A stretch of DNA of 64,000 nucleotides. Origin: Burkholderiaceae bacterium (GTDB taxonomy: Bacteria > Pseudomonadota > Gammaproteobacteria > Burkholderiales > Burkholderiaceae_C). The notes beneath the pieces were generated by a model. It was not told where the DNA came from. It ran no database searches and saw only the letters and a list, made by a program, of their open reading frames with translations. The stretch lies in NCBI GenBank assembly GCA_019745555.1, contig JAIESX010000021.1:1-64000 (forward strand), in the 5' to 3' direction. This document shows, piece after piece, positions 1 to 64,000 of this stretch (positions within the stretch are counted from its first letter, which is position 1; each line of letters starts with the position of its first letter). The position numbers and the translations under genes are program-made.

Positions 1-9
1 GGCGCGCTT

Positions 10-1584
10 TCAGTGGCTGATGCGGCCGTAGTTGGTGCGCAGCGGATCGACGCCACCACCCTTGCCGCCGCCCTGGCTGAGTGCATCGGTGCCGGTACGC
101 AGCGGATCAGGCTGGCCGCCACCCTGGCCCTGGCCACGCGGGCCGTTGTGGCTGCGGCGCTGCTCGTTGTTGCGAGCCTGACCCTGGCCTTGGCCCTGGG
201 ACTTGGCACCTTGCGGACGGGCGGGACCCTGCGCACGGGGCTGGCCCTGGCCGTTGCGCGGGGCACCACCGCTCTTGCCGCCACGGTCACCCTGGGCGGC
301 CTTGTTGTCGCGGATGCGCTGCATCATTTCCTGTCGCGCGGCCTTGGCGGCTGCCGCCATGACCTCGCGGCTGGGCGGCTTGCCGGCACCACCCCAGATG
401 GTCTGGCGGCCCATGGCGATGGGTTCGGCGCGTTCGCCCGCCTCGGGGCCGTAGCCCTCGATCGGCACCACGGGGATCTGCTGCTTGGTGAAGCGCTCGA
501 TCTCGGCCATGAAGCCTTCCTCGTCCAGGCAGACCAGGTTGACGGCCTGGCCTTCCTTGCCGGCGCGGCCGGTGCGGCCGATGCGGTGCACATAGTCTTC
601 CGGCACGTTGGGGATTTCGTAGTTCACCACGTGCGGCAGGTCGTCAATGTCGATGCCACGTGCGGCGATGTCGGTGGCCACCAGGGCGCGGATCTCACCG
701 CTCTTGAAGCCGGCCAGGGCCTGGGTGCGGGCGCCCTGGCTCTTGTTGCCGTGCAGGGCCATCGCGGTGATGCCGTTTTTCTCCAGGTACTCGGCCACGT
801 TGTTGGCGCCAAACTTGGTGCGCGTGAACACCAGCACCTGGCTCCAGTTGTTCTGGTTGATGATGTGGGCCAGCAGGGCCTTTTTCTTGCCGCGGCCCAC
901 GGGGTGCACGGCCTGGGTGATGCGCTGCACCGTGGTGTTGCGCGGGGTCACCTGCACGCTCTGCGGGTTCTTGAGCAGGCCTTCGGCCAGAGCGCGGATC
1001 TCGTCGCTGAAGGTGGCGGAGAACAGCAGGCTCTGTTTCTCCTTGGGTAGCAGGGCCAGCACCTTCTTCACGTCGTGGATGAAGCCCATGTCCAGCATGC
1101 GGTCGGCTTCGTCCAGCACCAGCATCTGCACCTGTGACAGGTCCATGTAGCCCTGCTGCTGCAGGTCCAGCAGGCGGCCCGGCGTGGCGACCAGGATGTC
1201 CACGCCCTTCTTGACGCGGTCGATCTGCGGATTCATGCCCACGCCACCGAAGATCACGGTGGAAGACAGCTGCAGGTATTTGCCGTAGCTGCGCACCGAC
1301 TCTTCCACCTGGGCGGCGAGTTCGCGCGTGGGCGTGAGCACCAGTGCGCGGATCGCGTTGCCACCCCATTTGTTCTGGGCGCTGCGGCGCATGCTCAGGT
1401 TGTGCAGCAGGGGCAGGGTGAAGGCAGCGGTCTTGCCGGTGCCGGTCTGGGCGCCGCCGAGCAGGTCGCTGCCCTGCAGGATCAGCGGGATGGCCTGGGC
1501 CTGGATGGCGGTGGGCGTTTCGTAACCCTGCTCGCGCACGGCCTTCAGGATGGCCGGGGCCAGTTTCAGTTCTTCAAAGTTCAT
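10..1584 (-). CDS. rhlE: DEAD-box ATP-dependent RNA helicase, RhlE type
   Basis: ATP-dependent RNA unwinding in RNA turnover or ribosome assembly, cytoplasmic. The 524-residue product starts with a Q-motif region (about residues 5-32), Walker A AQTGTGKT at 45-52, DEAD at 158-161 and SAT at 189-191, followed by the second RecA domain with a [10 protein letters not shown] motif. The tail is a long low-complexity Gln/Gly/Arg/Pro-rich stretch typical of RhlE-like helicases, where it aids RNA binding. The frame stays open another 82 codons upstream, but that part has no helicase homology; I start at MNFEEL, where family members begin. The gene is divergent from the DUF1631 gene across a 368-base gap. 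RhlE-type versus another DEAD-box subgroup is inferred from the short N-terminus and tail. Confidence 0.9.
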
Positions 1585-1952
1585 GTAAGAGGCGCCCATC
1601 CGGGGCGCAGGGATATCGGCCTGTACAGGTGCTGAGAGCACCCGGCCAGTCAAAGGCAGATAGGGTTCAAGGAGTGGGCCGGACCGGGCCGCAGTCTGCG
1701 GTGATTCGAGCCCCCAGCAGGGCGCTGGTGTTGCGGCCAACTGGAGCGCAACGATGGCTATTGTCTCATGCTTCGGCCTCCGGTGCCGGCCCGGGCGCAA
1801 ATTGTTCACCCAGCGACTTTTATGTGCCATCTTTGGTCATTTATGTCATACCCGTAAGCAAATGTTGCGCACGTGTATGCTGTCTGCTCTGCTGCGGAGA
1901 AAATGTAACAAGTACTTGGGGCCCCGCCCCGGTGGGCCCTAGTTTTTTCCAC
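1585..1952. other. divergent intergenic region, RhlE helicase / DUF1631
   Basis: These 368 bases separate two divergently transcribed genes and should carry both promoters. Bases about 1800-1915 are clearly more AT-rich than the flanking genes. I see no convincing -35/-10 pair. A GC hairpin followed by a T run lies at its right end and is listed separately. The open frames crossing the region look like shadow extensions of the neighbouring genes. Confidence 0.6.
1919..1948 (+). terminator. terminator-like hairpin in the leader of the DUF1631 gene
   Basis: The self-complementary hexamer GGGCCC occurs at 1919-1924 and again at 1934-1939, giving a 6-bp GC stem with a 9-base loop, followed by TAG and six T (1943-1948). 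It ends four bases before the ATG of the plus-strand gene. The shape fits an intrinsic terminator or attenuator reading toward DUF1631. The same bases cannot serve the helicase gene, which reads away from it. Whether it folds in RNA is inferred. Confidence 0.4.
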
Positions 1953-4253
1953 ATGAAGAAGTTCCTCTCGCGACGTCTGGGTGTGTCGGATGATCCGACC
2001 GCCGAGAAGCCATCCCTGCATGACTGCATCGAGGCGGTGCTGGAGCAGTCCGGTCCGTTGATGGACGATGTGATCAAAGGCCTGGATCTGGCCCTGCATC
2101 AGGTGGGGGGCAAGGTCTCCAAGGTCAACCAGCGTACGCTGAGCCAGCCCATCGTCGAGGAGTTGCGGCGCCAGGCCGAGGCCGTGCGTGCCACTTTCGG
2201 CGTGCAGCTGCGCCTGGCCATCTACCGCAGCGGAAGCCACGCCAGCGACCCCGAGGCCCTGGTGCGCTTCGACGACATCCAGCTGCTCGACGAGGGGCAG
2301 CTCGAAGCCAATATCGAGTTTGCGCTGGCGCAGCAGGAGATCCAGTTCGCCACCGACGAGGTGATCCCGCCGCTCAATGCCCTGGTCAGCAGCCTCATGG
2401 GCTGGATGTCGGTGCAGGCGCACCAGAACCCGTTGCGTCCCGAGACCTTTGCGCGCGCGCTGCGCGAAACCCTGCTGCAGCATGTGCCCAGCGAGCAGGC
2501 GCGCACCGCGCTGATCACGCCGGCGGCCGGCATCCTCGGCAACAGCCTGCGCTCCCTCTACAAGGAGCTGGCCGACTGGCTGCGCTCGCAGGGCATCGAG
2601 CCCGTCGTGCCCTTGCTGACGGCCTCGGGTGGTGACGCCAGCGGCAGGCCGGTCGAGAACCCGGTGACCCGCACCATGCTCACGCTGGACAAGCTGCGCA
2701 AGTTGCTGACCACCGAGATCGAGCTCGGCGGCGGTGCGCACAAGGGCAAGGACTTCCTGCACACGGTGCCGGCCTCGATGGTGGCGATCGAGGACCTGAA
2801 GATGGTCGAGCCCATGATCAAGCGCCTGAGCGAACGCGCGCTCAAGGACGCCAAGGCCACGGCCAAGAACAAGGGCGGCAACATGAACCGCGAGCTCGGC
2901 CAGCAGCTGGGCGAGGAGGTGGTGCGCCTGATGCTGGAGAACCTGGGCAAGGACCAGCGCCTGCTGCCGCCGGTGCGCGCGCAGGTCAAGGAGCTGGAGC
3001 CGCTGCTGTTGCAGCTGGCGCAGAACGATCCGCGCTTCTTCAGCGACAAGCGCCATCCGGCGCGCCAGTTCCTGGACCGCATCACGCACCAGAGCCTGGG
3101 TTACAAGACCGAGAACGACGAGCGCTTCCAGCGCTTCCTCAAGATGGTCACCTCGGCCGTGCTTGAACTGCTGGGCAGCGACGGTCATCCCGAGTCCTTT
3201 GCCCGGGCGCTGACCATGCTCGATGCCCAGTGGGCCCGCGTGGACCTGGCTCTCAAAGCCAGGCAGGAAGAGGCAGCCAAGGCCCTCATGCATGCCGAGC
3301 AGCGTAACCTGCTCGCGCAACGTCTGGCGGCCGACTTCCAGGAGCGCATGCGCGACAAGAAGATCCCCGAGTTCATCCAGACCTTTCTGAGCGGGCCCTG
3401 GCCGCAGGTGGTTGCCGAGTCGCAGCTGCGCGCGAGCGGCACCGACGATGCCGACGGTTATCTGGCACTGGTCGATGACCTGCTCTGGAGCGTGCAGTCC
3501 AAGCTGGCGCGGCGCAATCGCGCACGCCTGGTGCAGCTTGTCCCCAATCTGCTGGTCAAGCTACGTCAGGGTCTGCAGCTCATCGACTACCCGCCGGAGC
3601 GCATTCCGCGCTTTCTCGACGACCTGATCGCGCTGCATGAGAAGGCCTTCGAGCCGCCCAAGGTGAAGCCGCCCACAGCCCCGCCGGCTGCTGAGGTGCC
3701 GGTGGCCAAACCCCTGCGGCCCGGGGTGGTCCCGGAAGAGCTGGGCGGGCCGGTCGACGGTCTGGAGGTGACAGAGCTGGCAGGCCTGCCCGACGATCTA
3801 CCCGAGGAGTTTTCGCAGGACCCCGGGGAGGAGAGCACGGGCTTTGGCGTGATCGAGGCCGGCGATGCGGACCAGATCTGGATGGCGGGCCATGAGGCCG
3901 ACGAGGCGGGTTACCTGCCCGAGGGCGACGTCATGCCCGACGCCGGCACGGCCGGGGCGCCGATGTCGGCCAGCTGGAATGCGGCCGACCTGGCCATCGG
4001 TTGCTGGGTCGAGCTGCAGCTCAAGGGCGAGTGGGTACGGGCCCAGCTGACCTGGGCCAGCCCGCACCGCACGCTCTTCATGTTCATCTCGGGCAAGGGC
4101 CTGGCGCATTCCATGTCGCGCCGCACCATGGAGCAGCTGCGCACCCGCGGACTCATGCGCATCGTGTCCGAGCGCCATATGGTGGACAACGCCCTGGACG
4201 CCGTGGCCCAGGCAGCCCTGCTCAACGAGCGCAAGCAGCCGCCCAAATCCTGA
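1953..4253 (+). CDS. DUF1631 family protein (upstream paralogue)
   Basis: A 766-residue protein of the DUF1631 family, whose function is unknown to me. It is soluble and helix-rich, with no signal peptide or membrane segment. The middle is acidic and proline-rich (about residues 560-650). The last ~90 residues form a conserved C-terminal block (CWVELQL...WVRAQLTW...) that recurs in the second copy at 6045-8171; it resembles a small beta-barrel, PilZ-like in flavour, but I cannot assign it. The frame is open from base 1629, but ATG 1953 (MKKFLSRRLG) is where family-like sequence begins. A terminator-like hairpin sits directly upstream. ettA follows 66 bases downstream on the same strand. Confidence 0.85.
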   Translation: MKKFLSRRLGVSDDPTAEKPSLHDCIEAVLEQSGPLMDDVIKGLDLALHQVGGKVSKVNQRTLSQPIVEELRRQAEAVRATFGVQLRLAIYRSGSHASDPEALVRFDDIQLLDEGQLEANIEFALAQQEIQFATDEVIPPLNALVSSLMGWMSVQAHQNPLRPETFARALRETLLQHVPSEQARTALITPAAGILGNSLRSLYKELADWLRSQGIEPVVPLLTASGGDASGRPVENPVTRTMLTLDKLRKLLTTEIELGGGAHKGKDFLHTVPASMVAIEDLKMVEPMIKRLSERALKDAKATAKNKGGNMNRELGQQLGEEVVRLMLENLGKDQRLLPPVRAQVKELEPLLLQLAQNDPRFFSDKRHPARQFLDRITHQSLGYKTENDERFQRFLKMVTSAVLELLGSDGHPESFARALTMLDAQWARVDLALKARQEEAAKALMHAEQRNLLAQRLAADFQERMRDKKIPEFIQTFLSGPWPQVVAESQLRASGTDDADGYLALVDDLLWSVQSKLARRNRARLVQLVPNLLVKLRQGLQLIDYPPERIPRFLDDLIALHEKAFEPPKVKPPTAPPAAEVPVAKPLRPGVVPEELGGPVDGLEVTELAGLPDDLPEEFSQDPGEESTGFGVIEAGDADQIWMAGHEADEAGYLPEGDVMPDAGTAGAPMSASWNAADLAIGCWVELQLKGEWVRAQLTWASPHRTLFMFISGKGLAHSMSRRTMEQLRTRGLMRIVSERHMVDNALDAVAQAALLNERKQPPKS

Positions 4254-4319
4254 GCCGTAGCCTCTGCAGACCGTCGGGCTGGGATAATGCGGCTTTTACC
4301 CCCGCAGAATTGACCGCTC

Positions 4320-5981
<1,662 letters not shown>

Positions 5982-6044
5982 TCGTGTGGAGCTTTCCCGT
6001 CTTGCTCCTCTGCGCCTGAACCGATAGAGTCCTGATCAACGGTC

Positions 6045-8171
6045 ATGTCTACTCGCCCTGTTCCTGTCGCGCCGACGCCCGAGCTGACAGCCTTGTTGCA
6101 CGAGGCTGCCCGTCAGGGACTGAATGTCATGGACGAGCTCCTGCGAGAGGGACGAGAAGGGTTGCGTCGCTACGCTGAACAGACGCGTGACCTGGCTGAG
6201 CGGGACAACCGCGCGCGTGCCGTCATGGCGCTGACGCAAGTCGCACCAGATCTGCGCCGACGCTATCCGGAGATGCTGCGCCTTGCCTTTGAGCGCGAGC
6301 TTGGAGACAACCCGCTCAGCACGATCGTCGATACCGGGCCGTCGAGCATCCGCTTCGACCAGCTCGAGCTGATGGACGAGCAGCAGGTGCAGCAGCGCAT
6401 CAGCACAGTGCGTGGTCTGCAGCAGGTCCTGCTCGAGTCCGAGCTGGAGTTGTCCGAGCTCAACGCACTGGTCAGCGCCCTGATGGGTTTTGCGCAGGTC
6501 CGCTCCGAGCGCAATCCCCTGCGCCCCGAGGTTTTTCTGGAAGTCCTGCAAACCCTGCTGGCGGAACAGCCGGGCGATGGGCGTACGCACGCCTATTGGT
6601 CGCAGGTCCTCGTTCCCCTGCTGGGCAAGCAGTTGCGGGAGGTCTATCGCAGTCTGCTGGGGCAGCTCAGGCAGCAGCGTATCCAACCCGCGCGCTATGC
6701 CATCCAGCGTCCGGTCCAGATGGGCAGCGCGGGTCCGGCGCGCGGCAACACCGTTTCGGCTCCGGGGGCTGCCGTCCTTGCCACGTCGGGTGCGGGGCCT
6801 GCGCCCAGGCCGGCCGCCGTTGCGGCCGCGCAGCTGACGGTGCAGCAGTTGCATGGCCTGGTGTCGGGCTCGGCCCAGAACCCGGAGCAGCTGGCGCAGG
6901 AAGTGGTCAACCTGATCATTGCCAACATCGCCGGTGATCCGCGTATCCTGCCGCCGGTCTGGCAACTGATCTACGAGCTGGAGCCGGCGCTGCTCGCGCT
7001 GGCGCGCAACGATCTGAATTTCTTCCACGACAAGAAACATCCCGCGCGTCTGTTGCTGGAAGAGGTTGTGCAGCACAGTTTTGCATACCCGGAAGAAGCA
7101 ACGCCTGGCTTCGAGGACTTTCTAGCGCATCTGCGAATGGCGCTGGGTGAAATCGACCCGGCACGGGCTGGTCACCCTGCAATTTTTGCCGCAGCGCTGG
7201 AGCGCTTGCATCGCCACTGGGCCCAGGCCGAGCAGGTCCGCGAGGCGCAGCGGCAGGCGGCCGTCCAGGCTTTGCAGCAGGCCGAGCGCCGCAACGAGCT
7301 GGCGCGACAGATCGCTGAACACATCCGCCAGCAACCCGACACCGTGCTGGTGCCCGATGTCGTGGTCGATTTTGCCTGTGGCCCCTGGGCCCAGGTCATG
7401 GCCAAGGCCAGGATCGATGGTTCGGCGGGTGGCTCGGGCGGGGCGGATCATGTGGCCCTGCTCGAGGATCTGTTTTGGAGTGTGCGCCCCGATCTGACCC
7501 GCCAGCAGCCCGGCCAGCTGGTCAAGCTCATTCCGCAACTCGTGCAGGGTCTGCGCCAGGGTTTGGCGCTGATCGACTACCCTGCCGAGCAGACCGAGCA
7601 TTTCTTCGCCCAGCTGTTTGCCCTGCACCAGGGTGGCATGGATGGCATGTCGTCCGCGCGCAGCCTGCGTGCCGCCACCCCTGCCCCGGCTCAAGGGCCC
7701 TGGCTGGCTCCGGAGGAGGCACGGGATTCAGGCTTCATGGATGACATGGTCGAGGCGCCCAGGGGCGATTTCGCGGCGACGGTCCCGGCCGACTTCCCCG
7801 CGACCGAGCCCATGGGCCTGGTGGACCGTGGGTCCGAGACCGAGCCGGCACCGCTGGAGTCGGCGGCGGATGCTGCCGGGCTGCAGCTGGACCAGCTTCA
7901 GCCCGGCAGCTGGATCGAGCTGCAGGTCAGCGGGCAATGGGTGCGCCTGCAGCTGGTCTGGCTCAGTGACAACGCCAGCCTCTGCCTGTTCTCCAGCAGC
8001 AACGGCGCCAACCATTCGATGACGCGGCGCATGTTCGACCGTCTGGTGGCCCAGGACCAGCTGCGTCTGGTGTCGCAAGGGGCCGTGGTCGACCGCGCTT
8101 TCGATGCCGTGGCTGAACTGGCCATGCGCAACAGCGTCTACATGGACATCCAGGCCGACCCTCAGCCCTGA
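6045..8171 (+). CDS. DUF1631 family protein (downstream paralogue)
   Basis: A 708-residue DUF1631 protein, clearly related to the product of 1953-4253. Shared signatures include LNALVSxLMG, RNPLRPEVF/HQNPLRPETF, HPARLLLEE/HPARQFLDR, the FACGPWAQV/FLSGPWPQV block, GLRQGLALIDYP/KLRQGLQLIDYP, and the C-terminal SWIELQVSGQWVRLQL block. It lacks the N-terminal lead of the first copy and starts at MSTRPVPVAP. Alanine-, glutamine- and arginine-rich helices suggest an extended scaffold. Function unknown. The start lies 63 bases after the ettA stop, so co-transcription is plausible. The two copies are well diverged, so this is not a recent duplication. Confidence 0.85.
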   Translation: MSTRPVPVAPTPELTALLHEAARQGLNVMDELLREGREGLRRYAEQTRDLAERDNRARAVMALTQVAPDLRRRYPEMLRLAFERELGDNPLSTIVDTGPSSIRFDQLELMDEQQVQQRISTVRGLQQVLLESELELSELNALVSALMGFAQVRSERNPLRPEVFLEVLQTLLAEQPGDGRTHAYWSQVLVPLLGKQLREVYRSLLGQLRQQRIQPARYAIQRPVQMGSAGPARGNTVSAPGAAVLATSGAGPAPRPAAVAAAQLTVQQLHGLVSGSAQNPEQLAQEVVNLIIANIAGDPRILPPVWQLIYELEPALLALARNDLNFFHDKKHPARLLLEEVVQHSFAYPEEATPGFEDFLAHLRMALGEIDPARAGHPAIFAAALERLHRHWAQAEQVREAQRQAAVQALQQAERRNELARQIAEHIRQQPDTVLVPDVVVDFACGPWAQVMAKARIDGSAGGSGGADHVALLEDLFWSVRPDLTRQQPGQLVKLIPQLVQGLRQGLALIDYPAEQTEHFFAQLFALHQGGMDGMSSARSLRAATPAPAQGPWLAPEEARDSGFMDDMVEAPRGDFAATVPADFPATEPMGLVDRGSETEPAPLESAADAAGLQLDQLQPGSWIELQVSGQWVRLQLVWLSDNASLCLFSSSNGANHSMTRRMFDRLVAQDQLRLVSQGAVVDRAFDAVAELAMRNSVYMDIQADPQP

Positions 8172-8178
8172 GGGCTGC

Positions 8179-9498
8179 TCAGACTTGCCCGGGCGGCGGC
8201 GCCTCGCCGCGCAGGCGCCGCCGTACCAGATCGATGTGGTTGCGCAGGGCGTAGAGCTCGTCGGCGTAGGACAGCGGGATGCGGATGCGACCCACCCGCG
8301 TCTCCAGCTCGTCCAGCTCCTGCACCAGGGCGTCGACCGTGGTCTGGCCGGTCTGCAGCCGTTCCTCGATCTGCCTCAGCTGCGCGTACCAGCGGAACAC
8401 GCGCGAGCGCACGCGGAATTCATAGAGCGGCGGCACGATACGGCCCAGGGGCAGCAGCAGGGCGATGATCAGGCCCAGGGCCAGCCACATGCGTTCGAGC
8501 AGATTGGCCAGGGTGAAGGGCAGGTAGCGCTGCAGCAGGGGCACGCCGTTGCGCAGGGTGCGCTCGGCCTCGCGTGCCAGCGGGTAGCCGGCCAGATCCG
8601 CATTCGGGTAGCTGCGCGCCCGGTTGAACCAGCCGGCGCCGCGGTGCAGGCGCAGCGAGGCCTGGGAAAAGAGCTGCAGCAGGGCGGGATGCACCTCGGG
8701 GCCGGCCAGCAGCGTGGTGGTGGTCGCCACCAGGCGTACATCGCGCGGCGGCAGGTCGGTGGCCAGATCCACCACGCCACGCGGCAGGGTGACGGGGCTG
8801 AGGAAATGAAAACGCCGTGCATAGGCTTCGCTCTGCGCCAGGTCCATCAGGGCGATGCCCGGGGTCTTGAGCAGCATCTGCACCAGCAGTGACTCCGGCG
8901 CCGAGGCGAAGACCAGTGCGTCGATGCGCCCGTCCAGCAGTGCAACCACGGCCGGCGTGGGTTCGAGCTGCTGCAGTTGCATGCGCTGCGGGTCCAGGCC
9001 ATTGGCCTCGATCAGCTGCTGCATCAGCGCGGGCACGCCGCTGCCCGCCGTCCCGACGTTGACGCGCAGGCGCTGCAGATCACGCAGCCCCTCGAGCCGG
9101 GGCACGGCCGCGCTGCGGTAGAAGATCCACAAGGGTTCGACGAAAAGATTGCCGAGCGCGCTGAGTTCTTCGTCTTCGTCGGCCGCACCGCTGCCCCCCT
9201 GCACAAAGCCCAGGTCCACCTCGCCGCGGCGCAGCAGTTCGAGGTTCTCGGCCGAGCCCTGGCTGGGCCGCAGCACCACCTCGATGCCCTGCTGCGCCAG
9301 CAGCCGCGCGTAACGCTGGCCCCACTCCTCATAGGCGCTCTGTGCCGGTCCGGTGGCCAGCGTGACGCGTCGCGGTGGCATGGGGTCCAGCCACCAGTAG
9401 GCCAGTGCCAGCAGCGCGGCTGCCAGCAGCACGAAGGGCGCGGCCGGCACCAGCAGGTCGCGCAGATGGGCCAGCCAGAGGGAGAGCTTTTGCGTCAT
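8179..9498 (-). CDS. TAXI family TRAP-type solute-binding protein, membrane-anchored
   Basis: A 439-residue protein with TAXI-family binding-domain features: LATGPAQSAYEEWG near residue 48, then NLELLRRGEVDLGFVQGG and the VNVGTAGSGVP block typical of periplasmic receptors. Unlike transport receptors it has an uncleaved-looking N-terminal membrane segment (about residues 15-37) and a second one near 330-352, followed by a ~75-residue cytoplasmic-type coiled tail. No TRAP membrane subunit (DctQM) is adjacent, so it may sense rather than transport. The start codon overlaps the stop of the P1 peptidase gene by four bases, implying translational coupling. Substrate unknown. Confidence 0.82.
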   Translation of the reverse strand: MTQKLSLWLAHLRDLLVPAAPFVLLAAALLALAYWWLDPMPPRRVTLATGPAQSAYEEWGQRYARLLAQQGIEVVLRPSQGSAENLELLRRGEVDLGFVQGGSGAADEDEELSALGNLFVEPLWIFYRSAAVPRLEGLRDLQRLRVNVGTAGSGVPALMQQLIEANGLDPQRMQLQQLEPTPAVVALLDGRIDALVFASAPESLLVQMLLKTPGIALMDLAQSEAYARRFHFLSPVTLPRGVVDLATDLPPRDVRLVATTTTLLAGPEVHPALLQLFSQASLRLHRGAGWFNRARSYPNADLAGYPLAREAERTLRNGVPLLQRYLPFTLANLLERMWLALGLIIALLLPLGRIVPPLYEFRVRSRVFRWYAQLRQIEERLQTGQTTVDALVQELDELETRVGRIRIPLSYADELYALRNHIDLVRRRLRGEAPPPGQV

Positions 9499-10499
9499 GG
9501 CTGGATCAATTCGGTACAGGCGGGCCAGTGCTGCGCGCCCACGCTCAGGCCACGCGCGGCATGCACGGCGTTGACCACGGCGCGGGCCGTGGCCTCGGCC
9601 GCCAGCGTGGCCAGCAGCAGCATGTCTGCAGGGCGGCCACTGGTGCCGGTGCCCAGGGCGAAAAGGGTGTCGCCGTCGAGCTGGGTGTGCACGGGGTTGA
9701 TGCTGCGCGCCAGCCCGTCATGGGCCACCTGGGCTAAGCGTTGCGCCTGAGCCTTGTCCAGCACCGCATCCGTGGCGATCACGCCGATGGTGGTGTTTTT
9801 TCCGGCCAGCGCGTGCCGCGCTTGCAGGCCCTGCAACAGGGCCTGGCGTGTGTCCTGCAGCGTCCGACCGTCGGCACTGCGGGCGCCAGCCAGCAGGCGT
9901 CCCGAGGCCGGGTCCAGCACATCGCCGACGGCGTTGCAGACGATGAGCGCGCCCACCGTATGGCCTGCGGCCGTCACACTGGCTGTGCCCACGCCGCCCT
10001 TCATCGCGCGCTCCGCGCCCAGCAGCTTGCCCACCAGCGCGCCGCTGCCGGCGCCCACATTGCCTTGCGCGGGGGCCTGGCCGCTGGCTGCCGCACAGGC
10101 GCGGTAGCCGGCCTCGGCATCGGGGCGGATGCGGCCATCGCCCACGCCCAGGTCGAAGATCACGGCCGCTGGCACGATGGGCACCAGGCCATGGCCCGTG
10201 TCCAGGCCGATGCCCTGCTGCTCCAGCCAGCGCATCACGCCGCCGGCCGCGTCCAGGCCCCAGGCGCTGCCGCCGGCCAGCAGCACGGCGTGCACCCGCT
10301 GCACGAGGTTGCCGGGCGCCAGCAGATCGGTCTCACGCGTGCCGGGCGCGGCCCCGCGCACGTCGACGCCGCCGACGGCGCCCGCACGCGCCAGCACCAC
10401 GGTGCAACCCGTGGGGCGACGGGTGTCGCTGTCATGGCCGACTTCGATGCCGGTCACATCGGTGATGGCGCCGGGATAGGGCAGGGGGGAAGCATGCAT
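9495..10499 (-). CDS. P1 family peptidase (DmpA/BapA-like aminopeptidase fold)
   Basis: A 334-residue member of peptidase family P1 (Ntn-hydrolase-like, autoprocessing). Characteristic segments are ITDVTGIEVGH at 12-22, VLLAGGSAWGLDAA, GNVGAGSGALVGK and GGVGTAS; in the family the nucleophile is a Ser or Thr exposed by self-cleavage after Gly, and GGVGTAS is the best candidate here by analogy. No signal peptide. Family members hydrolyse N-terminal D- or beta-amino acids or act on unknown peptides. It is translationally coupled to the TAXI-type protein downstream (four-base overlap), which hints that the bound ligand and the peptidase substrate may be related. Confidence 0.88.
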   Translation of the reverse strand: MHASPLPYPGAITDVTGIEVGHDSDTRRPTGCTVVLARAGAVGGVDVRGAAPGTRETDLLAPGNLVQRVHAVLLAGGSAWGLDAAGGVMRWLEQQGIGLDTGHGLVPIVPAAVIFDLGVGDGRIRPDAEAGYRACAAASGQAPAQGNVGAGSGALVGKLLGAERAMKGGVGTASVTAAGHTVGALIVCNAVGDVLDPASGRLLAGARSADGRTLQDTRQALLQGLQARHALAGKNTTIGVIATDAVLDKAQAQRLAQVAHDGLARSINPVHTQLDGDTLFALGTGTSGRPADMLLLATLAAEATARAVVNAVHAARGLSVGAQHWPACTELIQP

Positions 10500-10542
10500 G
10501 CGCCGATGATACGCAGCGCCGCAGGCTCAGCGTCTCAGAACC

Positions 10543-10956
10543 TCAATCCATGACCTGGATGCGGACCGGCACCACGCCCGCGTTGAGGCTGGCGATGCTC
10601 CTGAAAGCCGAGCTGGAGAGATCGATGATGCGGCCCTTGACGAAAGGTCCGCGGTCGTTCACGCGCACCACCACGGTCTTGCCGTTCTGGGTGTTGGTGA
10701 CCTTCACGCGTGTGCCGAAGGGCAGGCTGCGGTGGGCCGCCGTGAGCTTGCCCTGGTCGAAGCGTTCACCATTGGCTGTCTTGCGGCCGTGGAACTCGTT
10801 GCCGTAGTAGGACGCCTGCCCGGTATCGCTGTGGCCGGAGGCGCTGGAGTTCGGCGTGCTGCTGCAGCCGACCAGCAGGGCCAGCATCAGAAGGCAAGCC
10901 GCGCCGGCCCATCGCAGGCAGGCCGACCGGGGCGGGAGCATCATGAGCATATGCAT
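10543..10956 (-). CDS. septal ring lytic transglycosylase RlpA family lipoprotein
   Basis: A 137-residue lipoprotein with a double-psi beta-barrel domain. The N-terminus is a signal peptide ending in LLVGC, a lipobox. The mature part has the RlpA signatures [45 protein letters not shown] and [11 protein letters not shown]. RlpA proteins bind or cleave glycan strands lacking stem peptides at the septum. There is no SPOR domain, so this is a minimal version. The frame extends upstream, but signal-peptide character begins at MHMLMML; ATGs at 10956, 10950 and 10944 are all possible. A TATAGT element lies only about ten bases before the chosen ATG. Confidence 0.87.
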
Positions 10957-11070
10957 GCGGTCCACTATAAAACCGCCTTGCCCGCCAGTCTTGCGGAATG
11001 TCCCGGGTCTGTTGCGGACCGGCCGCAACGGATCGACAGGCGGTGGCGTGAGCCGACCGGCGGCGGCACC

Positions 11071-11673
11071 TCAGGCCGAGGGCTTGCGGGCGATGAGGGT
11101 CACGAAGGATTTGACGGTGTCGCCGGGTGCGGGGAAGTCACGCAGCTCGAACAGTTCCAGAGTCCAGCCGGCAAAGCGCTCGCGCAGCTGCTGCGCTGTC
11201 AGCAGGCAGTGGCGCTGCGGGTCGAACATGGCCAGATAGCTCGTGCCTTCGACCAGCACATTGAGCACCATCACACCCCCAGGCCGCAGCCGCTGCTGCA
11301 GCTGCGCCAGCTGTTGCAAGGCGCTGTCGCAGTCCAGGAACATCAGCAGCCCGATGCAGACCACGCTGTCGAAATCATCGCTGAGCCGGTAGGCCGAGAG
11401 CTCGGCCTCGCGCGCATCGATGGCCAGTCCCTCGTCCTGCGCAACCTGCCGCAGATGGGCAATCGCCGTTGCGCTGGCGTCGAGCGCAAGCACCTCGCAG
11501 CCGCGCCGCGCGGCGGCCAGGCTCAGCTGGCCCAGGCCGCAACCATAGTCCAGCACGCGCCCCCGCAGCCAGGGCAGGGCGGACTCCTCGAAGGGGTTGA
11601 GCGTGTGCTCCTGCTCACGCAGCTGACGCTGGAACTGCCGCTCGAAGAAGTCGACGCTGTGGGAGAGGCTCAT
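11071..11673 (-). CDS. class I SAM-dependent methyltransferase (TehB-like)
   Basis: A 200-residue cytoplasmic methyltransferase. Motif I is VLDYGCGLGQLSL, with an acidic LALDASATAI at the end of strand 2 and LRPGGVMVLNVLVEG as the post-motif region. The arrangement and the short acidic lead resemble the TehB/tellurite-resistance subgroup, but substrate cannot be read from sequence. The frame is open for 18 codons before MSLSHSVDFF; I take the internal ATG because the lead is not family-like and would cover the divergent promoter. It is divergent from the radical SAM gene, with a LexA box between them that might affect both. Confidence 0.8.
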   Translation of the reverse strand: MSLSHSVDFFERQFQRQLREQEHTLNPFEESALPWLRGRVLDYGCGLGQLSLAAARRGCEVLALDASATAIAHLRQVAQDEGLAIDAREAELSAYRLSDDFDSVVCIGLLMFLDCDSALQQLAQLQQRLRPGGVMVLNVLVEGTSYLAMFDPQRHCLLTAQQLRERFAGWTLELFELRDFPAPGDTVKSFVTLIARKPSA

Positions 11674-11730
11674 GGCGTGCACTGTAAGCGATGAGGCGGC
11701 AGGGTCTCCCTGGCCCACGGCCACCAAAAT

Positions 11731-11748
11731 ACTGTATAAATAAACAGT
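11731..11748 (+). promoter_or_regulatory. LexA (SOS) box
   Basis: CTGT at 11732-11735, an 8-base AT-only spacer, then ACAG at 11744-11747: an exact CTGT-N8-ACAG LexA operator, with flanking A and T extending the dyad. It lies 16 bases before the ATG of the radical SAM gene, and a TATAAA inside it could be the -10, so repressor would block the promoter. As I recall, PA0069 of Pseudomonas aeruginosa, the family namesake, belongs to that species' LexA regulon, which supports the call. Confidence 0.8.
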
Positions 11749-11763
11749 TCCAAGGAGGCGGTC

Positions 11764-12852
11764 ATGAGCGAATTCAAGCTACCCCTGCATGCGCTCAAGG
11801 GACGCGGTGCGGCTAGCCGCACCGCGCATCGCTTTGAAAGGGAAGCGCGTGCAGCCTACGACGACGGCTGGGGCACCTGGGACGAAGCGCTGGCCGACGA
11901 GGCGCCGAAGTGGCAGACCGAGATCCGCTGGGAGGAAGCACGCAGCGCCCTGGTGCGCAACGACTCGCCCGACATCGCCTTCGATCTGTCGATCAATCCC
12001 TACCGCGGTTGCGAGCACGGCTGCAGCTACTGCTACGCGCGGCCCACGCACAGCTATCTGGGCCTGTCGCCGGGGCTGGACTTCGAGCGCGTGATCATCG
12101 CCAAGCGTGGCCTGGCCGATCGCCTGCGCGAGGAGCTGGCCGCGCCCGGCTACCGCCCCAGCCATCTGGCCATCGGCACCGTGACGGACTGCTAACAGCC
12201 CGTGGAGCGCGAGCTCCAACTCACGCGCGCGCTGATCGAAGTGCTGCGTGATGCGCGCCATCCCTTTGCGCTGGTCACCAAGTCCAGCGGGGTCGAGCGC
12301 GACCTCGACCTGATCGCCCCGATGGCGGCCGATCAGCTGGCTGCGGTCTACGTGACCATCACCACGCTCGACGGCGAACTCGCCCGGCAGCTGGAGCCGC
12401 GTGCGGCCTCACCGCAGCGGCGGCTGCGCACCATCCGCACCCTGGCCCAGGCCGGCGTGCCCGTGGGCGTGAGCGTGGCGCCGCAGATTCCCTTCATCAA
12501 CGAAGACATGGAGCAGGTGCTGGCCGCCGCCGCCGAGGCGGGGGCGCGCAGCGCCTTCTACACCGTGCTGCGCCTGCCCTGGGAGCTCAACGAGGTCTTC
12601 CAGCAGTGGCTGCAGCTGCATTACCCGCAGCGCGCGGCGCGCGTGATGGCGCGCATCCGCGAGATGCGCGGCGGCCAGGACTACGACAGTGACTGGGCCA
12701 CGCGCATGCGCGGCAGCGGCCTGTGGGCTGATCTGATCGCCCAGCGTTTCCACAAGGCCTGTACACGCCTAGGCCTGAACCGCGAGCGCATCGCGCTGGA
12801 CCGGACACAGTTCCGGCCGGGGCTGACGCAGGGACAAGCCTCGCTCTTCTGA
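11764..12852 (+). pseudogene. PA0069 family radical SAM protein, interrupted by an in-frame TAA
   Basis: A 362-codon gene of the PA0069/spore photoproduct lyase-like radical SAM family read in one continuous frame, except for a TAA at 12193-12195 between TVTDC and QPVERE. The family normally has a Tyr here (TDxYQP), so TAC to TAA, one base, explains the break. The N-terminal part carries the CX3CX2C cluster motif (C83, C87, C90 in CEHGCSYCYA); the rest of the barrel and the C-terminal FRPGLTQGQASLF tail follow the stop intact. A strong AAGGAGG sits before the ATG, and a LexA box overlaps the promoter. It could be a genuine nonsense mutation, a sequencing error or, less likely, readthrough. 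A truncated 143-residue product would lack most of the barrel. Confidence 0.85.
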
Positions 12853-13004
12853 ACAGAGTGGGCCGGGCGTGCATTATTTCTCGTTGGCAGGGTTATCCAT
12901 GCCGCGCCGCCGCCGCGCGCTGCCGCATCATCCACCATCAGCTCCGGCGCCCAAGACCACAGTCCACATAGGGAGGCTTGCTGCCGGTGTTAGGCTAGAC
13001 CCGC

Positions 13005-14009
13005 ATGATGAAGCTCGTACCCAAGCATCGATACGCCGGGGCTCTCGCGGCGACCCGGCGCCGTACCGTGCTGCACGCCGCAGCGGCACTGTCGCTGGGC
13101 GGTGCGCTGGGCGGCTGTGCCCCTCCGGAGCCGCCCTTACGTCTGGGCAGCATCGTCTTCCCGGGCTACGAGTTCGTCTTTCTCGCACGCGAGAAAGGGT
13201 GGCTGGACGAGCGCCAGGTGCGCCTGATCGAGCTGCTGTCCAACACCGATGCCTTGCGGGCGTTGGCATCCGGCCAGCTGGAGGCCGCGATGCTGACGCT
13301 CGACGAAATGCTGTCAGCACAGGCCGACGGCCTGGATCTGTGTGCCGTGTTGATTCTGGATGTCTCGGCGGGCGCGGACGCCGTGCTCGCCCACCCACCC
13401 CTGACCTTGAAGGAGCTGGCGGGCCGACGGATCGCGGTGGAGGACAGCGCGGGCGGCGCCATCATGCTCAGTGCCCTTCTGGCTGCAGCCGGTTTGCGGA
13501 TCGAGCAGGTACGCAAGGAATCCTTCACCCTGGACCGCAGCATCGAGTTCTACCGTGAGCGCCGGGTCGACTTCATCATCTCGGTCGAACCCTGGGTCAG
13601 CCAGCTGGAGCGACTCGGTGCCCGGCGCATTTTCGACAGCGCCCGCATCCCGGGACGCATCGTCGATGTGCTTGCCGTACGCCGCAGCGTCCTGGACAGC
13701 CATGCCGACGCCGTGCGTCAGCTGGTTGCAGCCCACTTCCGTGCCCTGGCTCATTGGCGGTCCCAGCCCGAAGAGGCGCAGAGGCTTCTCGCTGCACGCC
13801 TGCGTCTCGGTCCGTCCGAGGTGTCGACGGCCTACAAGGGCCTGGAGATGCTGGATGTGGCGGACAACCGTGCGTGGATGCAGCGAGACGGTCAGCTCGC
13901 AAGGGTGCTGCAGGAATTGCAACCCGCCATGCAACAAGACGCCCTGTTGCAGCGTGCCTTCGGCCTTGCCGAAGTGGCGGATTCCTCCTTTTTGCCTCCG
14001 GGAAGGTGA
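13005..14009 (+). CDS. NMT1/THI5-like ABC substrate-binding lipoprotein
   Basis: A 334-residue periplasmic binding protein. The N-terminus has RRR followed by a hydrophobic run and an LGGC lipobox (C38), so it is probably a lipoprotein. The mature part reads like the NMT1/THI5 (SsuA/TauA-like) family: [22 protein letters not shown], then [21 protein letters not shown] and [14 protein letters not shown]. No permease or ATPase is adjacent; instead the stop is four bases before a hybrid sensor kinase. I infer that it presents a ligand to that kinase rather than feeding an importer. Ligand unknown. Confidence 0.85.
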
Positions 14010-14013
14010 GCCG

Positions 14014-17000
14014 GTGGGGGCGCGTCATCTCAGTCTGCGTCGCGCACTGCCCCTGGGCGTGTTGCTGGTTTTCGGTTTGCTGCTCGCCACGTTCCATGCC
14101 ATTGATGTGCGCAATGCCGAGCGCCACGTGATCGAGCGCGCGAGTGCAGATGCGCTGCTGCAGGTCGAACACATGGCACGCTCGGCTCAGCGCGACCTGC
14201 TGCGCGATCCGGCGGCGGTGGGTGCTGATCTCTCGGTGGCCGCGACCGAGCCGCGCCTGCGTGTGCTGGCCGTGATCAATGCGGATGGGGGCGTTGAGCT
14301 CGCGCACCGCCTGGCGTGGCAGGGGCATGCTGCCGCCGACGTGATCCCCGGTTTCTCGACCGGCTGGTTCAACCAGGTCACGCGCGGGCGCCAGCCGGAG
14401 TTGCAGGTGGACAAGGCAAGTCGACGGGTACGTGTGCTGGCGCCCTACTTCATTGTTTTCGAGGGGCCGGTGCTGCGTTCGACCGCGCGCGGCGCCGTGT
14501 TCCTGGAGTTCGACCTGACGCACGAGTACGAGCTGGTCAAGTACCAGACACTGCAGCACTTGCTGATCCAGCTGCTCATCGTCTCTGCACTGTCGGCCGT
14601 GCTGGGCTGGCTGCTGCGCCGGCACGTGGCGCAGCCACTGGCCGACGTCGAGCATTCGGTCAACCAGCTCGCGGCGCGACCTGATGCAGCCCTGCGTGTG
14701 CCAGAGAAGGGACCCAAGGAAGTGGTGGCGCTGGCACGCGGCTTCAATCGCATGAGCGAGCGGATACACCAGGCGCAGATGCAGCTCGAGCACAGCCGTG
14801 CCCGCAACGCGGCCATCCTGGAGACGGCGCTGGACGCGATCATCACGGTGGACCGGCAGCAGCGCATTACCGACATGAATCCCTCTGCCTTGTCGATGTT
14901 CGGTTATGCAGCCCATGAAATCGTGGGTCAGCCGGTGCACGAGTTGCTGCCCGAGAGATTTCGTTCGGGGCATGGTGAGCAGATGAAGGCTTTCGCTCGC
15001 GGCACCGAGAGCCACCGAGCCATGGGTCGGCAGGCGGCGGTCTTTGGGCGCCGCAAGAACGGCGATGAGTTCCCGATTGAAGTGTCGATTTCGCACCAGC
15101 GCATCGATGGTGAGCTGATGTTGACCGCCATGCTGCGCGACATCTCCGAGCGGCGACGTGCCGAGCAGGAGATCCTTACCCTCAACACCCGGCTCGAGGC
15201 TTTGGTCGCAGAACGCACGGCCGAGCTTGCCACGGTCAACGATCAGCTGCAGCTGATCTTCGCGGCCGTTCCGGTGGGCATCGTGCGCTTCGAGCAGCGA
15301 ATCATCGTGTCATGCAACCGCCGACTGGAGGAGATCTTCGGCTACGGGCCGGGTGAGCTGGTCGGCCAGTCTGCGCGTGTGCTCTATGCCACCGAGCAGG
15401 ACTGGCTGGACACGGGCGCCCGGGCCTATGCCATGGTGCGGGCCGGGCAGCTGCACCACGACGAAGTACAGATGCGCCGGCGCGACGGCAGCCTGTTCTG
15501 GCTGCGCGTCACAGGCCGGCGATTTGGTGGTACCGACGAACAGCCGGGCCTGCTTGGCATCATGGAGGACATCAGTGATGAGCGGGCCGCACGCGAGGCG
15601 CTGCGCGAGGCCAAGGAGCTGGCCGAGTCGGCCAGCCAGGCCAAGAGTGCCTTTCTCGCGAACATGAGCCACGAGATCCGCACGCCGATGAATGCCATCA
15701 TCGGCATGTCCTACATGATGCTCAAGACCGAGCTCAATGTGCGCCAGCGCGAGTACTTGCGCAAGATCCAGGGCGCCAGCCAGCACCTGCTGGGCGTCAT
15801 CAACGACATCCTCGACTACTCCAAGATCGAGGCTGGCAAGCTGGGCGTCGAGCGCATCGAATTCCAGCTTGACAAAGTGCTGGACGACGTCGCGAACCTG
15901 GTTTCCGAGAAGGCCTCCGCCAAGGGCCTGGAGTTGCTGTTCGACATTGATCCCGCTCTGCCGCGCCAGCTGGTCGGCGATCCTTTGCGCCTGGGGCAGG
16001 TGCTGGTGAACTACGCCAACAATGCGGTGAAGTTCACCGAGCACGGGGAGATCCAGATCCAGCTGCGCCTGCGTGAGCGCTTCGAGGGTGAGATCCTGCT
16101 TTATGGCGCCGTCATTGACACCGGCATAGGTATTGCGCCGGAACAGCAGGCGTTGTTGTTCCAGAGTTTCCAGCAGGCCGACAGCTCCACCACGCGCCAG
16201 TTCGGTGGTACCGGACTGGGCTTGGCGATCTGCAAGCAGCTCGCGCGCCTGATGGGCGGCGAGGTCGGCCTGCACAGTCTGCCCGGTCAGGGCAGCACCT
16301 TCTGGTTCACGGCGCGGCTGGGTATCGGCAGCACGCCGCAGCGTGCCCCGGCGCTGAGCCAGGAGCTGGCGGGCCGGCGCGTGCTGGTGGTGGACGACAA
16401 CGAGAGTGCGCGCCAGCTGCTCAGCGGCATGCTCTCAGGCATGCAGCTTCAGCCTGACACGGCATCCTCCGGCGCGCAGGCGCTGGCTGCGCTTGATCGA
16501 GCCGAAGCCGAGGGTCGTCCTTACGAGATCGTGTTTCTCGACTGGCAGATGCCTCAGATGAATGGTGTGGACGTCGCTCGGCGTATCCATGCCCGTGCGC
16601 TGGCCCACCAGCCGCGGCTGGTCCTGGTGACCGGTTACGGACGCGAGGAGGTGCTCAAGAGCGCAGAGGAAGCCGGCATCCGTGATGTGCTGATCAAGCC
16701 GGTCAGTCCCTCGCTGCTGTTCGAGGGCGTGGTGCGTGCGCTGAGCGCACCATTGCCCGACCTCGCAGAGCCGTCGAACGGGCTGGCCATGTCGGGAGCG
16801 ACCCCTCAGTTTGAGGGCGCGCGTGTGCTGCTGGTGGAGGACAACGAACTCAACCAGGAAGTTGCGACCGACCTCCTGCGCGATGCCGGCCTGCTGGTCG
16901 AGCTGGCCGTCAACGGTCAGCAGGCGGTGGACCGGGTCCGGGAGGAGGACTACGACATCGTGCTCATGGATATGCAGATGCCGGTCATGGACGGCCTGGA

Positions 17001-17823
17001 GGCCACGCGCCAGATCCGCAGCCTGCCCGGCAAGGAAGCACTGCCCATCGTGGCGATGACGGCGAACGCGTCGGACACCGACCGGCAGGCCTGTCTGGCG
17101 GCCGGGATGAACGATCACGTGGCCAAGCCCATCGAGCCCGAGCTGCTGTTTCGCAGCCTGCAACGCTGGTTGCCGCAGCGTGCAGCCGTGGCCGGGCTGG
17201 CCCGTCCGGCCCAAGCGGTGCCCCAGAGCGCGGAACTGCCAAGCATCAAGGGCCTGGACACTGCCCAGGGCCTGCGCCGCGTGCTTGGACGCAGTGATCG
17301 TTACCTCACCATGCTGCAACGCTTCGTCGAGGGACAGCGCGACGTGACGGACCGACTGGCCGCGTCGCTGGCCGGGGCTGATCTTGGCACAGCGCAACGT
17401 CTGGCCCACACGCTCAAAACAGTGGCGGGCAATATAGGCGCCAACGCCTTGCAGCAGGCCGCGGCCGAGCTGGAAGAGGCTTGTCATCCGCAGGCCAGTG
17501 CCGCGCAACGTGCGCAGGCGCAGCAGCGCTGTGCCAGCCTGCTGCCGCCGCTGCTCACGGCGCTGGATCAGCACCTGGAGCGGCAGAATGCACCGCCCAT
17601 CATGACCCCGGAGGTCCCGCTGGACCCGCAGGCTGTCGCCGACGTCTGCCAGCGACTCGAGCGCCTGCTGGCCGACGACGACATGGAAGCCACCGAGGTC
17701 TATACGCAGCACGAGGCCATGGTGCGTGCCGGTCTGGGCGCGCGCCATGAGGCCTTCGCGCAGGCACTGCGCCAGTTCGATTTCGAAACGGCGCTGCAGG
17801 TCCTGCGCCTGCCATCCACCTGA
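14014..17823 (+). CDS. hybrid sensor histidine kinase with PAS, two REC and Hpt domains
   Basis: A 1269-residue membrane kinase. I start at GTG 14014, preceded by GGAAGGTGAG, because the frame further upstream only shadows the binding-protein gene. Order: TM1 about 10-30, periplasmic region, TM2 about 185-205, HAMP to about 260, PAS about 265-385, second PAS about 395-520, HisKA with the phospho-acceptor H553 in [11 protein letters not shown], HATPase to about 780, REC1 with D843 ([11 protein letters not shown]), REC2 with D986 ([11 protein letters not shown]), and Hpt with H1132 in [10 protein letters not shown]. All phosphorelay residues are present. It sits between the binding lipoprotein and an HD-GYP regulator on one transcript. 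The stimulus is presumably the ligand of the upstream protein. Confidence 0.92.
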
Positions 17824-17831
17824 CGGGAGAC

Positions 17832-19016
17832 ATGATGAACCACGACATTCCCGCGCTGCCCGAGCGTGCCACCGTGCTGGTCGTCGACGACACCCCGGAC
17901 AACCTGGCGTTGATGCAGTCGCTGCTGCGTGACACCTACAAGGTCAAGGCCGCCAACAACGGCGAGCGCGCGCTCAGGATCGTGTCCTCGGAGCAGCCGC
18001 CCGACCTGATCCTGCTGGACATCATGATGCCGGGCATCGACGGCTACGAAGTCTGTCGCCGGCTCAAGGCCGATGCGGCCACGCGCGACATTCCGGTCAT
18101 CTTCCTGACGGCCAAGGCCGAGGTGGAGGACGAGCAGCTCGGCTTCGAGCTCGGCGCTGTCGATTACATCACCAAGCCAATCAGCCCGCCCATCGTGCAG
18201 GCGCGCGTTCGGACACATCTGGCGCTCAAGGCTACATCCGATTTCCTGCGTGACAAGAACGCCTTCCTCGAGCAGGAGGTGGACAAGCGTACGCGCGAGG
18301 TCATGGCCATCCAGGACGTGACCATCCTGGCCATGGCCTCGCTGGCCGAGACGCGCGACAACGAGACTGGCAACCACATCCGCCGTACCCAGCACTATGT
18401 GCAGGCGCTGGCGCGCCGGCTGTCCAACCACCCGCGCTTTGCCGCCTACCTGACCGTGCCGACCATCAAGCTGTTGTTCAAGTCGGCGCCGCTGCACGAC
18501 ATCGGCAAGGTGGGCATCCCGGACCGCATCCTGCTCAAGCCGGGCAAGCTGACGTCGGAGGAGTTCGAGATCATGAAGACGCATACCACGCTGGGGCGCG
18601 ATGCCATCGCCCACGCGGAGCAGCAGCTGGGTGTCGAGGTCGGCTTCCTGACGATTGCCAAAGAGATCGCCTACTCCCACCAGGAGAAGTGGGACGGCTC
18701 GGGCTACCCCGAGGGCCTGCAGGGTGACGCGATTCCCATCTCGGCGCGCCTGATGGCCGTGGCCGATGTGTACGACGCGCTGATCAGCCGCCGGGTCTAC
18801 AAGGACCCGATGCCGCACGAGGAGGCCATGGACATCATTCGACAGACGGCAGGCCGGCATTTCGACCCGGATGTCGTCGAGGCCTTCTTGGACATCCACG
18901 AGACCTTCCGTGCCATCGCCCTGGCTTACGGCGACAGCGACGCCGATCTGGCCCAGAAGGTGGCGTACCAGAAGATGGCGGCGGGCGCCCCCGTGGCGCC
19001 GCCGCCTGCCCCCTGA
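17832..19016 (+). CDS. response regulator with HD-GYP c-di-GMP phosphodiesterase domain
   Basis: A 394-residue RpfG-type output protein. The receiver domain spans about residues 14-130 with acceptor D63 (LLDIMMPGIDG) and the conserved K in ITKP. A short coiled linker leads to an HD-GYP domain: H182 in NETGNHIRR, HD at 222-223 (LHDIGKVGIPD), H251 in KTHTTLG, and GYP at 291-293. All metal and GYP residues are intact, so it should hydrolyse c-di-GMP. It starts nine bases after the kinase stop, with GGGAG just upstream; ATG 17835 is an alternative start. It is the obvious target of the upstream hybrid kinase via its Hpt domain. Confidence 0.92.
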   Translation: MMNHDIPALPERATVLVVDDTPDNLALMQSLLRDTYKVKAANNGERALRIVSSEQPPDLILLDIMMPGIDGYEVCRRLKADAATRDIPVIFLTAKAEVEDEQLGFELGAVDYITKPISPPIVQARVRTHLALKATSDFLRDKNAFLEQEVDKRTREVMAIQDVTILAMASLAETRDNETGNHIRRTQHYVQALARRLSNHPRFAAYLTVPTIKLLFKSAPLHDIGKVGIPDRILLKPGKLTSEEFEIMKTHTTLGRDAIAHAEQQLGVEVGFLTIAKEIAYSHQEKWDGSGYPEGLQGDAIPISARLMAVADVYDALISRRVYKDPMPHEEAMDIIRQTAGRHFDPDVVEAFLDIHETFRAIALAYGDSDADLAQKVAYQKMAAGAPVAPPPAP

Positions 19017-19026
19017 CTGCCGCGCG

Positions 19027-19488
19027 TTAGCGATAGGCCTGGTAGACGCGCGCGCTACCGTCGCGCTGCACCAGCAGCACCTCGTAGGGATCCTTGTGGC
19101 CGCCATACTCCGGCCCGTCCATGCCGGGCGAGCCCACGGGCATGCCCGGCACGGCCAGGCCGAGGGCCTTGGGCTTTTCCTTGAGCAGGCGATGGATCTC
19201 ACGCGCCGGCACATGGCCCTCGAGCACGTAGCCACCCACGAGACCGGTGTGGCAGGAGCCGTACCTGTCCGCCAGACCCAGGCGCCGGCGCTGTTCGTCC
19301 TTGCGCGCCTGCGGGAGATCGTGGAACTTCACCGCGAAGCCTTCGGACTCCAGGTGGCGGATCCAGTCCTTGCAGCAGCCGCAGGTCGGCGTCTTCCAGA
19401 CCTCGATCACGGGACGTGTGTTCGCCGTGATGGACAGAGGGGCGAGGGCCAGCGCTGCGGCGTTGGCCAAAAGTGTACGTCGGTGCAT
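19027..19488 (-). CDS. DUF411 metal-binding protein, exported
   Basis: A 153-residue DUF411 protein, a family found in copper and other metal resistance loci. It begins with a signal peptide (RR followed by a hydrophobic stretch to about residue 22). The metal-binding signature is CGCC around residues 36-39 (TPTCGCCKDW), with a second Cys-His pair at 79-80 (GSCHTG). The fold is probably thioredoxin-like. Its neighbour 16 bases upstream encodes a cupredoxin, so periplasmic copper handling is likely. Exact ligand chemistry is not known to me. Confidence 0.88.
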   Translation of the reverse strand: MHRRTLLANAAALALAPLSITANTRPVIEVWKTPTCGCCKDWIRHLESEGFAVKFHDLPQARKDEQRRRLGLADRYGSCHTGLVGGYVLEGHVPAREIHRLLKEKPKALGLAVPGMPVGSPGMDGPEYGGHKDPYEVLLVQRDGSARVYQAYR

Positions 19489-19504
19489 GGTGTGGGCTCC
19501 GGTG

Positions 19505-20005
19505 TCAGAGGGGTCGGACCGTGATGCTGCCCTTCATGCCGGCCTGGAAGTGGCCGGCGATGAGGCAGGCGAACTCGAACTCACCTGCGCGGTTGAAGGT
19601 CCAGATGATCTCGCCGGTCTTGCCGGGATCGACGTGCACCATATGGGCCTCATCGTGGTCCATGTTGGGGTTCTTGAGCATGGCCTCGGCGTGTGCCGCG
19701 AGCGTCTCGCGCGTGCCGATGACCAGCTCGTGCAGCAGCTTGCCGGCGTTGCGCACGCGCAGGCGCACCGTCTCGCCTTGCTTCACCTCGATGCGGTCGG
19801 GGCTGAAGCGCATGTTGTCCGTCATGGTCAGCGTGATGGTGCGCTGGACCTGACGTGCCTCGCCGGCGATGCCCCAGGCCTGCTGCTGTTTGACAGCCAT
19901 GTGGCTGCCATGAGCGGCCGCGCCGTGTGAGGCGTTGCCATGGGCCCAGGCCGGTCCGGCGCCGAGCAGCGCGGCGCAGAGGAGGGTGATGGTTGTAGTT
20001 CGCAT
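19505..20005 (-). CDS. periplasmic cupredoxin, CopI-like
   Basis: A 166-residue cupredoxin. A signal peptide ends near AWA-HG (residue 21), followed by a His-rich lead (HGNASHGAAAHGSH). The domain has a type 1 copper ligand set: H92 (LLHELVIG) and C147-x4-H152-x4-M157 (CLIAGHFQAGM). NMDHDEAHMVH adds Met/His residues in a loop that may bind Cu(I). This matches CopI proteins, which confer copper tolerance in proteobacteria and are often found with DUF411 proteins, as here. The gene probably heads a transcript with the DUF411 gene. Confidence 0.88.
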   Translation of the reverse strand: MRTTTITLLCAALLGAGPAWAHGNASHGAAAHGSHMAVKQQQAWGIAGEARQVQRTITLTMTDNMRFSPDRIEVKQGETVRLRVRNAGKLLHELVIGTRETLAAHAEAMLKNPNMDHDEAHMVHVDPGKTGEIIWTFNRAGEFEFACLIAGHFQAGMKGSITVRPL

Positions 20006-20139
20006 GATTGTTCCGTGATCTGTCGGTTAGTGGGGGCGCGCGGCAGATGCTGCGCAGTCTGGCAAGGCGCAGGGCCTGCCGGCATCCGGCGTCCGCGCAG
20101 CCCCAGGGCTGGATCGCAGACGCACCTCGGGTGTGAGCC

Positions 20140-20517
20140 TCAGACTATGGGGGGCTTGAAGCCTGCCACGGGGTCGGCGCTGAGGGGGCGGAGCACGCGG
20201 GCCTGGGGCGCTGCATGGCCGGCCGGGACCAGCACTGCGGACACCGGCGTGCCAGGCAGTGCGGCCACGTGGCAGACCGTGCATTCACTGCACCCCTGAT
20301 CGGCCTGCAGCTCGTCGGCGGGGATCAGGGGCGCGTGATGAGGGGTCGTACGTTCCGCCGCCGCGTGATCTTGTGCAGGCTGATGGCAGTCGCGCATCGC
20401 CGCCACATGCACATCGGCCATCGTATCCAGCCGCGTGCGCTCCATGGCCATGACATCGCCCAAACCGGCCCGAAGGGGCAGCAGGGCTGTCATCAGGATC
20501 AGCAGAAAGACGCGCAT
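20140..20517 (-). CDS. small exported Cys/His-rich protein, DUF2946-like
   Basis: A 125-residue protein with a clear signal peptide (MRVFLLILMTALLPLRAG). The mature part is rich in His and Cys (RDCHQP, TTPHHAP, GCSECTVCHVAALPG) and ends FKPPIV. The CxxCxxC-type knot followed by a hydrophobic patch resembles DUF2946 proteins seen beside metal resistance genes, but the match is weak. Position directly upstream of the cupredoxin and DUF411 genes on the same strand suggests a shared role in metal handling. Start chosen at the first ATG, which gives the signal peptide. Confidence 0.6.
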   Translation of the reverse strand: MRVFLLILMTALLPLRAGLGDVMAMERTRLDTMADVHVAAMRDCHQPAQDHAAAERTTPHHAPLIPADELQADQGCSECTVCHVAALPGTPVSAVLVPAGHAAPQARVLRPLSADPVAGFKPPIV

Positions 20518-20597
20518 GACCTGAATGATATAGCCGGTGGACGAAAAGTTCCCCCTCAGAACACCCCAGCCTTCGCCTTGTCTATGTCAAAAAGATG

Positions 20598-20611
20598 TTG
20601 ATCTGTGTCAA
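20598..20611. promoter_or_regulatory. FNR-like box between metal locus and chemoreceptor
   Basis: TTGAT-CTGT-GTCAA, one base away from the consensus TTGAT-N4-ATCAA. It lies in a 251-base divergent gap, 81 bases before the start of the Cys/His-rich gene and about 157 before the chemoreceptor ATG. No well-spaced -10 element was found on either side, so the regulated gene is unclear and a chance match is possible. Confidence 0.3.
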
Positions 20612-20768
20612 GACCACTTATCATGCTTCCCCCGCCCGTGACAAAGTGCATTGACGACGAGCGGGCGTTCCGCGTAACGTTGCACCCAAATAGAACCGTC
20701 CTTGGCCAAGATGCAAGGACCTGCAGCAGGGAGCTGTCTGTTCACGCAAAGCAAAGGCGCTTACCCGC

Positions 20769-22382
20769 ATGCAAGTTTCTCCCTCCTCCCGCTCCGGTGA
20801 GTTGTCCGCTCAGGCCCTGCTGGGTGATCGGATCATGCTGGCCGCAATCGGTCTGAGTGCCATTGCGGCGATCATTCTTGGCTTCAATTTCGTCGAATCG
20901 GGGCTGGCCTGGGGTGCGTCTCTCGCCCTGGTGCTGATGGCCCTGGGGGTCTATGCGAGCAGCAAGGGCACGCTTCGGTCCAGCCTGGCCCTGGCCTTCA
21001 TCCAGTCCTGCTTTGTCGCGCTGCACATCGATCTAGCCCGCGGCATGACCGAGTTCCACTTCGGCGTCTTCGTCACGCTGGCCCTGCTGCTGGTCTATCA
21101 GGACTGGCGTCCCATCGTGCTGTCCGCAGTCACCTTTGCCGTACACCACGTCGTCTTCGACCGCCTGCAGGCCGCGGGTTTCGGGCTCTACTGCCTGAGC
21201 CAGCCGGACTTTGCTGTCGTTGTTCTGCACGCCGTCTATGTGGTGATCCAGACCGCGCTGGAGGTGGTACTGGCCGTGGGCATGGGCCGTATGGCCCGCC
21301 AGGGTGCCGAGCTCAGCCACCTGGTTGCGGCTGTGGACCGGCCGGACGGCATTGCGCTCGACGGTCTGCAGGGCATCACCGTGCAGTCGCACGCCGCGCA
21401 GACCTTGCTGTCCACCTTGCAGCGCATGGAGGGGGCCGTGGCCCAGGTGCGTGCCTCAGCGGCCAGCATGGATACGGCCTGCGCCGAGATCGCGCAGGGT
21501 AACCAGGACCTGTCGGCCCGTACCGAAAGCCAAGCCAGCGCCTTGCAGGAAACGGCGGCCTCTATGGAGCAGCTGAACTCCACCGTGAAACAGAACGCCG
21601 ACAACGCGCGCCAGGCCAACCAGCTGGCGCAGAGCGCCTCGACGGTGGCTGTGCAGGGCGGCGAGGTGGTGGCCCAGGTTGTGAACACCATGAAGGGCAT
21701 CAACGATTCGAGCCGCAAGATCGCCGACATCATCAGCGTGATCGACGGCATCGCCTTCCAGACCAATATCCTGGCGCTCAACGCCGCCGTCGAGGCCGCG
21801 CGTGCGGGTGAACAGGGTCGCGGCTTTGCCGTGGTGGCCGGCGAGGTGCGCACCCTGGCCAGCCGCTCGGCCGAGGCGGCCAAGGAGATCAAGGCACTGA
21901 TCAGCGACAGCGTGGGCCGCGTCGAGCAGGGCACGGCCCTGGTGGACCAAGCTGGGCACACTATGGAAGAGGTGGTGGCCAGCATCAAGCGCGTGACCGA
22001 CATCATGGGCGAGATCAGCGCAGCCAGCAGCGAGCAGCACAAGGGTGTGGCCCAGGTGGGCGAAGCCGTAACCCAGATCGACCAGGCCACGCAGCAGAAC
22101 GCCGCACTGGTGGAAGAGATGGCCGCCGCGGCCAGCAGCCTCAAGGGCCAGGCTGACGAACTCGTGCAGGCAGTCAGTGTGTTCAAACTGGCCGCGAGGG
22201 CCGGATCGCTCCCTATAGCGCCAGCCGTCGCTCGCCCACCTGCCGCTGCCTCCAAGCCAGCAGCTCCGCGTCCGACGAAGAAGCCCGTCGCACCGCCCTC
22301 GCTAGCCCGGCCTGTCGCGCCAGCGTCGTCCCGCAGCGTCTCTACCGTTCGAGAGTCTAACGACGACTGGGAGAGTTTCTAG
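20769..22382 (+). CDS. methyl-accepting chemotaxis protein with multi-pass membrane sensor
   Basis: A 537-residue chemoreceptor. Instead of a periplasmic ligand domain, the first ~190 residues form about five or six membrane helices with short loops (including [12 protein letters not shown]), so it may sense a membrane or redox-related cue. The signalling domain follows from about 235, with the conserved hairpin tip [20 protein letters not shown] and flanking methylation helices. A Pro/Ala-rich linker ends in NDDWESF, similar to the CheR/CheB-tethering pentapeptide NWETF. The stop overlaps the convergent GGDEF-EAL gene by four bases. Confidence 0.92.
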
Positions 22383-25174
22383 GTCGGAGCCCTCAACTGA
22401 GGGGCGCGCGGTTCCTGAGCCAGCAGGCGCTCGATCTCCGGTGCGGGCACCGGCTGTGAATAGAAGTAGCCTTGCGCCGCATCGCAGCCGAAGGCCCGCA
22501 GCTGGTCGCGTATCTGCCCGGTTTCCACGCCTTCGGCCAGCGTGCGCAGGTTCAGGCTGCGGGCCATCTGGATGATGGCGCGCACGATGGCCGCATCGTC
22601 CGGGTCGCTCGCGAGGTCACGCACAAAGCCCTGGTCGATCTTGAGCAGGTCGATGTCGAGCTGCTTCAGATAGGCCAGGCTGGAGTAGCCGGTCCCGAAG
22701 TCGTCGATGGCCAGTTTCACGCCGACCTCCTTGAGCGCACGCACGCTGGAGAGCACGCTTTCCATGTTCTGGATCAGGATGGATTCGGTGAGCTCGAGCT
22801 CCAGCAGGTGCGGCGGCAGGCCCGAGGCCTCGAGCGCCCGTCGCACCGACTGCTCGACCTGGCCGCGCTTGAACTGGATGGCCGATAGGTTCACCGCCAG
22901 TGTCAGCGGCGGCAGACCCGCGCGCCGCCAGCGCATGGCCTGCTGGCAGGCCTGCTGCAGCACCCAGTCGCCCATGGCGACGATCAGCCCGCTTTCTTCG
23001 GCCACGCCGATGAAGCGTGCCGGCGCCACCAGGCCCAGTTCCGGGTGCTGCCAGCGGATCAGCGCCTCGACACCGGTCAGCTGTCCGCTGGCCAGGTCGT
23101 ACTGGGGCTGGTAGTGCAGCAGGAACTCGTCACGCTCCAGCGCCCGGCGCAGTCCGTTGCGCATCAGCAGATGTTCGCCGGCTTCGGCGTCCATCGTCGG
23201 ATCGAAGAAGTGGTAGGCATTGCGCCCCGCTTCCTTGGAGCGGTACATGGCCATGTCGGCCTTCTTGCGCAGGGTTTCGAAGTCGCGGCCGTCCTCGGGG
23301 CCGATGGCCACACCGATCGAGGCCGAGACCGACAGCTCCTGCGTGCCGATGCGCACCGGTTCCTGCAGCCGGTCCATGATCTTGAGCACCACGGCCGCGA
23401 CGACCTCGGTGTCGGACAGTTCACCCAGCATCAGCAGGAACTCGTCGCCGCCCTGGCGGCTGATGGTGTCGCTGTCACGCACGCTTTCGCGCAGCCGGCG
23501 GGCCACCTCGCGCAGCAGCTCGTCGCCGGCGGCGTGGCCCAGCGTGTCGTTGATGGTCTTGAAGTTGTCCAGGTCCAGGTAGACCAGGGCGATGCGGGTC
23601 TGGTGGCGGTCGGCCTGGGCCATGGCCTGCACGAAGCGGTCCTGCACCAGCAGGCGGTTGGGCAGACCCGTCAGCGCGTCGTGGTAGGCCAGGTACTCGA
23701 TGCGCTGCTCCGCGGCCTTGCGGTCCGTGATGTCCGAGCCCACGCCGCGGTAGCCGCGGAACACGCCCTGCTCGTCGAAGATGGGCGTGCCGCTGATGCT
23801 CAGGGTGCGTACCATGCCCTGGCTGTCACGCACCTGGTAGATGAAGTCGTGGAAGGGTTCGTGCCGGTTCAGCAGCGCGCGGTGGGCTTCCCAGCCCTCT
23901 TCGTCGGGCGAGACCACGGGCTGGTCCCAGCGCGTGCGTCCGATGTGCGGCACCATGTCCGCCCCATAGATGCCGCGCGAGACCTGGGTGAAGCGGAAGG
24001 CTTCGTCCTGTTCCCAGAACCAGTCGGTCGAGAGCTCGGCCAGGCTGCGAAAGCGTGCCTCGCTCTCGCGCAGCGTCTGCTGCTGGCGGTCGAGCCGGCC
24101 GACCATGTCGTTGAAGGCCTGCACCAGGGTGCCGATCTCGTCGTCGCGCTGCAGCGCCAGCTGGCGCTGTGGGCCCGGCCGGTCGTGCAGCGACCGCACA
24201 TGTCGGGTCAAGGTCTCCAGCGGTGTCAGCGCGCGGCGCATGATCAGACCGATGAGTACCACCACCACCAGCGTGCCCGCGGCGATGCCCGTCAGCAGGA
24301 GGTTGCGCGCCTCGCGCAGCGGCTCCTCGGCCTCGGCCACGGGCAGGTTCACGCTGAGCAGCCAGGGCACTGTGCCCAGGTGCTTGAAGCTGCTCATCAC
24401 CTCCTCGCCGCGCGACGTTACCACCGTGCCGCTGCCTTCGAAGCCGGCCACGGCGCGGTCGACCAGCGGATTGAGTCCGGGCTGCACGATAGGCTTGAGG
24501 ATGCGTTGCGGGTTGCGGTTGGTGATGAAGATGCGCTCGCGCGTGAAGAGAGAGATGTAGCCGGTCCGCCCGAGCTTGACGTGGTTGAGGTCGGAGAGAA
24601 AGTTGCGCCCTTCGAGTTCGATGCTGCCGTGCAGCCGGCCCACCCCATTGCCCCGGCCGTCGAACAGCGGAATGCTGATGGTGATGGCCGGCCGGCCCTG
24701 GGCGCGCTCCGAGGCGAAGGGGCGTGAGATGTGGGGTTGCCGGGTCGCGGAGACCGAGCGATAGGCGTCCAGACCGCTCAGATCGCGCCCGCGCCGCCCG
24801 GGCAGGTAGGGCGACTCGGCGATCAGACGCCCGTCCTCCGAGAGCAGGGCCAGCCCGTCGGTGAAGATGGCACGCAGCGCGGCCTGGCGGTCCAGGAAGT
24901 CCTGGGCCGCACGCGCATCGCGCAGCGCCGCGGCCGGGACGTCACGCGCCGTGAGCTGCAGCAGTTCCTGGCTCTGCTCCAGCTTGTCGTCCAGCGCCTT
25001 GGCCAGGGTGCTGGCCAGTAGAAACTGGTCCTGGTAGAGGTTCTGGCGGAAGTTCTGGTCGAAGTGCCGCAGGGTGAGCCAGGTCAGCAGACCGGCAAAA
25101 ACGATGAAGAGCAGGGCAACGGCCAGGACCACCCGGGTCTTGAGGCTGGTTGCGCGTAACCAGGGCAAACGCAT
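22379..25174 (-). CDS. membrane sensor with Cache, HAMP, PAS, GGDEF and EAL domains
   Basis: A 931-residue c-di-GMP enzyme. TM1 about 16-37, a periplasmic double-Cache-like region to about 285, TM2 about 290-312, HAMP, a PAS domain about 370-490, GGDEF motif intact at 575-579 and EAL at 703-705 (GVEALIRWQ), with EAL-domain catalytic segments such as [10 protein letters not shown] and [12 protein letters not shown]. Both catalytic domains look active, so the net output is uncertain. The ATG lies 28 bases after the soxA stop on the same strand, so it could be the last gene of the sox transcript; an AT-rich TATATATA lies in that gap and may be a separate promoter. Confidence 0.92.
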
Positions 25175-25202
25175 GCCGTATATATACCCGCATTCGCCAA
25201 GC

Positions 25203-25970
25203 TTACGGACGCACGCCGGGAGATTCGACGGGCAGCCCGCGCGCCCGCTCGGCCAGGTAGAGCTCCAGCGCCACGAGCTCGGGCGCGCCCAGCGGCCAGG
25301 GCTGGGCCCGCACGCCGCTCAGGCAGCTGCGCAGGCGGCGCTGCAGCGAGCCCAGGCCCTGCCATTCCAGGCGGTACTGCGGGTAGCTGTTCGGATGGGC
25401 CTGCGGAATCAGCGTGCCGCCCAGGCGCTGGCCCCAGCGCTGGTCGTGGCACTGGGCGCAGGAGAGGTTGAGCTGGCCCAGGCGCTGCACATAGAGCGTG
25501 TGCCCCTGTTCCCGCAGCGCTTGCAGGCGCGCGTCTTCGGGCGGGCTCAGAGGCAGTCCACGTGACTGCAGCGCCACCAGGGCTTCCAGGGCCAACAGCT
25601 CCTCGCTCTCGAGCGGCCAGGGGGTGGCCTGTTGGTGCTGCGTGCGGCAGCGCTGGATGCGCTGCGCCAGGTTGAGCGCGCCGCCGCTGGGCGCATCGAA
25701 GGTTGGGTAGCGTGCCGCCACGCCACGCAGGCGCTGCACCTCGCCATGGCAACTCGCACAGGCGCGTTGCTGCGCGCCGGCCGGCCGCTGCCAGAGCTGC
25801 GCGCCCTGCTGGACCCAGAGCATGGCCGGGTTGCGCGTGTCGTCGCGCTGCATGGCCTGCAAGTCCGGGTGCATGGCCTCAACATCGGAGCGGCGCTGCT
25901 CGGGCGCCAGTTGCGCCTGCAGTGTGCCGGCCAGCAGCAGCGCCAGCCAGACGATACGGTGCGCCCTCAT
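25203..25970 (-). CDS. soxA: diheme cytochrome SoxA
   Basis: A 255-residue c-type cytochrome, partner of SoxX in the periplasmic SoxXA complex, which in the canonical pathway oxidatively links sulfur substrates to the SoxY cysteine. Signal peptide to about residue 19. Heme sites: CASCH at 71-75 and CAQCH at 171-175, the latter followed by RWGQRLGGTLIPQ. The YPQYRLEWQ block and C216 (LRSCLSG) match the SoxA region carrying the cysteine that ligates the active-site heme. It is the sixth gene of the operon and overlaps soxZ by four bases. No soxB lies nearby. Confidence 0.9.
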   Translation of the reverse strand: MRAHRIVWLALLLAGTLQAQLAPEQRRSDVEAMHPDLQAMQRDDTRNPAMLWVQQGAQLWQRPAGAQQRACASCHGEVQRLRGVAARYPTFDAPSGGALNLAQRIQRCRTQHQQATPWPLESEELLALEALVALQSRGLPLSPPEDARLQALREQGHTLYVQRLGQLNLSCAQCHDQRWGQRLGGTLIPQAHPNSYPQYRLEWQGLGSLQRRLRSCLSGVRAQPWPLGAPELVALELYLAERARGLPVESPGVRP

Positions 25971-26290
25971 GAGACGGTGATCGCCACGCTCTCGCTGTGA
26001 CGAAAGCCCTGTTCGCCCTCCCAGCTCAGGCGCAGCGTACCGCTGGCCACGGCCACGGTGTGGAAGGCGATCAGCGGGTTGGCCGATATCGCCGGCGAGA
26101 ACTCGGCCACGAAGACGAGCTCCTCGTTGTAGTGGCAGCTGAAGCGCGTGAGGATGTTGCGCGGCAGGCGCTGGCCATCGGCGCCGGGGCGGAAGCCCGA
26201 CTCCATGGGGTGGCCGATGATGGCGCTGATCTCGATCACCTCGCCCCGGCGCGCCGTCTTCGGCACCTTGATGAGGGTGCGCGCGCTCAC
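25967..26290 (-). CDS. soxZ: sulfur carrier complex subunit SoxZ
   Basis: A 107-residue SoxZ, the partner that holds SoxY in the SoxYZ carrier. Typical segments are IKVPKTARRGEVIEISAIIGHPMESG near the N-terminus, a central FSCHYNEELVF and a C-terminal LRLSWEGEQGF. It has no signal peptide, as usual for SoxZ, which is co-exported with SoxY. The gene overlaps soxY at its start and soxA at its end, four bases each. Confidence 0.92.
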   Translation of the reverse strand: MSARTLIKVPKTARRGEVIEISAIIGHPMESGFRPGADGQRLPRNILTRFSCHYNEELVFVAEFSPAISANPLIAFHTVAVASGTLRLSWEGEQGFRHSESVAITVS

Positions 26291-26730
26291 TGCAATTCCT
26301 CCAGGCAGGCGGCGAGCGCGACGATGACTTCCACCGTCTGCTGCCAGCAGCTGCCGTCGCTCAAGCGCGCCACCGCCGTGAGCTTTTGCGTGGTGGCCAG
26401 ACGGATGCGCGTACTCACCTGCGCCTTGCCTGCGCGCGGGCCCAGCTGGCAGCGCAGCACATCGGCCTGCGGATTGCGTTCGTTGAAGACGGCGATGGCC
26501 ACCACATGGTCGGACGCCGTCATGGGGCCGTCCACCCGCACGGCCAGCGGAACCGTGTTGCCGTTGTCCACCAGGGTGGCGATGTCGATCTGCACACGCC
26601 CGCTCTGCACGGGCGTGCCGCCGGCCCAGGCACGCACAGCGTCCTGCAGCTGGTTGTTGGCCTGTGCCGGGCGCAGCAGCAGCCAGCCGGTGAGGCCGGT
26701 GGCGGTCCGCAGCAACAGACGGCGTTCCAT
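26287..26730 (-). CDS. soxY: SoxY-type sulfur carrier, variant without the GGCGG arm
   Basis: A 147-residue SoxY-like protein. I start at MERRLLLRTATGL, which gives an RR-containing export signal; the frame continues upstream over soxX and is a shadow. The body matches the SoxY domain (VPLAVRVDGPM, VVAIAVFNERNPQ, RIRLATTQKL). In canonical SoxY the chain ends in GGCGG, whose cysteine carries the sulfur substrate. Here the end is VIVALAACLEELQ, with C142 six residues from the terminus and two further cysteines at 94 and 128. The conjugating chemistry may therefore differ or use C142. It is followed by soxZ with a four-base overlap, so the C-terminus is set by that junction and does not look truncated by a frameshift. 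Confidence 0.82.
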   Translation of the reverse strand: MERRLLLRTATGLTGWLLLRPAQANNQLQDAVRAWAGGTPVQSGRVQIDIATLVDNGNTVPLAVRVDGPMTASDHVVAIAVFNERNPQADVLRCQLGPRAGKAQVSTRIRLATTQKLTAVARLSDGSCWQQTVEVIVALAACLEELQ

Positions 26731-26735
26731 GCGTT

Positions 26736-27158
26736 TCAGTCTCTCAGCGTCATCAGCCAAGCGATCACGTCCTCGATCTGCTGGGCGTCGAGGATGGGGC
26801 GGTCCTGCCAGCGTGCACCCACGCGCGTGAAGCCTGCGCTGCGGTAGTAGGCCGGCATGATGCTGTCCGGGTTGAAGTGTTGCGGATTGACGAGACGCAG
26901 GCGCAGTTGCGCGGCATTCCAGCGTGTACCGGCGCCGGCGAGATCCGGCGCGAGATTGCCCTGAAAGCGCTCCTCGGGAACCGGGCCGCTGTGGCACAGC
27001 AGGCACAGGCCCTGGCTGCGGCTGGCCGCAATGGCGCGACCGCGTGCCGCGTCACCCGTCTTGCCTTCCAGCGCCGCGGGGATGCCGTCGCCCACCACCG
27101 TCACGGCCCCGCCCGCCAGGGGCAGGGCCAGCACGGCGGCGGCCAACAGCAGCTTCAT
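26736..27158 (-). CDS. soxX: monoheme cytochrome SoxX
   Basis: A 140-residue c-type cytochrome. Signal peptide to about residue 18, heme site CLLCH at 52-56, and a likely axial M101 in SIMPAYY. PEERFQGNLAPDLAGAG and LRLRLVNPQHFNPDS are SoxX-typical. It should accept electrons from SoxA and pass them to the respiratory chain. The start ATG at 27158 overlaps the stop of the molybdopterin subunit gene by four bases; the long frame upstream of it is a shadow of that gene. The soxY start is five bases downstream. Confidence 0.9.
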   Translation of the reverse strand: MKLLLAAAVLALPLAGGAVTVVGDGIPAALEGKTGDAARGRAIAASRSQGLCLLCHSGPVPEERFQGNLAPDLAGAGTRWNAAQLRLRLVNPQHFNPDSIMPAYYRSAGFTRVGARWQDRPILDAQQIEDVIAWLMTLRD

Positions 27159-29338
27159 GCGCGTCGCAGGTCCTGGCTCTTGAGCGGCAGCTCGCGGATG
27201 CGCTTGCCCGTGGCGGCGAAGATGGCGTTGAGCACGGCCGGCGCAGCCACGGCGATGGTCGGTTCGCCCACGCCGCCCCAGAAGCCGCCCGAAGGCATGA
27301 CGATGGTTTCCACCGGCGGCATGTCGGCCAGGCGCATGACGGGGTAGGTGTCGAAGTTCTTCTGCTCTACGGCCCCGTCCTTGACCGTGATCTCGCCGAA
27401 CAGTGCGGCCGACAGGCCGTAGACGAAGGAGCCCTCGACCTGGGCCTCGATCTGCTGCGGGTTCACGGCGTGGCCGCAGTCGGTCGCGGCGACGATGCGG
27501 TGGATCTTGAGCTTGCCCTCGGCACTCACCGAGACCTCGGCGCAGGCGGCCACATAGCTGCCGAAGCCCATGGTCTGCGCCAGGCCCCGGTACACGCCCG
27601 CGGGCGCAGGGCTGCCCCAGCCCACGCGCGCGGCCACGGCATCGAGCACGGCCAGGTGCTTGGGATGGTTGACCATGAGCTTGCGCCGCAGCGCCAGCGG
27701 GTCCTGGCCTGTGGTGTGCGCGATCTCGTCGAGGAAGCACTCGAGGTAGATGGCATTCTGGTTCAGGTTCACGCCGCGCCAGAAGCCCGCCGGCACAGGC
27801 GGGTTGCGCATGGCGTGTTCGATCAGCAGGTTGGGGAAGCTGTAGCCGATGGAGGCCTCGGGCCCGCTGGCGTTGAGGCCCTGGTAGACCACCATGTCCT
27901 TGCCATCACGCATGGCCTGTGGCGCCACCGTGGCCAGGATGGACTGGCCCGAGATGCGCATGTGCAGGCCGGTGATGTTGCCCTGCTCGTCCAGGCCGGC
28001 GCTGAGCTTGGCGGCGGTGATGGGGTGGAAGAAGCAGTGCTGCATGTCTTCCTCGCGCGACCAGATCAGCTTGATTGGCGTGCCCGGCATGGACTTGGCA
28101 ATCGTGACCGCCTGGGTGATGTAGTCGCTGCGTCCGCGCCGGCCGAAGCCGCCGCCGAGCAGCTGCTTGTAGACCTCGCACTGCGTGGCCGGCAGGCCCG
28201 CGGCCTCGGCCGTGGCGGCCAGCGCGGCCTCGCCGTTCTGTGTGCCCACCCAGACCTCGCAGCGCTGCGAGGTCCAGCGCGCGGTGGCGTTCATGGGCTC
28301 CATGCAGGCGTGGTTCTGGTAGGGGTAGCCGTAGATGGCCTCGATGCGGCGTGGCGCGGCCGTGATGGCGGCCACCGCATCGCCGTTGCTGTTACCCACC
28401 GAGGTCGCAGGTGTCGACAGGTCCAGGCCGCCGCGCACCATGGCGTGGATATCGGCCTGCGAGACGGCAGCGTTGGGGCCGAGGTCCCATTCGATCTGCA
28501 GTGCGTCGAGCGCGGTTTTGGCCGTCCACCAGGTGGTGGCCACCACGGCTACGGCGCTGGGGCCGACCTGCACCACCTTCTTCACGCCCAGGCGCCGCAT
28601 GATGGGCGCGGCGTTGAAACTCTTGACCGTGCCGCCGAAGACCGGGCAGTCCTTGATGGCCGCGTTGAGCATGCCCGGCAGCTGCAGGTCCATGCCGTAG
28701 TCCTGCTGGCCCGTGGTCTTGCGGAAGGTGTCCAGGCGCAGCATGCGCTGGCCTGCCACCTTCCAGTTCTTCGGGTCCTTGAGCGTGATGCTGGCTGGAT
28801 CCGGCGGCGTGAGCTTGCCGGCGGCATTGGCCACGCGGCCGTAAAGTGTCTTGCGACCGGTCGGGGTGTGCGTGATCACGCCACGTGTCACGCTGCACTC
28901 GGCCACGGGCACGCCCCAGCCCTCGGCCGCGGCCTGCAGCAGCATCATGCGGGCCATGGCGCCGCCCTTGCGCACATAGTCGTGCGATTCACGGATGCCG
29001 CGGCTGCCGCCGGTGGCGAAATTGCCCCAGACGCGCTGGCGCTTGAGGTTCTGGCCCGGCGTCGGGTATTCGGTGGTGACGCGGCGCCAGTTGCATTCCA
29101 GCTCCTCGGCCACGAGCTGGGCCAGGCCGGTCAGCGTGCCCTGGCCCATCTCCGAGCGGGCGATGCGGATCACCACCGTGTCGTCGGGCTTCACGACCAC
29201 CCAGGCGTTGATCTCGGGCGGCAGGTCCGCGGCCTGGGCCAGCGGCACATGAAAGCCCACCATCAGGCCGCCGGCCGCCGCACCCGTGGTTGCCAGGAAG
29301 TTGCGACGTGTGATCCCGTCCTGTTGCACTGTGTTCAT
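27155..29338 (-). CDS. Tat-exported xanthine dehydrogenase family molybdopterin-binding subunit (IorB-like)
   Basis: A 727-residue large subunit of the isoquinoline 1-oxidoreductase/aldehyde oxidoreductase type. The N-terminus carries a twin-arginine signal (RRNFL at 11-15, then a hydrophobic stretch to AQA), so the enzyme works in the periplasm. Mo-hydroxylase signatures include [31 protein letters not shown] and, near the C-terminus, GVGEP with E692, the position of the catalytic glutamate in this family. Electrons should pass to the 2Fe-2S subunit encoded just upstream (four-base overlap). Its stop overlaps soxX. Substrate unknown; being fused transcriptionally to soxXYZA, it may oxidise a sulfur-containing or sulfur-carrier-bound compound (inference). 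Confidence 0.9.
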
Positions 29339-29841
29339 GACAGGCCCTCCTCGGTCTGCAGGCCGTCAGCAGCGGAGACGCGACGCCTTGGCATGCCCTG
29401 CGCCGCCACCTTGATCGCCGCGCGCACGCGGTTGTAGGTGCCGCAGCGGCAGATGTTGGTGATGGAGGCGTCGATGTCCGCGTCCGTGGGATTGGGCTTG
29501 TCCTTGAGCAGGGCGCTGACGGCCATGATCATGCCGCTCTGGCAGAAGCCGCACTGCGGCACGTCGAGCATCTGCCAGGCGCGCTGCACGACATGCGTGC
29601 CGTTGCGTGACAGCCCTTCGATGGTCACGACCTGCTGCGTTTCCTTGAGCGCACGCAGCGGCATCACACAACTGCGCACGGCGGCACCGTCGATGTGCAC
29701 CGTGCAGGCGCCGCACTGGGCGACGCCGCAGCCGTATTTGGTGCCGGTGAGCCCGAGCTGCTCACGCAGCACCCACAGCAGCGGGGTATCGGGGGCGGCG
29801 TTGAACTCCTGTTCCTCACCGTTGACGTTGAGTTTGGCCAT
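29335..29841 (-). CDS. (2Fe-2S)-binding subunit of molybdenum hydroxylase (IorA-like)
   Basis: A 168-residue small subunit. The plant-ferredoxin-type cluster uses C38, C43, C46 and C58 ([14 protein letters not shown]), and the second, alpha-helical 2Fe-2S domain uses C97, C100, C131 and C133 ([12 protein letters not shown]). No signal peptide; such subunits are exported together with the Tat-signal partner. I start at MAKLNVNG because GGAGG sits eight bases upstream; an ATG at 29856 overlaps that site. First gene of the six-gene operon ending with soxA. Confidence 0.92.
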
Positions 29842-29892
29842 CGCTCGGTCCTCCATCGTGGTACGCCGGCCCGAGAGACCGGGCGAAGGTGT

Positions 29893-29898
29893 TTTATA
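29893..29898 (-). promoter_or_regulatory. candidate -10 element of the molybdenum hydroxylase-sox operon
   Basis: TATAAA on the minus strand, 52 bases before the ATG of the 2Fe-2S subunit gene, in the only gap large enough to hold the operon promoter. No good -35 hexamer is seen at 16-18 bases, which fits an activator-dependent promoter; a perfect palindrome lies upstream at 29935-29951. Confidence 0.4.
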
Positions 29899-29934
29899 CG
29901 GGATTTCGGTGACCGCTGCACCCGCGACAGACCC

Positions 29935-29951
29935 TGTGCGCATCGCGCACA
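29935..29951. promoter_or_regulatory. 17-bp perfect palindrome upstream of the molybdenum hydroxylase-sox operon
   Basis: TGTGCGC, ATC, GCGCACA: a 7-3-7 dyad with no mismatch. Its centre is about 47 bases upstream of the TATAAA at 29893-29898, i.e. near -57 if that is the -10. The position suits an activator operator. The cognate regulator is not obvious in the window. Confidence 0.4.
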
Positions 29952-29981
29952 TGGCAAGGGTTTACCCGGGTGATAGCACGC

Positions 29982-30254
29982 TCAGCCCGCAAGCTGCGCG
30001 CCGGCCTTGTCCAGCCAGAGCTGCAGGCTGTCGAGCAGATCGCGCTGGCTGAAGGAACAACTCTCTTCCGAGAACAACGCGCTGGATTCGAGCCGGTCCA
30101 GCAGGCCCAGCAGGACCTCGCCGTAGCGCGGTGGCAGTGCGGCCAGCAGGGCATCCTGCGCTCGTGCCAGGCGGCAGAAGGCGGCAGTGGTACCCGGGTC
30201 GGTGCGCAGGGCATCGAGCCCGAGCTGCAGGGGGGCGAGCAGGGGATGGCTCAT
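29982..30254 (-). CDS. small hypothetical protein
   Basis: A 90-residue, leucine-rich, probably helical soluble protein (MSHPLLAPLQLGLDALRTD...). No motif I recognise. I start at MSHPLL, which overlaps the stop of the membrane protein gene upstream by four bases, so the two are translationally coupled. It ends 140 bases before the molybdenum hydroxylase operon. Confidence 0.6.
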   Translation of the reverse strand: MSHPLLAPLQLGLDALRTDPGTTAAFCRLARAQDALLAALPPRYGEVLLGLLDRLESSALFSEESCSFSQRDLLDSLQLWLDKAGAQLAG

Positions 30255-30631
30255 GGGTAACGGGTCATGGTGCGGTTGAGGCCCTTGCGTGCGCATTCGT
30301 ACAGCCCATCCTCACAGGGGGCCCGGTAGTCGAGGCGGCCCGACAGCAGCAGCGCATGCGCGCCGGCCACACAGGCCAGCGCGAGCAGGGCCGTGACCAG
30401 GGCCTCCCTGGGGCGGCGGGAGAAGAAGCTGTAGGGCGCGCACAGGGCCAGGCTGGCAAGCGCGGCAGCGATGACCAGCGTGCCCATGTCCGGATTGCTG
30501 AAGTGCCGCCACTCGGCGTAGAGCAGGTAGGCGGCATCGGCCATCACGGCCAGCACCAGCAGGATGGCCAGGGCCGAGGGCCAGGTGGTGCCGGGCGGGG
30601 CGACGGGGCCGGTGGGTTTGCCGGGTTTCAT
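30251..30631 (-). CDS. small hypothetical membrane protein
   Basis: A 126-residue protein with about three hydrophobic segments (roughly residues 19-41, 50-68 and 78-97) and a short C-terminal tail with two cysteines (APCEDGLYECARKG). The N-terminus MKPGKPTGPVAPPG is proline-rich and cytoplasmic. No family recognised. Its stop overlaps the start of the 90-residue gene, suggesting a two-gene unit behind the Bug receptor gene. Confidence 0.6.
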   Translation of the reverse strand: MKPGKPTGPVAPPGTTWPSALAILLVLAVMADAAYLLYAEWRHFSNPDMGTLVIAAALASLALCAPYSFFSRRPREALVTALLALACVAGAHALLLSGRLDYRAPCEDGLYECARKGLNRTMTRYP

Positions 30632-30658
30632 GGTGGGGATGCGATGATGGCGCGTGCC

Positions 30659-31621
30659 TCAATCCAGCCGTGCGCCGGATTTCTGGACGGCCGCAGCCCA
30701 GCGCGGCATCTCGGCGGCGAGGAACCTGGCGAACTCGTCCGCACCGAGGAAGGCCGGGTCGGCGCCCTGCGTGATCATGCGCTCGCGCAGATCGGGCTGG
30801 CTCAGTACCCGACGGAAGGCGTCGCTGAGTTTCGCCACCACGTCCCTGGGCGTGCCGGCGGGCGCGAGAAAGCCGTAGAAGCCCACGACTTCGAAGCCGG
30901 CGATGCCGCTCTCGATCACCGTGGGAATCTCGGGCAGGGCGGGGTTGCGCGCGCGGCTGGTCACGGCCAGCGCGCGCACCTTGCCCTGCTTGTGATAGGC
31001 CGCGGCCTGCGGAATCGACTCGGCCATGAACTGCACCTGGCCAGCCATGAGGTCGGTGAAGGCCGGTGCGCTGCCGCGGTAGGGGATATGGACCATGAAC
31101 AGGCCGGTGCTGCTCTTGAACATCTCGGGCACCAGGTGGCTGATGCCGCCGTTGCCGGCCGAGCCGTAGTTGACCTGCCCCGGGCGCGAACGCGTGTAGT
31201 CCATGAACTCCTTGAGCGTGTTCACGGGCAGCTTGGGGTTGACCAGCAGGGCCAGGGGTTGCATGGCCGTGCGCGCGATCGGCACGAAGTCCTTGAGCGT
31301 CGCATAGGGCAGCTTGCTGTAGAGCGCCGGGTTGATGACCATCACCCCCGTATTGGCCAGCATGATGGTGTGCCCGTCGGGCGCGGCCTTCATCACCTCC
31401 TGAGCGCCCACGGTGCCCCCGGCACCCGACTTGTAGTCGATGAGCACGGGCTGGCCGAGAACGGCCTGCAGCCGGTCGGCCAGCAGGCGCGCATGCTGGT
31501 CCAGCGGGCCGCCGGCAGGGAAGCCGATGACGATGCGCACCGGCTTGGAGGGGAAGGTCTGGGCGGTGGCTCCCAGGGCCAGCAGCAGGCTGGCGAGCAG
31601 AAAGGCGAGGGTCTTGCGCAT
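30659..31621 (-). CDS. tripartite tricarboxylate transporter substrate-binding protein (Bug family)
   Basis: A 320-residue periplasmic receptor of the Bug/TctC family. Signal peptide MRKTLAFLLASLLLALGATAQ, then FPSKPVRIVIGFPAGGPLDQHAR and VDYKSGAGGTVG-like motifs (IDYKSGAGGTVGAQEV), and later VNYGSAGNGGISH. I start at MRKTLAF; the ten-residue lead from 31648 is not signal-like. No tctA/tctB is adjacent, as is common for the expanded Bug families in Burkholderiales. Ligand is probably a small carboxylate but cannot be specified. Confidence 0.9.
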   Translation of the reverse strand: MRKTLAFLLASLLLALGATAQTFPSKPVRIVIGFPAGGPLDQHARLLADRLQAVLGQPVLIDYKSGAGGTVGAQEVMKAAPDGHTIMLANTGVMVINPALYSKLPYATLKDFVPIARTAMQPLALLVNPKLPVNTLKEFMDYTRSRPGQVNYGSAGNGGISHLVPEMFKSSTGLFMVHIPYRGSAPAFTDLMAGQVQFMAESIPQAAAYHKQGKVRALAVTSRARNPALPEIPTVIESGIAGFEVVGFYGFLAPAGTPRDVVAKLSDAFRRVLSQPDLRERMITQGADPAFLGADEFARFLAAEMPRWAAAVQKSGARLD

Positions 31622-31704
31622 GATGAAGGCGGCAGTGGACGAGCCCAAATTGTGCGTCCGGTTCCGGGGCCGGACCGGCCGGGTAAACGCGGAGTCTGCG
31701 CGCG

Positions 31705-32373
31705 TCAGCTGGAACGGGGCCGGGTCGGCAGGTACTGCCCGGCCGTCACGCCCATGGACACATAGATGCTGGTGACGGCCTCTACGCCCAGCTCGGCCGT
31801 TTCCACCCAGGCAGCCGGCACGAAGAGCAGGCCGCCGCCCACAGGTACAGGGGCGGTAGGCACGAGCACGCCGAGGTAGGGCTGGCCGCCCAGCAGCACC
31901 GGCTCGGGCGTGGACAGCAGGCCCAGCACGGCCGTGCCCGGCTCGCCGTCGCTGCGCCCGCCGAAATGCAGCCAGACCGGGCTCATGGACTTGAGCCCCG
32001 GTGCCTGCGACTGCGAGAACAGCGCCACGAGTTTCTGGATCACGTCGTAGACGGTACGCACCACGGGAATGCGCTGGACCAGGCTGTCGACCCCGCGCGA
32101 GAGGCCGCGCTCCAGCCCGGCTTCCGTCAGCAGGCCCAGCAGGTAGATGCAGACCAGCAGCAGGAGCAGGCCCAGCGCATAGCCCAGCAGTTCCGAACCC
32201 GTGCCCCCCAGGCCCAGGCGTACCAGCAGCTGGCCAAAGACGCTCTGCGGCCCGAGCCAGGTCGAGAGCAGGCTCAGGGCCCAGCCGATCAGGATCAGCG
32301 TCGCCGCCAGCGGCAGCATGGCCAGCAGGCCGGTGAGCAGGGTGCGCAGGGGGTGGCGGAACTGGAGCTTCAT
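31705..32373 (-). CDS. DUF502 family membrane protein
   Basis: A 222-residue protein with two membrane segments (about 12-34 and 62-84) followed by a soluble domain. RIPVVRTVYDVIQKLVALF and LGVLVPTAPVPVGGGLLFVP are DUF502 signatures. The family is widespread in bacteria and plants, with no firmly assigned biochemical role that I know of. Divergent from the pilin-like gene across a 141-base gap. Confidence 0.9.
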   Translation of the reverse strand: MKLQFRHPLRTLLTGLLAMLPLAATLILIGWALSLLSTWLGPQSVFGQLLVRLGLGGTGSELLGYALGLLLLLVCIYLLGLLTEAGLERGLSRGVDSLVQRIPVVRTVYDVIQKLVALFSQSQAPGLKSMSPVWLHFGGRSDGEPGTAVLGLLSTPEPVLLGGQPYLGVLVPTAPVPVGGGLLFVPAAWVETAELGVEAVTSIYVSMGVTAGQYLPTRPRSS

Positions 32374-32406
32374 GGGGTGAACTGTAGCCGGTGCGGCCGG
32401 TACAGC

Positions 32407-32460
32407 GTCAAAAAGTCACGCTGCGAGGCGCTTTTTTGCTATCAAATTTGTATGAGTTGC
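32407..32460. promoter_or_regulatory. AT-rich divergent promoter region
   Basis: The stretch between the DUF502 and pilin-like genes contains AAAAAGTCACGC and TTTTTTGCTATCAAATTTGTATGAG, an AT-rich run with the 'gctatcaaatttgta' string I associate with Comamonadaceae intergenic regions. No clean -35/-10 pair can be named. Confidence 0.35.
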
Positions 32461-32514
32461 CATGGCTGGGGCACAATTCGGGCCATACCTCGCTCATCCA
32501 CGTTGGAGTTCTCC

Positions 32515-33027
32515 ATGAAAAAGTCTGCCCAAGGTTTCACGCTGATCGAGCTGATCATCGTGATCACCATCATCGGCATCCTGGCCGCCATCGCGCTGCC
32601 GCGTTACATCGCTGCCCAGCAGGATGCACGTTTTGCCAAGATGCAAGCGGTTTACGGATCTATTCGCTCTGCAGCTGCACTTGCCCGCGCTCGCTGCGAA
32701 CTCGATATTGCTGCAGGTACAACGACCACTTGTGCCACCATCAATATGGACGGAACAACAATCCAGATGGTCAATCGCTATCCCCAGGCACTCCAGGCGG
32801 GGATCTTGGCGGCCGCAGGTTTGGAGAACGTGCCGGTTGGGGCCGCAAGCGCTCCCGGTGCGGATGGTATTTACCTCTTGGCCGCTGGAGGCGCTGCTGC
32901 TACCTCGACTATCACGATTCGGCCTTACGGTGCTACGACTCCAGCGTCTTGCCAGATCTTGTATGACGCTGCGGATGCAAACGCAGCGCCAGTGGTTACT
33001 TTGACCGCGTCTCGCGCCAACTGCTGA
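32515..33027 (+). CDS. type IV pilin-like protein (prepilin-type N-terminus)
   Basis: A 170-residue prepilin. A short leader MKKSAQG is followed by FTLIELIIVITIIGILAAIALPRY; prepilin peptidase should cut after G7, and E12 (mature E5) is conserved. The C-terminal domain has Cys pairs (ARCELD, TTCATI; ASCQIL, RANC) that may form the disulfide-bounded loop. It could be a pilus subunit or a type II secretion pseudopilin. No pilus assembly genes are in the window. GC is lower than in its neighbours (64 of 120 bases at 32641-32760, against 44 of 60 at 33121-33180), suggesting a different history or selection on surface protein sequence. Confidence 0.88.
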   Translation: MKKSAQGFTLIELIIVITIIGILAAIALPRYIAAQQDARFAKMQAVYGSIRSAAALARARCELDIAAGTTTTCATINMDGTTIQMVNRYPQALQAGILAAAGLENVPVGAASAPGADGIYLLAAGGAAATSTITIRPYGATTPASCQILYDAADANAAPVVTLTASRANC

Positions 33028-33044
33028 TCCTTCCCGACCCCCTG

Positions 33045-33098
33045 CAAGGGGCTGGTCACGGCGGGCACAATGCCTGTCATGACCAGCCCCTTGTTTTT
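33045..33098 (+). terminator. perfect 14-bp inverted repeat with T run across the next gene's start
   Basis: CAAGGGGCTGGTCA (33045-33058) and its exact complement (33080-33093) are separated by 21 bases and followed by five T (33094-33098). It looks like an intrinsic terminator for the pilin-like gene. It also covers both candidate start codons (33070 in the loop, 33079 at the edge of the right arm) of the dioxygenase gene, so it could control that gene's translation or readthrough. Confidence 0.65.
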
Positions 33099-33828
33099 GC
33101 CTCCGCTCACACCACCCGCCGAACTCGACGCGACCCTGCAGCGCCAGGGGCATGCGGTGCTGGATGCGGCAGCCGTGGCCCGGCTCAGCGGCTGCACCGC
33201 GGCTGAGCTGCAGGCCCTGCAGCCTTACTGGGACGCGCTGCCGCCCGACACCTTTCTCAAGGACGGCGGACGTTACCGGCGCCGGCGCCATTCCTGCTTC
33301 GTGCTCGACGGCGAGGCGCTGAGCCAGGTGCCGCACCGGCCGCACTGGCAGCCGCTCGAATACAACGCCCTGCATGGCGGCATGCAGCGTCTCTTCGAGC
33401 CCATGGAGCCCGCCATGGTGGCGCAACCCGCCTGGGGCCGGCTGCTGCGCTGGCTGGGGCGCACGGCCAGCGCGCTCAAGGGCGCGCAGCGCTGGTACAT
33501 CGAGGCCCATCCTTTCCGCATCGACACCACCGACGGCATCGGCCGGCCCACGCCCGAGGGCGCGCACCGCGACGGCGTGGACCTGGTGGCCGTCTTTCTG
33601 GTGCAGCGCCGTGGCGTCAAGGGCGGCGAGACACGCGTGTTCGAGGCCGCGGGGCCGCAGGGCCAGCGCTTCACGCTGGCCGAGCCCTGGTCCGTGCTGC
33701 TGCTCGACGACGCACGCGTGATCCACGAGACCACGCCCATCCAGCCTGTCGCTGCGCCGGCCTGTCGTGATACGCTGGTCGTCACGCTGCGCGCCCACGC
33801 CTTCCAGGGTGAGGACGCTCCCCGCTGA
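33070..33828 (+). CDS. 2OG-Fe(II) dioxygenase family protein
   Basis: A 252-residue cytoplasmic protein of the 2OG-Fe dioxygenase family that includes amino-acid hydroxylases of the IDO/BsmA kind. Visible features are GAHRDGVDLVAVFLV (the HxD metal motif), GGETRVFEA, and LLLDDARVIHETTPI carrying the distal His, and an Arg near the C-terminus (CRDTLVVTLRA) that would bind 2-oxoglutarate. Start could be 33070 or ATG 33079; no clear ribosome site precedes either because the region forms a 14-bp hairpin. The universal stress gene follows 17 bases downstream. Substrate unknown. Confidence 0.82.
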   Translation: MPVMTSPLFLPPLTPPAELDATLQRQGHAVLDAAAVARLSGCTAAELQALQPYWDALPPDTFLKDGGRYRRRRHSCFVLDGEALSQVPHRPHWQPLEYNALHGGMQRLFEPMEPAMVAQPAWGRLLRWLGRTASALKGAQRWYIEAHPFRIDTTDGIGRPTPEGAHRDGVDLVAVFLVQRRGVKGGETRVFEAAGPQGQRFTLAEPWSVLLLDDARVIHETTPIQPVAAPACRDTLVVTLRAHAFQGEDAPR

Positions 33829-33845
33829 CCACAGGAGGATTCACC

Positions 33846-34283
33846 ATGTTCAAGCACATCCTGATCCCCGTCGACGGCTCGCCCACGGCGCAGAAGGCCG
33901 TGGAGAAGGCCGCGGGCCTGGCCCGTGCCTTTGGCAGCCAGGCCACGACCATCTATGTGATCGACCCCTATCCCTTCACCGGCCTGGGCAGCGACTTTGC
34001 CTATGGCCAGGCCGAGTACCTGAGCGCCGCGCATGCGGAAGCGGCCGAGGCCACCGAGGCCGCGCGCGCCGCGCTGGCTGCGGCCGGGGTGACGGTGCAG
34101 GTCGAAGTGGTGGAGTCGCATGCCGTCTGGCGCGGCATCACCGAGACGGCCAACGCGCGCGGTGCGGATCTCATCGTCATGGGCTCGCACGGCCGCCGCG
34201 GCCTGGAGAAGCTGGTGCTGGGCAGCGTGGCGCAGCGTGTGCTGGCCCATGCGACGCAGCCCGTGCTGATCGTGCGCGACTAG
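33846..34283 (+). CDS. universal stress protein (UspA family)
   Basis: A 145-residue single-domain Usp. ILIPVDGSPTAQKAVEKA forms the first strand and helix, and the ATP-binding signature Gx2Gx9G(S/T) is present as GSHGRRGLEKLVLGS, so it should bind ATP. The ATG is preceded by AGGAGG. It is downstream of the dioxygenase and convergent with the hemerythrin gene. Such proteins are often induced under low oxygen or stasis, in keeping with neighbouring genes. Confidence 0.92.
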   Translation: MFKHILIPVDGSPTAQKAVEKAAGLARAFGSQATTIYVIDPYPFTGLGSDFAYGQAEYLSAAHAEAAEATEAARAALAAAGVTVQVEVVESHAVWRGITETANARGADLIVMGSHGRRGLEKLVLGSVAQRVLAHATQPVLIVRD

Positions 34284-34308
34284 GCCTGTCGGGGCAAGGT
34301 TGGCGCGC

Positions 34309-34848
34309 TCAGCCGCGCCGCCGCGCCTGCATCTCCTGGCCCATCGCAGCCTGGTGTGCGGCATCCATGCCGGCCTGTGCGCCGGGAAAGACCAGGGTTT
34401 CCTCTACCGGGATGTGGCCGGCATAGAGCTGCGCAAAGCGCGCCGCCTGCGCGCGCAGCGTGGCGTCGGGGGCGTCGCTGGCCCCGGCCTCGCGCCAGCG
34501 CAGCAGCGTGGGCCGCAGCGCGGCCCAGCATGTTTCCATCTCGCGGTGCTCGGCCTGCAGGCGGCGCACCACGGCCTGCAAGGCCACGTCCTCGCCCGCG
34601 AGCAGGGGCGGGAAGACGTGCAGCTCCTCGTCCTGGTGGTGCAGGGGCGCAGCCAGATCGAAGTAGCGCAGCACATCGGCCGCAGCGGAGCGGCTCTGCG
34701 CATCGTGGCCGTGCTGCGCCACGTGGTCGATCAGGCGTTCCAGCAGATCCAGCGTGCGCTGCACACGCTCGTGGCAGGCTTCGAGCATCGCGTAAGGCTG
34801 CTCGAAGCCCGCGGCCGGGCTGTTGAAGCCGGGCAGGACCTGGCCCAT
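34309..34848 (-). CDS. hemerythrin domain protein
   Basis: A 179-residue four-helix protein with the hemerythrin-type ligand pattern: an early His in EACHERV, LHHQDEELHVFP, QAEHREME and GHIPVEETLVFP, together supplying the His/Glu/Asp set for a diiron site. I start at MGQVLPGFNS; the frame upstream overlaps the PAS gene and lacks homology. Such proteins bind or sense oxygen, NO or iron. One base separates it from the PAS gene upstream, so the two are co-transcribed. Confidence 0.88.
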   Translation of the reverse strand: MGQVLPGFNSPAAGFEQPYAMLEACHERVQRTLDLLERLIDHVAQHGHDAQSRSAAADVLRYFDLAAPLHHQDEELHVFPPLLAGEDVALQAVVRRLQAEHREMETCWAALRPTLLRWREAGASDAPDATLRAQAARFAQLYAGHIPVEETLVFPGAQAGMDAAHQAAMGQEMQARRRG

Positions 34849-34849
34849 T

Positions 34850-35296
34850 TCAGCTCGCCGGCTTGGGCGTCGTGAGCTCGGCCAGCTGCTTGCGCAGCGC
34901 CTTCTCCTCGTTGAAGCGCTTGGTCGCATCGCGCGCCACGGCCAGCGAGCCCAGCATCTGGCCCTGGTCGTCACGCACCATCTCGAAGCTCATGTCGATG
35001 TAGATGAACTCCTCGGTCTTGTGCAGCGAGCGCGTGATCATGGAGGTGCGTCCTGGTTTCACGCCGCCGCGGGCGATAGCCTGGTTGAAACCGTCCCAGT
35101 GGGCCTTGCGCATCCGCTCGGGGATGATCATGTCCAGGCTCTGGCCGATGGCTTCCTCGGCCGTCCAGCCGAAGATCTTCTCGGCGCCATGGTTCCAGAC
35201 GCGGACGATGCCTTCCAGGTCAGAAAAAATCACGGCCTCCGGCATGCTGCGCAGGATGTGGAAGGCGGTGGACTCGGGGCTCAGAGGGGCGGACAT
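34850..35296 (-). CDS. single-domain PAS protein
   Basis: A 148-residue protein consisting of one PAS/PAC module (MPEAVIFSDLEGIVRVWNHGAE, GWTAEEAIGQ, then DATKRFNEEKALRKQ as the exit helix). No output domain is attached. It should pass a signal by protein contact, possibly to the hemerythrin encoded one base downstream. I start at MSAPLSPEST; upstream codons are not PAS-like. The cofactor (heme, flavin or none) cannot be read. Confidence 0.85.
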   Translation of the reverse strand: MSAPLSPESTAFHILRSMPEAVIFSDLEGIVRVWNHGAEKIFGWTAEEAIGQSLDMIIPERMRKAHWDGFNQAIARGGVKPGRTSMITRSLHKTEEFIYIDMSFEMVRDDQGQMLGSLAVARDATKRFNEEKALRKQLAELTTPKPAS

Positions 35297-35356
35297 AAGG
35301 CAGACGCGAAGTGTTGAACGGGCTGATAGCGTAGCGCAAAGCACCCCCGCGCCCAA

Positions 35357-35372
35357 TAGTTCGGTAGAACTA
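35357..35372. promoter_or_regulatory. 16-bp dyad upstream of the PAS-hemerythrin pair
   Basis: TAGTTC-GGTA-GAACTA, a perfect 6-4-6 inverted repeat in the 105-base gap between nrdJ and the PAS gene. It could be an operator for the PAS gene or part of a weak nrdJ terminator; there is no T run, so I favour an operator. Confidence 0.35.
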
Positions 35373-35401
35373 GGCGTGCCGTGTGATGTCTTTCAGGACA
35401 T

Positions 35402-38296
35402 TCAGCCGCACTGCCCCACATAGCCGCAGGCCGTGCAGAAGTCGCAGCCGTCCTTCTTGATCACCGTGGGGTTGCCGCACTCGGGGCAGGGGCGGCCCGC
35501 CATGGCGGCGGGCTCATCCGCATCGCCGGTGTCCGGGCTTTCGAGTACGCCCATCTCGCGCAGCGGGTAGCCCTGCTCGTCCAGCACGCCCAGCATGGCG
35601 TAGCGGTGGATGATGAGGCGCGCGAGGTAGGCCACGGTCGATGGCCAGGTCTGCTGGCGACGCTCACCGTGCGGCAGGCCGGGCACGAAGGCCATGAAGG
35701 AGCCCAGGGGCTCGGCGTAGTTCAGCAGCTTGCGCAGCTTCATGCCGATCCAGGCCGGGTCCACCACGCGCATGTCCAGCGAGAGCAGGCGTGCCAGGCC
35801 GTCGAGCGCGCGCGGGTAATTACCCGAGAAGCCCACTGCGCAGGGCCTCGTGACGTTGCCGTCGGGGCCGGGCAGCGTGACTTCCTTGAGGGTGAGCGTG
35901 AAAGCCTCCCCCGTGGCCGGGTTGTCGATGTCCACCGCCCAGGCCAGCGTGCCCGAGGGGCCGGTCTGCGGTTCCTCGCGGCTGAACATGGCGTCGAGCA
36001 CGGGGGTGGCTGGCGGCTGCACACCCTTGGCCCGCTCGCGCCACACGCCCAGCTGCTCGCAGCGCCAGCGCACCACGGCCGCCGTGGCCGCCACCACGCC
36101 GGGGAAAAGCCGGCGCTCGCCGTGCGGCGGGAAGGGCATCTCGAAGGAGCGCTCTTCCGCAACCGTGGCCAGCGCGTCGAGCTTGAGCTTGAGCCAGGCC
36201 GGGTCGTTGGCGCGCAGGTCCATGGACAGCGTCTTGGCCAGCGCGCCCAGGCCGCGCGGCTGCTCGGCGCCGTTGACCCAGACCTCGAAGGGCTGGGCCG
36301 GCCCGCCCTCCTCACCCGGCAGCTCGCCCACGAAGAGCGCGAACTCGCCGTAGGAATGCCGCACCATGAAGCTCCAGGCCAGGTTGCCGCCGGGCAGCTC
36401 GGGCCGGCCGGGCCAGCGCAGCGAGGCCAGCACGGGCGCGGGCAGGCGCTCCAGCGCGAGGCGCCGGTTGGCGTCGTCCAGCTCCAGTGGCGCGGCCGGC
36501 GTGGGCGCCACGCTCAGCACGCTGCCCAGGATCGCGTTCGGCCGGTAGGTCGCCAGGCCCTTGAGCCCGGACTGCCAGGCCTGCAGGTAGAGGTCCTGGA
36601 AGTCCGCATAGGGGTAGTCGGCCGGCACGTTGACGGTCTTGGAGATGGCGGTGTCGATCATGGGCGCCACCGCCGCCACCATGGCCGCATGCGCCTGGGC
36701 GCTCATCTCCAGCGCGGTCACGAAGGCCGGTGTCAGCGGTGCGTCCACGCCCTTGAGGTGGCGGTAAAGGCGCCAGGCGTGGTCTTCCACCGCGTATTCC
36801 TTGAAGCTGCCGTCGGGCATGCGCTTCTTGCGCGTGTAGTGCCAGCTGAAGGCGGGCTCGATGCCGTTGCTGGCGTTGTCGGCAAAGGCCAGGCTGATCG
36901 TTCCGGTGGGCGCGATGGACAGCAGGTGCGAATTGCGCAGGCCGTGCTGGCGGATCTTGTCTTTCAACGCGGCGGGCAGGCGCGATGCGAAACGCGGGCT
37001 GCTCAGGTACAGATCGGCGTTGAAGAGCGGGAACGGCCCGCGCTCACGCGCCAGCTCACACGAGGCCTCGTAGGCCGCGTCGCGCATCACCTCGCTGATG
37101 CGCCGCGCCATGTCGCGTGCCTCCTGCGTGTCGTAACGCAGGCCCAGCATCACCAGCGCGTCACCCAGGCCCGTATAGCCCAGGCCCACGCGGCGCTTGT
37201 TTCGCATCTCCTGCTCCTGCTGCGGCAGCGGCCAGACGGTGACGTCGAGCACGTTGTCCAGCATGCGCGTGGCGGTCTTGCACAGGTCGGCGAAGCCGGC
37301 AAAGTCGAAGTGCGTTTTCTCCTCGAAAGGTTCGCGCACGAAGCGCGTGAGGTCGATGGAGCCCAGGCAGCAGCAGCCGTAGGGGGGCAAGGGCTGTTCG
37401 GCGCAGGGGTTGGTGCTCGCTATCGTCTCGCAATACGACAGGTTGTTGTCGCGGTTGATCGTGTCGATGAAGAGCACGCCGGGCTCGGCGTGGTCGTAGG
37501 TGGAGCGCATGATCTGTTCCCACAGATCGCGCGCGCGCAGCTTGCGGTAGACCCAGAGGTGGCGGTCTTTGGCTTCGTAGGCGCCCTCGGCCTTCTGTGC
37601 GGTGCCCGGCTCGGCATGGTGCACCAGCTCCACCTCGCCGTCGTTCACCACGGCCTGCATGAAGGCATCCGTCACGCCGACCGAGATGTTGAAGTTGCGC
37701 AGGTCGCCGCTGTCCTTGGCGTGGATGAACTCCTCGATGTCCGGGTGGTCGCAGCGCAGCACGCCCATCTGCGCGCCGCGCCGGCTGCCGGCGGATTCCA
37801 CCGTCTCACAGGAACGGTCGAACACGCGCATATAGCTCACGGGCCCCGAGGCGCTGCTCTGTGTGCTGCCCACCCAGGCGCCGCGCGGGCGGATGCGCGA
37901 GAAGTCGTAGCCCACGCCGCCACCACGGCGCATGGTCTCGGCCGCTTCCATCAGCGCCACGTAGATGCCCGGGTGGCCCTCGTCGTCGTGCGCGATCGAA
38001 TCGCCCACGGGTTGCACGAAGCAGTTGATCAGCGTGGCCGTCAGCTCCGTGCCTGCCGCCGACTGGATGCGCCCGGCCGGCAGAAAGCCTTGTTGCAGCG
38101 CCTGCAGGAAGCGCCCTTCCCAGTGCGTGCGCTGTTCCGGTGCTTCCACTGCGGCCAGCGCGTGCGCCACGCGCCGGTTCACCTGCAGGATGTCCTGCTC
38201 CTCACCCTTGGCGTATTTCTCCAGCAGCACCTCGGTGCTGATGTCCTGCGGGGCCAGGGCCGCTGTGGTGGCCGGGCTGTGGGTCGTATCACTCAT
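35402..38296 (-). CDS. nrdJ: adenosylcobalamin-dependent (class II) ribonucleotide reductase
   Basis: A 964-residue class II reductase, making deoxyribonucleotides with or without oxygen. The N-terminal half has the NTP/active-site features [13 protein letters not shown], a GGGVGYDFS glycine loop, the [14 protein letters not shown] active-site segment and [10 protein letters not shown]. The C-terminal third contains the extra domain of this NrdJ type and ends in a Cys-rich tail ([26 protein letters not shown]) that may bind zinc and relay reduction. Starts at [10 protein letters not shown]. No cobalamin riboswitch was recognised in the 148-base gap upstream. A gene for the small partner protein is divergent from it. 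Confidence 0.95.
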
Positions 38297-38444
38297 GCAT
38301 GACTCCGTGGCTGTTTCACAGGGATGCTAGGGACGCGCCGCCCCGGGGTTTTGACCTGCCACAAACCTTGGGCGAGTTCCCGCGCGGCGTTGTTTCGAGG
38401 CGAGGCACTTGCCAGTGTGGCACGGCCCTGACGAAAATCAAGCC

Positions 38445-38828
38445 ATGAACATCACCACCTTCGATGACCTGCTGCTGGCCGCCCGCCACCAGACCGAGCC
38501 CCAGCGCCTGCTGCTGGTCTTTGCCAGCGCCGAACTGCCCGCGGACAGCACGCCCGAACAGGCCGCCCGTTTTGAGGCGGGGCAAGGCGGCGCGCTGGCG
38601 CCGCTGATGTGCGTGGACAAGACCCCGGCCGAGATCGACTCCTTCGCGAGCCTGGCCGCCGAGGCGCAGCAGTTCGGCCAGCCCTGGTCCCTGGTCTTCG
38701 CGGCTGCCATGGTGGATGGCCCGGATGCCGAGGCGCCGCTGCAGCGCATGGTGGAGGACATCAAGCGCGGGGCCATCGGCAACTACCTGCCGTTCAATCT
38801 GCGGGGCGAGGTGGTGCGGCTGGGGTAG
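38445..38828 (+). CDS. small protein associated with NrdJ (annotated 'ribonucleotide reductase subunit alpha' in relatives)
   Basis: A 127-residue cytoplasmic protein beginning MNITTFDDLLLAARHQ. Segments QRLLLVFASAELP, FEAGQGGALAPLMCVDKTP and FGQPWSLVFAAAM match a small conserved protein that I remember beside nrdJ in Comamonadaceae, annotated as ribonucleotide reductase subunit alpha; it has no catalytic residues of that enzyme, so the name is positional. The role is unknown. Divergent from nrdJ by 148 bases. Confidence 0.75.
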   Translation: MNITTFDDLLLAARHQTEPQRLLLVFASAELPADSTPEQAARFEAGQGGALAPLMCVDKTPAEIDSFASLAAEAQQFGQPWSLVFAAAMVDGPDAEAPLQRMVEDIKRGAIGNYLPFNLRGEVVRLG

Positions 38829-38853
38829 CGCGCGGGCCGGTTACGATGCCCCC

Positions 38854-39054
38854 ATGGACACACCCAAACTACGGGTCGGCCGGCCCATCACCCCTGAGGA
38901 ATTCGAGCTGCTGGAAGACGAGCAGCTGCTGCGCCTGATCCCCAAGGCCTACCGTGAGTACTTTCCGGGCAAGGACTTCTGCGCCGACGGTTATTTCTAT
39001 CTGCACGACGGTACGGCCTGGAGTTTCTACAAGGGTGGCTTTCTGGACGAGTAG
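38854..39054 (+). CDS. small conserved hypothetical protein
   Basis: A 66-residue acidic protein (MDTPKLRVGRPITPEEFELLEDEQ... ending GGFLDE), rich in aromatic residues in its second half (YREYFPGKDFCADGYFYLHDG). No known motif. The start is 25 bases after the previous stop, and tag follows 27 bases downstream, so it fits the local plus-strand series. Confidence 0.65.
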   Translation: MDTPKLRVGRPITPEEFELLEDEQLLRLIPKAYREYFPGKDFCADGYFYLHDGTAWSFYKGGFLDE

Positions 39055-39081
39055 GCCCGGACGGGGCACAGGGAGGAGACG

Positions 39082-39690
39082 ATGAGCAAGACCTGGACGG
39101 CCCCCGACGGCCAGCCGCGCTGTCATTGGTGCAGTGCCACGCCCGAGTACCTGGCCTACCACGACGAGGAATGGGGCCAGCCCGTGGCGGACGACCGGCG
39201 CCTGTTCGAGAAGCTCAGCCTGGAGGGCTTCCAGTCGGGCCTGAGCTGGCGCACCATCCTGGCCAAGCGCGAGAACTTTCGCGCGGCCTTCCATGGCTTC
39301 GATTTCGATCGGGTGGCGCGCTACACGCTGCGCGACGTGGAGCGCCTGCTGGGGGATGCGGGCATCGTGCGGCACCGCGGCAAGATCGAGGCGGTGATCA
39401 ACAATGCGCAGCGGGCCAGGGAGCTGGTGCAGGCTGAGGGCTCGCTGGCGGCCTTCATCTGGCGCTATGAGCCCGACCCGAAGACGCAGGGGGCGCCGCA
39501 GACGCGATCGACCTCGCCCGAGTCGGTGGCCTTGTCGAAAGAGCTCAAGAAGCGCGGCTGGAAGTTCGTGGGCCCGACCACGGTCTATGCTTTCATGCAG
39601 GCCATGGGCCTGCTCAATGACCATGTGGAGGACTGCGCGGTCCGTGCCCGGGTGGCGAAGGCGCGCAAGGCCTTCAGGCCACCGCTCTAG
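39082..39690 (+). CDS. tag: DNA-3-methyladenine glycosylase I
   Basis: A 202-residue base-excision repair enzyme that removes 3-methyladenine. Family signatures: PRCHWCSATPEYLAYHDEEWGQP near the N-terminus, FEKLSLEGFQSGLSW, and GPTTVYAFMQAMGLLNDHVEDC near the end; the first and last Cys and His residues form the Tag zinc site. ATG preceded by GGGAGGAGA. Confidence 0.95.
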   Translation: MSKTWTAPDGQPRCHWCSATPEYLAYHDEEWGQPVADDRRLFEKLSLEGFQSGLSWRTILAKRENFRAAFHGFDFDRVARYTLRDVERLLGDAGIVRHRGKIEAVINNAQRARELVQAEGSLAAFIWRYEPDPKTQGAPQTRSTSPESVALSKELKKRGWKFVGPTTVYAFMQAMGLLNDHVEDCAVRARVAKARKAFRPPL

Positions 39691-39720
39691 TGCCTTTGAA
39701 ACAAGAATCAAGGAGACCGC

Positions 39721-40056
39721 ATGTCCGCCGGAGACTGGAAAGACCTCTATGCCGCCGCCTCGCAGGGCGATCTGGCGCTGGTGCGCTACCACCTGCGCGC
39801 CGGCGTGAACCCCAACTACCAGCATCCCGAGGTGCTGTGCACGCCGCTGGTGGCCAGCATCATCCACGGGCATGACGAAGTGGCGCTGTGCCTGCTGGAG
39901 CAGGGAGCGGATCCGCACCTGCGCTCGGACTTCGATGACATGACGCCGCTGGAGGCGGCACGCCGGCACGGGCGCAGCGCCATCGAAGCGCGTCTGCAGG
40001 CCCTGGGCGTGAAGCCGGAGCGCCAGCCCTTCTGGCGGCGCTGGCTGCCGGTCTGA
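39721..40056 (+). CDS. ankyrin repeat protein
   Basis: A 111-residue cytoplasmic protein with about two to three ankyrin repeats (DLYAAASQGDLALVRYHLRAG, TPLVASIIHGHDEVALCLLEQGADPHLR, MTPLEAARRHGRSAIEARL). No signal peptide or enzymatic domain. It probably mediates protein contacts; partner unknown. Thirty bases downstream of tag, preceded by AAGGAGA. Confidence 0.88.
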   Translation: MSAGDWKDLYAAASQGDLALVRYHLRAGVNPNYQHPEVLCTPLVASIIHGHDEVALCLLEQGADPHLRSDFDDMTPLEAARRHGRSAIEARLQALGVKPERQPFWRRWLPV

Positions 40057-40119
40057 GCGTCGAGGGCGCCGGCGCGCGTTAGACTCGTGAGCGACGTGTC
40101 CGTTTTTCCCGTGCCCTCC

Positions 40120-40608
40120 ATGTCTGATTCCGCGCACCCGTCCGTCGCCCGGCACCCGCTGGAAACCCGCATCCCTGCGCCCGTCATCGCCCTGTTGCTG
40201 GGCACGGCCATGCACCTGCTGCCGGCGCTGCCCGTTGACGATGCGCTCTTTTTCGTGCGCAAGGTGGTGATGGACCTGAGCTTCCAGCTCAGTGCCCTGT
40301 GCGTGCTGGCCGCCGTGGCCAGCCTCTGGCGCTCGCGCACCACCATCAACCCGCTGCAGCCCGAGCGCGCCTCGGCCCTGGTGACCGACGGCATCTACCG
40401 CTATACGCGCAATCCCATGTACCTGAGCTTGCTGCTGCTGCTCTTCGGCTATGCCTGCGAGCTCTGGAACTGGCCGGCCTTTCTGGCGCCCCTGGCCTAC
40501 GCGGCCTACATCACGCGCTTCCAGATCCAGCCCGAGGAGCGGGTGCTGGAGGCCAAGTTCGGCGAGGCCTACCGGGCCTACAAGCGGCGGGTGCGGCGCT
40601 GGCTCTGA
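40120..40608 (+). CDS. isoprenylcysteine carboxyl methyltransferase family membrane protein
   Basis: A 162-residue protein with about four membrane helices and the signature GIYRYTRNPMYLSLLLLL followed by a C-terminal PEERVLEAKFGEAYRAYKRRVRRWL, which in this family binds S-adenosylmethionine. Bacteria have no prenylated CaaX proteins, so the substrate is unknown. A GTG at 40087 in the same frame is an alternative start; neither has a convincing ribosome site. Confidence 0.8.
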   Translation: MSDSAHPSVARHPLETRIPAPVIALLLGTAMHLLPALPVDDALFFVRKVVMDLSFQLSALCVLAAVASLWRSRTTINPLQPERASALVTDGIYRYTRNPMYLSLLLLLFGYACELWNWPAFLAPLAYAAYITRFQIQPEERVLEAKFGEAYRAYKRRVRRWL

Positions 40609-40687
40609 ATCGCTTGTCGATTCCGGGCGGCTTCGTTCGTCGTACAGACTGAGGGACATTCCTCGGACTGCTGCACAGGAGATCATC

Positions 40688-41137
40688 ATGAGCACGAACA
40701 CCGTCCGCCTGCACCGCGTGCTGCGCGCACCGCCCGAGCGCGTCTACCGCGCCTTCCTCGACCCCGGGGCCATGGTCAAGTGGCTGCCGCCGCATGGCTT
40801 CACAGGCCAGGTGCACGAGATGGACGTGCGTGTGGGCGGGCGCTACCGCATGTCTTTCACCAACTTCAGCCAGGGGCAGAGCCATGCCTTCGGCGGCGAA
40901 TACCTGGAACTGGTGCCGGGCGAGCGCATCGTGCACACCGACCGCTTCGACGATGCCAACCTGCCCGGCGAGATGAAGACCACCATCACCTTCAAGGCCG
41001 TGTTCTGCGGCACCGAGCTGAACGTGGTGCAGGAAGGCATCCCGGCCGTGATTCCGCCCGAGGCCTGTTACATGGGCTGGCAGGAATCGTTGCAGTTGCT
41101 GGCATTGCTGGTGGAACCGGAGATTCCCGCCGAATGA
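40688..41137 (+). CDS. SRPBCC/AHSA1 family protein
   Basis: A 149-residue START-like (AHSA1) domain. RVLRAPPERVYRAFLDPGAMVKWLPP opens the domain, GGRYRMSFTN and ERIVHTDRFDD follow, and MGWQESLQLLALLVEPEIP ends it. The fold encloses a hydrophobic pocket; ligand unknown. ATG is preceded by GGAG seven bases upstream; the longer frame from 40451 is a shadow of the methyltransferase gene. Confidence 0.9.
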   Translation: MSTNTVRLHRVLRAPPERVYRAFLDPGAMVKWLPPHGFTGQVHEMDVRVGGRYRMSFTNFSQGQSHAFGGEYLELVPGERIVHTDRFDDANLPGEMKTTITFKAVFCGTELNVVQEGIPAVIPPEACYMGWQESLQLLALLVEPEIPAE

Positions 41138-41213
41138 GGGCGGCGCACCGGCTGAAGCGCGGGTGACAGGCGGCAGCACCGATCGCCCGCTACCATGGGG
41201 CCAGGAGGCGACC

Positions 41214-41633
41214 ATGATTTCTGCACACGAACTCAACCAGCGCGGCCAGGCCATGCTACCCGGGCACCTGGGCATCGTCATCACGCACATGGAGACCGGC
41301 GAGGTGCGGGCCGAGATGCCGGTGCGCACCCAGCTCATGGCGCCCAACGGCTTTCTGCACGCGGGCAGCATCGTGACCCTGGCCGACACCTGCGCGGGCT
41401 ATGGCTGCATCAGCAGCCTGCCCGAAGGGGCCAACGGCTTCACCACCATCGAGCTCAAGTCCAACCACCTGGGCACGGCGCGTGACGGCGCCGTGCTGTG
41501 CGTGGCGCGGGCCGTGCACAGCGGTCGCACCACCCAGGTCTGGGACGCCACGGTCACGCACCGCGAGAGCGGCAAGACGCTGGCACTGTTTCGCTGCACG
41601 CAGATGATTCTCTATCCCAGGGCTGGTGCTTGA
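41214..41633 (+). CDS. PaaI family hotdog thioesterase
   Basis: A 139-residue hotdog-fold thioesterase of the PaaI/YbgC-like group. The core NGFLHAGSIVTLADTCAGYG (Asn/His and Asp positions used in catalysis) and NHLGTARDGAVLCVARAVHSGR are typical. It hydrolyses acyl-CoA thioesters in the cytoplasm; chain or aromatic specificity unknown. Start selected at ATG 41214, behind a strong AGGAGG. Its stop overlaps the TTG start of the DUF429 gene by four bases. Confidence 0.9.
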   Translation: MISAHELNQRGQAMLPGHLGIVITHMETGEVRAEMPVRTQLMAPNGFLHAGSIVTLADTCAGYGCISSLPEGANGFTTIELKSNHLGTARDGAVLCVARAVHSGRTTQVWDATVTHRESGKTLALFRCTQMILYPRAGA

Positions 41634-42340
41634 AGCAGGCGCTGCCTCTTGCGGGCGTCGATGGCTGCCCGGCCGGCTGGTACGTCGCGCAACTGCCGGC
41701 GGACGGCGGCGATGTCGAGGGCCGTGTGTATGCGCGCTTCGAGCAGCTGCTGCAGGCCTGCCCGGCCCCGGCATGCGTGGCGGTGGACATTCCGATCGGC
41801 CTGGGTGAGTCGGGCGAGCGGGCCTGCGACCAGGCCGCGCGTGAGCGGCTCGGGCCGCGGGCCAGCTCGGTGTTTACGGCGCCGCTGCGCGGCGTGCTGG
41901 ATGCGGCCAGCCACGAGGAGGCTTCGCACCGCCGCCGCGCCATCGAGGGCAAGGGCATGTCCATCCAGGCCTACAACATCCTGCGCAAGGTGGAGGAGGT
42001 GGATGCCGTGCTGCGCGCCGCGCCCGCACGGGCGCGCAGCGTCCATGAGACCCACCCCGAGGTCTGCTTCCTGCAGATGAACGCCGGCCAGCCGTTGGCG
42101 CATGGCAAGAAGACGGCAGCGGGCCGCGCGCTGCGCCTCGCGCTGCTGGCCCCGCATTTTCCGGGTCAGGCCGAGCGCCTGCTGGATGAGCGCCCTCGCC
42201 GGGATGTGCAGGCCGACGATGTGCTGGACGCGCTGGCCTGCCTGTGGACGGCGCAGCGCCTGGTGCGTGCGCAGGCCCTGACGCTGCCGGCCCTGCCGCC
42301 GCTCGATGCCTGCGGCCTTCGCATGGCCATCCACTGCTGA
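41630..42340 (+). CDS. DUF429 protein, predicted RNase H-like fold
   Basis: A 236-residue protein of the DUF429 family. AGVDGCPAGWYVAQL near the N-terminus and VAVDIPIGLGESGERACDQAAR supply the acidic pair expected of an RNase H-like fold; SSVFTAPLRGVL, HETHPEVCFLQM and DDVLDALACLWTAQR are family signatures. No ATG is available: the TTG at 41630, overlapping the PaaI stop (TTGA), is the best start and implies coupled translation. Enzymatic role unproven. Confidence 0.82.
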   Translation: MKQALPLAGVDGCPAGWYVAQLPADGGDVEGRVYARFEQLLQACPAPACVAVDIPIGLGESGERACDQAARERLGPRASSVFTAPLRGVLDAASHEEASHRRRAIEGKGMSIQAYNILRKVEEVDAVLRAAPARARSVHETHPEVCFLQMNAGQPLAHGKKTAAGRALRLALLAPHFPGQAERLLDERPRRDVQADDVLDALACLWTAQRLVRAQALTLPALPPLDACGLRMAIHC

Positions 42341-42347
42341 GCAGGGC

Positions 42348-44039
42348 CTAGAGCCACACCACGCGGTTGCGGCCCTCGGCCTTGGCCTGGTAGAGCGCCT
42401 GGTCGGCGCGCGCCACCACCTCGCCGGCTTCGGTGTCACCCTTGCGCGTGCAGCTCAGGCCCACGCTGGCCGTGACGCGCCCCACGGCCGGGAATACCGC
42501 GCCGGCGATCGTGGTGCGGATCTTCTCGGCGATGAGCCGGCCTTCGTCCTCGTCCTCCACGTCGGGTACCAGCACCACGAATTCCTCACCACCGTAGCGT
42601 GCCACGAAGTCGGTCACGCGCGTGCACTGCGTGAGCAGGTGGCCCAGGCGGCGCAGCACCTCGTCGCCGCTCTGGTGGCCGTGCTGGTCGTTGATGGACT
42701 TGAAGTGGTCGACATCGACGAGCATGAGACAGAAGCCCCGTTCGGTGCGGCGCATCAGCTGGAAACTCTCGTGCAGGCGGGCATCGAAGCGGCGCCGGTT
42801 GTTCAGGCCCGTGAGGCTGTCGATCGTGGCCAGGCGCTCGAGCTCCTGGTTGGCGATGGACAGGGCCTCGGTGCGTTCGCGCACCTGCTGTTCGAGCGAG
42901 GCGTTGAGGGCCTCGAGTTCGCGTTCGTGCCGCAGCACGGCCCCGGTCATGGACTGGATCGAGTCGCTGAGCTGGCGGATCTCGGTGACCTGTTCGCCGT
43001 CCTGTGGATAGACCGGGGGCTGGTCGCCGCGCTCGATGTGGTGCATGGCCTCGGCCAGCTGCTCGATGGGCTGGCTCACGCGCGTGGCCAGACGGTAGGC
43101 GATGAGCGCGAAGACCGCGGCCGCGACCAGGCCGAAGAGCAGCAGCTGCTGGCGCAGCACCCGCACCGGCTCCAGCGCCGCATCCAGCGGCTGGCGCAGC
43201 ACGATACGCCAGCCCAGATCCACGCTGGTGCGGGCCTGCACCTCGACCTGGCTGGTGAGATAGGTCTGCCCGTTGGGCCAGCGCAGCGCCTCGTAGGCTG
43301 CGCCCGGTCGGCTGCGCGTCGGCATGCGGACAGCGCCGGCCAGGCGGAAGGGGTAGAGGATGTCGCCGGCGCTGTTGGCGATCAGCACCTCCACCTTGCG
43401 GCGTGCGGCGCTTTGCGTGACCACCGATTCCACCGTGGCCGTGACCCAGCTCCAGTGCACATGCGCGCCCAGCACACCACGCACGCGGCCCTGGGCATCG
43501 CGGATCGGGGCAGCGAAATCGATGAAGCGCAGGGGTTCGTCCGGGGTGCGCTGCGGAAACTGCTTGGCCAGCAGCAGGGCCTCATGGACATCTCCCGTGT
43601 AGGGTCCCTGTAGGGCGGCCTGGAACCAGGGGCGCTGACTCACATCCTGGCCGACCAGCAGGTCGTCGGAGGCCTGCAGCACGCGGCCCTGGGCGTCGGT
43701 GAGGCCGATCCAGGCGTACTGGTCGAAGGTCTGCCTGCGCGCAGCCAGCATCCGGCCGATCTCCGGATCGCGCAGGTCGCCGCGCGTGAAGGCTGCGGCC
43801 TGGCTCAGCAGCCGGATCTCGCGGTCGCGCTCGGCCAGCTGACTGGCCAGCAGGTCGGTTGCCGAACGCGCGCTGATGTGCAGGCTCTGGCCGCCGAAGT
43901 CGGCCAGCTCCTCTGTCGCGATGTGGCCCACGTAGAGGCCGACGCTGAGCAGCGTGGCCAGGGACAGGCCGCCGAACCAGAGGGTCAGGCGGCCGCGGAA
44001 ACTGCGGGGGTTGAAGACGCTGGCCCAGGCAAGAGGCAT
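42348..44039 (-). CDS. membrane diguanylate cyclase with Cache-type sensor
   Basis: A 563-residue c-di-GMP synthase. TM1 about 18-40, a periplasmic Cache-like region (WFQAALQGPYTGDVHEALL, LRFIDFAAPIRDAQGRVRGVLGAH) to about 290, TM2, HAMP with QLSDSIQSMTGAVL, a coiled coil, then GGDEF with GGEEF at 483-487. The RxxD inhibitory site is uncertain. Start chosen at MPLAWASVFN behind AAGGA; upstream codons to 44228 are not conserved. It is divergent from the zinc ribbon gene. Confidence 0.92.
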   Translation of the reverse strand: MPLAWASVFNPRSFRGRLTLWFGGLSLATLLSVGLYVGHIATEELADFGGQSLHISARSATDLLASQLAERDREIRLLSQAAAFTRGDLRDPEIGRMLAARRQTFDQYAWIGLTDAQGRVLQASDDLLVGQDVSQRPWFQAALQGPYTGDVHEALLLAKQFPQRTPDEPLRFIDFAAPIRDAQGRVRGVLGAHVHWSWVTATVESVVTQSAARRKVEVLIANSAGDILYPFRLAGAVRMPTRSRPGAAYEALRWPNGQTYLTSQVEVQARTSVDLGWRIVLRQPLDAALEPVRVLRQQLLLFGLVAAAVFALIAYRLATRVSQPIEQLAEAMHHIERGDQPPVYPQDGEQVTEIRQLSDSIQSMTGAVLRHERELEALNASLEQQVRERTEALSIANQELERLATIDSLTGLNNRRRFDARLHESFQLMRRTERGFCLMLVDVDHFKSINDQHGHQSGDEVLRRLGHLLTQCTRVTDFVARYGGEEFVVLVPDVEDEDEGRLIAEKIRTTIAGAVFPAVGRVTASVGLSCTRKGDTEAGEVVARADQALYQAKAEGRNRVVWL

Positions 44040-44222
44040 GTGGCGGCTTTCCTTGCGTTCGTGGTGGGCTCCCTGCCGCGCAGTGTATGCGTATTCGCAG
44101 GCCGCGGCCTGTGCCCCGGGCCGTATGTACGCAGGCGGGTCCCGGGGCCGGGTTTCCCCATGGTCTGCTGCGGAAAGCGCCCGGCGGCAGAATGGCCGCT
44201 GACTCTCCAAGGAGCTTCTCCC

Positions 44223-44486
44223 ATGCAATGTCCTGTGTGCCAGAACGTCAGCCTGGTCATGTCCGAGCGTCAGGGTATCGAGATCGACTACTGCCCGCAG
44301 TGCCGCGGTGTCTGGCTCGACCGTGGCGAGCTCGACAAGATCATCGACCGCAGCCAGGGCGCGGCTGCTCCCGCAGCGCCCGCCCGTGTGCCTGCAGCGC
44401 CGGCCTATGCCGAGCAGCGCGGCGACGGCTACGGCCGCAAGCGCAAGCGCGAAGGCTTTCTATCCGATATCTTCGATTTCGACTGA
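44223..44486 (+). CDS. TFIIB-type zinc ribbon protein
   Basis: An 87-residue protein with C3, C6, C24 and C27 (QCPVCQN...YCPQCRGVWLDRGELDKI), the zf-TFIIB signature found in small bacterial proteins of unknown role. An Ala/Pro linker leads to a basic patch (GRKRKREGF) and an acidic end (DIFDFD). AAGGAG precedes the ATG. A membrane-anchored coiled-coil protein is encoded nine bases downstream. Confidence 0.9.
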   Translation: MQCPVCQNVSLVMSERQGIEIDYCPQCRGVWLDRGELDKIIDRSQGAAAPAAPARVPAAPAYAEQRGDGYGRKRKREGFLSDIFDFD

Positions 44487-44495
44487 GGCGCCACC

Positions 44496-44879
44496 ATGCC
44501 CATCCCCTGGTTGACCGTCCTGCAGGCTGTGCCCTGGGGCGAGGTGATCCGCAACGCGCCCAAGGTGGCGGAAGGTGCGCGCACGCTCTGGAACAAGGCC
44601 GCCGGCCCGGCCACGTCCGTGCCGCCAGGCCCGGCGTCCGCGGCCCCGCCAACGCTGGCGCAGTTGCAGGACCGGCTGCAGGCCAGCGAAGCGGCTGTCT
44701 CCGGCTTGCAGGTGCAGATGCAGAGTGCCACGCAGCTGATCAAGGAGCTCGCAGATCAGAACACCCAGCTGGTGCGTGCGGTCGAGGCACAACGCCGGCA
44801 GCTGCGCTGGCTGGCCGGTGTGGCCGTGCTGCTGGTCGTGCTCGTGCTGGCTGTCGGTGTGCGCTGGCTGGCAGGCTGA
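44496..44879 (+). CDS. tail-anchored coiled-coil protein, hypothetical
   Basis: A 127-residue protein with an Ala/Pro-rich middle, a predicted coiled coil about residues 53-102 (LAQLQDRLQASEAAVSGLQ...) and a single C-terminal membrane segment (WLAGVAVLLVVLVLAVGVRWLAG). It should be anchored by its tail with the coiled coil in the cytoplasm. No family recognised. Nine bases after the zinc ribbon gene; the two probably form one transcript. Confidence 0.7.
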   Translation: MPIPWLTVLQAVPWGEVIRNAPKVAEGARTLWNKAAGPATSVPPGPASAAPPTLAQLQDRLQASEAAVSGLQVQMQSATQLIKELADQNTQLVRAVEAQRRQLRWLAGVAVLLVVLVLAVGVRWLAG

Positions 44880-44908
44880 GCTTCAGCCCAGCCGGCGCAG
44901 CGTGAACC

Positions 44909-46141
44909 TCAGGCCGGCGCCAGCGTCTCCTGGCGCGTGAGCAGGCGTTCCACCAGTTCGCGGGCGCTGCGGATCTGCGCGCCGAAGGGCAAGGCGCCCG
45001 AGCCGCTGAAGAACAGGCCTTTCTTCACGTCGCCGCGCAGCGCGGCGGCCAGCTGGTTGTCGATGCAGAACTGGCCCCAGCCCGGCAGGCCGTCGCGCAG
45101 GCCGCACTGGGCCAGGCAGTCGAAACTCTTGGTGCAGCGGGTCTTGTGGTGCACCACGGCCTGCAGCTTGTGCTCGATCTTGAGGTAGGCCTTGAGCCAG
45201 GGCGTGGCCACGGCGCGCGCGGGCAGGCCGGCCACGCTGGTGAATTCGACCAGATCCTCGGGCGTCGCTTCCGCCAACACGCGCTTGAACTCGGGGTGGG
45301 CGTCGCTCTCCAGGGTGACGGCAAAGGGCGTGCCCAGCTGTACGCCGGCCGCACCCAGGGACTGCAGGCGCGCGATGTCGGCGTGCGTGCGGATGCCGCC
45401 GGCGGCGATCAGCGGGATCTCCTGCTCGATGCCGGCTGATCTAAGGAATTCGCGTGACTGCGGGATCACGTTTTCGAAGTCGAAGCGCGGGTCGTTCAGG
45501 TCGGCAATCTTCGCGGCCCCCAGATGGCCACCGGCCAGCCGCGGGTGCTCGATGACGATGGCATCGGGCAGGCGCTTCTTGCGCTCCCATTTCTTCACGA
45601 TGAGCTGCACGCCGCGCGCATCCGACAGGATGGGGATGAGCGCGGTCTGCGGATGGTCCTGCGCCAGATCGGGCAGGTCCAGTGGCAGGCCGGCGCCCAC
45701 GACCACGGCGTCGATGCCCTCCTGCAGCGCGGTCGTAACCGAGGCCGCGTATTCGCCCACGGCGCGCATCACGTTCACGGCCAGCAGGCCGAAGCCCTGC
45801 GCAAGCTCACGCGCGGCGCGGATCTCGCGCCGCAGCGCTTCCAGATTGGCGGCGTTGATGGCCGTCTTGGCGGCGTCACCGGCTTCGAGGTGACCCGTGG
45901 CCTCCATCAGATCGGCATGGTGGCGGCGCAGGTCGACCGACGAGAGCGTGCCCACACCGCCGAGCGCGGCCACACTGCCGGCCAGGCGGTGTGCCGAGAC
46001 GCCGATGCCCATGCCGCCCTGCACGATGGGCAGCAGGCTGCGACCGGCCAGCATCAGCGGGCGCAGACCGCTGCGCGCCAGCCAGGCGGTGCTGCTGAGA
46101 GGAATGTGGGGGAAGGGGAGAGCTGGATTCATGGCCGCCAT
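44909..46141 (-). CDS. nitronate monooxygenase-like FMN oxidoreductase
   Basis: A 410-residue TIM-barrel flavoprotein of the NMO/2-nitropropane dioxygenase family. LPIVQGGMGIGVSAHRLAG opens the barrel, AVVVGAGLPLDLPD and EHPRLAGGHLGAAK follow, and IAAGGIRTHADIARLQSLGAAGVQLGTPF is the FMN phosphate-binding region. A C-terminal extension holds four cysteines (TRCTKSFDCLAQCG, WGQFCIDN) not needed for FMN and of unknown purpose. Family members oxidise nitronates or act as NAD(P)H:quinone reductases, so the name is tentative. ATG 46132 is an alternative start. Confidence 0.82.
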   Translation of the reverse strand: MAAMNPALPFPHIPLSSTAWLARSGLRPLMLAGRSLLPIVQGGMGIGVSAHRLAGSVAALGGVGTLSSVDLRRHHADLMEATGHLEAGDAAKTAINAANLEALRREIRAARELAQGFGLLAVNVMRAVGEYAASVTTALQEGIDAVVVGAGLPLDLPDLAQDHPQTALIPILSDARGVQLIVKKWERKKRLPDAIVIEHPRLAGGHLGAAKIADLNDPRFDFENVIPQSREFLRSAGIEQEIPLIAAGGIRTHADIARLQSLGAAGVQLGTPFAVTLESDAHPEFKRVLAEATPEDLVEFTSVAGLPARAVATPWLKAYLKIEHKLQAVVHHKTRCTKSFDCLAQCGLRDGLPGWGQFCIDNQLAAALRGDVKKGLFFSGSGALPFGAQIRSARELVERLLTRQETLAPA

Positions 46142-46241
46142 AGACTAAGGGCGAAGCCCGGGCCGTTTCTTGCGCTGGGTCAAGCTTTGCTGCCGCCCGG
46201 TGCCAGCCCTGCACGCGGGCCGACCTGTGGTGGGCCGGGGT

Positions 46242-47747
46242 TCAGCGCAGGCGTGGCGCCATGCGGCCGCTGCCGGCCAGGGTGCGGGCCCGAACTTCGA
46301 GCGCGCGGGCCGAGGCGGCGGAGTCCTGCAGCCCGCTGGCCATCTGTTCGAGCTGCCCCAGGGTCTGCCGCAGCGCGTCCAGGCCGGCGTCCTGTGCCTG
46401 GGTGTGCTGCGTGATCTCGGCCATGGTCTGCGCCACGCGCTGCACCTGCGCCACCACGTCCTGCATGGTCTGGCCGGCCTGCTCCACGAGCTTGCCGCCC
46501 TGGGCTACGCTGCTGACCGAGGCCTCGATGAGCTGCTTGATCTCCTTGGCCGCGGCCGCGCTGCGCCCGGCCAGGGCCCGCACCTCGGTGGCCACCACAG
46601 CAAAGCCACGGCCCTGGTCGCCCGCGCGTGCCGCTTCCACCGCGGCGTTGAGCGCGAGGATGTTGGTCTGGAAGGCGATGCCGTCGATGGTGCCGATGAT
46701 GTCGGCGATGCGGTCGGAAGATTGGCGGATGGCCTGCATGGTGTCCACCACCTGGCCCACCACGGCGCCGCCGCGCTCGGCGACCTCGGCCGCTGTCGTG
46801 GCGAGCTGCTGGGCCTGGCGTCCGCTCTCGCTGCTCTGCCGGATCGTGCCGGCCAGGGCCTGCATCTGTGTGCCGGCCTGCTGCAGCTGGGCCTGCTGCG
46901 GGGGGCTCTGGATGGCCTCGCGCTGCACGGGCCGTGCCAGCGCCTCTGCCTGTTGTTCCAGCTGCTCGGCCTGTTGCTGCATCTGCGCTGCGGTCTCGCG
47001 CAGGCGCTGCTGCAGATCGCGCAGCGCGGCCTGCAGCTGGCCGGCCTCGCCGGGATCGCTCACGGCGATGGGGCTGTCGAGATCGCCCTGGGCCAGGCGG
47101 CGTGCGGCCTGCACCGTGCCCTTGAGGCTGCGGTTGACCGGGTGCAGCACCCACCAGGCCCAGAGGGCCGAGAGCAGCATGGCCACCACGCCGGCCGCGA
47201 GCAGCAGGGTGCGCGCGGTGGCGATGCTGCCGCGTTCCACGCTGCGGCGCTGTTGCGTGGTCAGCGTCTGGATCGAGGCCTGCAGGGCGTTGAGCGCGGG
47301 CAGGGTCTCGCCGATGAAGAGCAGCGAGGCCTCGGGGCGCAGGTTTTCTTCCACGAGCTTGAGCACGCGCCCGGCCGATTCGGTGTGGGCACCGCGCTGC
47401 TTCCTGAGATTGGCCAGCAAGGTCGCGTCGGCGTTGCGCTCCAGCGTCGCGAGTGCGGCGTCGAACTGGCGGTTGGCAGCCAGCTGCTGCGCCTGCAGGG
47501 GCTGCGGGGGCGCGGCGATGGGCGCCTTGATCACGTCCATGACCACGGCGGACATGGCTTCGGTGGCGGCCAGCAGCTGGCCCGCGGCCTCGGCCTGGGC
47601 GCGGTCGGCCGCGCTCATGCGTTCGGCGGACTGTTCGATGTTGTGCAACTGCACCGTGGCGAGCCAGGCGTAGCCGGCGAGCAGCAGCAGGGGCAGACCC
47701 AGGCCCAGCAGCAGGCGGGTTCCGGTGGACCAGGGGGCGCGACGCAT
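46242..47747 (-). CDS. methyl-accepting chemotaxis protein
   Basis: A 501-residue chemoreceptor. TM1 about 10-32, a helical periplasmic four-helix-bundle-like domain to about 180, TM2 about 184-207, HAMP, then a signalling domain with the tip [25 protein letters not shown]. It has no C-terminal CheR/CheB pentapeptide (ends RMAPRLR). The HAMP-proximal coiled coil is unusually glutamine-rich ([16 protein letters not shown]). Start chosen at MRRAPWSTG; no strong ribosome site. It lies 91 bases behind the carbonic anhydrase gene on the same strand. Confidence 0.92.
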
Positions 47748-47838
47748 GGTGTTCTGTTCTTCGGAGATGGGTCGCGGCCATTGTGGCATTGGCCCGCGCG
47801 CAGCGTCCAGTCTCCGAAACCCGGAATAGCGGGTGCTT

Positions 47839-48591
47839 TCAGGCCTGTTGCGGGCGGTAGCTCTCGTCGATCTCGTTGAAGACCGGGCTGTCGCGGTAGG
47901 GCCCCGTGCCGCTGTGGGTGGCGCTGGAAGCGGGCACGAACTGTCCGCTTCTGACGTCAAACACATGCACCTCGCCCTCTTCGATCACATAGTGCCAGCC
48001 GTGCAGGGCCAGCTGGCCGGACTCGACGCGCTCGCGCACCATGGGGTAGCCCATGAGGCGTTCGAGCTGCAGGATCACGGCGCGCTGCTCGGTGCGGCGC
48101 AGGGCCTCGGGGCTGACCTGCACGGGCAGGGCGGCTTCGCGCCCCAGGTCCAGCCAGGCCTCGAGGTTGATCGCGCCCGGGGGCACGCCTTCGTAGAGCG
48201 CGCGGATGCCGCCGCAGTGGCTGTGGCCGCAGACCACGATGTGCGTGACCTGGAGACTGAGCACCGCGAACTCGATGGCCGCGGCCGTGCCGTGGTAGCC
48301 CGTGAAACGGCGCGCGGCACCCAGATAGGCGCCTTCGGGCGAGATGTCGCCAGAGGGGGCGGGCAGCATGCCGTCATGCGGCGGCACGAAGGCTGCGACA
48401 TTGCGCACGATGAAGAGATCGCCCGGGCCCGTGCCCGTGAGCAGATAGGGTACGAGGCGCGAGTCCGAACAGCCGATGAAGAGGATGTGCGGGTGCTGGC
48501 CGTGGGCGACCAGGTCCTGGAACTGGTCCTGGATCCCGGGGAAGGTCTGCTCGTGGAAACGGCGCAGGCGCTCCAGCGGCTCGTCGGGCAT
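47839..48591 (-). CDS. beta-type carbonic anhydrase
   Basis: A 250-residue zinc enzyme interconverting CO2 and bicarbonate. Zinc ligands C41 (IGCSDSR, with D43/R45 dyad), H124 and C127 (CGHSHCGG) are intact. No signal peptide, so cytoplasmic. The start lies nine bases from the ppi stop, making it the probable last gene of the nar transcript. That could tie bicarbonate or pH balance to nitrate respiration; the link is inference. Confidence 0.92.
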
Positions 48592-48600
48592 CGGCGTTCC

Positions 48601-49404
48601 CTACTGCACGAGCGGGGTGTCTGCGGCGTCCAGTTCCACGCCTTCGATCTCGGCCTGGCCGGCCAGCAGGGCCAGGTACTGGCGCAGCGCGGTGACATAG
48701 CTTTGCTGGCGCAGCGTCATGGCGATGGCGCCGTGCACGGCCTCGAAGGGCTGGTCGGTGCCGGCCTCGCGCTGCTGCACCTCCACCACGTGCAGGCCGA
48801 AGCGGCTGTGCACCAGGCGCGGCAGCACGCCCACGTCGCTCTGGCCGAAGATCTCGCGCGCGAACTCGGGCGCGCAGTCCTGGGCCGTGAGCCAGCCCAG
48901 CGCGCCGCCCTCGGCGCCGCTGGGGCAGTTGGAGAGCTCGCGGGCGGTGGCGGCAAAGGGGTCACCCGTGCCGTCGTGGCTGCGCACGTCGAGCAGGGCG
49001 TGCTCGGCGCGGCGGCGCAATGCCACCACGTCCACGCCCGGTGTGACGGCAAAGAGGATGTGGCGTACCAGCGCCCGCTCGCCGATGCAGTAGCGCGCGG
49101 CATGGGCTGCGTGGTGGCGGCGGCAGGCCTCTTCCGAGGGTTCGGGGATCTGCAGGCATTGCTCCAGCAGCGCCTCGATGGCTCCAGTGGCGGCTTCGCC
49201 GGGGATGCCATCCAGCGGCATGTCATCCGCGGCCAGCAGGCCGGCACGTTGCGCGGCCTGGCGCAGCAACTCGGTGCAGGCGCGCTGGCGCAACTCGTCT
49301 TCGCCCGGCGTCTCGCCGGGGGCGTGCAGGGCCACGCCATTGACATGGGCCAGGGTCACGGCCGTGTCGGCACAGCCGCAGCTCGGTGAGCAGGGGGTCT
49401 TCAT
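48601..49404 (-). CDS. parvulin-type peptidyl-prolyl isomerase of the nar operon
   Basis: A 267-residue PpiC/NifM-like isomerase. The parvulin domain covers about residues 105-225 ([42 protein letters not shown]). The N-terminus is Cys-rich ([13 protein letters not shown]) and has no signal peptide, so it probably works in the cytoplasm on NarGHI or its cofactor-loaded intermediates, as the equivalent gene behind narI in pseudomonads suggests. The start overlaps the narI stop by four bases. Confidence 0.85.
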
Positions 49405-50126
49405 ACGCGGGCTCCCGGCTGGTTGTGGCCGGCCGGCACGTTGAGCCGGCGGCTGCGCACCAGCTGGTAGGGCCGGGCCAGATAGGCCACGGTGGCAAAG
49501 CCGCTCCAGACGTGCACGAGGCGCGTGAAGGGGAAGATCAGGAAGATGCTCATGCCCAGGAACATGTGCGCCTTGAAGACCCAGCCCGCGTCGGCCAGCA
49601 GCTCCACGGCGCCGCCGCGGAAGGTGACGATGCGCTGGGCCCACTCGGCGAGCTTGAGCATCATGCTGCCGTCCAGGTGCTGGGCCGAGAGCGGGATGGT
49701 GGCCAGGCCGAGGGCGAACTGCAGCCAGAGCAGGAGCAGCAGCACGATGTCGCTGGTCTTGCTGGTCGCGCGGATGCGCGGCTCGAAGAGGCGGCGGTGC
49801 AGCAGCAGGGTGACACCGATGAAGCCCAGCACGCCGAAGATGCCGCCCGAGACCATGGCCAGCAGCTGCTTGGCGCCAGCCGTCATGAAGGGCTCGTAGA
49901 CGAAGTGAGGCGTGAGCATGCCCACGGTGTGGCCGAAGAAGAGGAAGAGGATGCCGATGTGGAAGAGGTTGCTGCCCCAGCGCAGCTGGCCGGCCTTGAG
50001 CAGCTGCGAGGAATCGCTTTTCCAGGTGTACTGGTCGCGGTCGAAGCGGATCAGGCTGCCCAGCAGAAACACCGTGAGGCAGATGTAGGGATAGATCCCA
50101 AAGACGAACTGGTTGATGTAGCTCAT
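49401..50126 (-). CDS. narI: respiratory nitrate reductase gamma subunit
   Basis: A 241-residue integral membrane cytochrome b that oxidises quinol and passes electrons to NarH. Five membrane helices are visible; heme-ligand histidines lie in the [19 protein letters not shown] segment and near the C-terminus ([16 protein letters not shown]). Length and order match NarI (E. coli 225). Start [10 protein letters not shown] is preceded by GGAG and is one base from the narJ stop. Confidence 0.95.
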
Positions 50127-50127
50127 T

Positions 50128-50808
50128 TCACACTCCTTGCGCCGCCCCGGCGGCGGTCTTCCTGACGATGCGCACCGGCTGGGGCTGGCCGGGCCTGGCC
50201 TGGCCTTCGGTGGAGCAGCCGCCGAAGACGGCGGGCTCTTCCCAGCTTTCGTCGAGCGGCGGCTCCTCGGCGACCTTGACGGCCTGGGCCTTTTCACCGG
50301 CGATTTCCAGCAGCGCGCCCAGCACGCTGGCGTAGGCGCTCTCGCGCTTGACCAGGGCACTGAAGATGGCGTTGAGGATGTGGGTCATTTCCCCGAGGAA
50401 GGCACGCGCCTCCCTGGCCGGCTGGGTGGAGACGAACTCCAGCACCACGGGCAGGTAGTCGGGCAGCTCGCCTTCGGCGAGATACAGGCCGGCCTTCTCG
50501 TAGGTCTGGGCCAGGTCGATCATGGCCGGGCCGCGGTCGCGGCTGTCACCATGCACATGCTCGAAGAGGTGCAGCGAAGTGCTGCGGCCGCGGTCGAAGA
50601 GCTGTACGTAGTCGGCTTCCATCTCGATCGGGTCGCGCACGCGCATGGACTTGAGCAGCGCGTCCAGTTCGCCCAGGCGGGCGGCGCCCAAGGCCTGTTC
50701 GCTGTGCAGCGCGGCGCTGAGGTCGCCCAGGTGGCCACGCAGCTCGGCGTCGGGGTAGGACAGCAGGCGTGCGAGCACGCGCAGGGTCAGGGTGGCGGGG
50801 TTGCTCAT
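50128..50808 (-). CDS. narJ: nitrate reductase molybdenum cofactor assembly chaperone
   Basis: A 226-residue cytoplasmic chaperone of the TorD/NarJ family, needed for cofactor insertion into NarG but not part of the enzyme. [45 protein letters not shown] and FGGCSTEGQ are NarJ signatures. Start at MSNPATLTL; two bases separate it from narH. A proline-rich tail follows the domain. Confidence 0.94.
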
Positions 50809-50810
50809 GA

Positions 50811-52334
50811 TCAGACTCCTGCCTTGATGGGAATGGTTCTGCGTTTGCCGCTGCCAAAGAGGCTGGTCTCCGTGCTGCCTTCGGAACAGCCGTTGCCGAA
50901 GGAGAAGCCGCAGCCGCCGCGCACGTCGAAGGTGTTCTCGGCGTACTCGCGGTGGGTGCTGGGGATGACGAAGCGGTCTTCGTAGTTGGCGATGGCCATG
51001 ATCTGGTACATGTCCTCCACCTCGTCCTTGCTCATCTGCACCTGGGCCAGCACCTCGGTGTTCTCGCGCTGGTCCACGTGCTTGTCGCGCTGGTAGGCGC
51101 GCATGGCCAGCATGCGCTCCAGCGCACGCTCCACGGGCATGGTGTTGCCGGCGGTCAGCAGATTGGCCAGGTACTTGACCGGAATGCGCAGCTGCTTGAC
51201 GTCCGGGATCTGGCCGTTGACGCCCACGTGGCCCGCATTGGCCGCAGCCGTGATGGGCGAGAGCGGCGGCACGTACCAGACCATGGGCAGGGTGCGGTAC
51301 TCGGGGTGCAGGGGCAGGGCCACCTTCCACTCCACGGCCATCTTGTAGACCGGGCTCTTGCGGGCGGCTTCCATCCACGCATCGGGGATGCCGTCCTTGC
51401 GCGCCTGCTCGATCACCTGCGGGTCGTTGGGGTCGAGGAAGATGTCGAGCTGGGCGTCGTAGAGGTCACGGTCGTGCTCCACGCTGGCTGCTTCCTGGAT
51501 GCGGTCGGCGTCATAGAGCAGCACGCCGAGGTAGCGGATGCGGCCCACGCAGGTCTCGGAGCACACGGTGGGCTGGCCGGCCTCGATGCGCGGGTAGCAG
51601 AAGATGCACTTCTCGGCCTTACCCGATTCCCAGTTGTAGTAGATCTTCTTGTAGGGGCAGCCGCTGACGCACATGCGCCAGCCGCGGCACTTGTCCTGGT
51701 CGATCAGCACGATGCCGTCTTCCTCGCGCTTGTAGATCGAGCCCGAGGGGCACGAGGCCACACAGGCCGGGTTCAGGCAGTGCTCGCACAGGCGCGGCAG
51801 GTACATCATGAAGGTGTTCTCGAACTGGCCGTAGATGTCCTTCTGCACATCCTCGAAGTTCTGGTCCTTGCTGCGCTTGCTGAACTCGCCGCCCAGGATC
51901 TCTTCCCAGTTCGGGCCCCACTCGATCTTCTCCATGCGCTGGCCCGTGATCAGGCTGCGCGGGCGGGCCGTGGGCGCGGCCTTCATCTCGGGCGCAGACT
52001 GCAGGTGGTCGTAGTCGAAGGTGAAGGGCTCGTAGTAGTCGTCGATCTGCGGCAGGTTGGGGTTGGCAAAGATCTTCATCAGGAGCTTCCACTTGGCCCC
52101 CTGGCGCGGTTCGATGCTGCCGTTGGCCTTGCGAACCCAGCCGCCGTTCCACTTGTCCTGGTTCTCCCATTCCTTGGGGTAGCCGATGCCGGGTTTGGTC
52201 TCGACGTTGTTGAACCAGGCGTATTCCATGCCCTTGCGGCTGGTCCAGACGTTCTTGCAGGTGACCGAACAGGTGTGGCAGCCGATGCACTTGTCCAGGT
52301 TCAGCACCATGCCGATTTGTGCGCGGATTTTCAT
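50811..52334 (-). CDS. narH: respiratory nitrate reductase beta subunit
   Basis: A 507-residue iron-sulfur subunit carrying electrons from NarI to NarG. Four clusters are indicated: CIGCHTCSVTCKNVW near residue 16, CEHCLNPACVASCP, CRGWRMCVSGCP (Trp replacing one Cys, the [3Fe-4S] site) and CIFCYPRIEAGQPTVCSETC. Starts at MKIRAQIGMV behind AAGGAG. Length and motif order match the family. Confidence 0.96.
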   Translation of the reverse strand: MKIRAQIGMVLNLDKCIGCHTCSVTCKNVWTSRKGMEYAWFNNVETKPGIGYPKEWENQDKWNGGWVRKANGSIEPRQGAKWKLLMKIFANPNLPQIDDYYEPFTFDYDHLQSAPEMKAAPTARPRSLITGQRMEKIEWGPNWEEILGGEFSKRSKDQNFEDVQKDIYGQFENTFMMYLPRLCEHCLNPACVASCPSGSIYKREEDGIVLIDQDKCRGWRMCVSGCPYKKIYYNWESGKAEKCIFCYPRIEAGQPTVCSETCVGRIRYLGVLLYDADRIQEAASVEHDRDLYDAQLDIFLDPNDPQVIEQARKDGIPDAWMEAARKSPVYKMAVEWKVALPLHPEYRTLPMVWYVPPLSPITAAANAGHVGVNGQIPDVKQLRIPVKYLANLLTAGNTMPVERALERMLAMRAYQRDKHVDQRENTEVLAQVQMSKDEVEDMYQIMAIANYEDRFVIPSTHREYAENTFDVRGGCGFSFGNGCSEGSTETSLFGSGKRRTIPIKAGV

Positions 52335-52345
52335 GGTCTTCTCCT

Positions 52346-55300
52346 TCAGGCGGTGGTGCGGGCGGTGGCGGTAGGCTCGTCGTCAAGCCAGTCGATCTTG
52401 TTCATCTTGCGCACTACGACGAATTCGTCGCGGTTGGTGCCGATGGTCCCGTAGTAGTTAAAGCCGTAGCTGAACTGCGCGTAGCCGCCGATCATGTGCG
52501 TGGGCTTGAGCACGATGCGCGTGACGGAGTTGTGGATGCCGCCGCGTGCACCGGTGATCTCCGAGCCCGGGGTGTTGATGATCTTCTCCTGCGCGTGGTA
52601 CATCATGACCATGCCCGGGTTGACGCGCTGGCTCACCACCGCCCGCGCCGCGATGGCGCCGTTGATGTTGAACAGCTCGACCCAGTCGTTGTCCACGATG
52701 CCAGCGCTCTTGGCGTCGTCCTCGCTGAGCCAGATCACCGGACCACCGCGATTGAGCGTGAGCATCATCAGGTTGTCGCTGTAGGTGCTGTGGATCCCCC
52801 ACTTCTGGTGCGGCGTGATGAAGTTCAGCAGGATCTCGGTGTTGCCGTTGGACTTCACGCCGTGGATGCCCGCCGTGGTCTTGAGGTCCACGGGCGGCTT
52901 GTAGCTGGACAGGTTCTCGCCGAAAGCCGTCATCCAGGGGTGGTCCAGGTAGAACTGCTGGCGGCCCGTGAGGGTGCGCCACGGGATCAGCTCGTGCACG
53001 TTGGTGTAGCCGGCGTTGTAGGACACGGTCTCGCTCTCGATGCCGCTCCAGGTGGGGCTGGAGATGATCTTGCGCGGCTGGGCCTGGATGTCGCGGAAGC
53101 GGATCTTCTCGTCCTCGCGGTACAGGGCCAGGTGGGTGTGGTCGCGGCCGGTCTGCTTGCCCAGCGCTTCCCAGGCCTTGACGGCGACATGGCCGTTGGT
53201 CTCGGGCGCCAGCTGCAGCACCACTTCGCAGGCGTCGATGTCGCTCTCGATCTTCGGCATGCCGCAGGTGGCGCCCTCGGCGCGGACGACGCCGTTGAGT
53301 TCGCCGAGCTGCTTGACCTCGACCTGGGTGTTCCAGGCGATGCCCTTGCCGCCATTGCCCACCTTGCCCATCAGCGGCCCCAGGGCCGTGAAGCGTTTGT
53401 AGAGGTTGGGGTAGTCGCGCTCGACCACCATCATGTTCGGCGCGGTCTTGCCGGGGATGAGGTCGCACTCGCCCTTCTTCCATTCCTTGACGCCGAAGGG
53501 CTGGGCCAGCTCGGCGGGAGAGTCGTGCATCAGCGGGGACAGCACCATCTCGCGCTCCACCCCCAGGTGGCCCACGCAGAGCTCGCTGAACTTCTTGGCG
53601 AAGCCCTTGTAGATGTCCCAGTCGCTCCTGCTCTGCCAGGCCGGATCCACGGCGGTGGACAGCGGGTGGATGAAGGGGTGCATGTCGCTGGTGTTGAGGT
53701 CGTTCTTCTCGTACCAGGTGGCCGTGGGCAGCACGATGTCCGAGTACAGGCAGGTGGTGCTCATGCGGAAGTCCAGCGTGACCAGCAGGTCCAGCTTGCC
53801 CTCGGGCGCCTGCTCGTGCCAGACCACTTCCTCGGGCTTGGCCTCGTCATGGCCCAGGTCCTTGCCCTGCACGCCGTGGGCCGTGCCCAGCAGGTGCTTG
53901 AGGAAGTACTCGTGGCCCTTGCCGGAAGAGCCCAGCAGGTTGGAGCGCCAGACGAACATATTGCGCGGCCAGTTGGCCGGGTGGTCCGGGTCCTCGCAGC
54001 TCATCTTGAGCGTGCCGTCCTTCAGGCCCTTGACCGTGTAGTCCTTGGGGTCCATGCCGGCGGCGGTGGCGTCCTTCACGATCTGCATCGGGTTAGTCTG
54101 CAGCTGCGGGGCGCTGGGCAGCCAGCCCATGCGTTCGGCACGCACGTTGTAGTCGATCATGCTGCCGCCGAAAGCCTTCTTGTCGGCCAGCGGTGAGAGC
54201 ACCTCGCCCATGGTCAGCTTCTCGTAGCGCCACTGGTCGGTGTGGGCGTAGAAGAAGCTGGTGCTGTTCTGCTGGCGCGGCGGGCGGATCCAGTCCAGCG
54301 CGAAGGCCAGGGCCGTCCAGCCGGTCTGCGGACGCAGCTTCTCCTGGCCCACATAGTGCGCCCAGCCGCCACCGCTCTTGCCGATGCAGCCGCAGAGCAT
54401 CAGCATGTTGATGATGCCGCGGTAGTTCATGTCGCTGTGGTACCAGTGGTTCATGGCGGCGCCGATGATGACCATGGACTTGCCCTGGGTCTTGTCGGCG
54501 TTCTCGGCGAACTGGCGCGCCACGGTGAGCAGCTGCTGGCGCGGCACGCCGGTGATCTTCTCCTGCCAGGCCGGGGTGTAGGGCGTGTTCTCGTCGTAGT
54601 TCTGCGCGGCGTTCTCGCCGGGCAGGCCGCGGGCCACGCCCAGGTTGGCCGCCTGCAGGTCGAAGACCGTGGCGACCAGGGCCTCGCGCTTCTCGCCTTC
54701 CTTGCCCAGGCTGATGCGCGTCACCGGCACGGTGCGCAGCATCACGCCGCTGCCGCCGGCGCCGCCGGTGTTGTTGGGAAAGTGCTCGTGTTCGATGCCG
54801 CCGAAGTAGGGGAAGGCCACCTGTGCCGTCTGCGGCGTGGGCGTGGCTTCCATGGCCGAGAGGCGCAGCTTCACCGTGCCGCCATGGCGGGCTTCCTTGT
54901 CCTCGAGGTTCCATTGGCCGGCGTCGGCGCGGCCCTCGGGGCCCCAGCGGAAGCCGATCGAACCCTGGGGCAGCACGACCTTGCCGTCTTCATTGATGGC
55001 CACGGTTTTCCACTCGGGGTTGTTGGCCTGGCCCAGCTTGCCGTTGAAATCGCTGGCGCGCACATAGCGGTCGGGCACCAGCACGGTCTTGCCGTCCGGC
55101 GTCTGTTGTTCCTTGAGCATGACCAGCATGGGCAGGTCGGTGTAGCGGCGCGCGTAGTCGTCGAAGTAGGCGCTGCGCTTGTCGAAGTAGAACTCCTTCA
55201 TGATCACGTGGCACATGGCCACGGCCATGGCGGCGTCCGTGCCCTGCTTGGGATGCATCCAGATGTCGGCCAGCTTGGAGATCTCGGCGTAGTCGGGCGT

Positions 55301-56140
55301 GACGGCCACGGTCTTGGCGCCCTTGTAGCGCACCTCGGTGAAGAAGTGGGCGTCGGGCGTGCGCGTCTGCGGTACGTTGGAGCCCCAGGCGATGATGTAG
55401 GTGGAGTTGTACCAGTCGGCCGACTCGGGGACGTCGGTCTGCTCGCCCCAGATCTGCGGGCTGGCCGGTGGCAGGTCGCAGTACCAGTCGTAGAAGCTCA
55501 TGCAGACACCGCCCAGCAAAGAGAGGTAACGCGAGCCGGCAGCGTAGGACACCATGGACATGGCGGGGATGGGCGAAAAGCCGATCACGCGGTCCGGGCC
55601 GTGCTTCTTGACGGTGTAGATGTTCGCGGCCGCGATCATCTCGTTGACCTCGTCCCAGCTCGAGCGCACGAAACCGCCCAGGCCGCGTACGCTCTGGTAT
55701 TCCTTGCGCTTGGCATTGCTCTCGGCGATGGAGGCCCAGGCTTCCACCGGGCCGTGGGTCAGGCGGGCTTCGCGCCAGAGCTTGAGCAGGCGGCCGCGCA
55801 CCATGGGGTACTTGACGCGGTTGGCGGAATACAGGTACCAGCTGTAGCTGGCGCCGCGCGCGCAGCCGCGCGGCTCGTGGTTGGGCATGTCCCAGCGCGT
55901 GCGCGGGTAGTCGGTCTGCTGGGTTTCCCAGGTGACGATGCCGCCCTTGACGTAGATCTTCCACGAGCAGGAGCCCGTGCAGTTGACGCCGTGGGTGGAG
56001 CGCACGATCTTGTCGTGCGCCCAGCGGTCGCGGTAGGCGTCTTCCCAGCTGCGGTCTTCACCGGTGGTATGGCCGTGGTCCTTGGAGAAGCTTTCGCGCG
56101 GCTGCGAGAAGTAGCTCAGGCGGTCGAGAAAATGGCTCAT
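52346..56140 (-). CDS. narG: respiratory nitrate reductase alpha subunit
   Basis: A 1264-residue catalytic subunit reducing nitrate at a Mo-bisMGD centre on the cytoplasmic face. The FS0 cluster ligands H50, C54, C58 and C93 are in place, and D222 (FYDWYCDLPP) matches the molybdenum-ligating aspartate of E. coli NarG at the same number. No Tat signal, as expected for the membrane-bound, cytoplasm-facing type. It is followed by narH after 11 bases. Confidence 0.97.
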   Translation of the reverse strand: MSHFLDRLSYFSQPRESFSKDHGHTTGEDRSWEDAYRDRWAHDKIVRSTHGVNCTGSCSWKIYVKGGIVTWETQQTDYPRTRWDMPNHEPRGCARGASYSWYLYSANRVKYPMVRGRLLKLWREARLTHGPVEAWASIAESNAKRKEYQSVRGLGGFVRSSWDEVNEMIAAANIYTVKKHGPDRVIGFSPIPAMSMVSYAAGSRYLSLLGGVCMSFYDWYCDLPPASPQIWGEQTDVPESADWYNSTYIIAWGSNVPQTRTPDAHFFTEVRYKGAKTVAVTPDYAEISKLADIWMHPKQGTDAAMAVAMCHVIMKEFYFDKRSAYFDDYARRYTDLPMLVMLKEQQTPDGKTVLVPDRYVRASDFNGKLGQANNPEWKTVAINEDGKVVLPQGSIGFRWGPEGRADAGQWNLEDKEARHGGTVKLRLSAMEATPTPQTAQVAFPYFGGIEHEHFPNNTGGAGGSGVMLRTVPVTRISLGKEGEKREALVATVFDLQAANLGVARGLPGENAAQNYDENTPYTPAWQEKITGVPRQQLLTVARQFAENADKTQGKSMVIIGAAMNHWYHSDMNYRGIINMLMLCGCIGKSGGGWAHYVGQEKLRPQTGWTALAFALDWIRPPRQQNSTSFFYAHTDQWRYEKLTMGEVLSPLADKKAFGGSMIDYNVRAERMGWLPSAPQLQTNPMQIVKDATAAGMDPKDYTVKGLKDGTLKMSCEDPDHPANWPRNMFVWRSNLLGSSGKGHEYFLKHLLGTAHGVQGKDLGHDEAKPEEVVWHEQAPEGKLDLLVTLDFRMSTTCLYSDIVLPTATWYEKNDLNTSDMHPFIHPLSTAVDPAWQSRSDWDIYKGFAKKFSELCVGHLGVEREMVLSPLMHDSPAELAQPFGVKEWKKGECDLIPGKTAPNMMVVERDYPNLYKRFTALGPLMGKVGNGGKGIAWNTQVEVKQLGELNGVVRAEGATCGMPKIESDIDACEVVLQLAPETNGHVAVKAWEALGKQTGRDHTHLALYREDEKIRFRDIQAQPRKIISSPTWSGIESETVSYNAGYTNVHELIPWRTLTGRQQFYLDHPWMTAFGENLSSYKPPVDLKTTAGIHGVKSNGNTEILLNFITPHQKWGIHSTYSDNLMMLTLNRGGPVIWLSEDDAKSAGIVDNDWVELFNINGAIAARAVVSQRVNPGMVMMYHAQEKIINTPGSEITGARGGIHNSVTRIVLKPTHMIGGYAQFSYGFNYYGTIGTNRDEFVVVRKMNKIDWLDDEPTATARTTA

Positions 56141-56170
56141 GTCAGGCCTCCTAGAAATGTGTTGTGACGC

Positions 56171-57811
56171 TCAGGGGTTCTTCACGTAGGCATTCGCGCG
56201 CAGGTAGAACCACCAGTTCAGCACCAGGCACAGGGCGTAGAAGACGGCGAAGCCGTAGAAGGCGTACTGGGGCGTGCCGGCCTTGATCTGGGCGCCGATC
56301 ACCACGGGTGCCACGAAGGCGCCGTAGGCCGCCACGGCCGAGGTCCAGCCCAGCACGGGGCCGGCCTGCTGGCGGTCGAAGATCACGGCGATGGTGCGGA
56401 AGGTGGAGCCGTTGCCGATGCCGGTGGCCGTGAACAGCACCACGAAGAGCAGCATGAAGGTCAGGAAGTACTGCTCGGGCGTGGCCGACTGGTAGGCCTG
56501 CAGCATGATGTAGCCCACGGCGGCCGAGGCCACCACCATCACGGCCGAGATCACCTGCGTGACGATGGAGCCGCCCACCTTGTCCGAGATCCAGCCGCCG
56601 ATGGGGCGCACGGCCGCACCGACGAAGGGGCCGATCCAGGCGTAGGTCAGGGCGCTGGGTGCGTTGGGGTTCTTGGCGTGCACCCAGGCGTTGGTGGCGG
56701 CGTCGAAGGTGTGCGTGCTGCCGAAGATCACCGTGATGGACAGCGGCAGGGCCATGGAGAAACCGATGAAGCTGCCGAAGGTCACGATGTAGAGCGCCGT
56801 CATCGACCAGGTGTGCTTGTCGCGAAAAATCGCGAACTGCTTGGCAATGTTCTCCTTCATCGGGCCGAAGGCCGCGAGCTTCATGGTGAACAGCGTGGCC
56901 ACGATGATCAGCGGCATGGCCACCCACATGTTCAGCAGGCCCAGGCCCGTGGGGGCCGGCAGGTAGAGGTAGAGACCCACACCGGCCGGCAGGAAGGACA
57001 GGGTGTAGAGCCAGGTGATCTTGAGGAAGGCGCTGATCGTGCTGCCCAGGCTGTTGTCCACGTCCGGCGTCACGGTCTTGAGGTTGTTCATGCCGAACCA
57101 GCACAGCACCGACAGCGGCACCAGCGAGAGCAGCCAGGCAAAGCCCGCGTTCTGGATGAAGGTGGGCGTGCCCGCGGCGATCTTGCCGAAGATCCAGCCG
57201 CTGTCCTTGACCAGCGTCATGGGCTCACCCGCAAACGCGCCGAAGAGGCTGACCGTCATCACCAGCGGGATCACGATCTGCATGGTGGTCACGCCGAAGT
57301 TGCCCAGGCCGGCGTTCAGGCCCAGGGCCGTGCCCTGCAGGCGCTTGGGGAAGAAGGTGCCGATGTTGGACATGGAGCTGGCAAAGTTGCCGCCGCCCAC
57401 GCCCGACCACAGCGCCATGAGCTGGAACACCCATAGCGGCCACTCCGGGTGCTGCAGCGCGATGCCCGTGCCGATGGCGGGGGCCAGCAGCATGGAGGTG
57501 GTGAGGAAGATGGTGTTGCGCCCGCCGGCTAGGCGGATCAGGAAGCTGGCCGGGATGCGCATGGTGGCGCCGGCCAGGCCGGCGATGGCGGTCAGCGTGA
57601 AGAGCTCGGCCTGGCTGAAGGGAAAGCCCAGGTTGAGCATCTGCACGGTGATGATGCCCCACATGCCCCAGACCGCAAAGCCGCAGAGCAGCGCGGGCAC
57701 CGAGATCCAGAGATTGCGGTAGGCAATCTTCTTGCCCGTGTTCTCCCAGAACTGCTCGTCCTCAGGGCGCCAGTCGGTGAGCGTGGCCCCCGACGACTTG
57801 GTGGTGTTCAT
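56171..57811 (-). CDS. narK2: nitrate/nitrite transporter, NarK2-type (MFS)
   Basis: A 546-residue MFS transporter of the NarK/NNP family with about 12 membrane helices. The nitrate-signature regions are AGLAGATMRIPASF and GVGGGNFASSMSNIGTFFPKRLQG..., and AWIGPFVGAAVRPIGGWISDK in the second half. Second of two NarK genes before narG; in the known two-NarK arrangement, the two types differ in coupling (nitrate/proton symport versus nitrate/nitrite antiport). I call it NarK2 by order and by its longer sequence. Confidence 0.9.
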   Translation of the reverse strand: MNTTKSSGATLTDWRPEDEQFWENTGKKIAYRNLWISVPALLCGFAVWGMWGIITVQMLNLGFPFSQAELFTLTAIAGLAGATMRIPASFLIRLAGGRNTIFLTTSMLLAPAIGTGIALQHPEWPLWVFQLMALWSGVGGGNFASSMSNIGTFFPKRLQGTALGLNAGLGNFGVTTMQIVIPLVMTVSLFGAFAGEPMTLVKDSGWIFGKIAAGTPTFIQNAGFAWLLSLVPLSVLCWFGMNNLKTVTPDVDNSLGSTISAFLKITWLYTLSFLPAGVGLYLYLPAPTGLGLLNMWVAMPLIIVATLFTMKLAAFGPMKENIAKQFAIFRDKHTWSMTALYIVTFGSFIGFSMALPLSITVIFGSTHTFDAATNAWVHAKNPNAPSALTYAWIGPFVGAAVRPIGGWISDKVGGSIVTQVISAVMVVASAAVGYIMLQAYQSATPEQYFLTFMLLFVVLFTATGIGNGSTFRTIAVIFDRQQAGPVLGWTSAVAAYGAFVAPVVIGAQIKAGTPQYAFYGFAVFYALCLVLNWWFYLRANAYVKNP

Positions 57812-57844
57812 GGTGGTTCCTTGGAAATGGCTGTTGATCGGGTT

Positions 57845-59101
57845 TCAGCCCTTGAGGCTGAAGGCGGTGGCCTTGTCGCCCATGACCTCGGTGCGGCGCA
57901 CCTCCGTCCAGTACATCCAGATCAGCGAGACCCAGACCACGCCGTACATCAGCATGAAGGCGCTGGAACGGATGCCCGTGAAGTCCAGCAGGGCGCCGAA
58001 CAGGATGGGCAGCACGAAGCCGCCCAGGCCGCCGGCCAGGCCCACGATGCCGCTGATGGCGCCGATGTTGCCGGGGTAGTCGTCGCTGATGTACTTGAAC
58101 ACGCTGGCCTTGCCGAAGGCCCAGGCGATGCCCAGGATGAACATCAGCGCGGTGAAGACATAGACGTTGAGGCCGAAGTGGAAGGTCTTGGGGCCGTCGA
58201 GCGTGGTGACGGTGAAGTCGAACTGCGGGTAGCTCAGCAGGAAGAGGCAGATCCAGCTCACCCACATGACCCACCAGGTCACCGAGTGCGCGCCGTACTT
58301 GTCCGACAGCCAGCCGCCGATGGCGCGCAGCACGCCGCCGGGCAGCGAGAAGCAGGCCGCCAGCAGGGCCGCGGCGCGGATGTCCAGGCCGTACTCGCCC
58401 ACGTAGTACTGCACCATCCAGAGCGAGAGCGCCACATAGCCGCCGAAGACGATGCTGTAGTACTGGCAGTACTTGAGCACCTTGGGGTCCTTGAGCGCCT
58501 TGAGCTGGTCCGTGAATTTCACGTTGCTCGGCACCAGATGGGCCGGGTCGCTGTGGCTGAACAGCCAGAAGATGATGACCGTGCCCAGCATGATGGCCGC
58601 GTAGACCTGCGGCACCATGGTCCAGCCGAAAGCCACCACCAGCGCGGGCGCGATGAACTTGTTGACCGCCGCGCCGGAGTTGCCGGCGCCGTACACGCCC
58701 ATGGCGAAACCCTGGCGGTTCTTGGGGTACCAGCGCGCCACATAGGGCGTGCCCACCGAGAAGGAGCCGCCCGCCAGGCCCACGAAGAGGCCGATGACCA
58801 GGAAGTGCCAGTAGGCGGTGGCATAGGCCATGAGGAAGATGGCCGGCACCGTGCTGGCCATGAGGATGGCCATGACGATGCGCCCGCCGTATTTGTCCGT
58901 CCAGATGCCCAGCGGCACGCGCACCAGCGAACCCGTGAGCACCGGCATGGCCGTGAGCAGGCCGAATTCCGTCGCATTGAGGCCCAGCTGCTTCTTGATC
59001 GGGATACCGATCACGCCGAACATCATCCACACCATGAAGCACACGGTGAAGGCCAGCGTGCTGACGATCAGCACCGAGAGGGCTTGTCTGTTCTTGTCCA
59101 T
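57845..59101 (-). CDS. narK1: nitrate transporter, NarK1-type (MFS)
   Basis: A 418-residue MFS protein with about 12 membrane helices, first gene of the nar operon. PVLTGSLVRVPLGIWTDKYGGR, GGSFSVGTPYVARWYPKNRQGFAMGVYGAGNSG and SLPGGVLRAIGGWLSDKYG are the NNP family motifs with the conserved arginines that bind nitrate. CAGGAG lies eight bases before the ATG, and the FNR-like box 129 bases upstream. narK2 follows after 33 bases. Confidence 0.92.
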   Translation of the reverse strand: MDKNRQALSVLIVSTLAFTVCFMVWMMFGVIGIPIKKQLGLNATEFGLLTAMPVLTGSLVRVPLGIWTDKYGGRIVMAILMASTVPAIFLMAYATAYWHFLVIGLFVGLAGGSFSVGTPYVARWYPKNRQGFAMGVYGAGNSGAAVNKFIAPALVVAFGWTMVPQVYAAIMLGTVIIFWLFSHSDPAHLVPSNVKFTDQLKALKDPKVLKYCQYYSIVFGGYVALSLWMVQYYVGEYGLDIRAAALLAACFSLPGGVLRAIGGWLSDKYGAHSVTWWVMWVSWICLFLLSYPQFDFTVTTLDGPKTFHFGLNVYVFTALMFILGIAWAFGKASVFKYISDDYPGNIGAISGIVGLAGGLGGFVLPILFGALLDFTGIRSSAFMLMYGVVWVSLIWMYWTEVRRTEVMGDKATAFSLKG

Positions 59102-59229
59102 CGCACAACTCCTGAGAGGTTGGATGGACTGTAGAAACCGCCACGGTTTGCCGCCATCCTCCGGAGGGAGGGGCGGGAGCCTGGGGCATCCTCCGAAAGA
59201 ACTAGGCGAATGGTTTAAGTGGCCTGGGG

Positions 59230-59243
59230 TTGAGGTGGATCAA
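59230..59243 (-). promoter_or_regulatory. FNR-like box upstream of narK1
   Basis: TTGAG-GTGG-ATCAA on the plus strand (TTGAT-CCAC-CTCAA reading toward narK1), one mismatch to TTGAT-N4-ATCAA. Centred at 59236.5; an FNR-class II site centred at -41.5 would put transcription start near 59195, and a weak -10-like TAGTTC lies at 59199-59204. The gap (59102-59360) is the only space for the nar promoter. No clear NarL heptamer cluster was found. Confidence 0.65.
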
Positions 59244-59360
59244 ATGCGGGAAGGGTGGCCCGCCATCATTTGCCGACCACTGGTTCAGGACTTCGAGCTA
59301 TCGGTTGTGACCATGGCGCCATCGCGCAGCGCCAACACGAGCGGCGACCCCAGGCCGTGT

Positions 59361-59963
59361 TCAGGCAGGCGTTACGCCGGGAGCATGCCCTGCGACGCCC
59401 GGCGGAGCCCTGTGCTTTAGCCAGGTGATGACCTCCACGACATTCAGATCGGGCGGAAAGACTGGGTAGAAGACCTTCTGGATGAATCCATCCTCGATGA
59501 CCAGCGTCAGGCGCTTGTACAACTCCAAGCCGTCCACGTTGAAGCTGGGTAGATCCAGCAGCTCCTTCAGGCGATGCCTGCTGTCGCTCAACAGCTCGAA
59601 AGGAAGGTGCAAACGCTCCCGGGCCTCCTTTTGCTGCTCGGTGTCTTGTGCACTCAAACCGAACACTCGAGCGTTCAGCGCTTTCAACTCTGAATGGTGA
59701 TCGCGAAAGCTGCAGGACTGCGATGTGCACCCGGGAGCGCCCGGGATCCCAAGCCACCCTTTCGGCAGCGGCACGCCTGGGCGACCGGTCATCGGATAGA
59801 TGTAGATCACGGACCACCCCGGGATCGTCGCGAGGTCAATCCTTGAGCCATCGGTGGCGTCGAGCAGGAGCTGTGGGAATCTCCGTCCCTGCAAGTGGGA
59901 GGCCGCCCCGTCGTCGATGGGGGGCGGCAGGTCCTCTGGCAGTGGAAAGGGATTCATGCTCAT
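59361..59963 (-). CDS. peroxiredoxin/redoxin-like protein
   Basis: A 200-residue thioredoxin-fold protein of the AhpC/TSA redoxin type. WSVIYIYPMTGRPG is the usual start of the fold and GCTSQSCSFRDHHSEL places two Cys near the peroxidatic position; FGLSAQDTEQQKEARERLHLPFELLSD is the conserved helix-strand segment. No signal peptide. Cytoplasmic peroxide reduction is likely. I take ATG 59963 (MSMNPFPL) behind AAGGA; ATG 59957 is close. It sits upstream of the nar promoter. Confidence 0.85.
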   Translation of the reverse strand: MSMNPFPLPEDLPPPIDDGAASHLQGRRFPQLLLDATDGSRIDLATIPGWSVIYIYPMTGRPGVPLPKGWLGIPGAPGCTSQSCSFRDHHSELKALNARVFGLSAQDTEQQKEARERLHLPFELLSDSRHRLKELLDLPSFNVDGLELYKRLTLVIEDGFIQKVFYPVFPPDLNVVEVITWLKHRAPPGVAGHAPGVTPA

Positions 59964-59992
59964 AGCATCCTTGTAGCCTTCATGCCTAAGGT

Positions 59993-60391
59993 CTAGGGGG
60001 AGCGGCGCAACGCTTGCGAGGCGTCCTGCCTGGGTGCGGGGTCGGGCGGTGCAGCGACCCAGGCCGCGCCAAAACTCAGCGGTGACATGAGGACTGGTCC
60101 GACCAAGTACAGCCAAGTATCGCGCAGGAGCATGGAAAATGGTTCAGCCTTGGCGATAAACAAGTGCGCTGACGCATCCCAGAACAGCATTGCCACAGCA
60201 GCACACAGACCACAGGTTGCCAACCTGAAGACCACGTCTGGCATACCACTGGCCCAGATAGAGGGCACGAGGAGTGTGATCGCCAGAGCGGTCAGCGACA
60301 GGACATGAATCCCGAAGGGTGCGTCGCTCATGGTCAGGTAGGCCCCGGAGAGCAGAGCGTAGAGAGCAAGTGGAAGAAGAGCCCTGCGCAT
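59993..60391 (-). CDS. hypothetical membrane protein
   Basis: A 132-residue protein with about four hydrophobic segments (roughly residues 4-20, 28-47, 54-74 and 90-112) and a charged C-terminal tail. No motif that I recognise. It ends 29 bases before the peroxiredoxin start; the two could be one unit. Confidence 0.6.
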   Translation of the reverse strand: MRRALLPLALYALLSGAYLTMSDAPFGIHVLSLTALAITLLVPSIWASGMPDVVFRLATCGLCAAVAMLFWDASAHLFIAKAEPFSMLLRDTWLYLVGPVLMSPLSFGAAWVAAPPDPAPRQDASQALRRSP

Positions 60392-60510
60392 TCTTTGAGG
60401 TCGGATCTTGAAGCTGAGTCATCGCCGTGCTTCCAGCGGTGATGGGCCGGGCACCTGGACGGATGGTCCACTCCCCCGGTTGACCACCGACGCTCGACCA
60501 GCGCGGTTTC

Positions 60511-61224
60511 TCAATCAGCGCGGCCCCTTGGGTCGTACACGCAGCGCATGCCGATGTACACCGCATAGAAGTCCCGGGGCTTCCAGGCGTCCACATCGGC
60601 GCGCATCTGTCCCGCCGGGTACCACCAGGAGCCGCCCATGGTCGGTCGTTCCTCACCGCGGACATCGGCCGCCCATTCCCAGACATTGGCGCCCATGTCG
60701 TGCAGGCCGTTGACACCGGCGCGCGTTGCAGTGACGGGCGCGCCGCGTGGCCAGGGGTCGGGATCGCTGGTGTTGGCGCCCTGCGGGCTGTCGCCCGTGG
60801 GCCAGGGGTAGCTGCGCCCGCGCACCCAGGGCGCGGGTGGGGCACTGCGCAGCTCGGTGTAGGCCGCGCGCCGCCACTCGGCGGCCGTGGGCAGGCGGCC
60901 GCCGGCCCAGCGGCAGTAGGCGGCGGCTTCGGCGTGGTTCAGGTGCACGGCAGGCAGCTGGGGGCTGATGGGCTCCACACCGTCCGGGCGGCGCCAGGTC
61001 CAGCCGGGGCGGCGCTGCCAGCCGGCCACGTACTCGAAACCACCGCCCTCGCGCTCGGCCTGCGTGACGGTGCCGGTGGCGGCCACATAGCGCGCGAACT
61101 GGGCAATGGTGACTTCGGTGCGGTCGATCTCCAGCCCGCCCGCGTCGTCGAGCCGCACGCGCTCGCCCACTTGGGCCTGCGCAGCCAAGGTCATGAGGGC
61201 CAGCAGCCAGGCGACGCGCCTCAC
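60511..61224 (-). CDS. exported FGE-sulfatase-fold protein without catalytic cysteines (NirV-like)
   Basis: A 237-residue protein beginning with a signal peptide (VRRVAWLLALMTLAAQAQ), then a formylglycine-generating-enzyme fold: IDRTEVTIAQFARYV, PAVHLNHAEAAAYCRWAGGRLPTAAEWRRAAY, NGLHDMGANVWEWAAD and MGGSWWYP...IGMRCVYD. True FGE enzymes have a copper-binding Cys pair in the GGSWxC... segment; here it is WWY and no Cys follows until RCV, so formylglycine formation is unlikely. Similar proteins (NirV) sit by denitrification genes. Start is GTG, overlapping the DUF393 stop. Confidence 0.8.
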   Translation of the reverse strand: MRRVAWLLALMTLAAQAQVGERVRLDDAGGLEIDRTEVTIAQFARYVAATGTVTQAEREGGGFEYVAGWQRRPGWTWRRPDGVEPISPQLPAVHLNHAEAAAYCRWAGGRLPTAAEWRRAAYTELRSAPPAPWVRGRSYPWPTGDSPQGANTSDPDPWPRGAPVTATRAGVNGLHDMGANVWEWAADVRGEERPTMGGSWWYPAGQMRADVDAWKPRDFYAVYIGMRCVYDPRGRAD

Positions 61225-61610
61225 GGCGCGGGCTCCTGCCAGCGGGCCCGGACCCAGCGCTGCAGGCGCGGGCGCAAGGGCAGGAAGGCGCGGTAGGCCA
61301 GCTCCAGCAACCAGACGACGGGCGGCACGGCCGCGATCCAGCCCAGCACACGCCAGCCGGGCAGGTTGCGCCACAGGCGCGCGAAACCGGCCGCGCCGCT
61401 GTACAGGCGACCCTCTGCGTCGCGCACATGGAAGCGGCGCATGGCCGCTTCGCAGGACAGATCGGGGCCGGTGGGGGCGCCCGCACTGACGTCATGCCAG
61501 GCCAGGCGTTCAGCGCCGCGCTGGCGCTGGTAGAGCGCGATCTCGCGCCGGCACAGCGGGCAGCTGCCGTCGTAGTACACGGTGAGTTCGGGGGCGGAGC
61601 CGGAGGTCAT
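61221..61610 (-). CDS. DUF393 thiol-disulfide oxidoreductase
   Basis: A 129-residue DUF393 (YuxK/DCC-like) protein with the CPLC redox pair in YYDGSCPLCRREIALYQ. LAWHDVSAG and the GAAGFARLWRNLPGW segment are family features; the last part is hydrophobic and may associate with the membrane. Its stop overlaps the GTG start of the FGE-fold gene by four bases, so the two are coupled. Partner and substrate unknown. Confidence 0.85.
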   Translation of the reverse strand: MTSGSAPELTVYYDGSCPLCRREIALYQRQRGAERLAWHDVSAGAPTGPDLSCEAAMRRFHVRDAEGRLYSGAAGFARLWRNLPGWRVLGWIAAVPPVVWLLELAYRAFLPLRPRLQRWVRARWQEPAP

Positions 61611-61690
61611 GAGATCGGATCATGCCGTGCCCGCGACTTTCCTTCCGGGGGCGGCGCACTGGCCCTGCCCGCCATCGGGGTATGGGCGGC

Positions 61691-62350
61691 TCAGCTCACG
61701 CCCGCATTCGCCGCCAGCACCGCGGCCTGCACGCGGGTGCTCACCGAGAGTTTGCGCAGCACGTGCTGCACATGGATCTTGACCGTGGTCTCGGCGATGC
61801 CGAGCTCGGTGCCGATCTCCTTGTTGCTGGCACCGCGGGCGATGCCGCGCAGGATCTCGCGTTCGCGCGGCGACAGCGGCTCCAGCAGGGCGGCGGCCGG
61901 ACTGGGGGGCGGGGTGGGGGTGTCGCCGCGCAGCGCAGAGACGAGCTTGCCCGTCATCTCGGGGGCCACCACGTGCTCACCGCGCATGGCGCGGGCGATG
62001 GCCTGGGCCAGGGCGTCGCCTTCGATGGTCTTGAGCAGGTAGCCGGCCGCGCCGCCCCGCAGTGCGGCGGCCAGGTCCTGTTCGTCCTCGCTCACGGTGA
62101 GCATGAGCACCCGGGCACCGGGCGCGGCCTCGCGCAGGCCGGGCAGGGCGTCCACACCGCGCACGCCGGGCAGGTGGTTGTCCAGCAGGATCAGGTCGGG
62201 CTGCAGCTCCTGCGCGCGGCGCTGGGCCTCGCCGGCATCGGCGGCGTCGCCCACCACCTCGAGCTGCGGCTCGCGCGCCAGCAGGGCCATGAGGCCGCGG
62301 CGGAACAGGGTGTGGTCGTCGACCACGAGGATGCGGATGCGTTCAGGCAT
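61691..62350 (-). CDS. narL: nitrate/nitrite response regulator NarL
   Basis: A 219-residue NarL/FixJ-type regulator. The receiver has D57 as acceptor (LILLDNHLPG) and the K of LLKTIEGD; the LuxR-type HTH lies about residues 155-215 (LSPREREILRGIARGASNKEI, ETTVKIHVQHVLRKL). It overlaps the end of the kinase gene by eight bases, so the pair is co-expressed. Adjacent nar genes support NarL; the sequence alone only shows the family. Confidence 0.9.
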   Translation of the reverse strand: MPERIRILVVDDHTLFRRGLMALLAREPQLEVVGDAADAGEAQRRAQELQPDLILLDNHLPGVRGVDALPGLREAAPGARVLMLTVSEDEQDLAAALRGGAAGYLLKTIEGDALAQAIARAMRGEHVVAPEMTGKLVSALRGDTPTPPPSPAAALLEPLSPREREILRGIARGASNKEIGTELGIAETTVKIHVQHVLRKLSVSTRVQAAVLAANAGVS

Positions 62351-64000
62351 GTTCGGCGGGGACAGGGCGCGATGGGGCGGCGCTGGTTTGCGCCGGCGGC
62401 AGGGCCGGCAGGGTGAGCACGACGGAGGTGCCGCGGCCCGGGCTGGAATAGAGCTCGACCTGGGCGCCGATGCGCTCGGCGCGCTCGCGCATGATGCGCA
62501 GGCCCACATGGCTGTCGTCCACGCCGGGGGCCTCGGGGTCGAAGCCCGCGCCGTCGTCGCGCACCTCGAAGCGCCAGGCGGGTTGCTGCTGCACGTCCAG
62601 CCAGACGCGGCTGGCGCGCGCGTGCTTGCGGATGTTGGAGAGGGCTTCCTGCACGATGTGCAGCACCTGGACCTGCAGGTCCGGCGCCAGTGGCATGCCC
62701 TGGCCCCGCATCTGCAGGCTGGCCTTGAGGCCGCTTTGCAGTTCGAACTTGTGCAGGGTGGCGATGAGCGCGGTCTCGATGTCTTCGGTGTTGGTACGGG
62801 TGCGGAAGTGCAGCAGCAGCTCGCGCACATCGCCATAGCTTTCGCGCACGCCGGTGTCGATTTCCTCGAGCACGCGGGCCATGGCCGCGCGGTCACCGGA
62901 CTGCAGGGCGTCACGCATGAGCTGCACCTGGATGCGCAGGAAGGCCAGCGACTGGGCGATGGAGTCGTGCAGCTCGCGCGCGAGCAGCTGGCGCTCCTGG
63001 GCGACCGCGGCCTCTTTCTCCAGCGCGTTGAGACGCAGGTTCTCCATCGCGCCGGCCAGGTGGCTGGCCAGGGCTTCGAGCAGGGAGCGCTCGGCTTCGC
63101 CCAGCATGACGCGCGGGTAGAAGAAAAGATCGATCTCGCCCATCAGACGCTCGTGCAGGCGCACGGGGATGTTGACCAGGGTTTCGAAGCCGGACTTGCC
63201 GCACAGGCGTTCGCGCTCTTCGCCCAGCGCATGGATGGGGATGACGCGCAGGCTGTCCACCGTGGCGGCGTGGCTGCCGCAGTCGCAGTCGCCCTTGTGG
63301 ATGCAGTGCTCGGCTTCCACCATCTCGGCCGGCAGGCCCTCGGCGGCGAGCATGAGGTAGCGGCGGTTGGCCTGGTCGGACCAGCGCAGGGCCACGCCGT
63401 CGGCATGGGCGATGCGCTGGATGCTGCGCACAAAGCCCTGCGCCAGCTCGTCCAGCGAGGTGCTGCGTGCCACCAGGGCCGTGACCTCGTAGAGGCTGGC
63501 CAGGCGCTCGCGCTTTTCCTCGAGCTCGGCGGTCTTCTCGGCCACCTTGGCTTCGAGATGACGGTACATGGACTGCAGGTGCGCGGCCATGTCGTTGAAG
63601 CCCGTGGCCAGGGTGCCGAACTCGTCGCTGCTGAGCTGTTCCACGCGGGCGTCGAAGTCACCGCCTTCGATCTTCTGGATGGCGCGCTTGAGCTGGGTCA
63701 CGGGCCCGAGCACCAGGGCGTGGCCGATGACCAGCAGCACCACCGTGCCCAGCACGACGATGGCCAGCAGCGTGGTCTGCAGCAGGTGCAGGATGGCCGT
63801 CCAGCGCGAGACATGGCTTTCGATGCTGCGCACGAAGCCGTCGATGTCGGCGACGAAGGCGATGGTCTGCTCGCGCAACCGGCCCACGTCGGCCGGGCCG
63901 ACCAGCTGCGGCTGCAGCGCCTGCCAGCCGGCTTCGATGACCTTGAAGTTCTCCTGCACTGTTTCGTCCCAGGGCACGAAGAGCGGGCGCTCGGGGTCGC
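62343..64000 (-). CDS. narX: nitrate/nitrite sensor histidine kinase NarX, 5' part outside the window
   Basis: At least 552 residues, running off the right edge, so the nitrate-binding periplasmic part is largely missing. Visible: end of the sensor helix bundle, a membrane segment (LLAIVVLGTVVLLVIGHALVLGP), HAMP, a GAF-like region with a cysteine cluster (CIHKGDCDCG, ERLCGK) as in NarX, the HisKA_3 segment LARELHDSIAQSLAFLR with the acceptor His, and HATPase (DDGAGFD, GLRIMRERAERIGA). A GTG at 63977 is not a real start. Confidence 0.9.
   Translation of the reverse strand, partial: DPERPLFVPWDETVQENFKVIEAGWQALQPQLVGPADVGRLREQTIAFVADIDGFVRSIESHVSRWTAILHLLQTTLLAIVVLGTVVLLVIGHALVLGPVTQLKRAIQKIEGGDFDARVEQLSSDEFGTLATGFNDMAAHLQSMYRHLEAKVAEKTAELEEKRERLASLYEVTALVARSTSLDELAQGFVRSIQRIAHADGVALRWSDQANRRYLMLAAEGLPAEMVEAEHCIHKGDCDCGSHAATVDSLRVIPIHALGEERERLCGKSGFETLVNIPVRLHERLMGEIDLFFYPRVMLGEAERSLLEALASHLAGAMENLRLNALEKEAAVAQERQLLARELHDSIAQSLAFLRIQVQLMRDALQSGDRAAMARVLEEIDTGVRESYGDVRELLLHFRTRTNTEDIETALIATLHKFELQSGLKASLQMRGQGMPLAPDLQVQVLHIVQEALSNIRKHARASRVWLDVQQQPAWRFEVRDDGAGFDPEAPGVDDSHVGLRIMRERAERIGAQVELYSSPGRGTSVVLTLPALPPAQTSAAPSRPVPAEHA

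What the first reader, a model, noticed from the sequence alone, without database searches (positions are those of the whole stretch)
25203..29841. Molybdenum hydroxylase fused by operon to soxXYZA, with no soxB or soxCD
Six genes with four 4-base overlaps and one 5-base gap encode an IorA-like 2Fe-2S subunit, a Tat-exported xanthine-dehydrogenase-family Mo subunit, SoxX, a variant SoxY, SoxZ and SoxA. In the known Sox pathway the Mo enzyme is SoxCD, of the sulfite oxidase family, and SoxB releases sulfate; neither gene is here. Coupled translation argues for one machine. I infer a periplasmic route in which the Mo hydroxylase oxidises a (thio)organic or carrier-bound substrate and SoxXA acts as electron acceptor or ligase to SoxYZ. 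The overlaps and gene order are seen; the reaction is inference.
Basis: partly seen in the sequence, partly recalled or inferred. Interest (0 to 1): 0.82.

Follow-up and report, generated by a model that had tools for sequence, protein, structure and literature searches.

The report
Molybdenum hydroxylase with dedicated Sox carrier
Six overlapping bacterial genes pair a periplasmic molybdenum enzyme of the aldehyde-oxidising type with a modified copy of the sulfur-carrier machinery; many alpha- and betaproteobacteria keep the set together, some without the usual sulfur-oxidation enzymes, and its reaction is unknown.

Summary
On the minus strand (29841-25203) lie a 2Fe-2S subunit, a Tat-signal Mo hydroxylase, SoxX, a variant SoxY, SoxZ and SoxA, with four 4-nt overlaps and one 5-nt gap. 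SoxY passes NCBIfam's 'SoxY-related AACIE arm' model, not the true-SoxY model. The genome has a separate soxC/soxYZA/soxB cluster, so this set is a paralogue. The linkage is real: among 80 named loci picked by the Mo protein alone, 69 carry Sox genes beside it. Of 46 unnamed relatives picked by SoxA, 37 show all six genes in order and 3 a divergent arrangement. Of 47 genomes with this SoxA, 11 have no SoxB over the cut-off and none of those 11 a SoxC over its cut-off. Haem, FeS, carrier-Cys and Mo-Glu residues are near-invariant. New: a flavocytochrome c sulfide dehydrogenase gene joins in 35 of the 80; 16 loci keep Mo + SoxYZ without SoxXA; rhizobial copies nested in the tree have a plain cytochrome c instead of Sox. 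Best reading: a periplasmic C/S oxidation module. The module is well supported; the reaction is inference.

The parts
29335..29841 (-). 2Fe-2S subunit (IorA-like, Fer2 + Fer2_2), 168 aa, no signal peptide seen by eye
   Evidence: all 8 cluster Cys present in 126 of 126 aligned homologues
27155..29338 (-). Xanthine-oxidase-family Mo subunit, 727 aa, Tat signal; closest solved relative is the aldehyde dehydrogenase large subunit 8gy3_C
   Evidence: catalytic Glu (GVGEP) in 128 of 128
26736..27158 (-). SoxX, monohaem c-type cytochrome, 140 aa
   Evidence: CxxCH Cys/Cys/His and Met each in 103 of 103
26287..26730 (-). SoxY variant with AACLEELQ arm in place of GGCGG, 147 aa; NCBIfam TIGR04487
   Evidence: arm Cys in 99 of 99 full loci
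25967..26290 (-). SoxZ, 107 aa, GTG start
   Evidence: Pfam SoxZ 85 bits; just under the 'SoxZ_true' cut-off, 73.5 vs 76
25203..25970 (-). SoxA with two CxxCH haem motifs, 255 aa, and the active-site Cys216
26731..26735 (-). 5-nt gap between soxX and soxY; the other four junctions are 4-nt overlaps

Best explanation
The operon encodes a dedicated periplasmic oxidation module for a compound with linked carbon and sulfur chemistry. SoxXA joins a sulfur-linked substrate to the single C-terminal cysteine of SoxY (AAC[I/L/V/T][E/D] arm), as canonical SoxXA does with thiosulfate. The Tat-exported Mo hydroxylase (FeS + Mo subunits, aldehyde dehydrogenase type) oxidises the carbon part with water, by itself or while it sits on the SoxYZ carrier, and passes electrons through its 2Fe-2S clusters to cytochrome c, most simply SoxX/SoxA. 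In many alphaproteobacteria a flavocytochrome c sulfide dehydrogenase encoded in the same cluster handles sulfide or sulfane sulfur. Shown here: the genes, their conservation, intact active-site residues, independence of SoxB/SoxC, and the added sulfide dehydrogenase gene. Inferred: the substrate, loading of SoxY by SoxXA, the electron path, and oxidation on the carrier.
For: Linkage in 69 of 80 loci chosen by the Mo protein only, in alpha- and betaproteobacteria. 37 of 46 unnamed relatives, chosen by SoxA, have all six genes in one direction, and 3 have the Sox block reversed but still adjacent. No SoxB over cut-off in 11 of 47 genomes with this SoxA, eight of them at least 96% complete, and no SoxC over cut-off in those 11. 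SoxA Cys216 in 100 of 100 and both haem motifs in at least 99 of 100; SoxY arm Cys in 99 of 99; Mo Glu in 128 of 128. Closest solved Mo structure: aldehyde dehydrogenase large subunit, 402 bits with the profile. Flavocytochrome c sulfide dehydrogenase flavoprotein gene in 35 of 80 named loci, at more than one position in the cluster. Mo + SoxYZ without SoxXA in 16 loci, which points to the carrier-Mo pair as a core. The Mo genes of these clusters fall in one supported clade.
Against: Rhizobium/Sinorhizobium plasmid copies of the Mo pair (about 61-65% identical) lie inside the Sox-linked clade but have a cytochrome c gene beside them and no Sox, so the carrier is not obligatory for this enzyme clade. 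On plasmids, only 4 of the 14 records with SoxA also hold a Mo gene of this clade, and Sox-free copies are the commoner kind there. Five named loci have the Mo pair with room for Sox genes but none (L106, L131, L155, L157, L171), and one relative has the Sox block without the Mo pair in 5 kb (L059). No fccB-like gene was found in the window or the 46 unnamed relatives. No substrate was identified. All is sequence evidence.
Confidence: 0.42

Rival explanations
1. Parallel handling of two products: an organosulfur compound is cleaved elsewhere; the Mo enzyme oxidises the released aldehyde while SoxXYZA and flavocytochrome c take the released sulfide or thiol. The proteins share an operon because they share a parent substrate, and nothing is oxidised on the carrier.
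For: Mo closest to aldehyde dehydrogenase; sulfide dehydrogenase gene in 35 of 80 named loci; an SBP56 gene (the family that holds methanethiol oxidase) downstream in 4 Bradyrhizobium loci; SBP56 over the Pfam cut-off in 3 of the 7 genomes with the lean cluster (G135, G142, G158).
Against: No organosulfur-cleaving gene was seen to travel with the operon in general: SBP56 passes the Pfam cut-off in 10 of 199 relatives, only 3 of the 47 with the full operon (G030, G070, G141), and not in the own genome. The 4 Bradyrhizobium cases are near relatives, and the one protein tested misses the NCBIfam methanethiol oxidase cut-off (98 vs 650 bits). Other cleaving enzymes were not searched for.
Confidence: 0.22
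2. Electron-acceptor swap: the Mo enzyme acts on a free substrate and SoxXA only replaces its usual cytochrome c; SoxYZ is retained as a structural or regulatory partner of SoxXA.
For: Sox-free members nested in the clade carry a cytochrome c gene beside the Mo pair: Sinorhizobium and Rhizobium, Agrobacterium (long branch in the tree), and a multihaem cytochrome in Methylosinus. That the 8gy3 enzyme uses a cytochrome c subunit is recalled.
Against: 16 loci keep SoxYZ, which carries no haem, and lack SoxXA in the cluster. SoxY arm Cys and SoxA active-site Cys are invariant in the rows aligned, which electron transfer alone does not need.
Confidence: 0.15
3. Guard or repair: SoxXYZA (plus flavocytochrome c) keeps reactive sulfur away from, or supplies sulfur to, the Mo=S centre of an ordinary periplasmic hydroxylase, as has been speculated for SoxYZ-S4 and methanol dehydrogenase.
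For: A published parallel: SoxYZ fusions beside PQQ alcohol and methanol dehydrogenases, with a proposed protective role (PMC11237559, section 24 part 1).
Against: XdhC maturase is present in 24 of 24 genomes tested, so the normal route to Mo=S exists. In the loci examined the Sox block goes with one Mo clade; the distant Mo hydroxylases seen in some of the same genomes fall outside it (L045, L067 second copy, L081; few outgroup rows, one of them, L067, lies beside an operon on the other strand).
Confidence: 0.11
4. The Mo enzyme stands in for SoxCD: it oxidises sulfane sulfur on SoxY, in an inorganic sulfur pathway without SoxB.
For: It is the only Mo enzyme in the operon; SoxX, SoxY, SoxZ and SoxA are all present; an FccB gene joins in many loci.
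Against: Its Mo domains (MoCoBD, aldehyde/xanthine type) are not those of SoxC, which is of the sulfite oxidase family (recalled). No SoxB lies in the cluster. In B. diazoefficiens only soxY1 of the canonical locus is needed for thiosulfate (PMC5748708, passage from the introduction); that soxY2 is this locus is my inference.
Confidence: 0.07

Closest known systems
Canonical Sox thiosulfate oxidation system (SoxXA, SoxYZ, SoxB, SoxCD)
   Same: SoxX, SoxZ and SoxA of the same families; carrier cysteine at the SoxY C-terminus; SoxA active-site Cys kept
   Different: SoxY arm AACLEELQ instead of GGCGG; no SoxB or SoxCD in the operon; Mo partner with other Mo domains; two CxxCH motifs in this SoxA against one in the genome's own canonical SoxA, to which it is 25-30% identical
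NCBIfam TIGR04487 'SoxY-related AACIE arm protein'
   Same: The window SoxY passes its cut-off (196.6 vs 172 bits), so the protein family is already named; PGAP records use the name in the same cluster
Aldehyde dehydrogenase with large subunit 8gy3_C, and IorAB-type hydroxylases
   Same: FeS + Mo architecture; Mo subunit 402 bits by profile
   Different: No separate cytochrome c subunit gene here; SoxXYZA in its place. Details of 8gy3 beyond the PDB title and alignment are recalled
Quinoprotein dehydrogenase-associated SoxYZ-like carrier (TIGR04557; compare SoxYZ-S2/S4 of PMC11237559)
   Same: A Sox-type carrier encoded beside a periplasmic dehydrogenase of carbon compounds
   Different: Fused SoxYZ and a PQQ enzyme there; separate SoxY and SoxZ, SoxXA and a Mo enzyme here; 48 and 33 bits against a cut-off of 140
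Bradyrhizobium second soxY (soxY2)
   Same: A genome labelled B. diazoefficiens SZCCT0449 has this cluster (arm AACTEEMN) plus a soxXYZA locus with a GGCGG-arm SoxY
   Different: PMC5748708 (passage) says only soxY1 is needed for thiosulfate oxidation; identity of soxY2 with this locus is inferred, USDA110 itself was not examined

Membership tests
Canonical Sox thiosulfate pathway | SoxY with GGCGG arm (TIGR04488) | tested here: not met
   79.9 bits vs cut-off 125; arm AACLEELQ
Canonical Sox thiosulfate pathway | SoxB and SoxCD as part of the system | tested here: not met
   Absent from the operon; genome has SoxB and SoxC in another cluster; 11 of 47 genomes with this SoxA have neither over cut-off (weaker sulfite-oxidase-family hits up to 200 bits occur in some)
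Canonical Sox thiosulfate pathway | SoxXA with haem sites and active-site Cys | tested here: met
Canonical Sox thiosulfate pathway | Oxidises thiosulfate | not testable with these tools
   Only indirect: soxY2 dispensable in B. diazoefficiens, identity with this locus inferred
TIGR04487 SoxY-related AACIE arm protein | Score over curated cut-off | tested here: met
   196.6 vs 172 bits
Xanthine-oxidase-family Mo hydroxylase | MoCoBD_1 and MoCoBD_2 domains, catalytic Glu, two [2Fe-2S] clusters | tested here: met
Xanthine-oxidase-family Mo hydroxylase | XdhC-type maturase in the genome | tested here: met
   24 of 24 genomes tested, own included
Three-subunit aldehyde dehydrogenase (8gy3 type; subunit make-up recalled) | Dedicated cytochrome c subunit gene in the cluster | tested here: not met
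   None beside the window operon other than SoxX and SoxA, by reading the ORFs; neighbours were not scanned with family models
Three-subunit aldehyde dehydrogenase (8gy3 type; subunit make-up recalled) | Aldehyde oxidation | not testable with these tools
   sequence similarity only
Quinoprotein-associated SoxYZ-like carrier TIGR04557 | Score over curated cut-off | tested here: not met
   48.2 and 32.9 bits vs 140

The most novel reading that the evidence does not exclude
SoxYZ serves here as a periplasmic substrate carrier for carbon oxidation, in the way glutathione or acyl carrier protein serves in the cytoplasm: SoxXA (or spontaneous thiol addition) puts a thiol- or aldehyde-derived group on the AACIE-arm cysteine, the Mo hydroxylase oxidises the carbon next to the sulfur while it is bound, and sulfide dehydrogenase clears the sulfur. 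This would be a Sox-derived pathway whose substrate is organic.
Probability: 0.3. Interest if true: 0.87.

Novelty: new variant of a known kind. Interest (0 to 1): 0.68.

Why it matters
NCBI already names the variant SoxY by its arm, but the name states no role. Showing that it travels with one clade of periplasmic Mo hydroxylase, in genomes with and without SoxB/SoxC, gives it a testable partner. Genome surveys that count soxX, soxY, soxZ or soxA as thiosulfate oxidation could misassign these genes. If SoxYZ carries organic adducts, the Sox carrier is a general periplasmic swinging-arm system, which would also bear on the SoxYZ proteins beside PQQ alcohol dehydrogenases.

Tried and rejected
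Methanethiol route (Mo for formaldehyde, Sox for sulfide): an SBP56 gene lies downstream of soxA in 4 Bradyrhizobium loci. But SBP56 passes the Pfam cut-off in only 10 of 199 relatives: 3 of 47 with the full operon (G030, G070, G141), 3 of 7 with the lean cluster (G135, G142, G158), 4 with neither; the own genome has none. Rejected as the general answer; for the lean cluster it stays open.

Sox module as a substitute for XdhC in sulfurating the Mo centre: rejected as sole role, since XdhC was found in 24 of 24 genomes.

Conserved further neighbours: clustering of flanking ORFs gave nothing that I could see shared widely across genera beyond the core and fccB; several clusters were within Bradyrhizobium or Limnohabitans-like genomes (the top 45 and 60 clusters were printed). 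ORF calls are mechanical and include shadow frames.

Literature (PubMed Central papers under CC0, CC BY, CC BY-SA only): 'AACIE arm' 0 papers; soxY/soxA/xanthine dehydrogenase/isoquinoline 0 with three of four; SoxYZ + methanol dehydrogenase + carrier 7; SoxXA/SoxYZ/molybdenum hydroxylase 64 with two of three, 25 listed, none of those with all three; soxY + soxZ + isoquinoline 1, where the passages treat the terms apart; SoxYZ-like and similar 5; Bradyrhizobium soxY2 1 and sox locus 2; SoxYZ with Mo-hydroxylase names 566 with two of six, 30 listed, of which one holds SoxYZ; soxXYZA + molybdopterin + soxB 5, two opened. Opened by passages: PMC11237559 (also section 24 part 1), PMC12997753, PMC2864759, PMC5748708, PMC4782131, PMC6397845, PMC5894208, PMC11582611. 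None of what I saw described this cluster.

Dropped before the counts: G004 and G173 have fragments of a close SoxA (48 and 51 residues) and were left out of the 47.

Script faults: the SoxB and SoxC query proteins were picked as the longest frame and are shadow frames; rows for those two queries were not used. In one search the SoxX row of L035 and the Mo row of L066 are unreliable because those genes look broken there. Tree labels rest on proximity to tblastn hits, and both trees are quick builds with long-branch warnings. No structure was predicted.
Full report
What is there. The six minus-strand genes are at the stated coordinates, with four 4-nt overlaps and one 5-nt gap. Family models identify a two-cluster 2Fe-2S subunit, a Tat-signal Mo subunit of the xanthine oxidase family, SoxX, a SoxY paralogue, SoxZ and SoxA. 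The SoxY passes TIGR04487, 'SoxY-related AACIE arm protein' (196.6 bits, cut-off 172), and fails the true-SoxY model (79.9, cut-off 125). The arm ends AACLEELQ instead of GGCGG.

What else the genome has. The window lies in a 2.99-Mb, 57-contig assembly, 88.6% complete. Another contig, C43, holds SoxC, a GGCGG-arm SoxY, SoxZ, SoxA and SoxB. So the operon is a paralogous set in a genome with thiosulfate genes of the usual kind.

Conservation. SoxA of the window was searched in 199 relatives, own included; 47 genomes, own included, have a hit of at least 150 bits (my count from its table; two more with short fragments were left out). I fetched the other 46 loci. 37 of 46 show FeS-Mo-SoxX-SoxY-SoxZ-SoxA in one direction, 3 (L075, L077, L078) have the Mo pair and the Sox block in opposite directions but adjacent, 5 are short or cut by contig ends (L033, L057, L065, L071, L072; L071 shows no SoxX in the 1.7 kb left), and 1 (L059) has the Sox block with no Mo pair in 5 kb upstream. 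That set was chosen by SoxA. 69 of 80 carry one or more Sox genes beside the Mo gene: 48 in the full order, 3 more full with an extra Mo copy or a cut 5' end (L109, L147, L168), 3 divergent, 9 lean (Mo + SoxYZ), and 6 partial ones where the held DNA ends (L105, L107, L132, L143, L145, L146). 11 of 80 have none; 6 of those are cut soon after Mo (L119, L127, L129, L173, L176, L177) and 5 are not (L106, L131, L155, L157, L171). Named hosts of the full set include Bradyrhizobium, Bosea, Microvirga, Skermanella, Methylobacterium, Ferrovibrio, Limnohabitans, Rhodoferax, Polaromonas and Pseudoduganella.

Independence of the classical pathway. SoxB reaches the family cut-off in 108 of 199 genomes; in 36 of the 47 operon genomes and, by subtraction, 72 of the other 152 (Fisher odds ratio 3.6, P = 0.0004, with no correction for kinship). 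The 11 operon genomes without SoxB are G006, G015, G019, G031, G036, G054, G090, G093, G124, G131 and G178; eight are at least 96% complete. None of the 11 has SoxC over the cut-off, though some have weaker hits of its wider family, up to 200 bits. The module therefore leans towards sulfur oxidisers but does not need SoxB or SoxCD.

Intact chemistry. In 100 aligned SoxA proteins the active-site Cys216 is present in 100, the second haem motif in 100 and the first in 99. Cys216 aligns with a Cys of Rhodovulum SoxA in the PDB alignment (that this is the persulfide Cys is recalled). SoxX haem Cys, His and Met are in 103 of 103, the eight FeS Cys in 126 of 126, the Mo catalytic Glu in 128 of 128. 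All 99 full loci keep the SoxY arm Cys; the residue before it is Ala in 96, Ser in 2 and Gly in 1, never GG. In the lean loci, nine (L088-L094, L117, L181) have Cys-Gly arms, six keep SACVD and one AACLE.

The Mo enzyme. The one solved chain over the 1e-60 limit is 8gy3_C, an aldehyde dehydrogenase large subunit (402 bits; 277 bits with the window protein alone, next best 98). Trees place the Mo proteins of these clusters in one clade (support 99 and 100), apart from the few distant Mo hydroxylases included.

Sulfide dehydrogenase joins in. In Bradyrhizobium and others a gene between Mo and soxX encodes the flavocytochrome c sulfide dehydrogenase flavoprotein (FCSD_central 160 bits, FCSD-flav_bind 72 bits in L126). 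It occurs in 35 of the 80 named loci and in none of the 46 unnamed ones or the window. It also sits after soxA (Pseudoduganella L172, Roseomonas L208) or opposite (Bosea L150, L152). A gene that keeps this company in several positions is probably functionally tied, but it is no part of the window's own operon.

Lineages that dropped parts. Sixteen loci have Mo + SoxYZ but no SoxXA found in the held DNA (L117 ends just after soxZ). On plasmids, 99 records hold a Mo relative at the limit used, 35 of them at 60-80% identity; I fetched 12 regions. Four Sinorhizobium, two Rhizobium, one Methylosinus and one Agrobacterium region have a cytochrome c gene and no Sox; Methylobacterium, Roseomonas and Neorhizobium have the full set with the flavoprotein; one Paraburkholderia region served as outgroup. 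In the tree the Sinorhizobium/Rhizobium group is nested, sister to a locus with full Sox and fccB (support 100). I read that as replacement of Sox by cytochrome c, which favours an electron-acceptor role for SoxXA at least in part, and speaks against an obligate carrier.

Physiology in print. PMC5748708 (passages) says B. diazoefficiens has soxY1 and soxY2 and that only soxY1 is essential for thiosulfate oxidation, citing earlier work that I know only by recall (not held). In a genome labelled B. diazoefficiens SZCCT0449 I find three SoxY matches: this cluster (100% match to L154 over 14.8 kb), a SoxXYZA locus with a GGCGG-arm SoxY, and one in a 286-aa frame, probably a SoxYZ fusion. soxY2 is probably the AACIE gene; that is inference. 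PMC11237559 (section 24 part 1 and passages) describes SoxYZ fusions beside PQQ alcohol and methanol dehydrogenases and argues for roles outside sulfur metabolism; a term search of its main text found neither AACIE nor xanthine. This is the nearest published idea that I met.

Mechanism. Invariant SoxA and SoxY cysteines argue that the loading reaction is used. A constant Mo partner, with SoxYZ kept even where SoxXA left the cluster, argues that carrier and Mo enzyme share a substrate. The sulfide dehydrogenase argues for reduced sulfur as input or product, at least in alphaproteobacteria. The aldehyde-dehydrogenase-like Mo subunit argues for carbon oxidation. Together these suggest an organosulfur or thiol-adduct substrate. 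I put 0.42 on this family of models, 0.22 on parallel handling, 0.15 on electron-acceptor swap, 0.11 on a guard role and 0.07 on a SoxCD substitute.

Verdict. The gene linkage is real and widespread, and the residues tested are intact. The protein family of the SoxY was already named by NCBI. The coupling to a Mo hydroxylase was not found in the papers searched. The reaction remains open.

Noticed in passing
G000 C43:12463-19040 (L079): Canonical-type sox cluster of the same genome: soxC, soxY (GGCGG arm), soxZ, soxA and soxB, with a short CsoR-like regulator frame nearby (by eye).
   Followed up: partly
G000 C34 (L081:1109-4900): A second, distant Mo hydroxylase pair next to an XdhC gene in the same genome; no Sox hits in the 12 kb fetched.
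   Followed up: no
window 22379-25174 and 20769-22382: Downstream of soxA lie a GGDEF/EAL-type protein and, on the other strand, a methyl-accepting chemotaxis protein; names from sequence look, not from a family search.
   Followed up: no
window 30659-31648: Upstream neighbour resembles a TctC/Bug-type solute receptor (by eye); similar frames lie near the cluster in 16 loci, window included.
   Followed up: no
L193 (G135 C9:95000-114000): A lean-type genome without SoxB carries a separate SoxX-SoxY-SoxZ-SoxA block beside genes that look like methenyl-tetrahydromethanopterin cyclohydrolase and relatives (formaldehyde oxidation), by eye.
   Followed up: no
L095, L096, L098: A further SoxYZ type (arm ASGCGM) near two flavocytochrome c sulfide dehydrogenase-like genes and a cytochrome, without Mo or SoxXA hits.
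   Followed up: no
L109:5269-10139, L143:30-7815: Tandem Mo genes: two in L109, three in L143, in or beside the cluster.
   Followed up: no
L035 soxX; L066 Mo; L212 Mo: Genes that appear interrupted or frameshifted in these assemblies; could be assembly errors or decay.
   Followed up: no
L135, L138, L165, L178: SBP56-family gene downstream of soxA in four Bradyrhizobium genomes, with an amidohydrolase between (in L165 about 2.4 and 1 kb from soxA).
   Followed up: partly
G135, G142, G158: Three of the seven genomes with the lean Mo-SoxYZ cluster have an SBP56 hit over the Pfam cut-off, against 3 of 47 with the full operon.
   Followed up: no
L127, L133, L155: Records titled Bordetella parapertussis or Chitinophaga pinensis are MAG contigs whose titles are probably taxonomic misnomers.
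   Followed up: no
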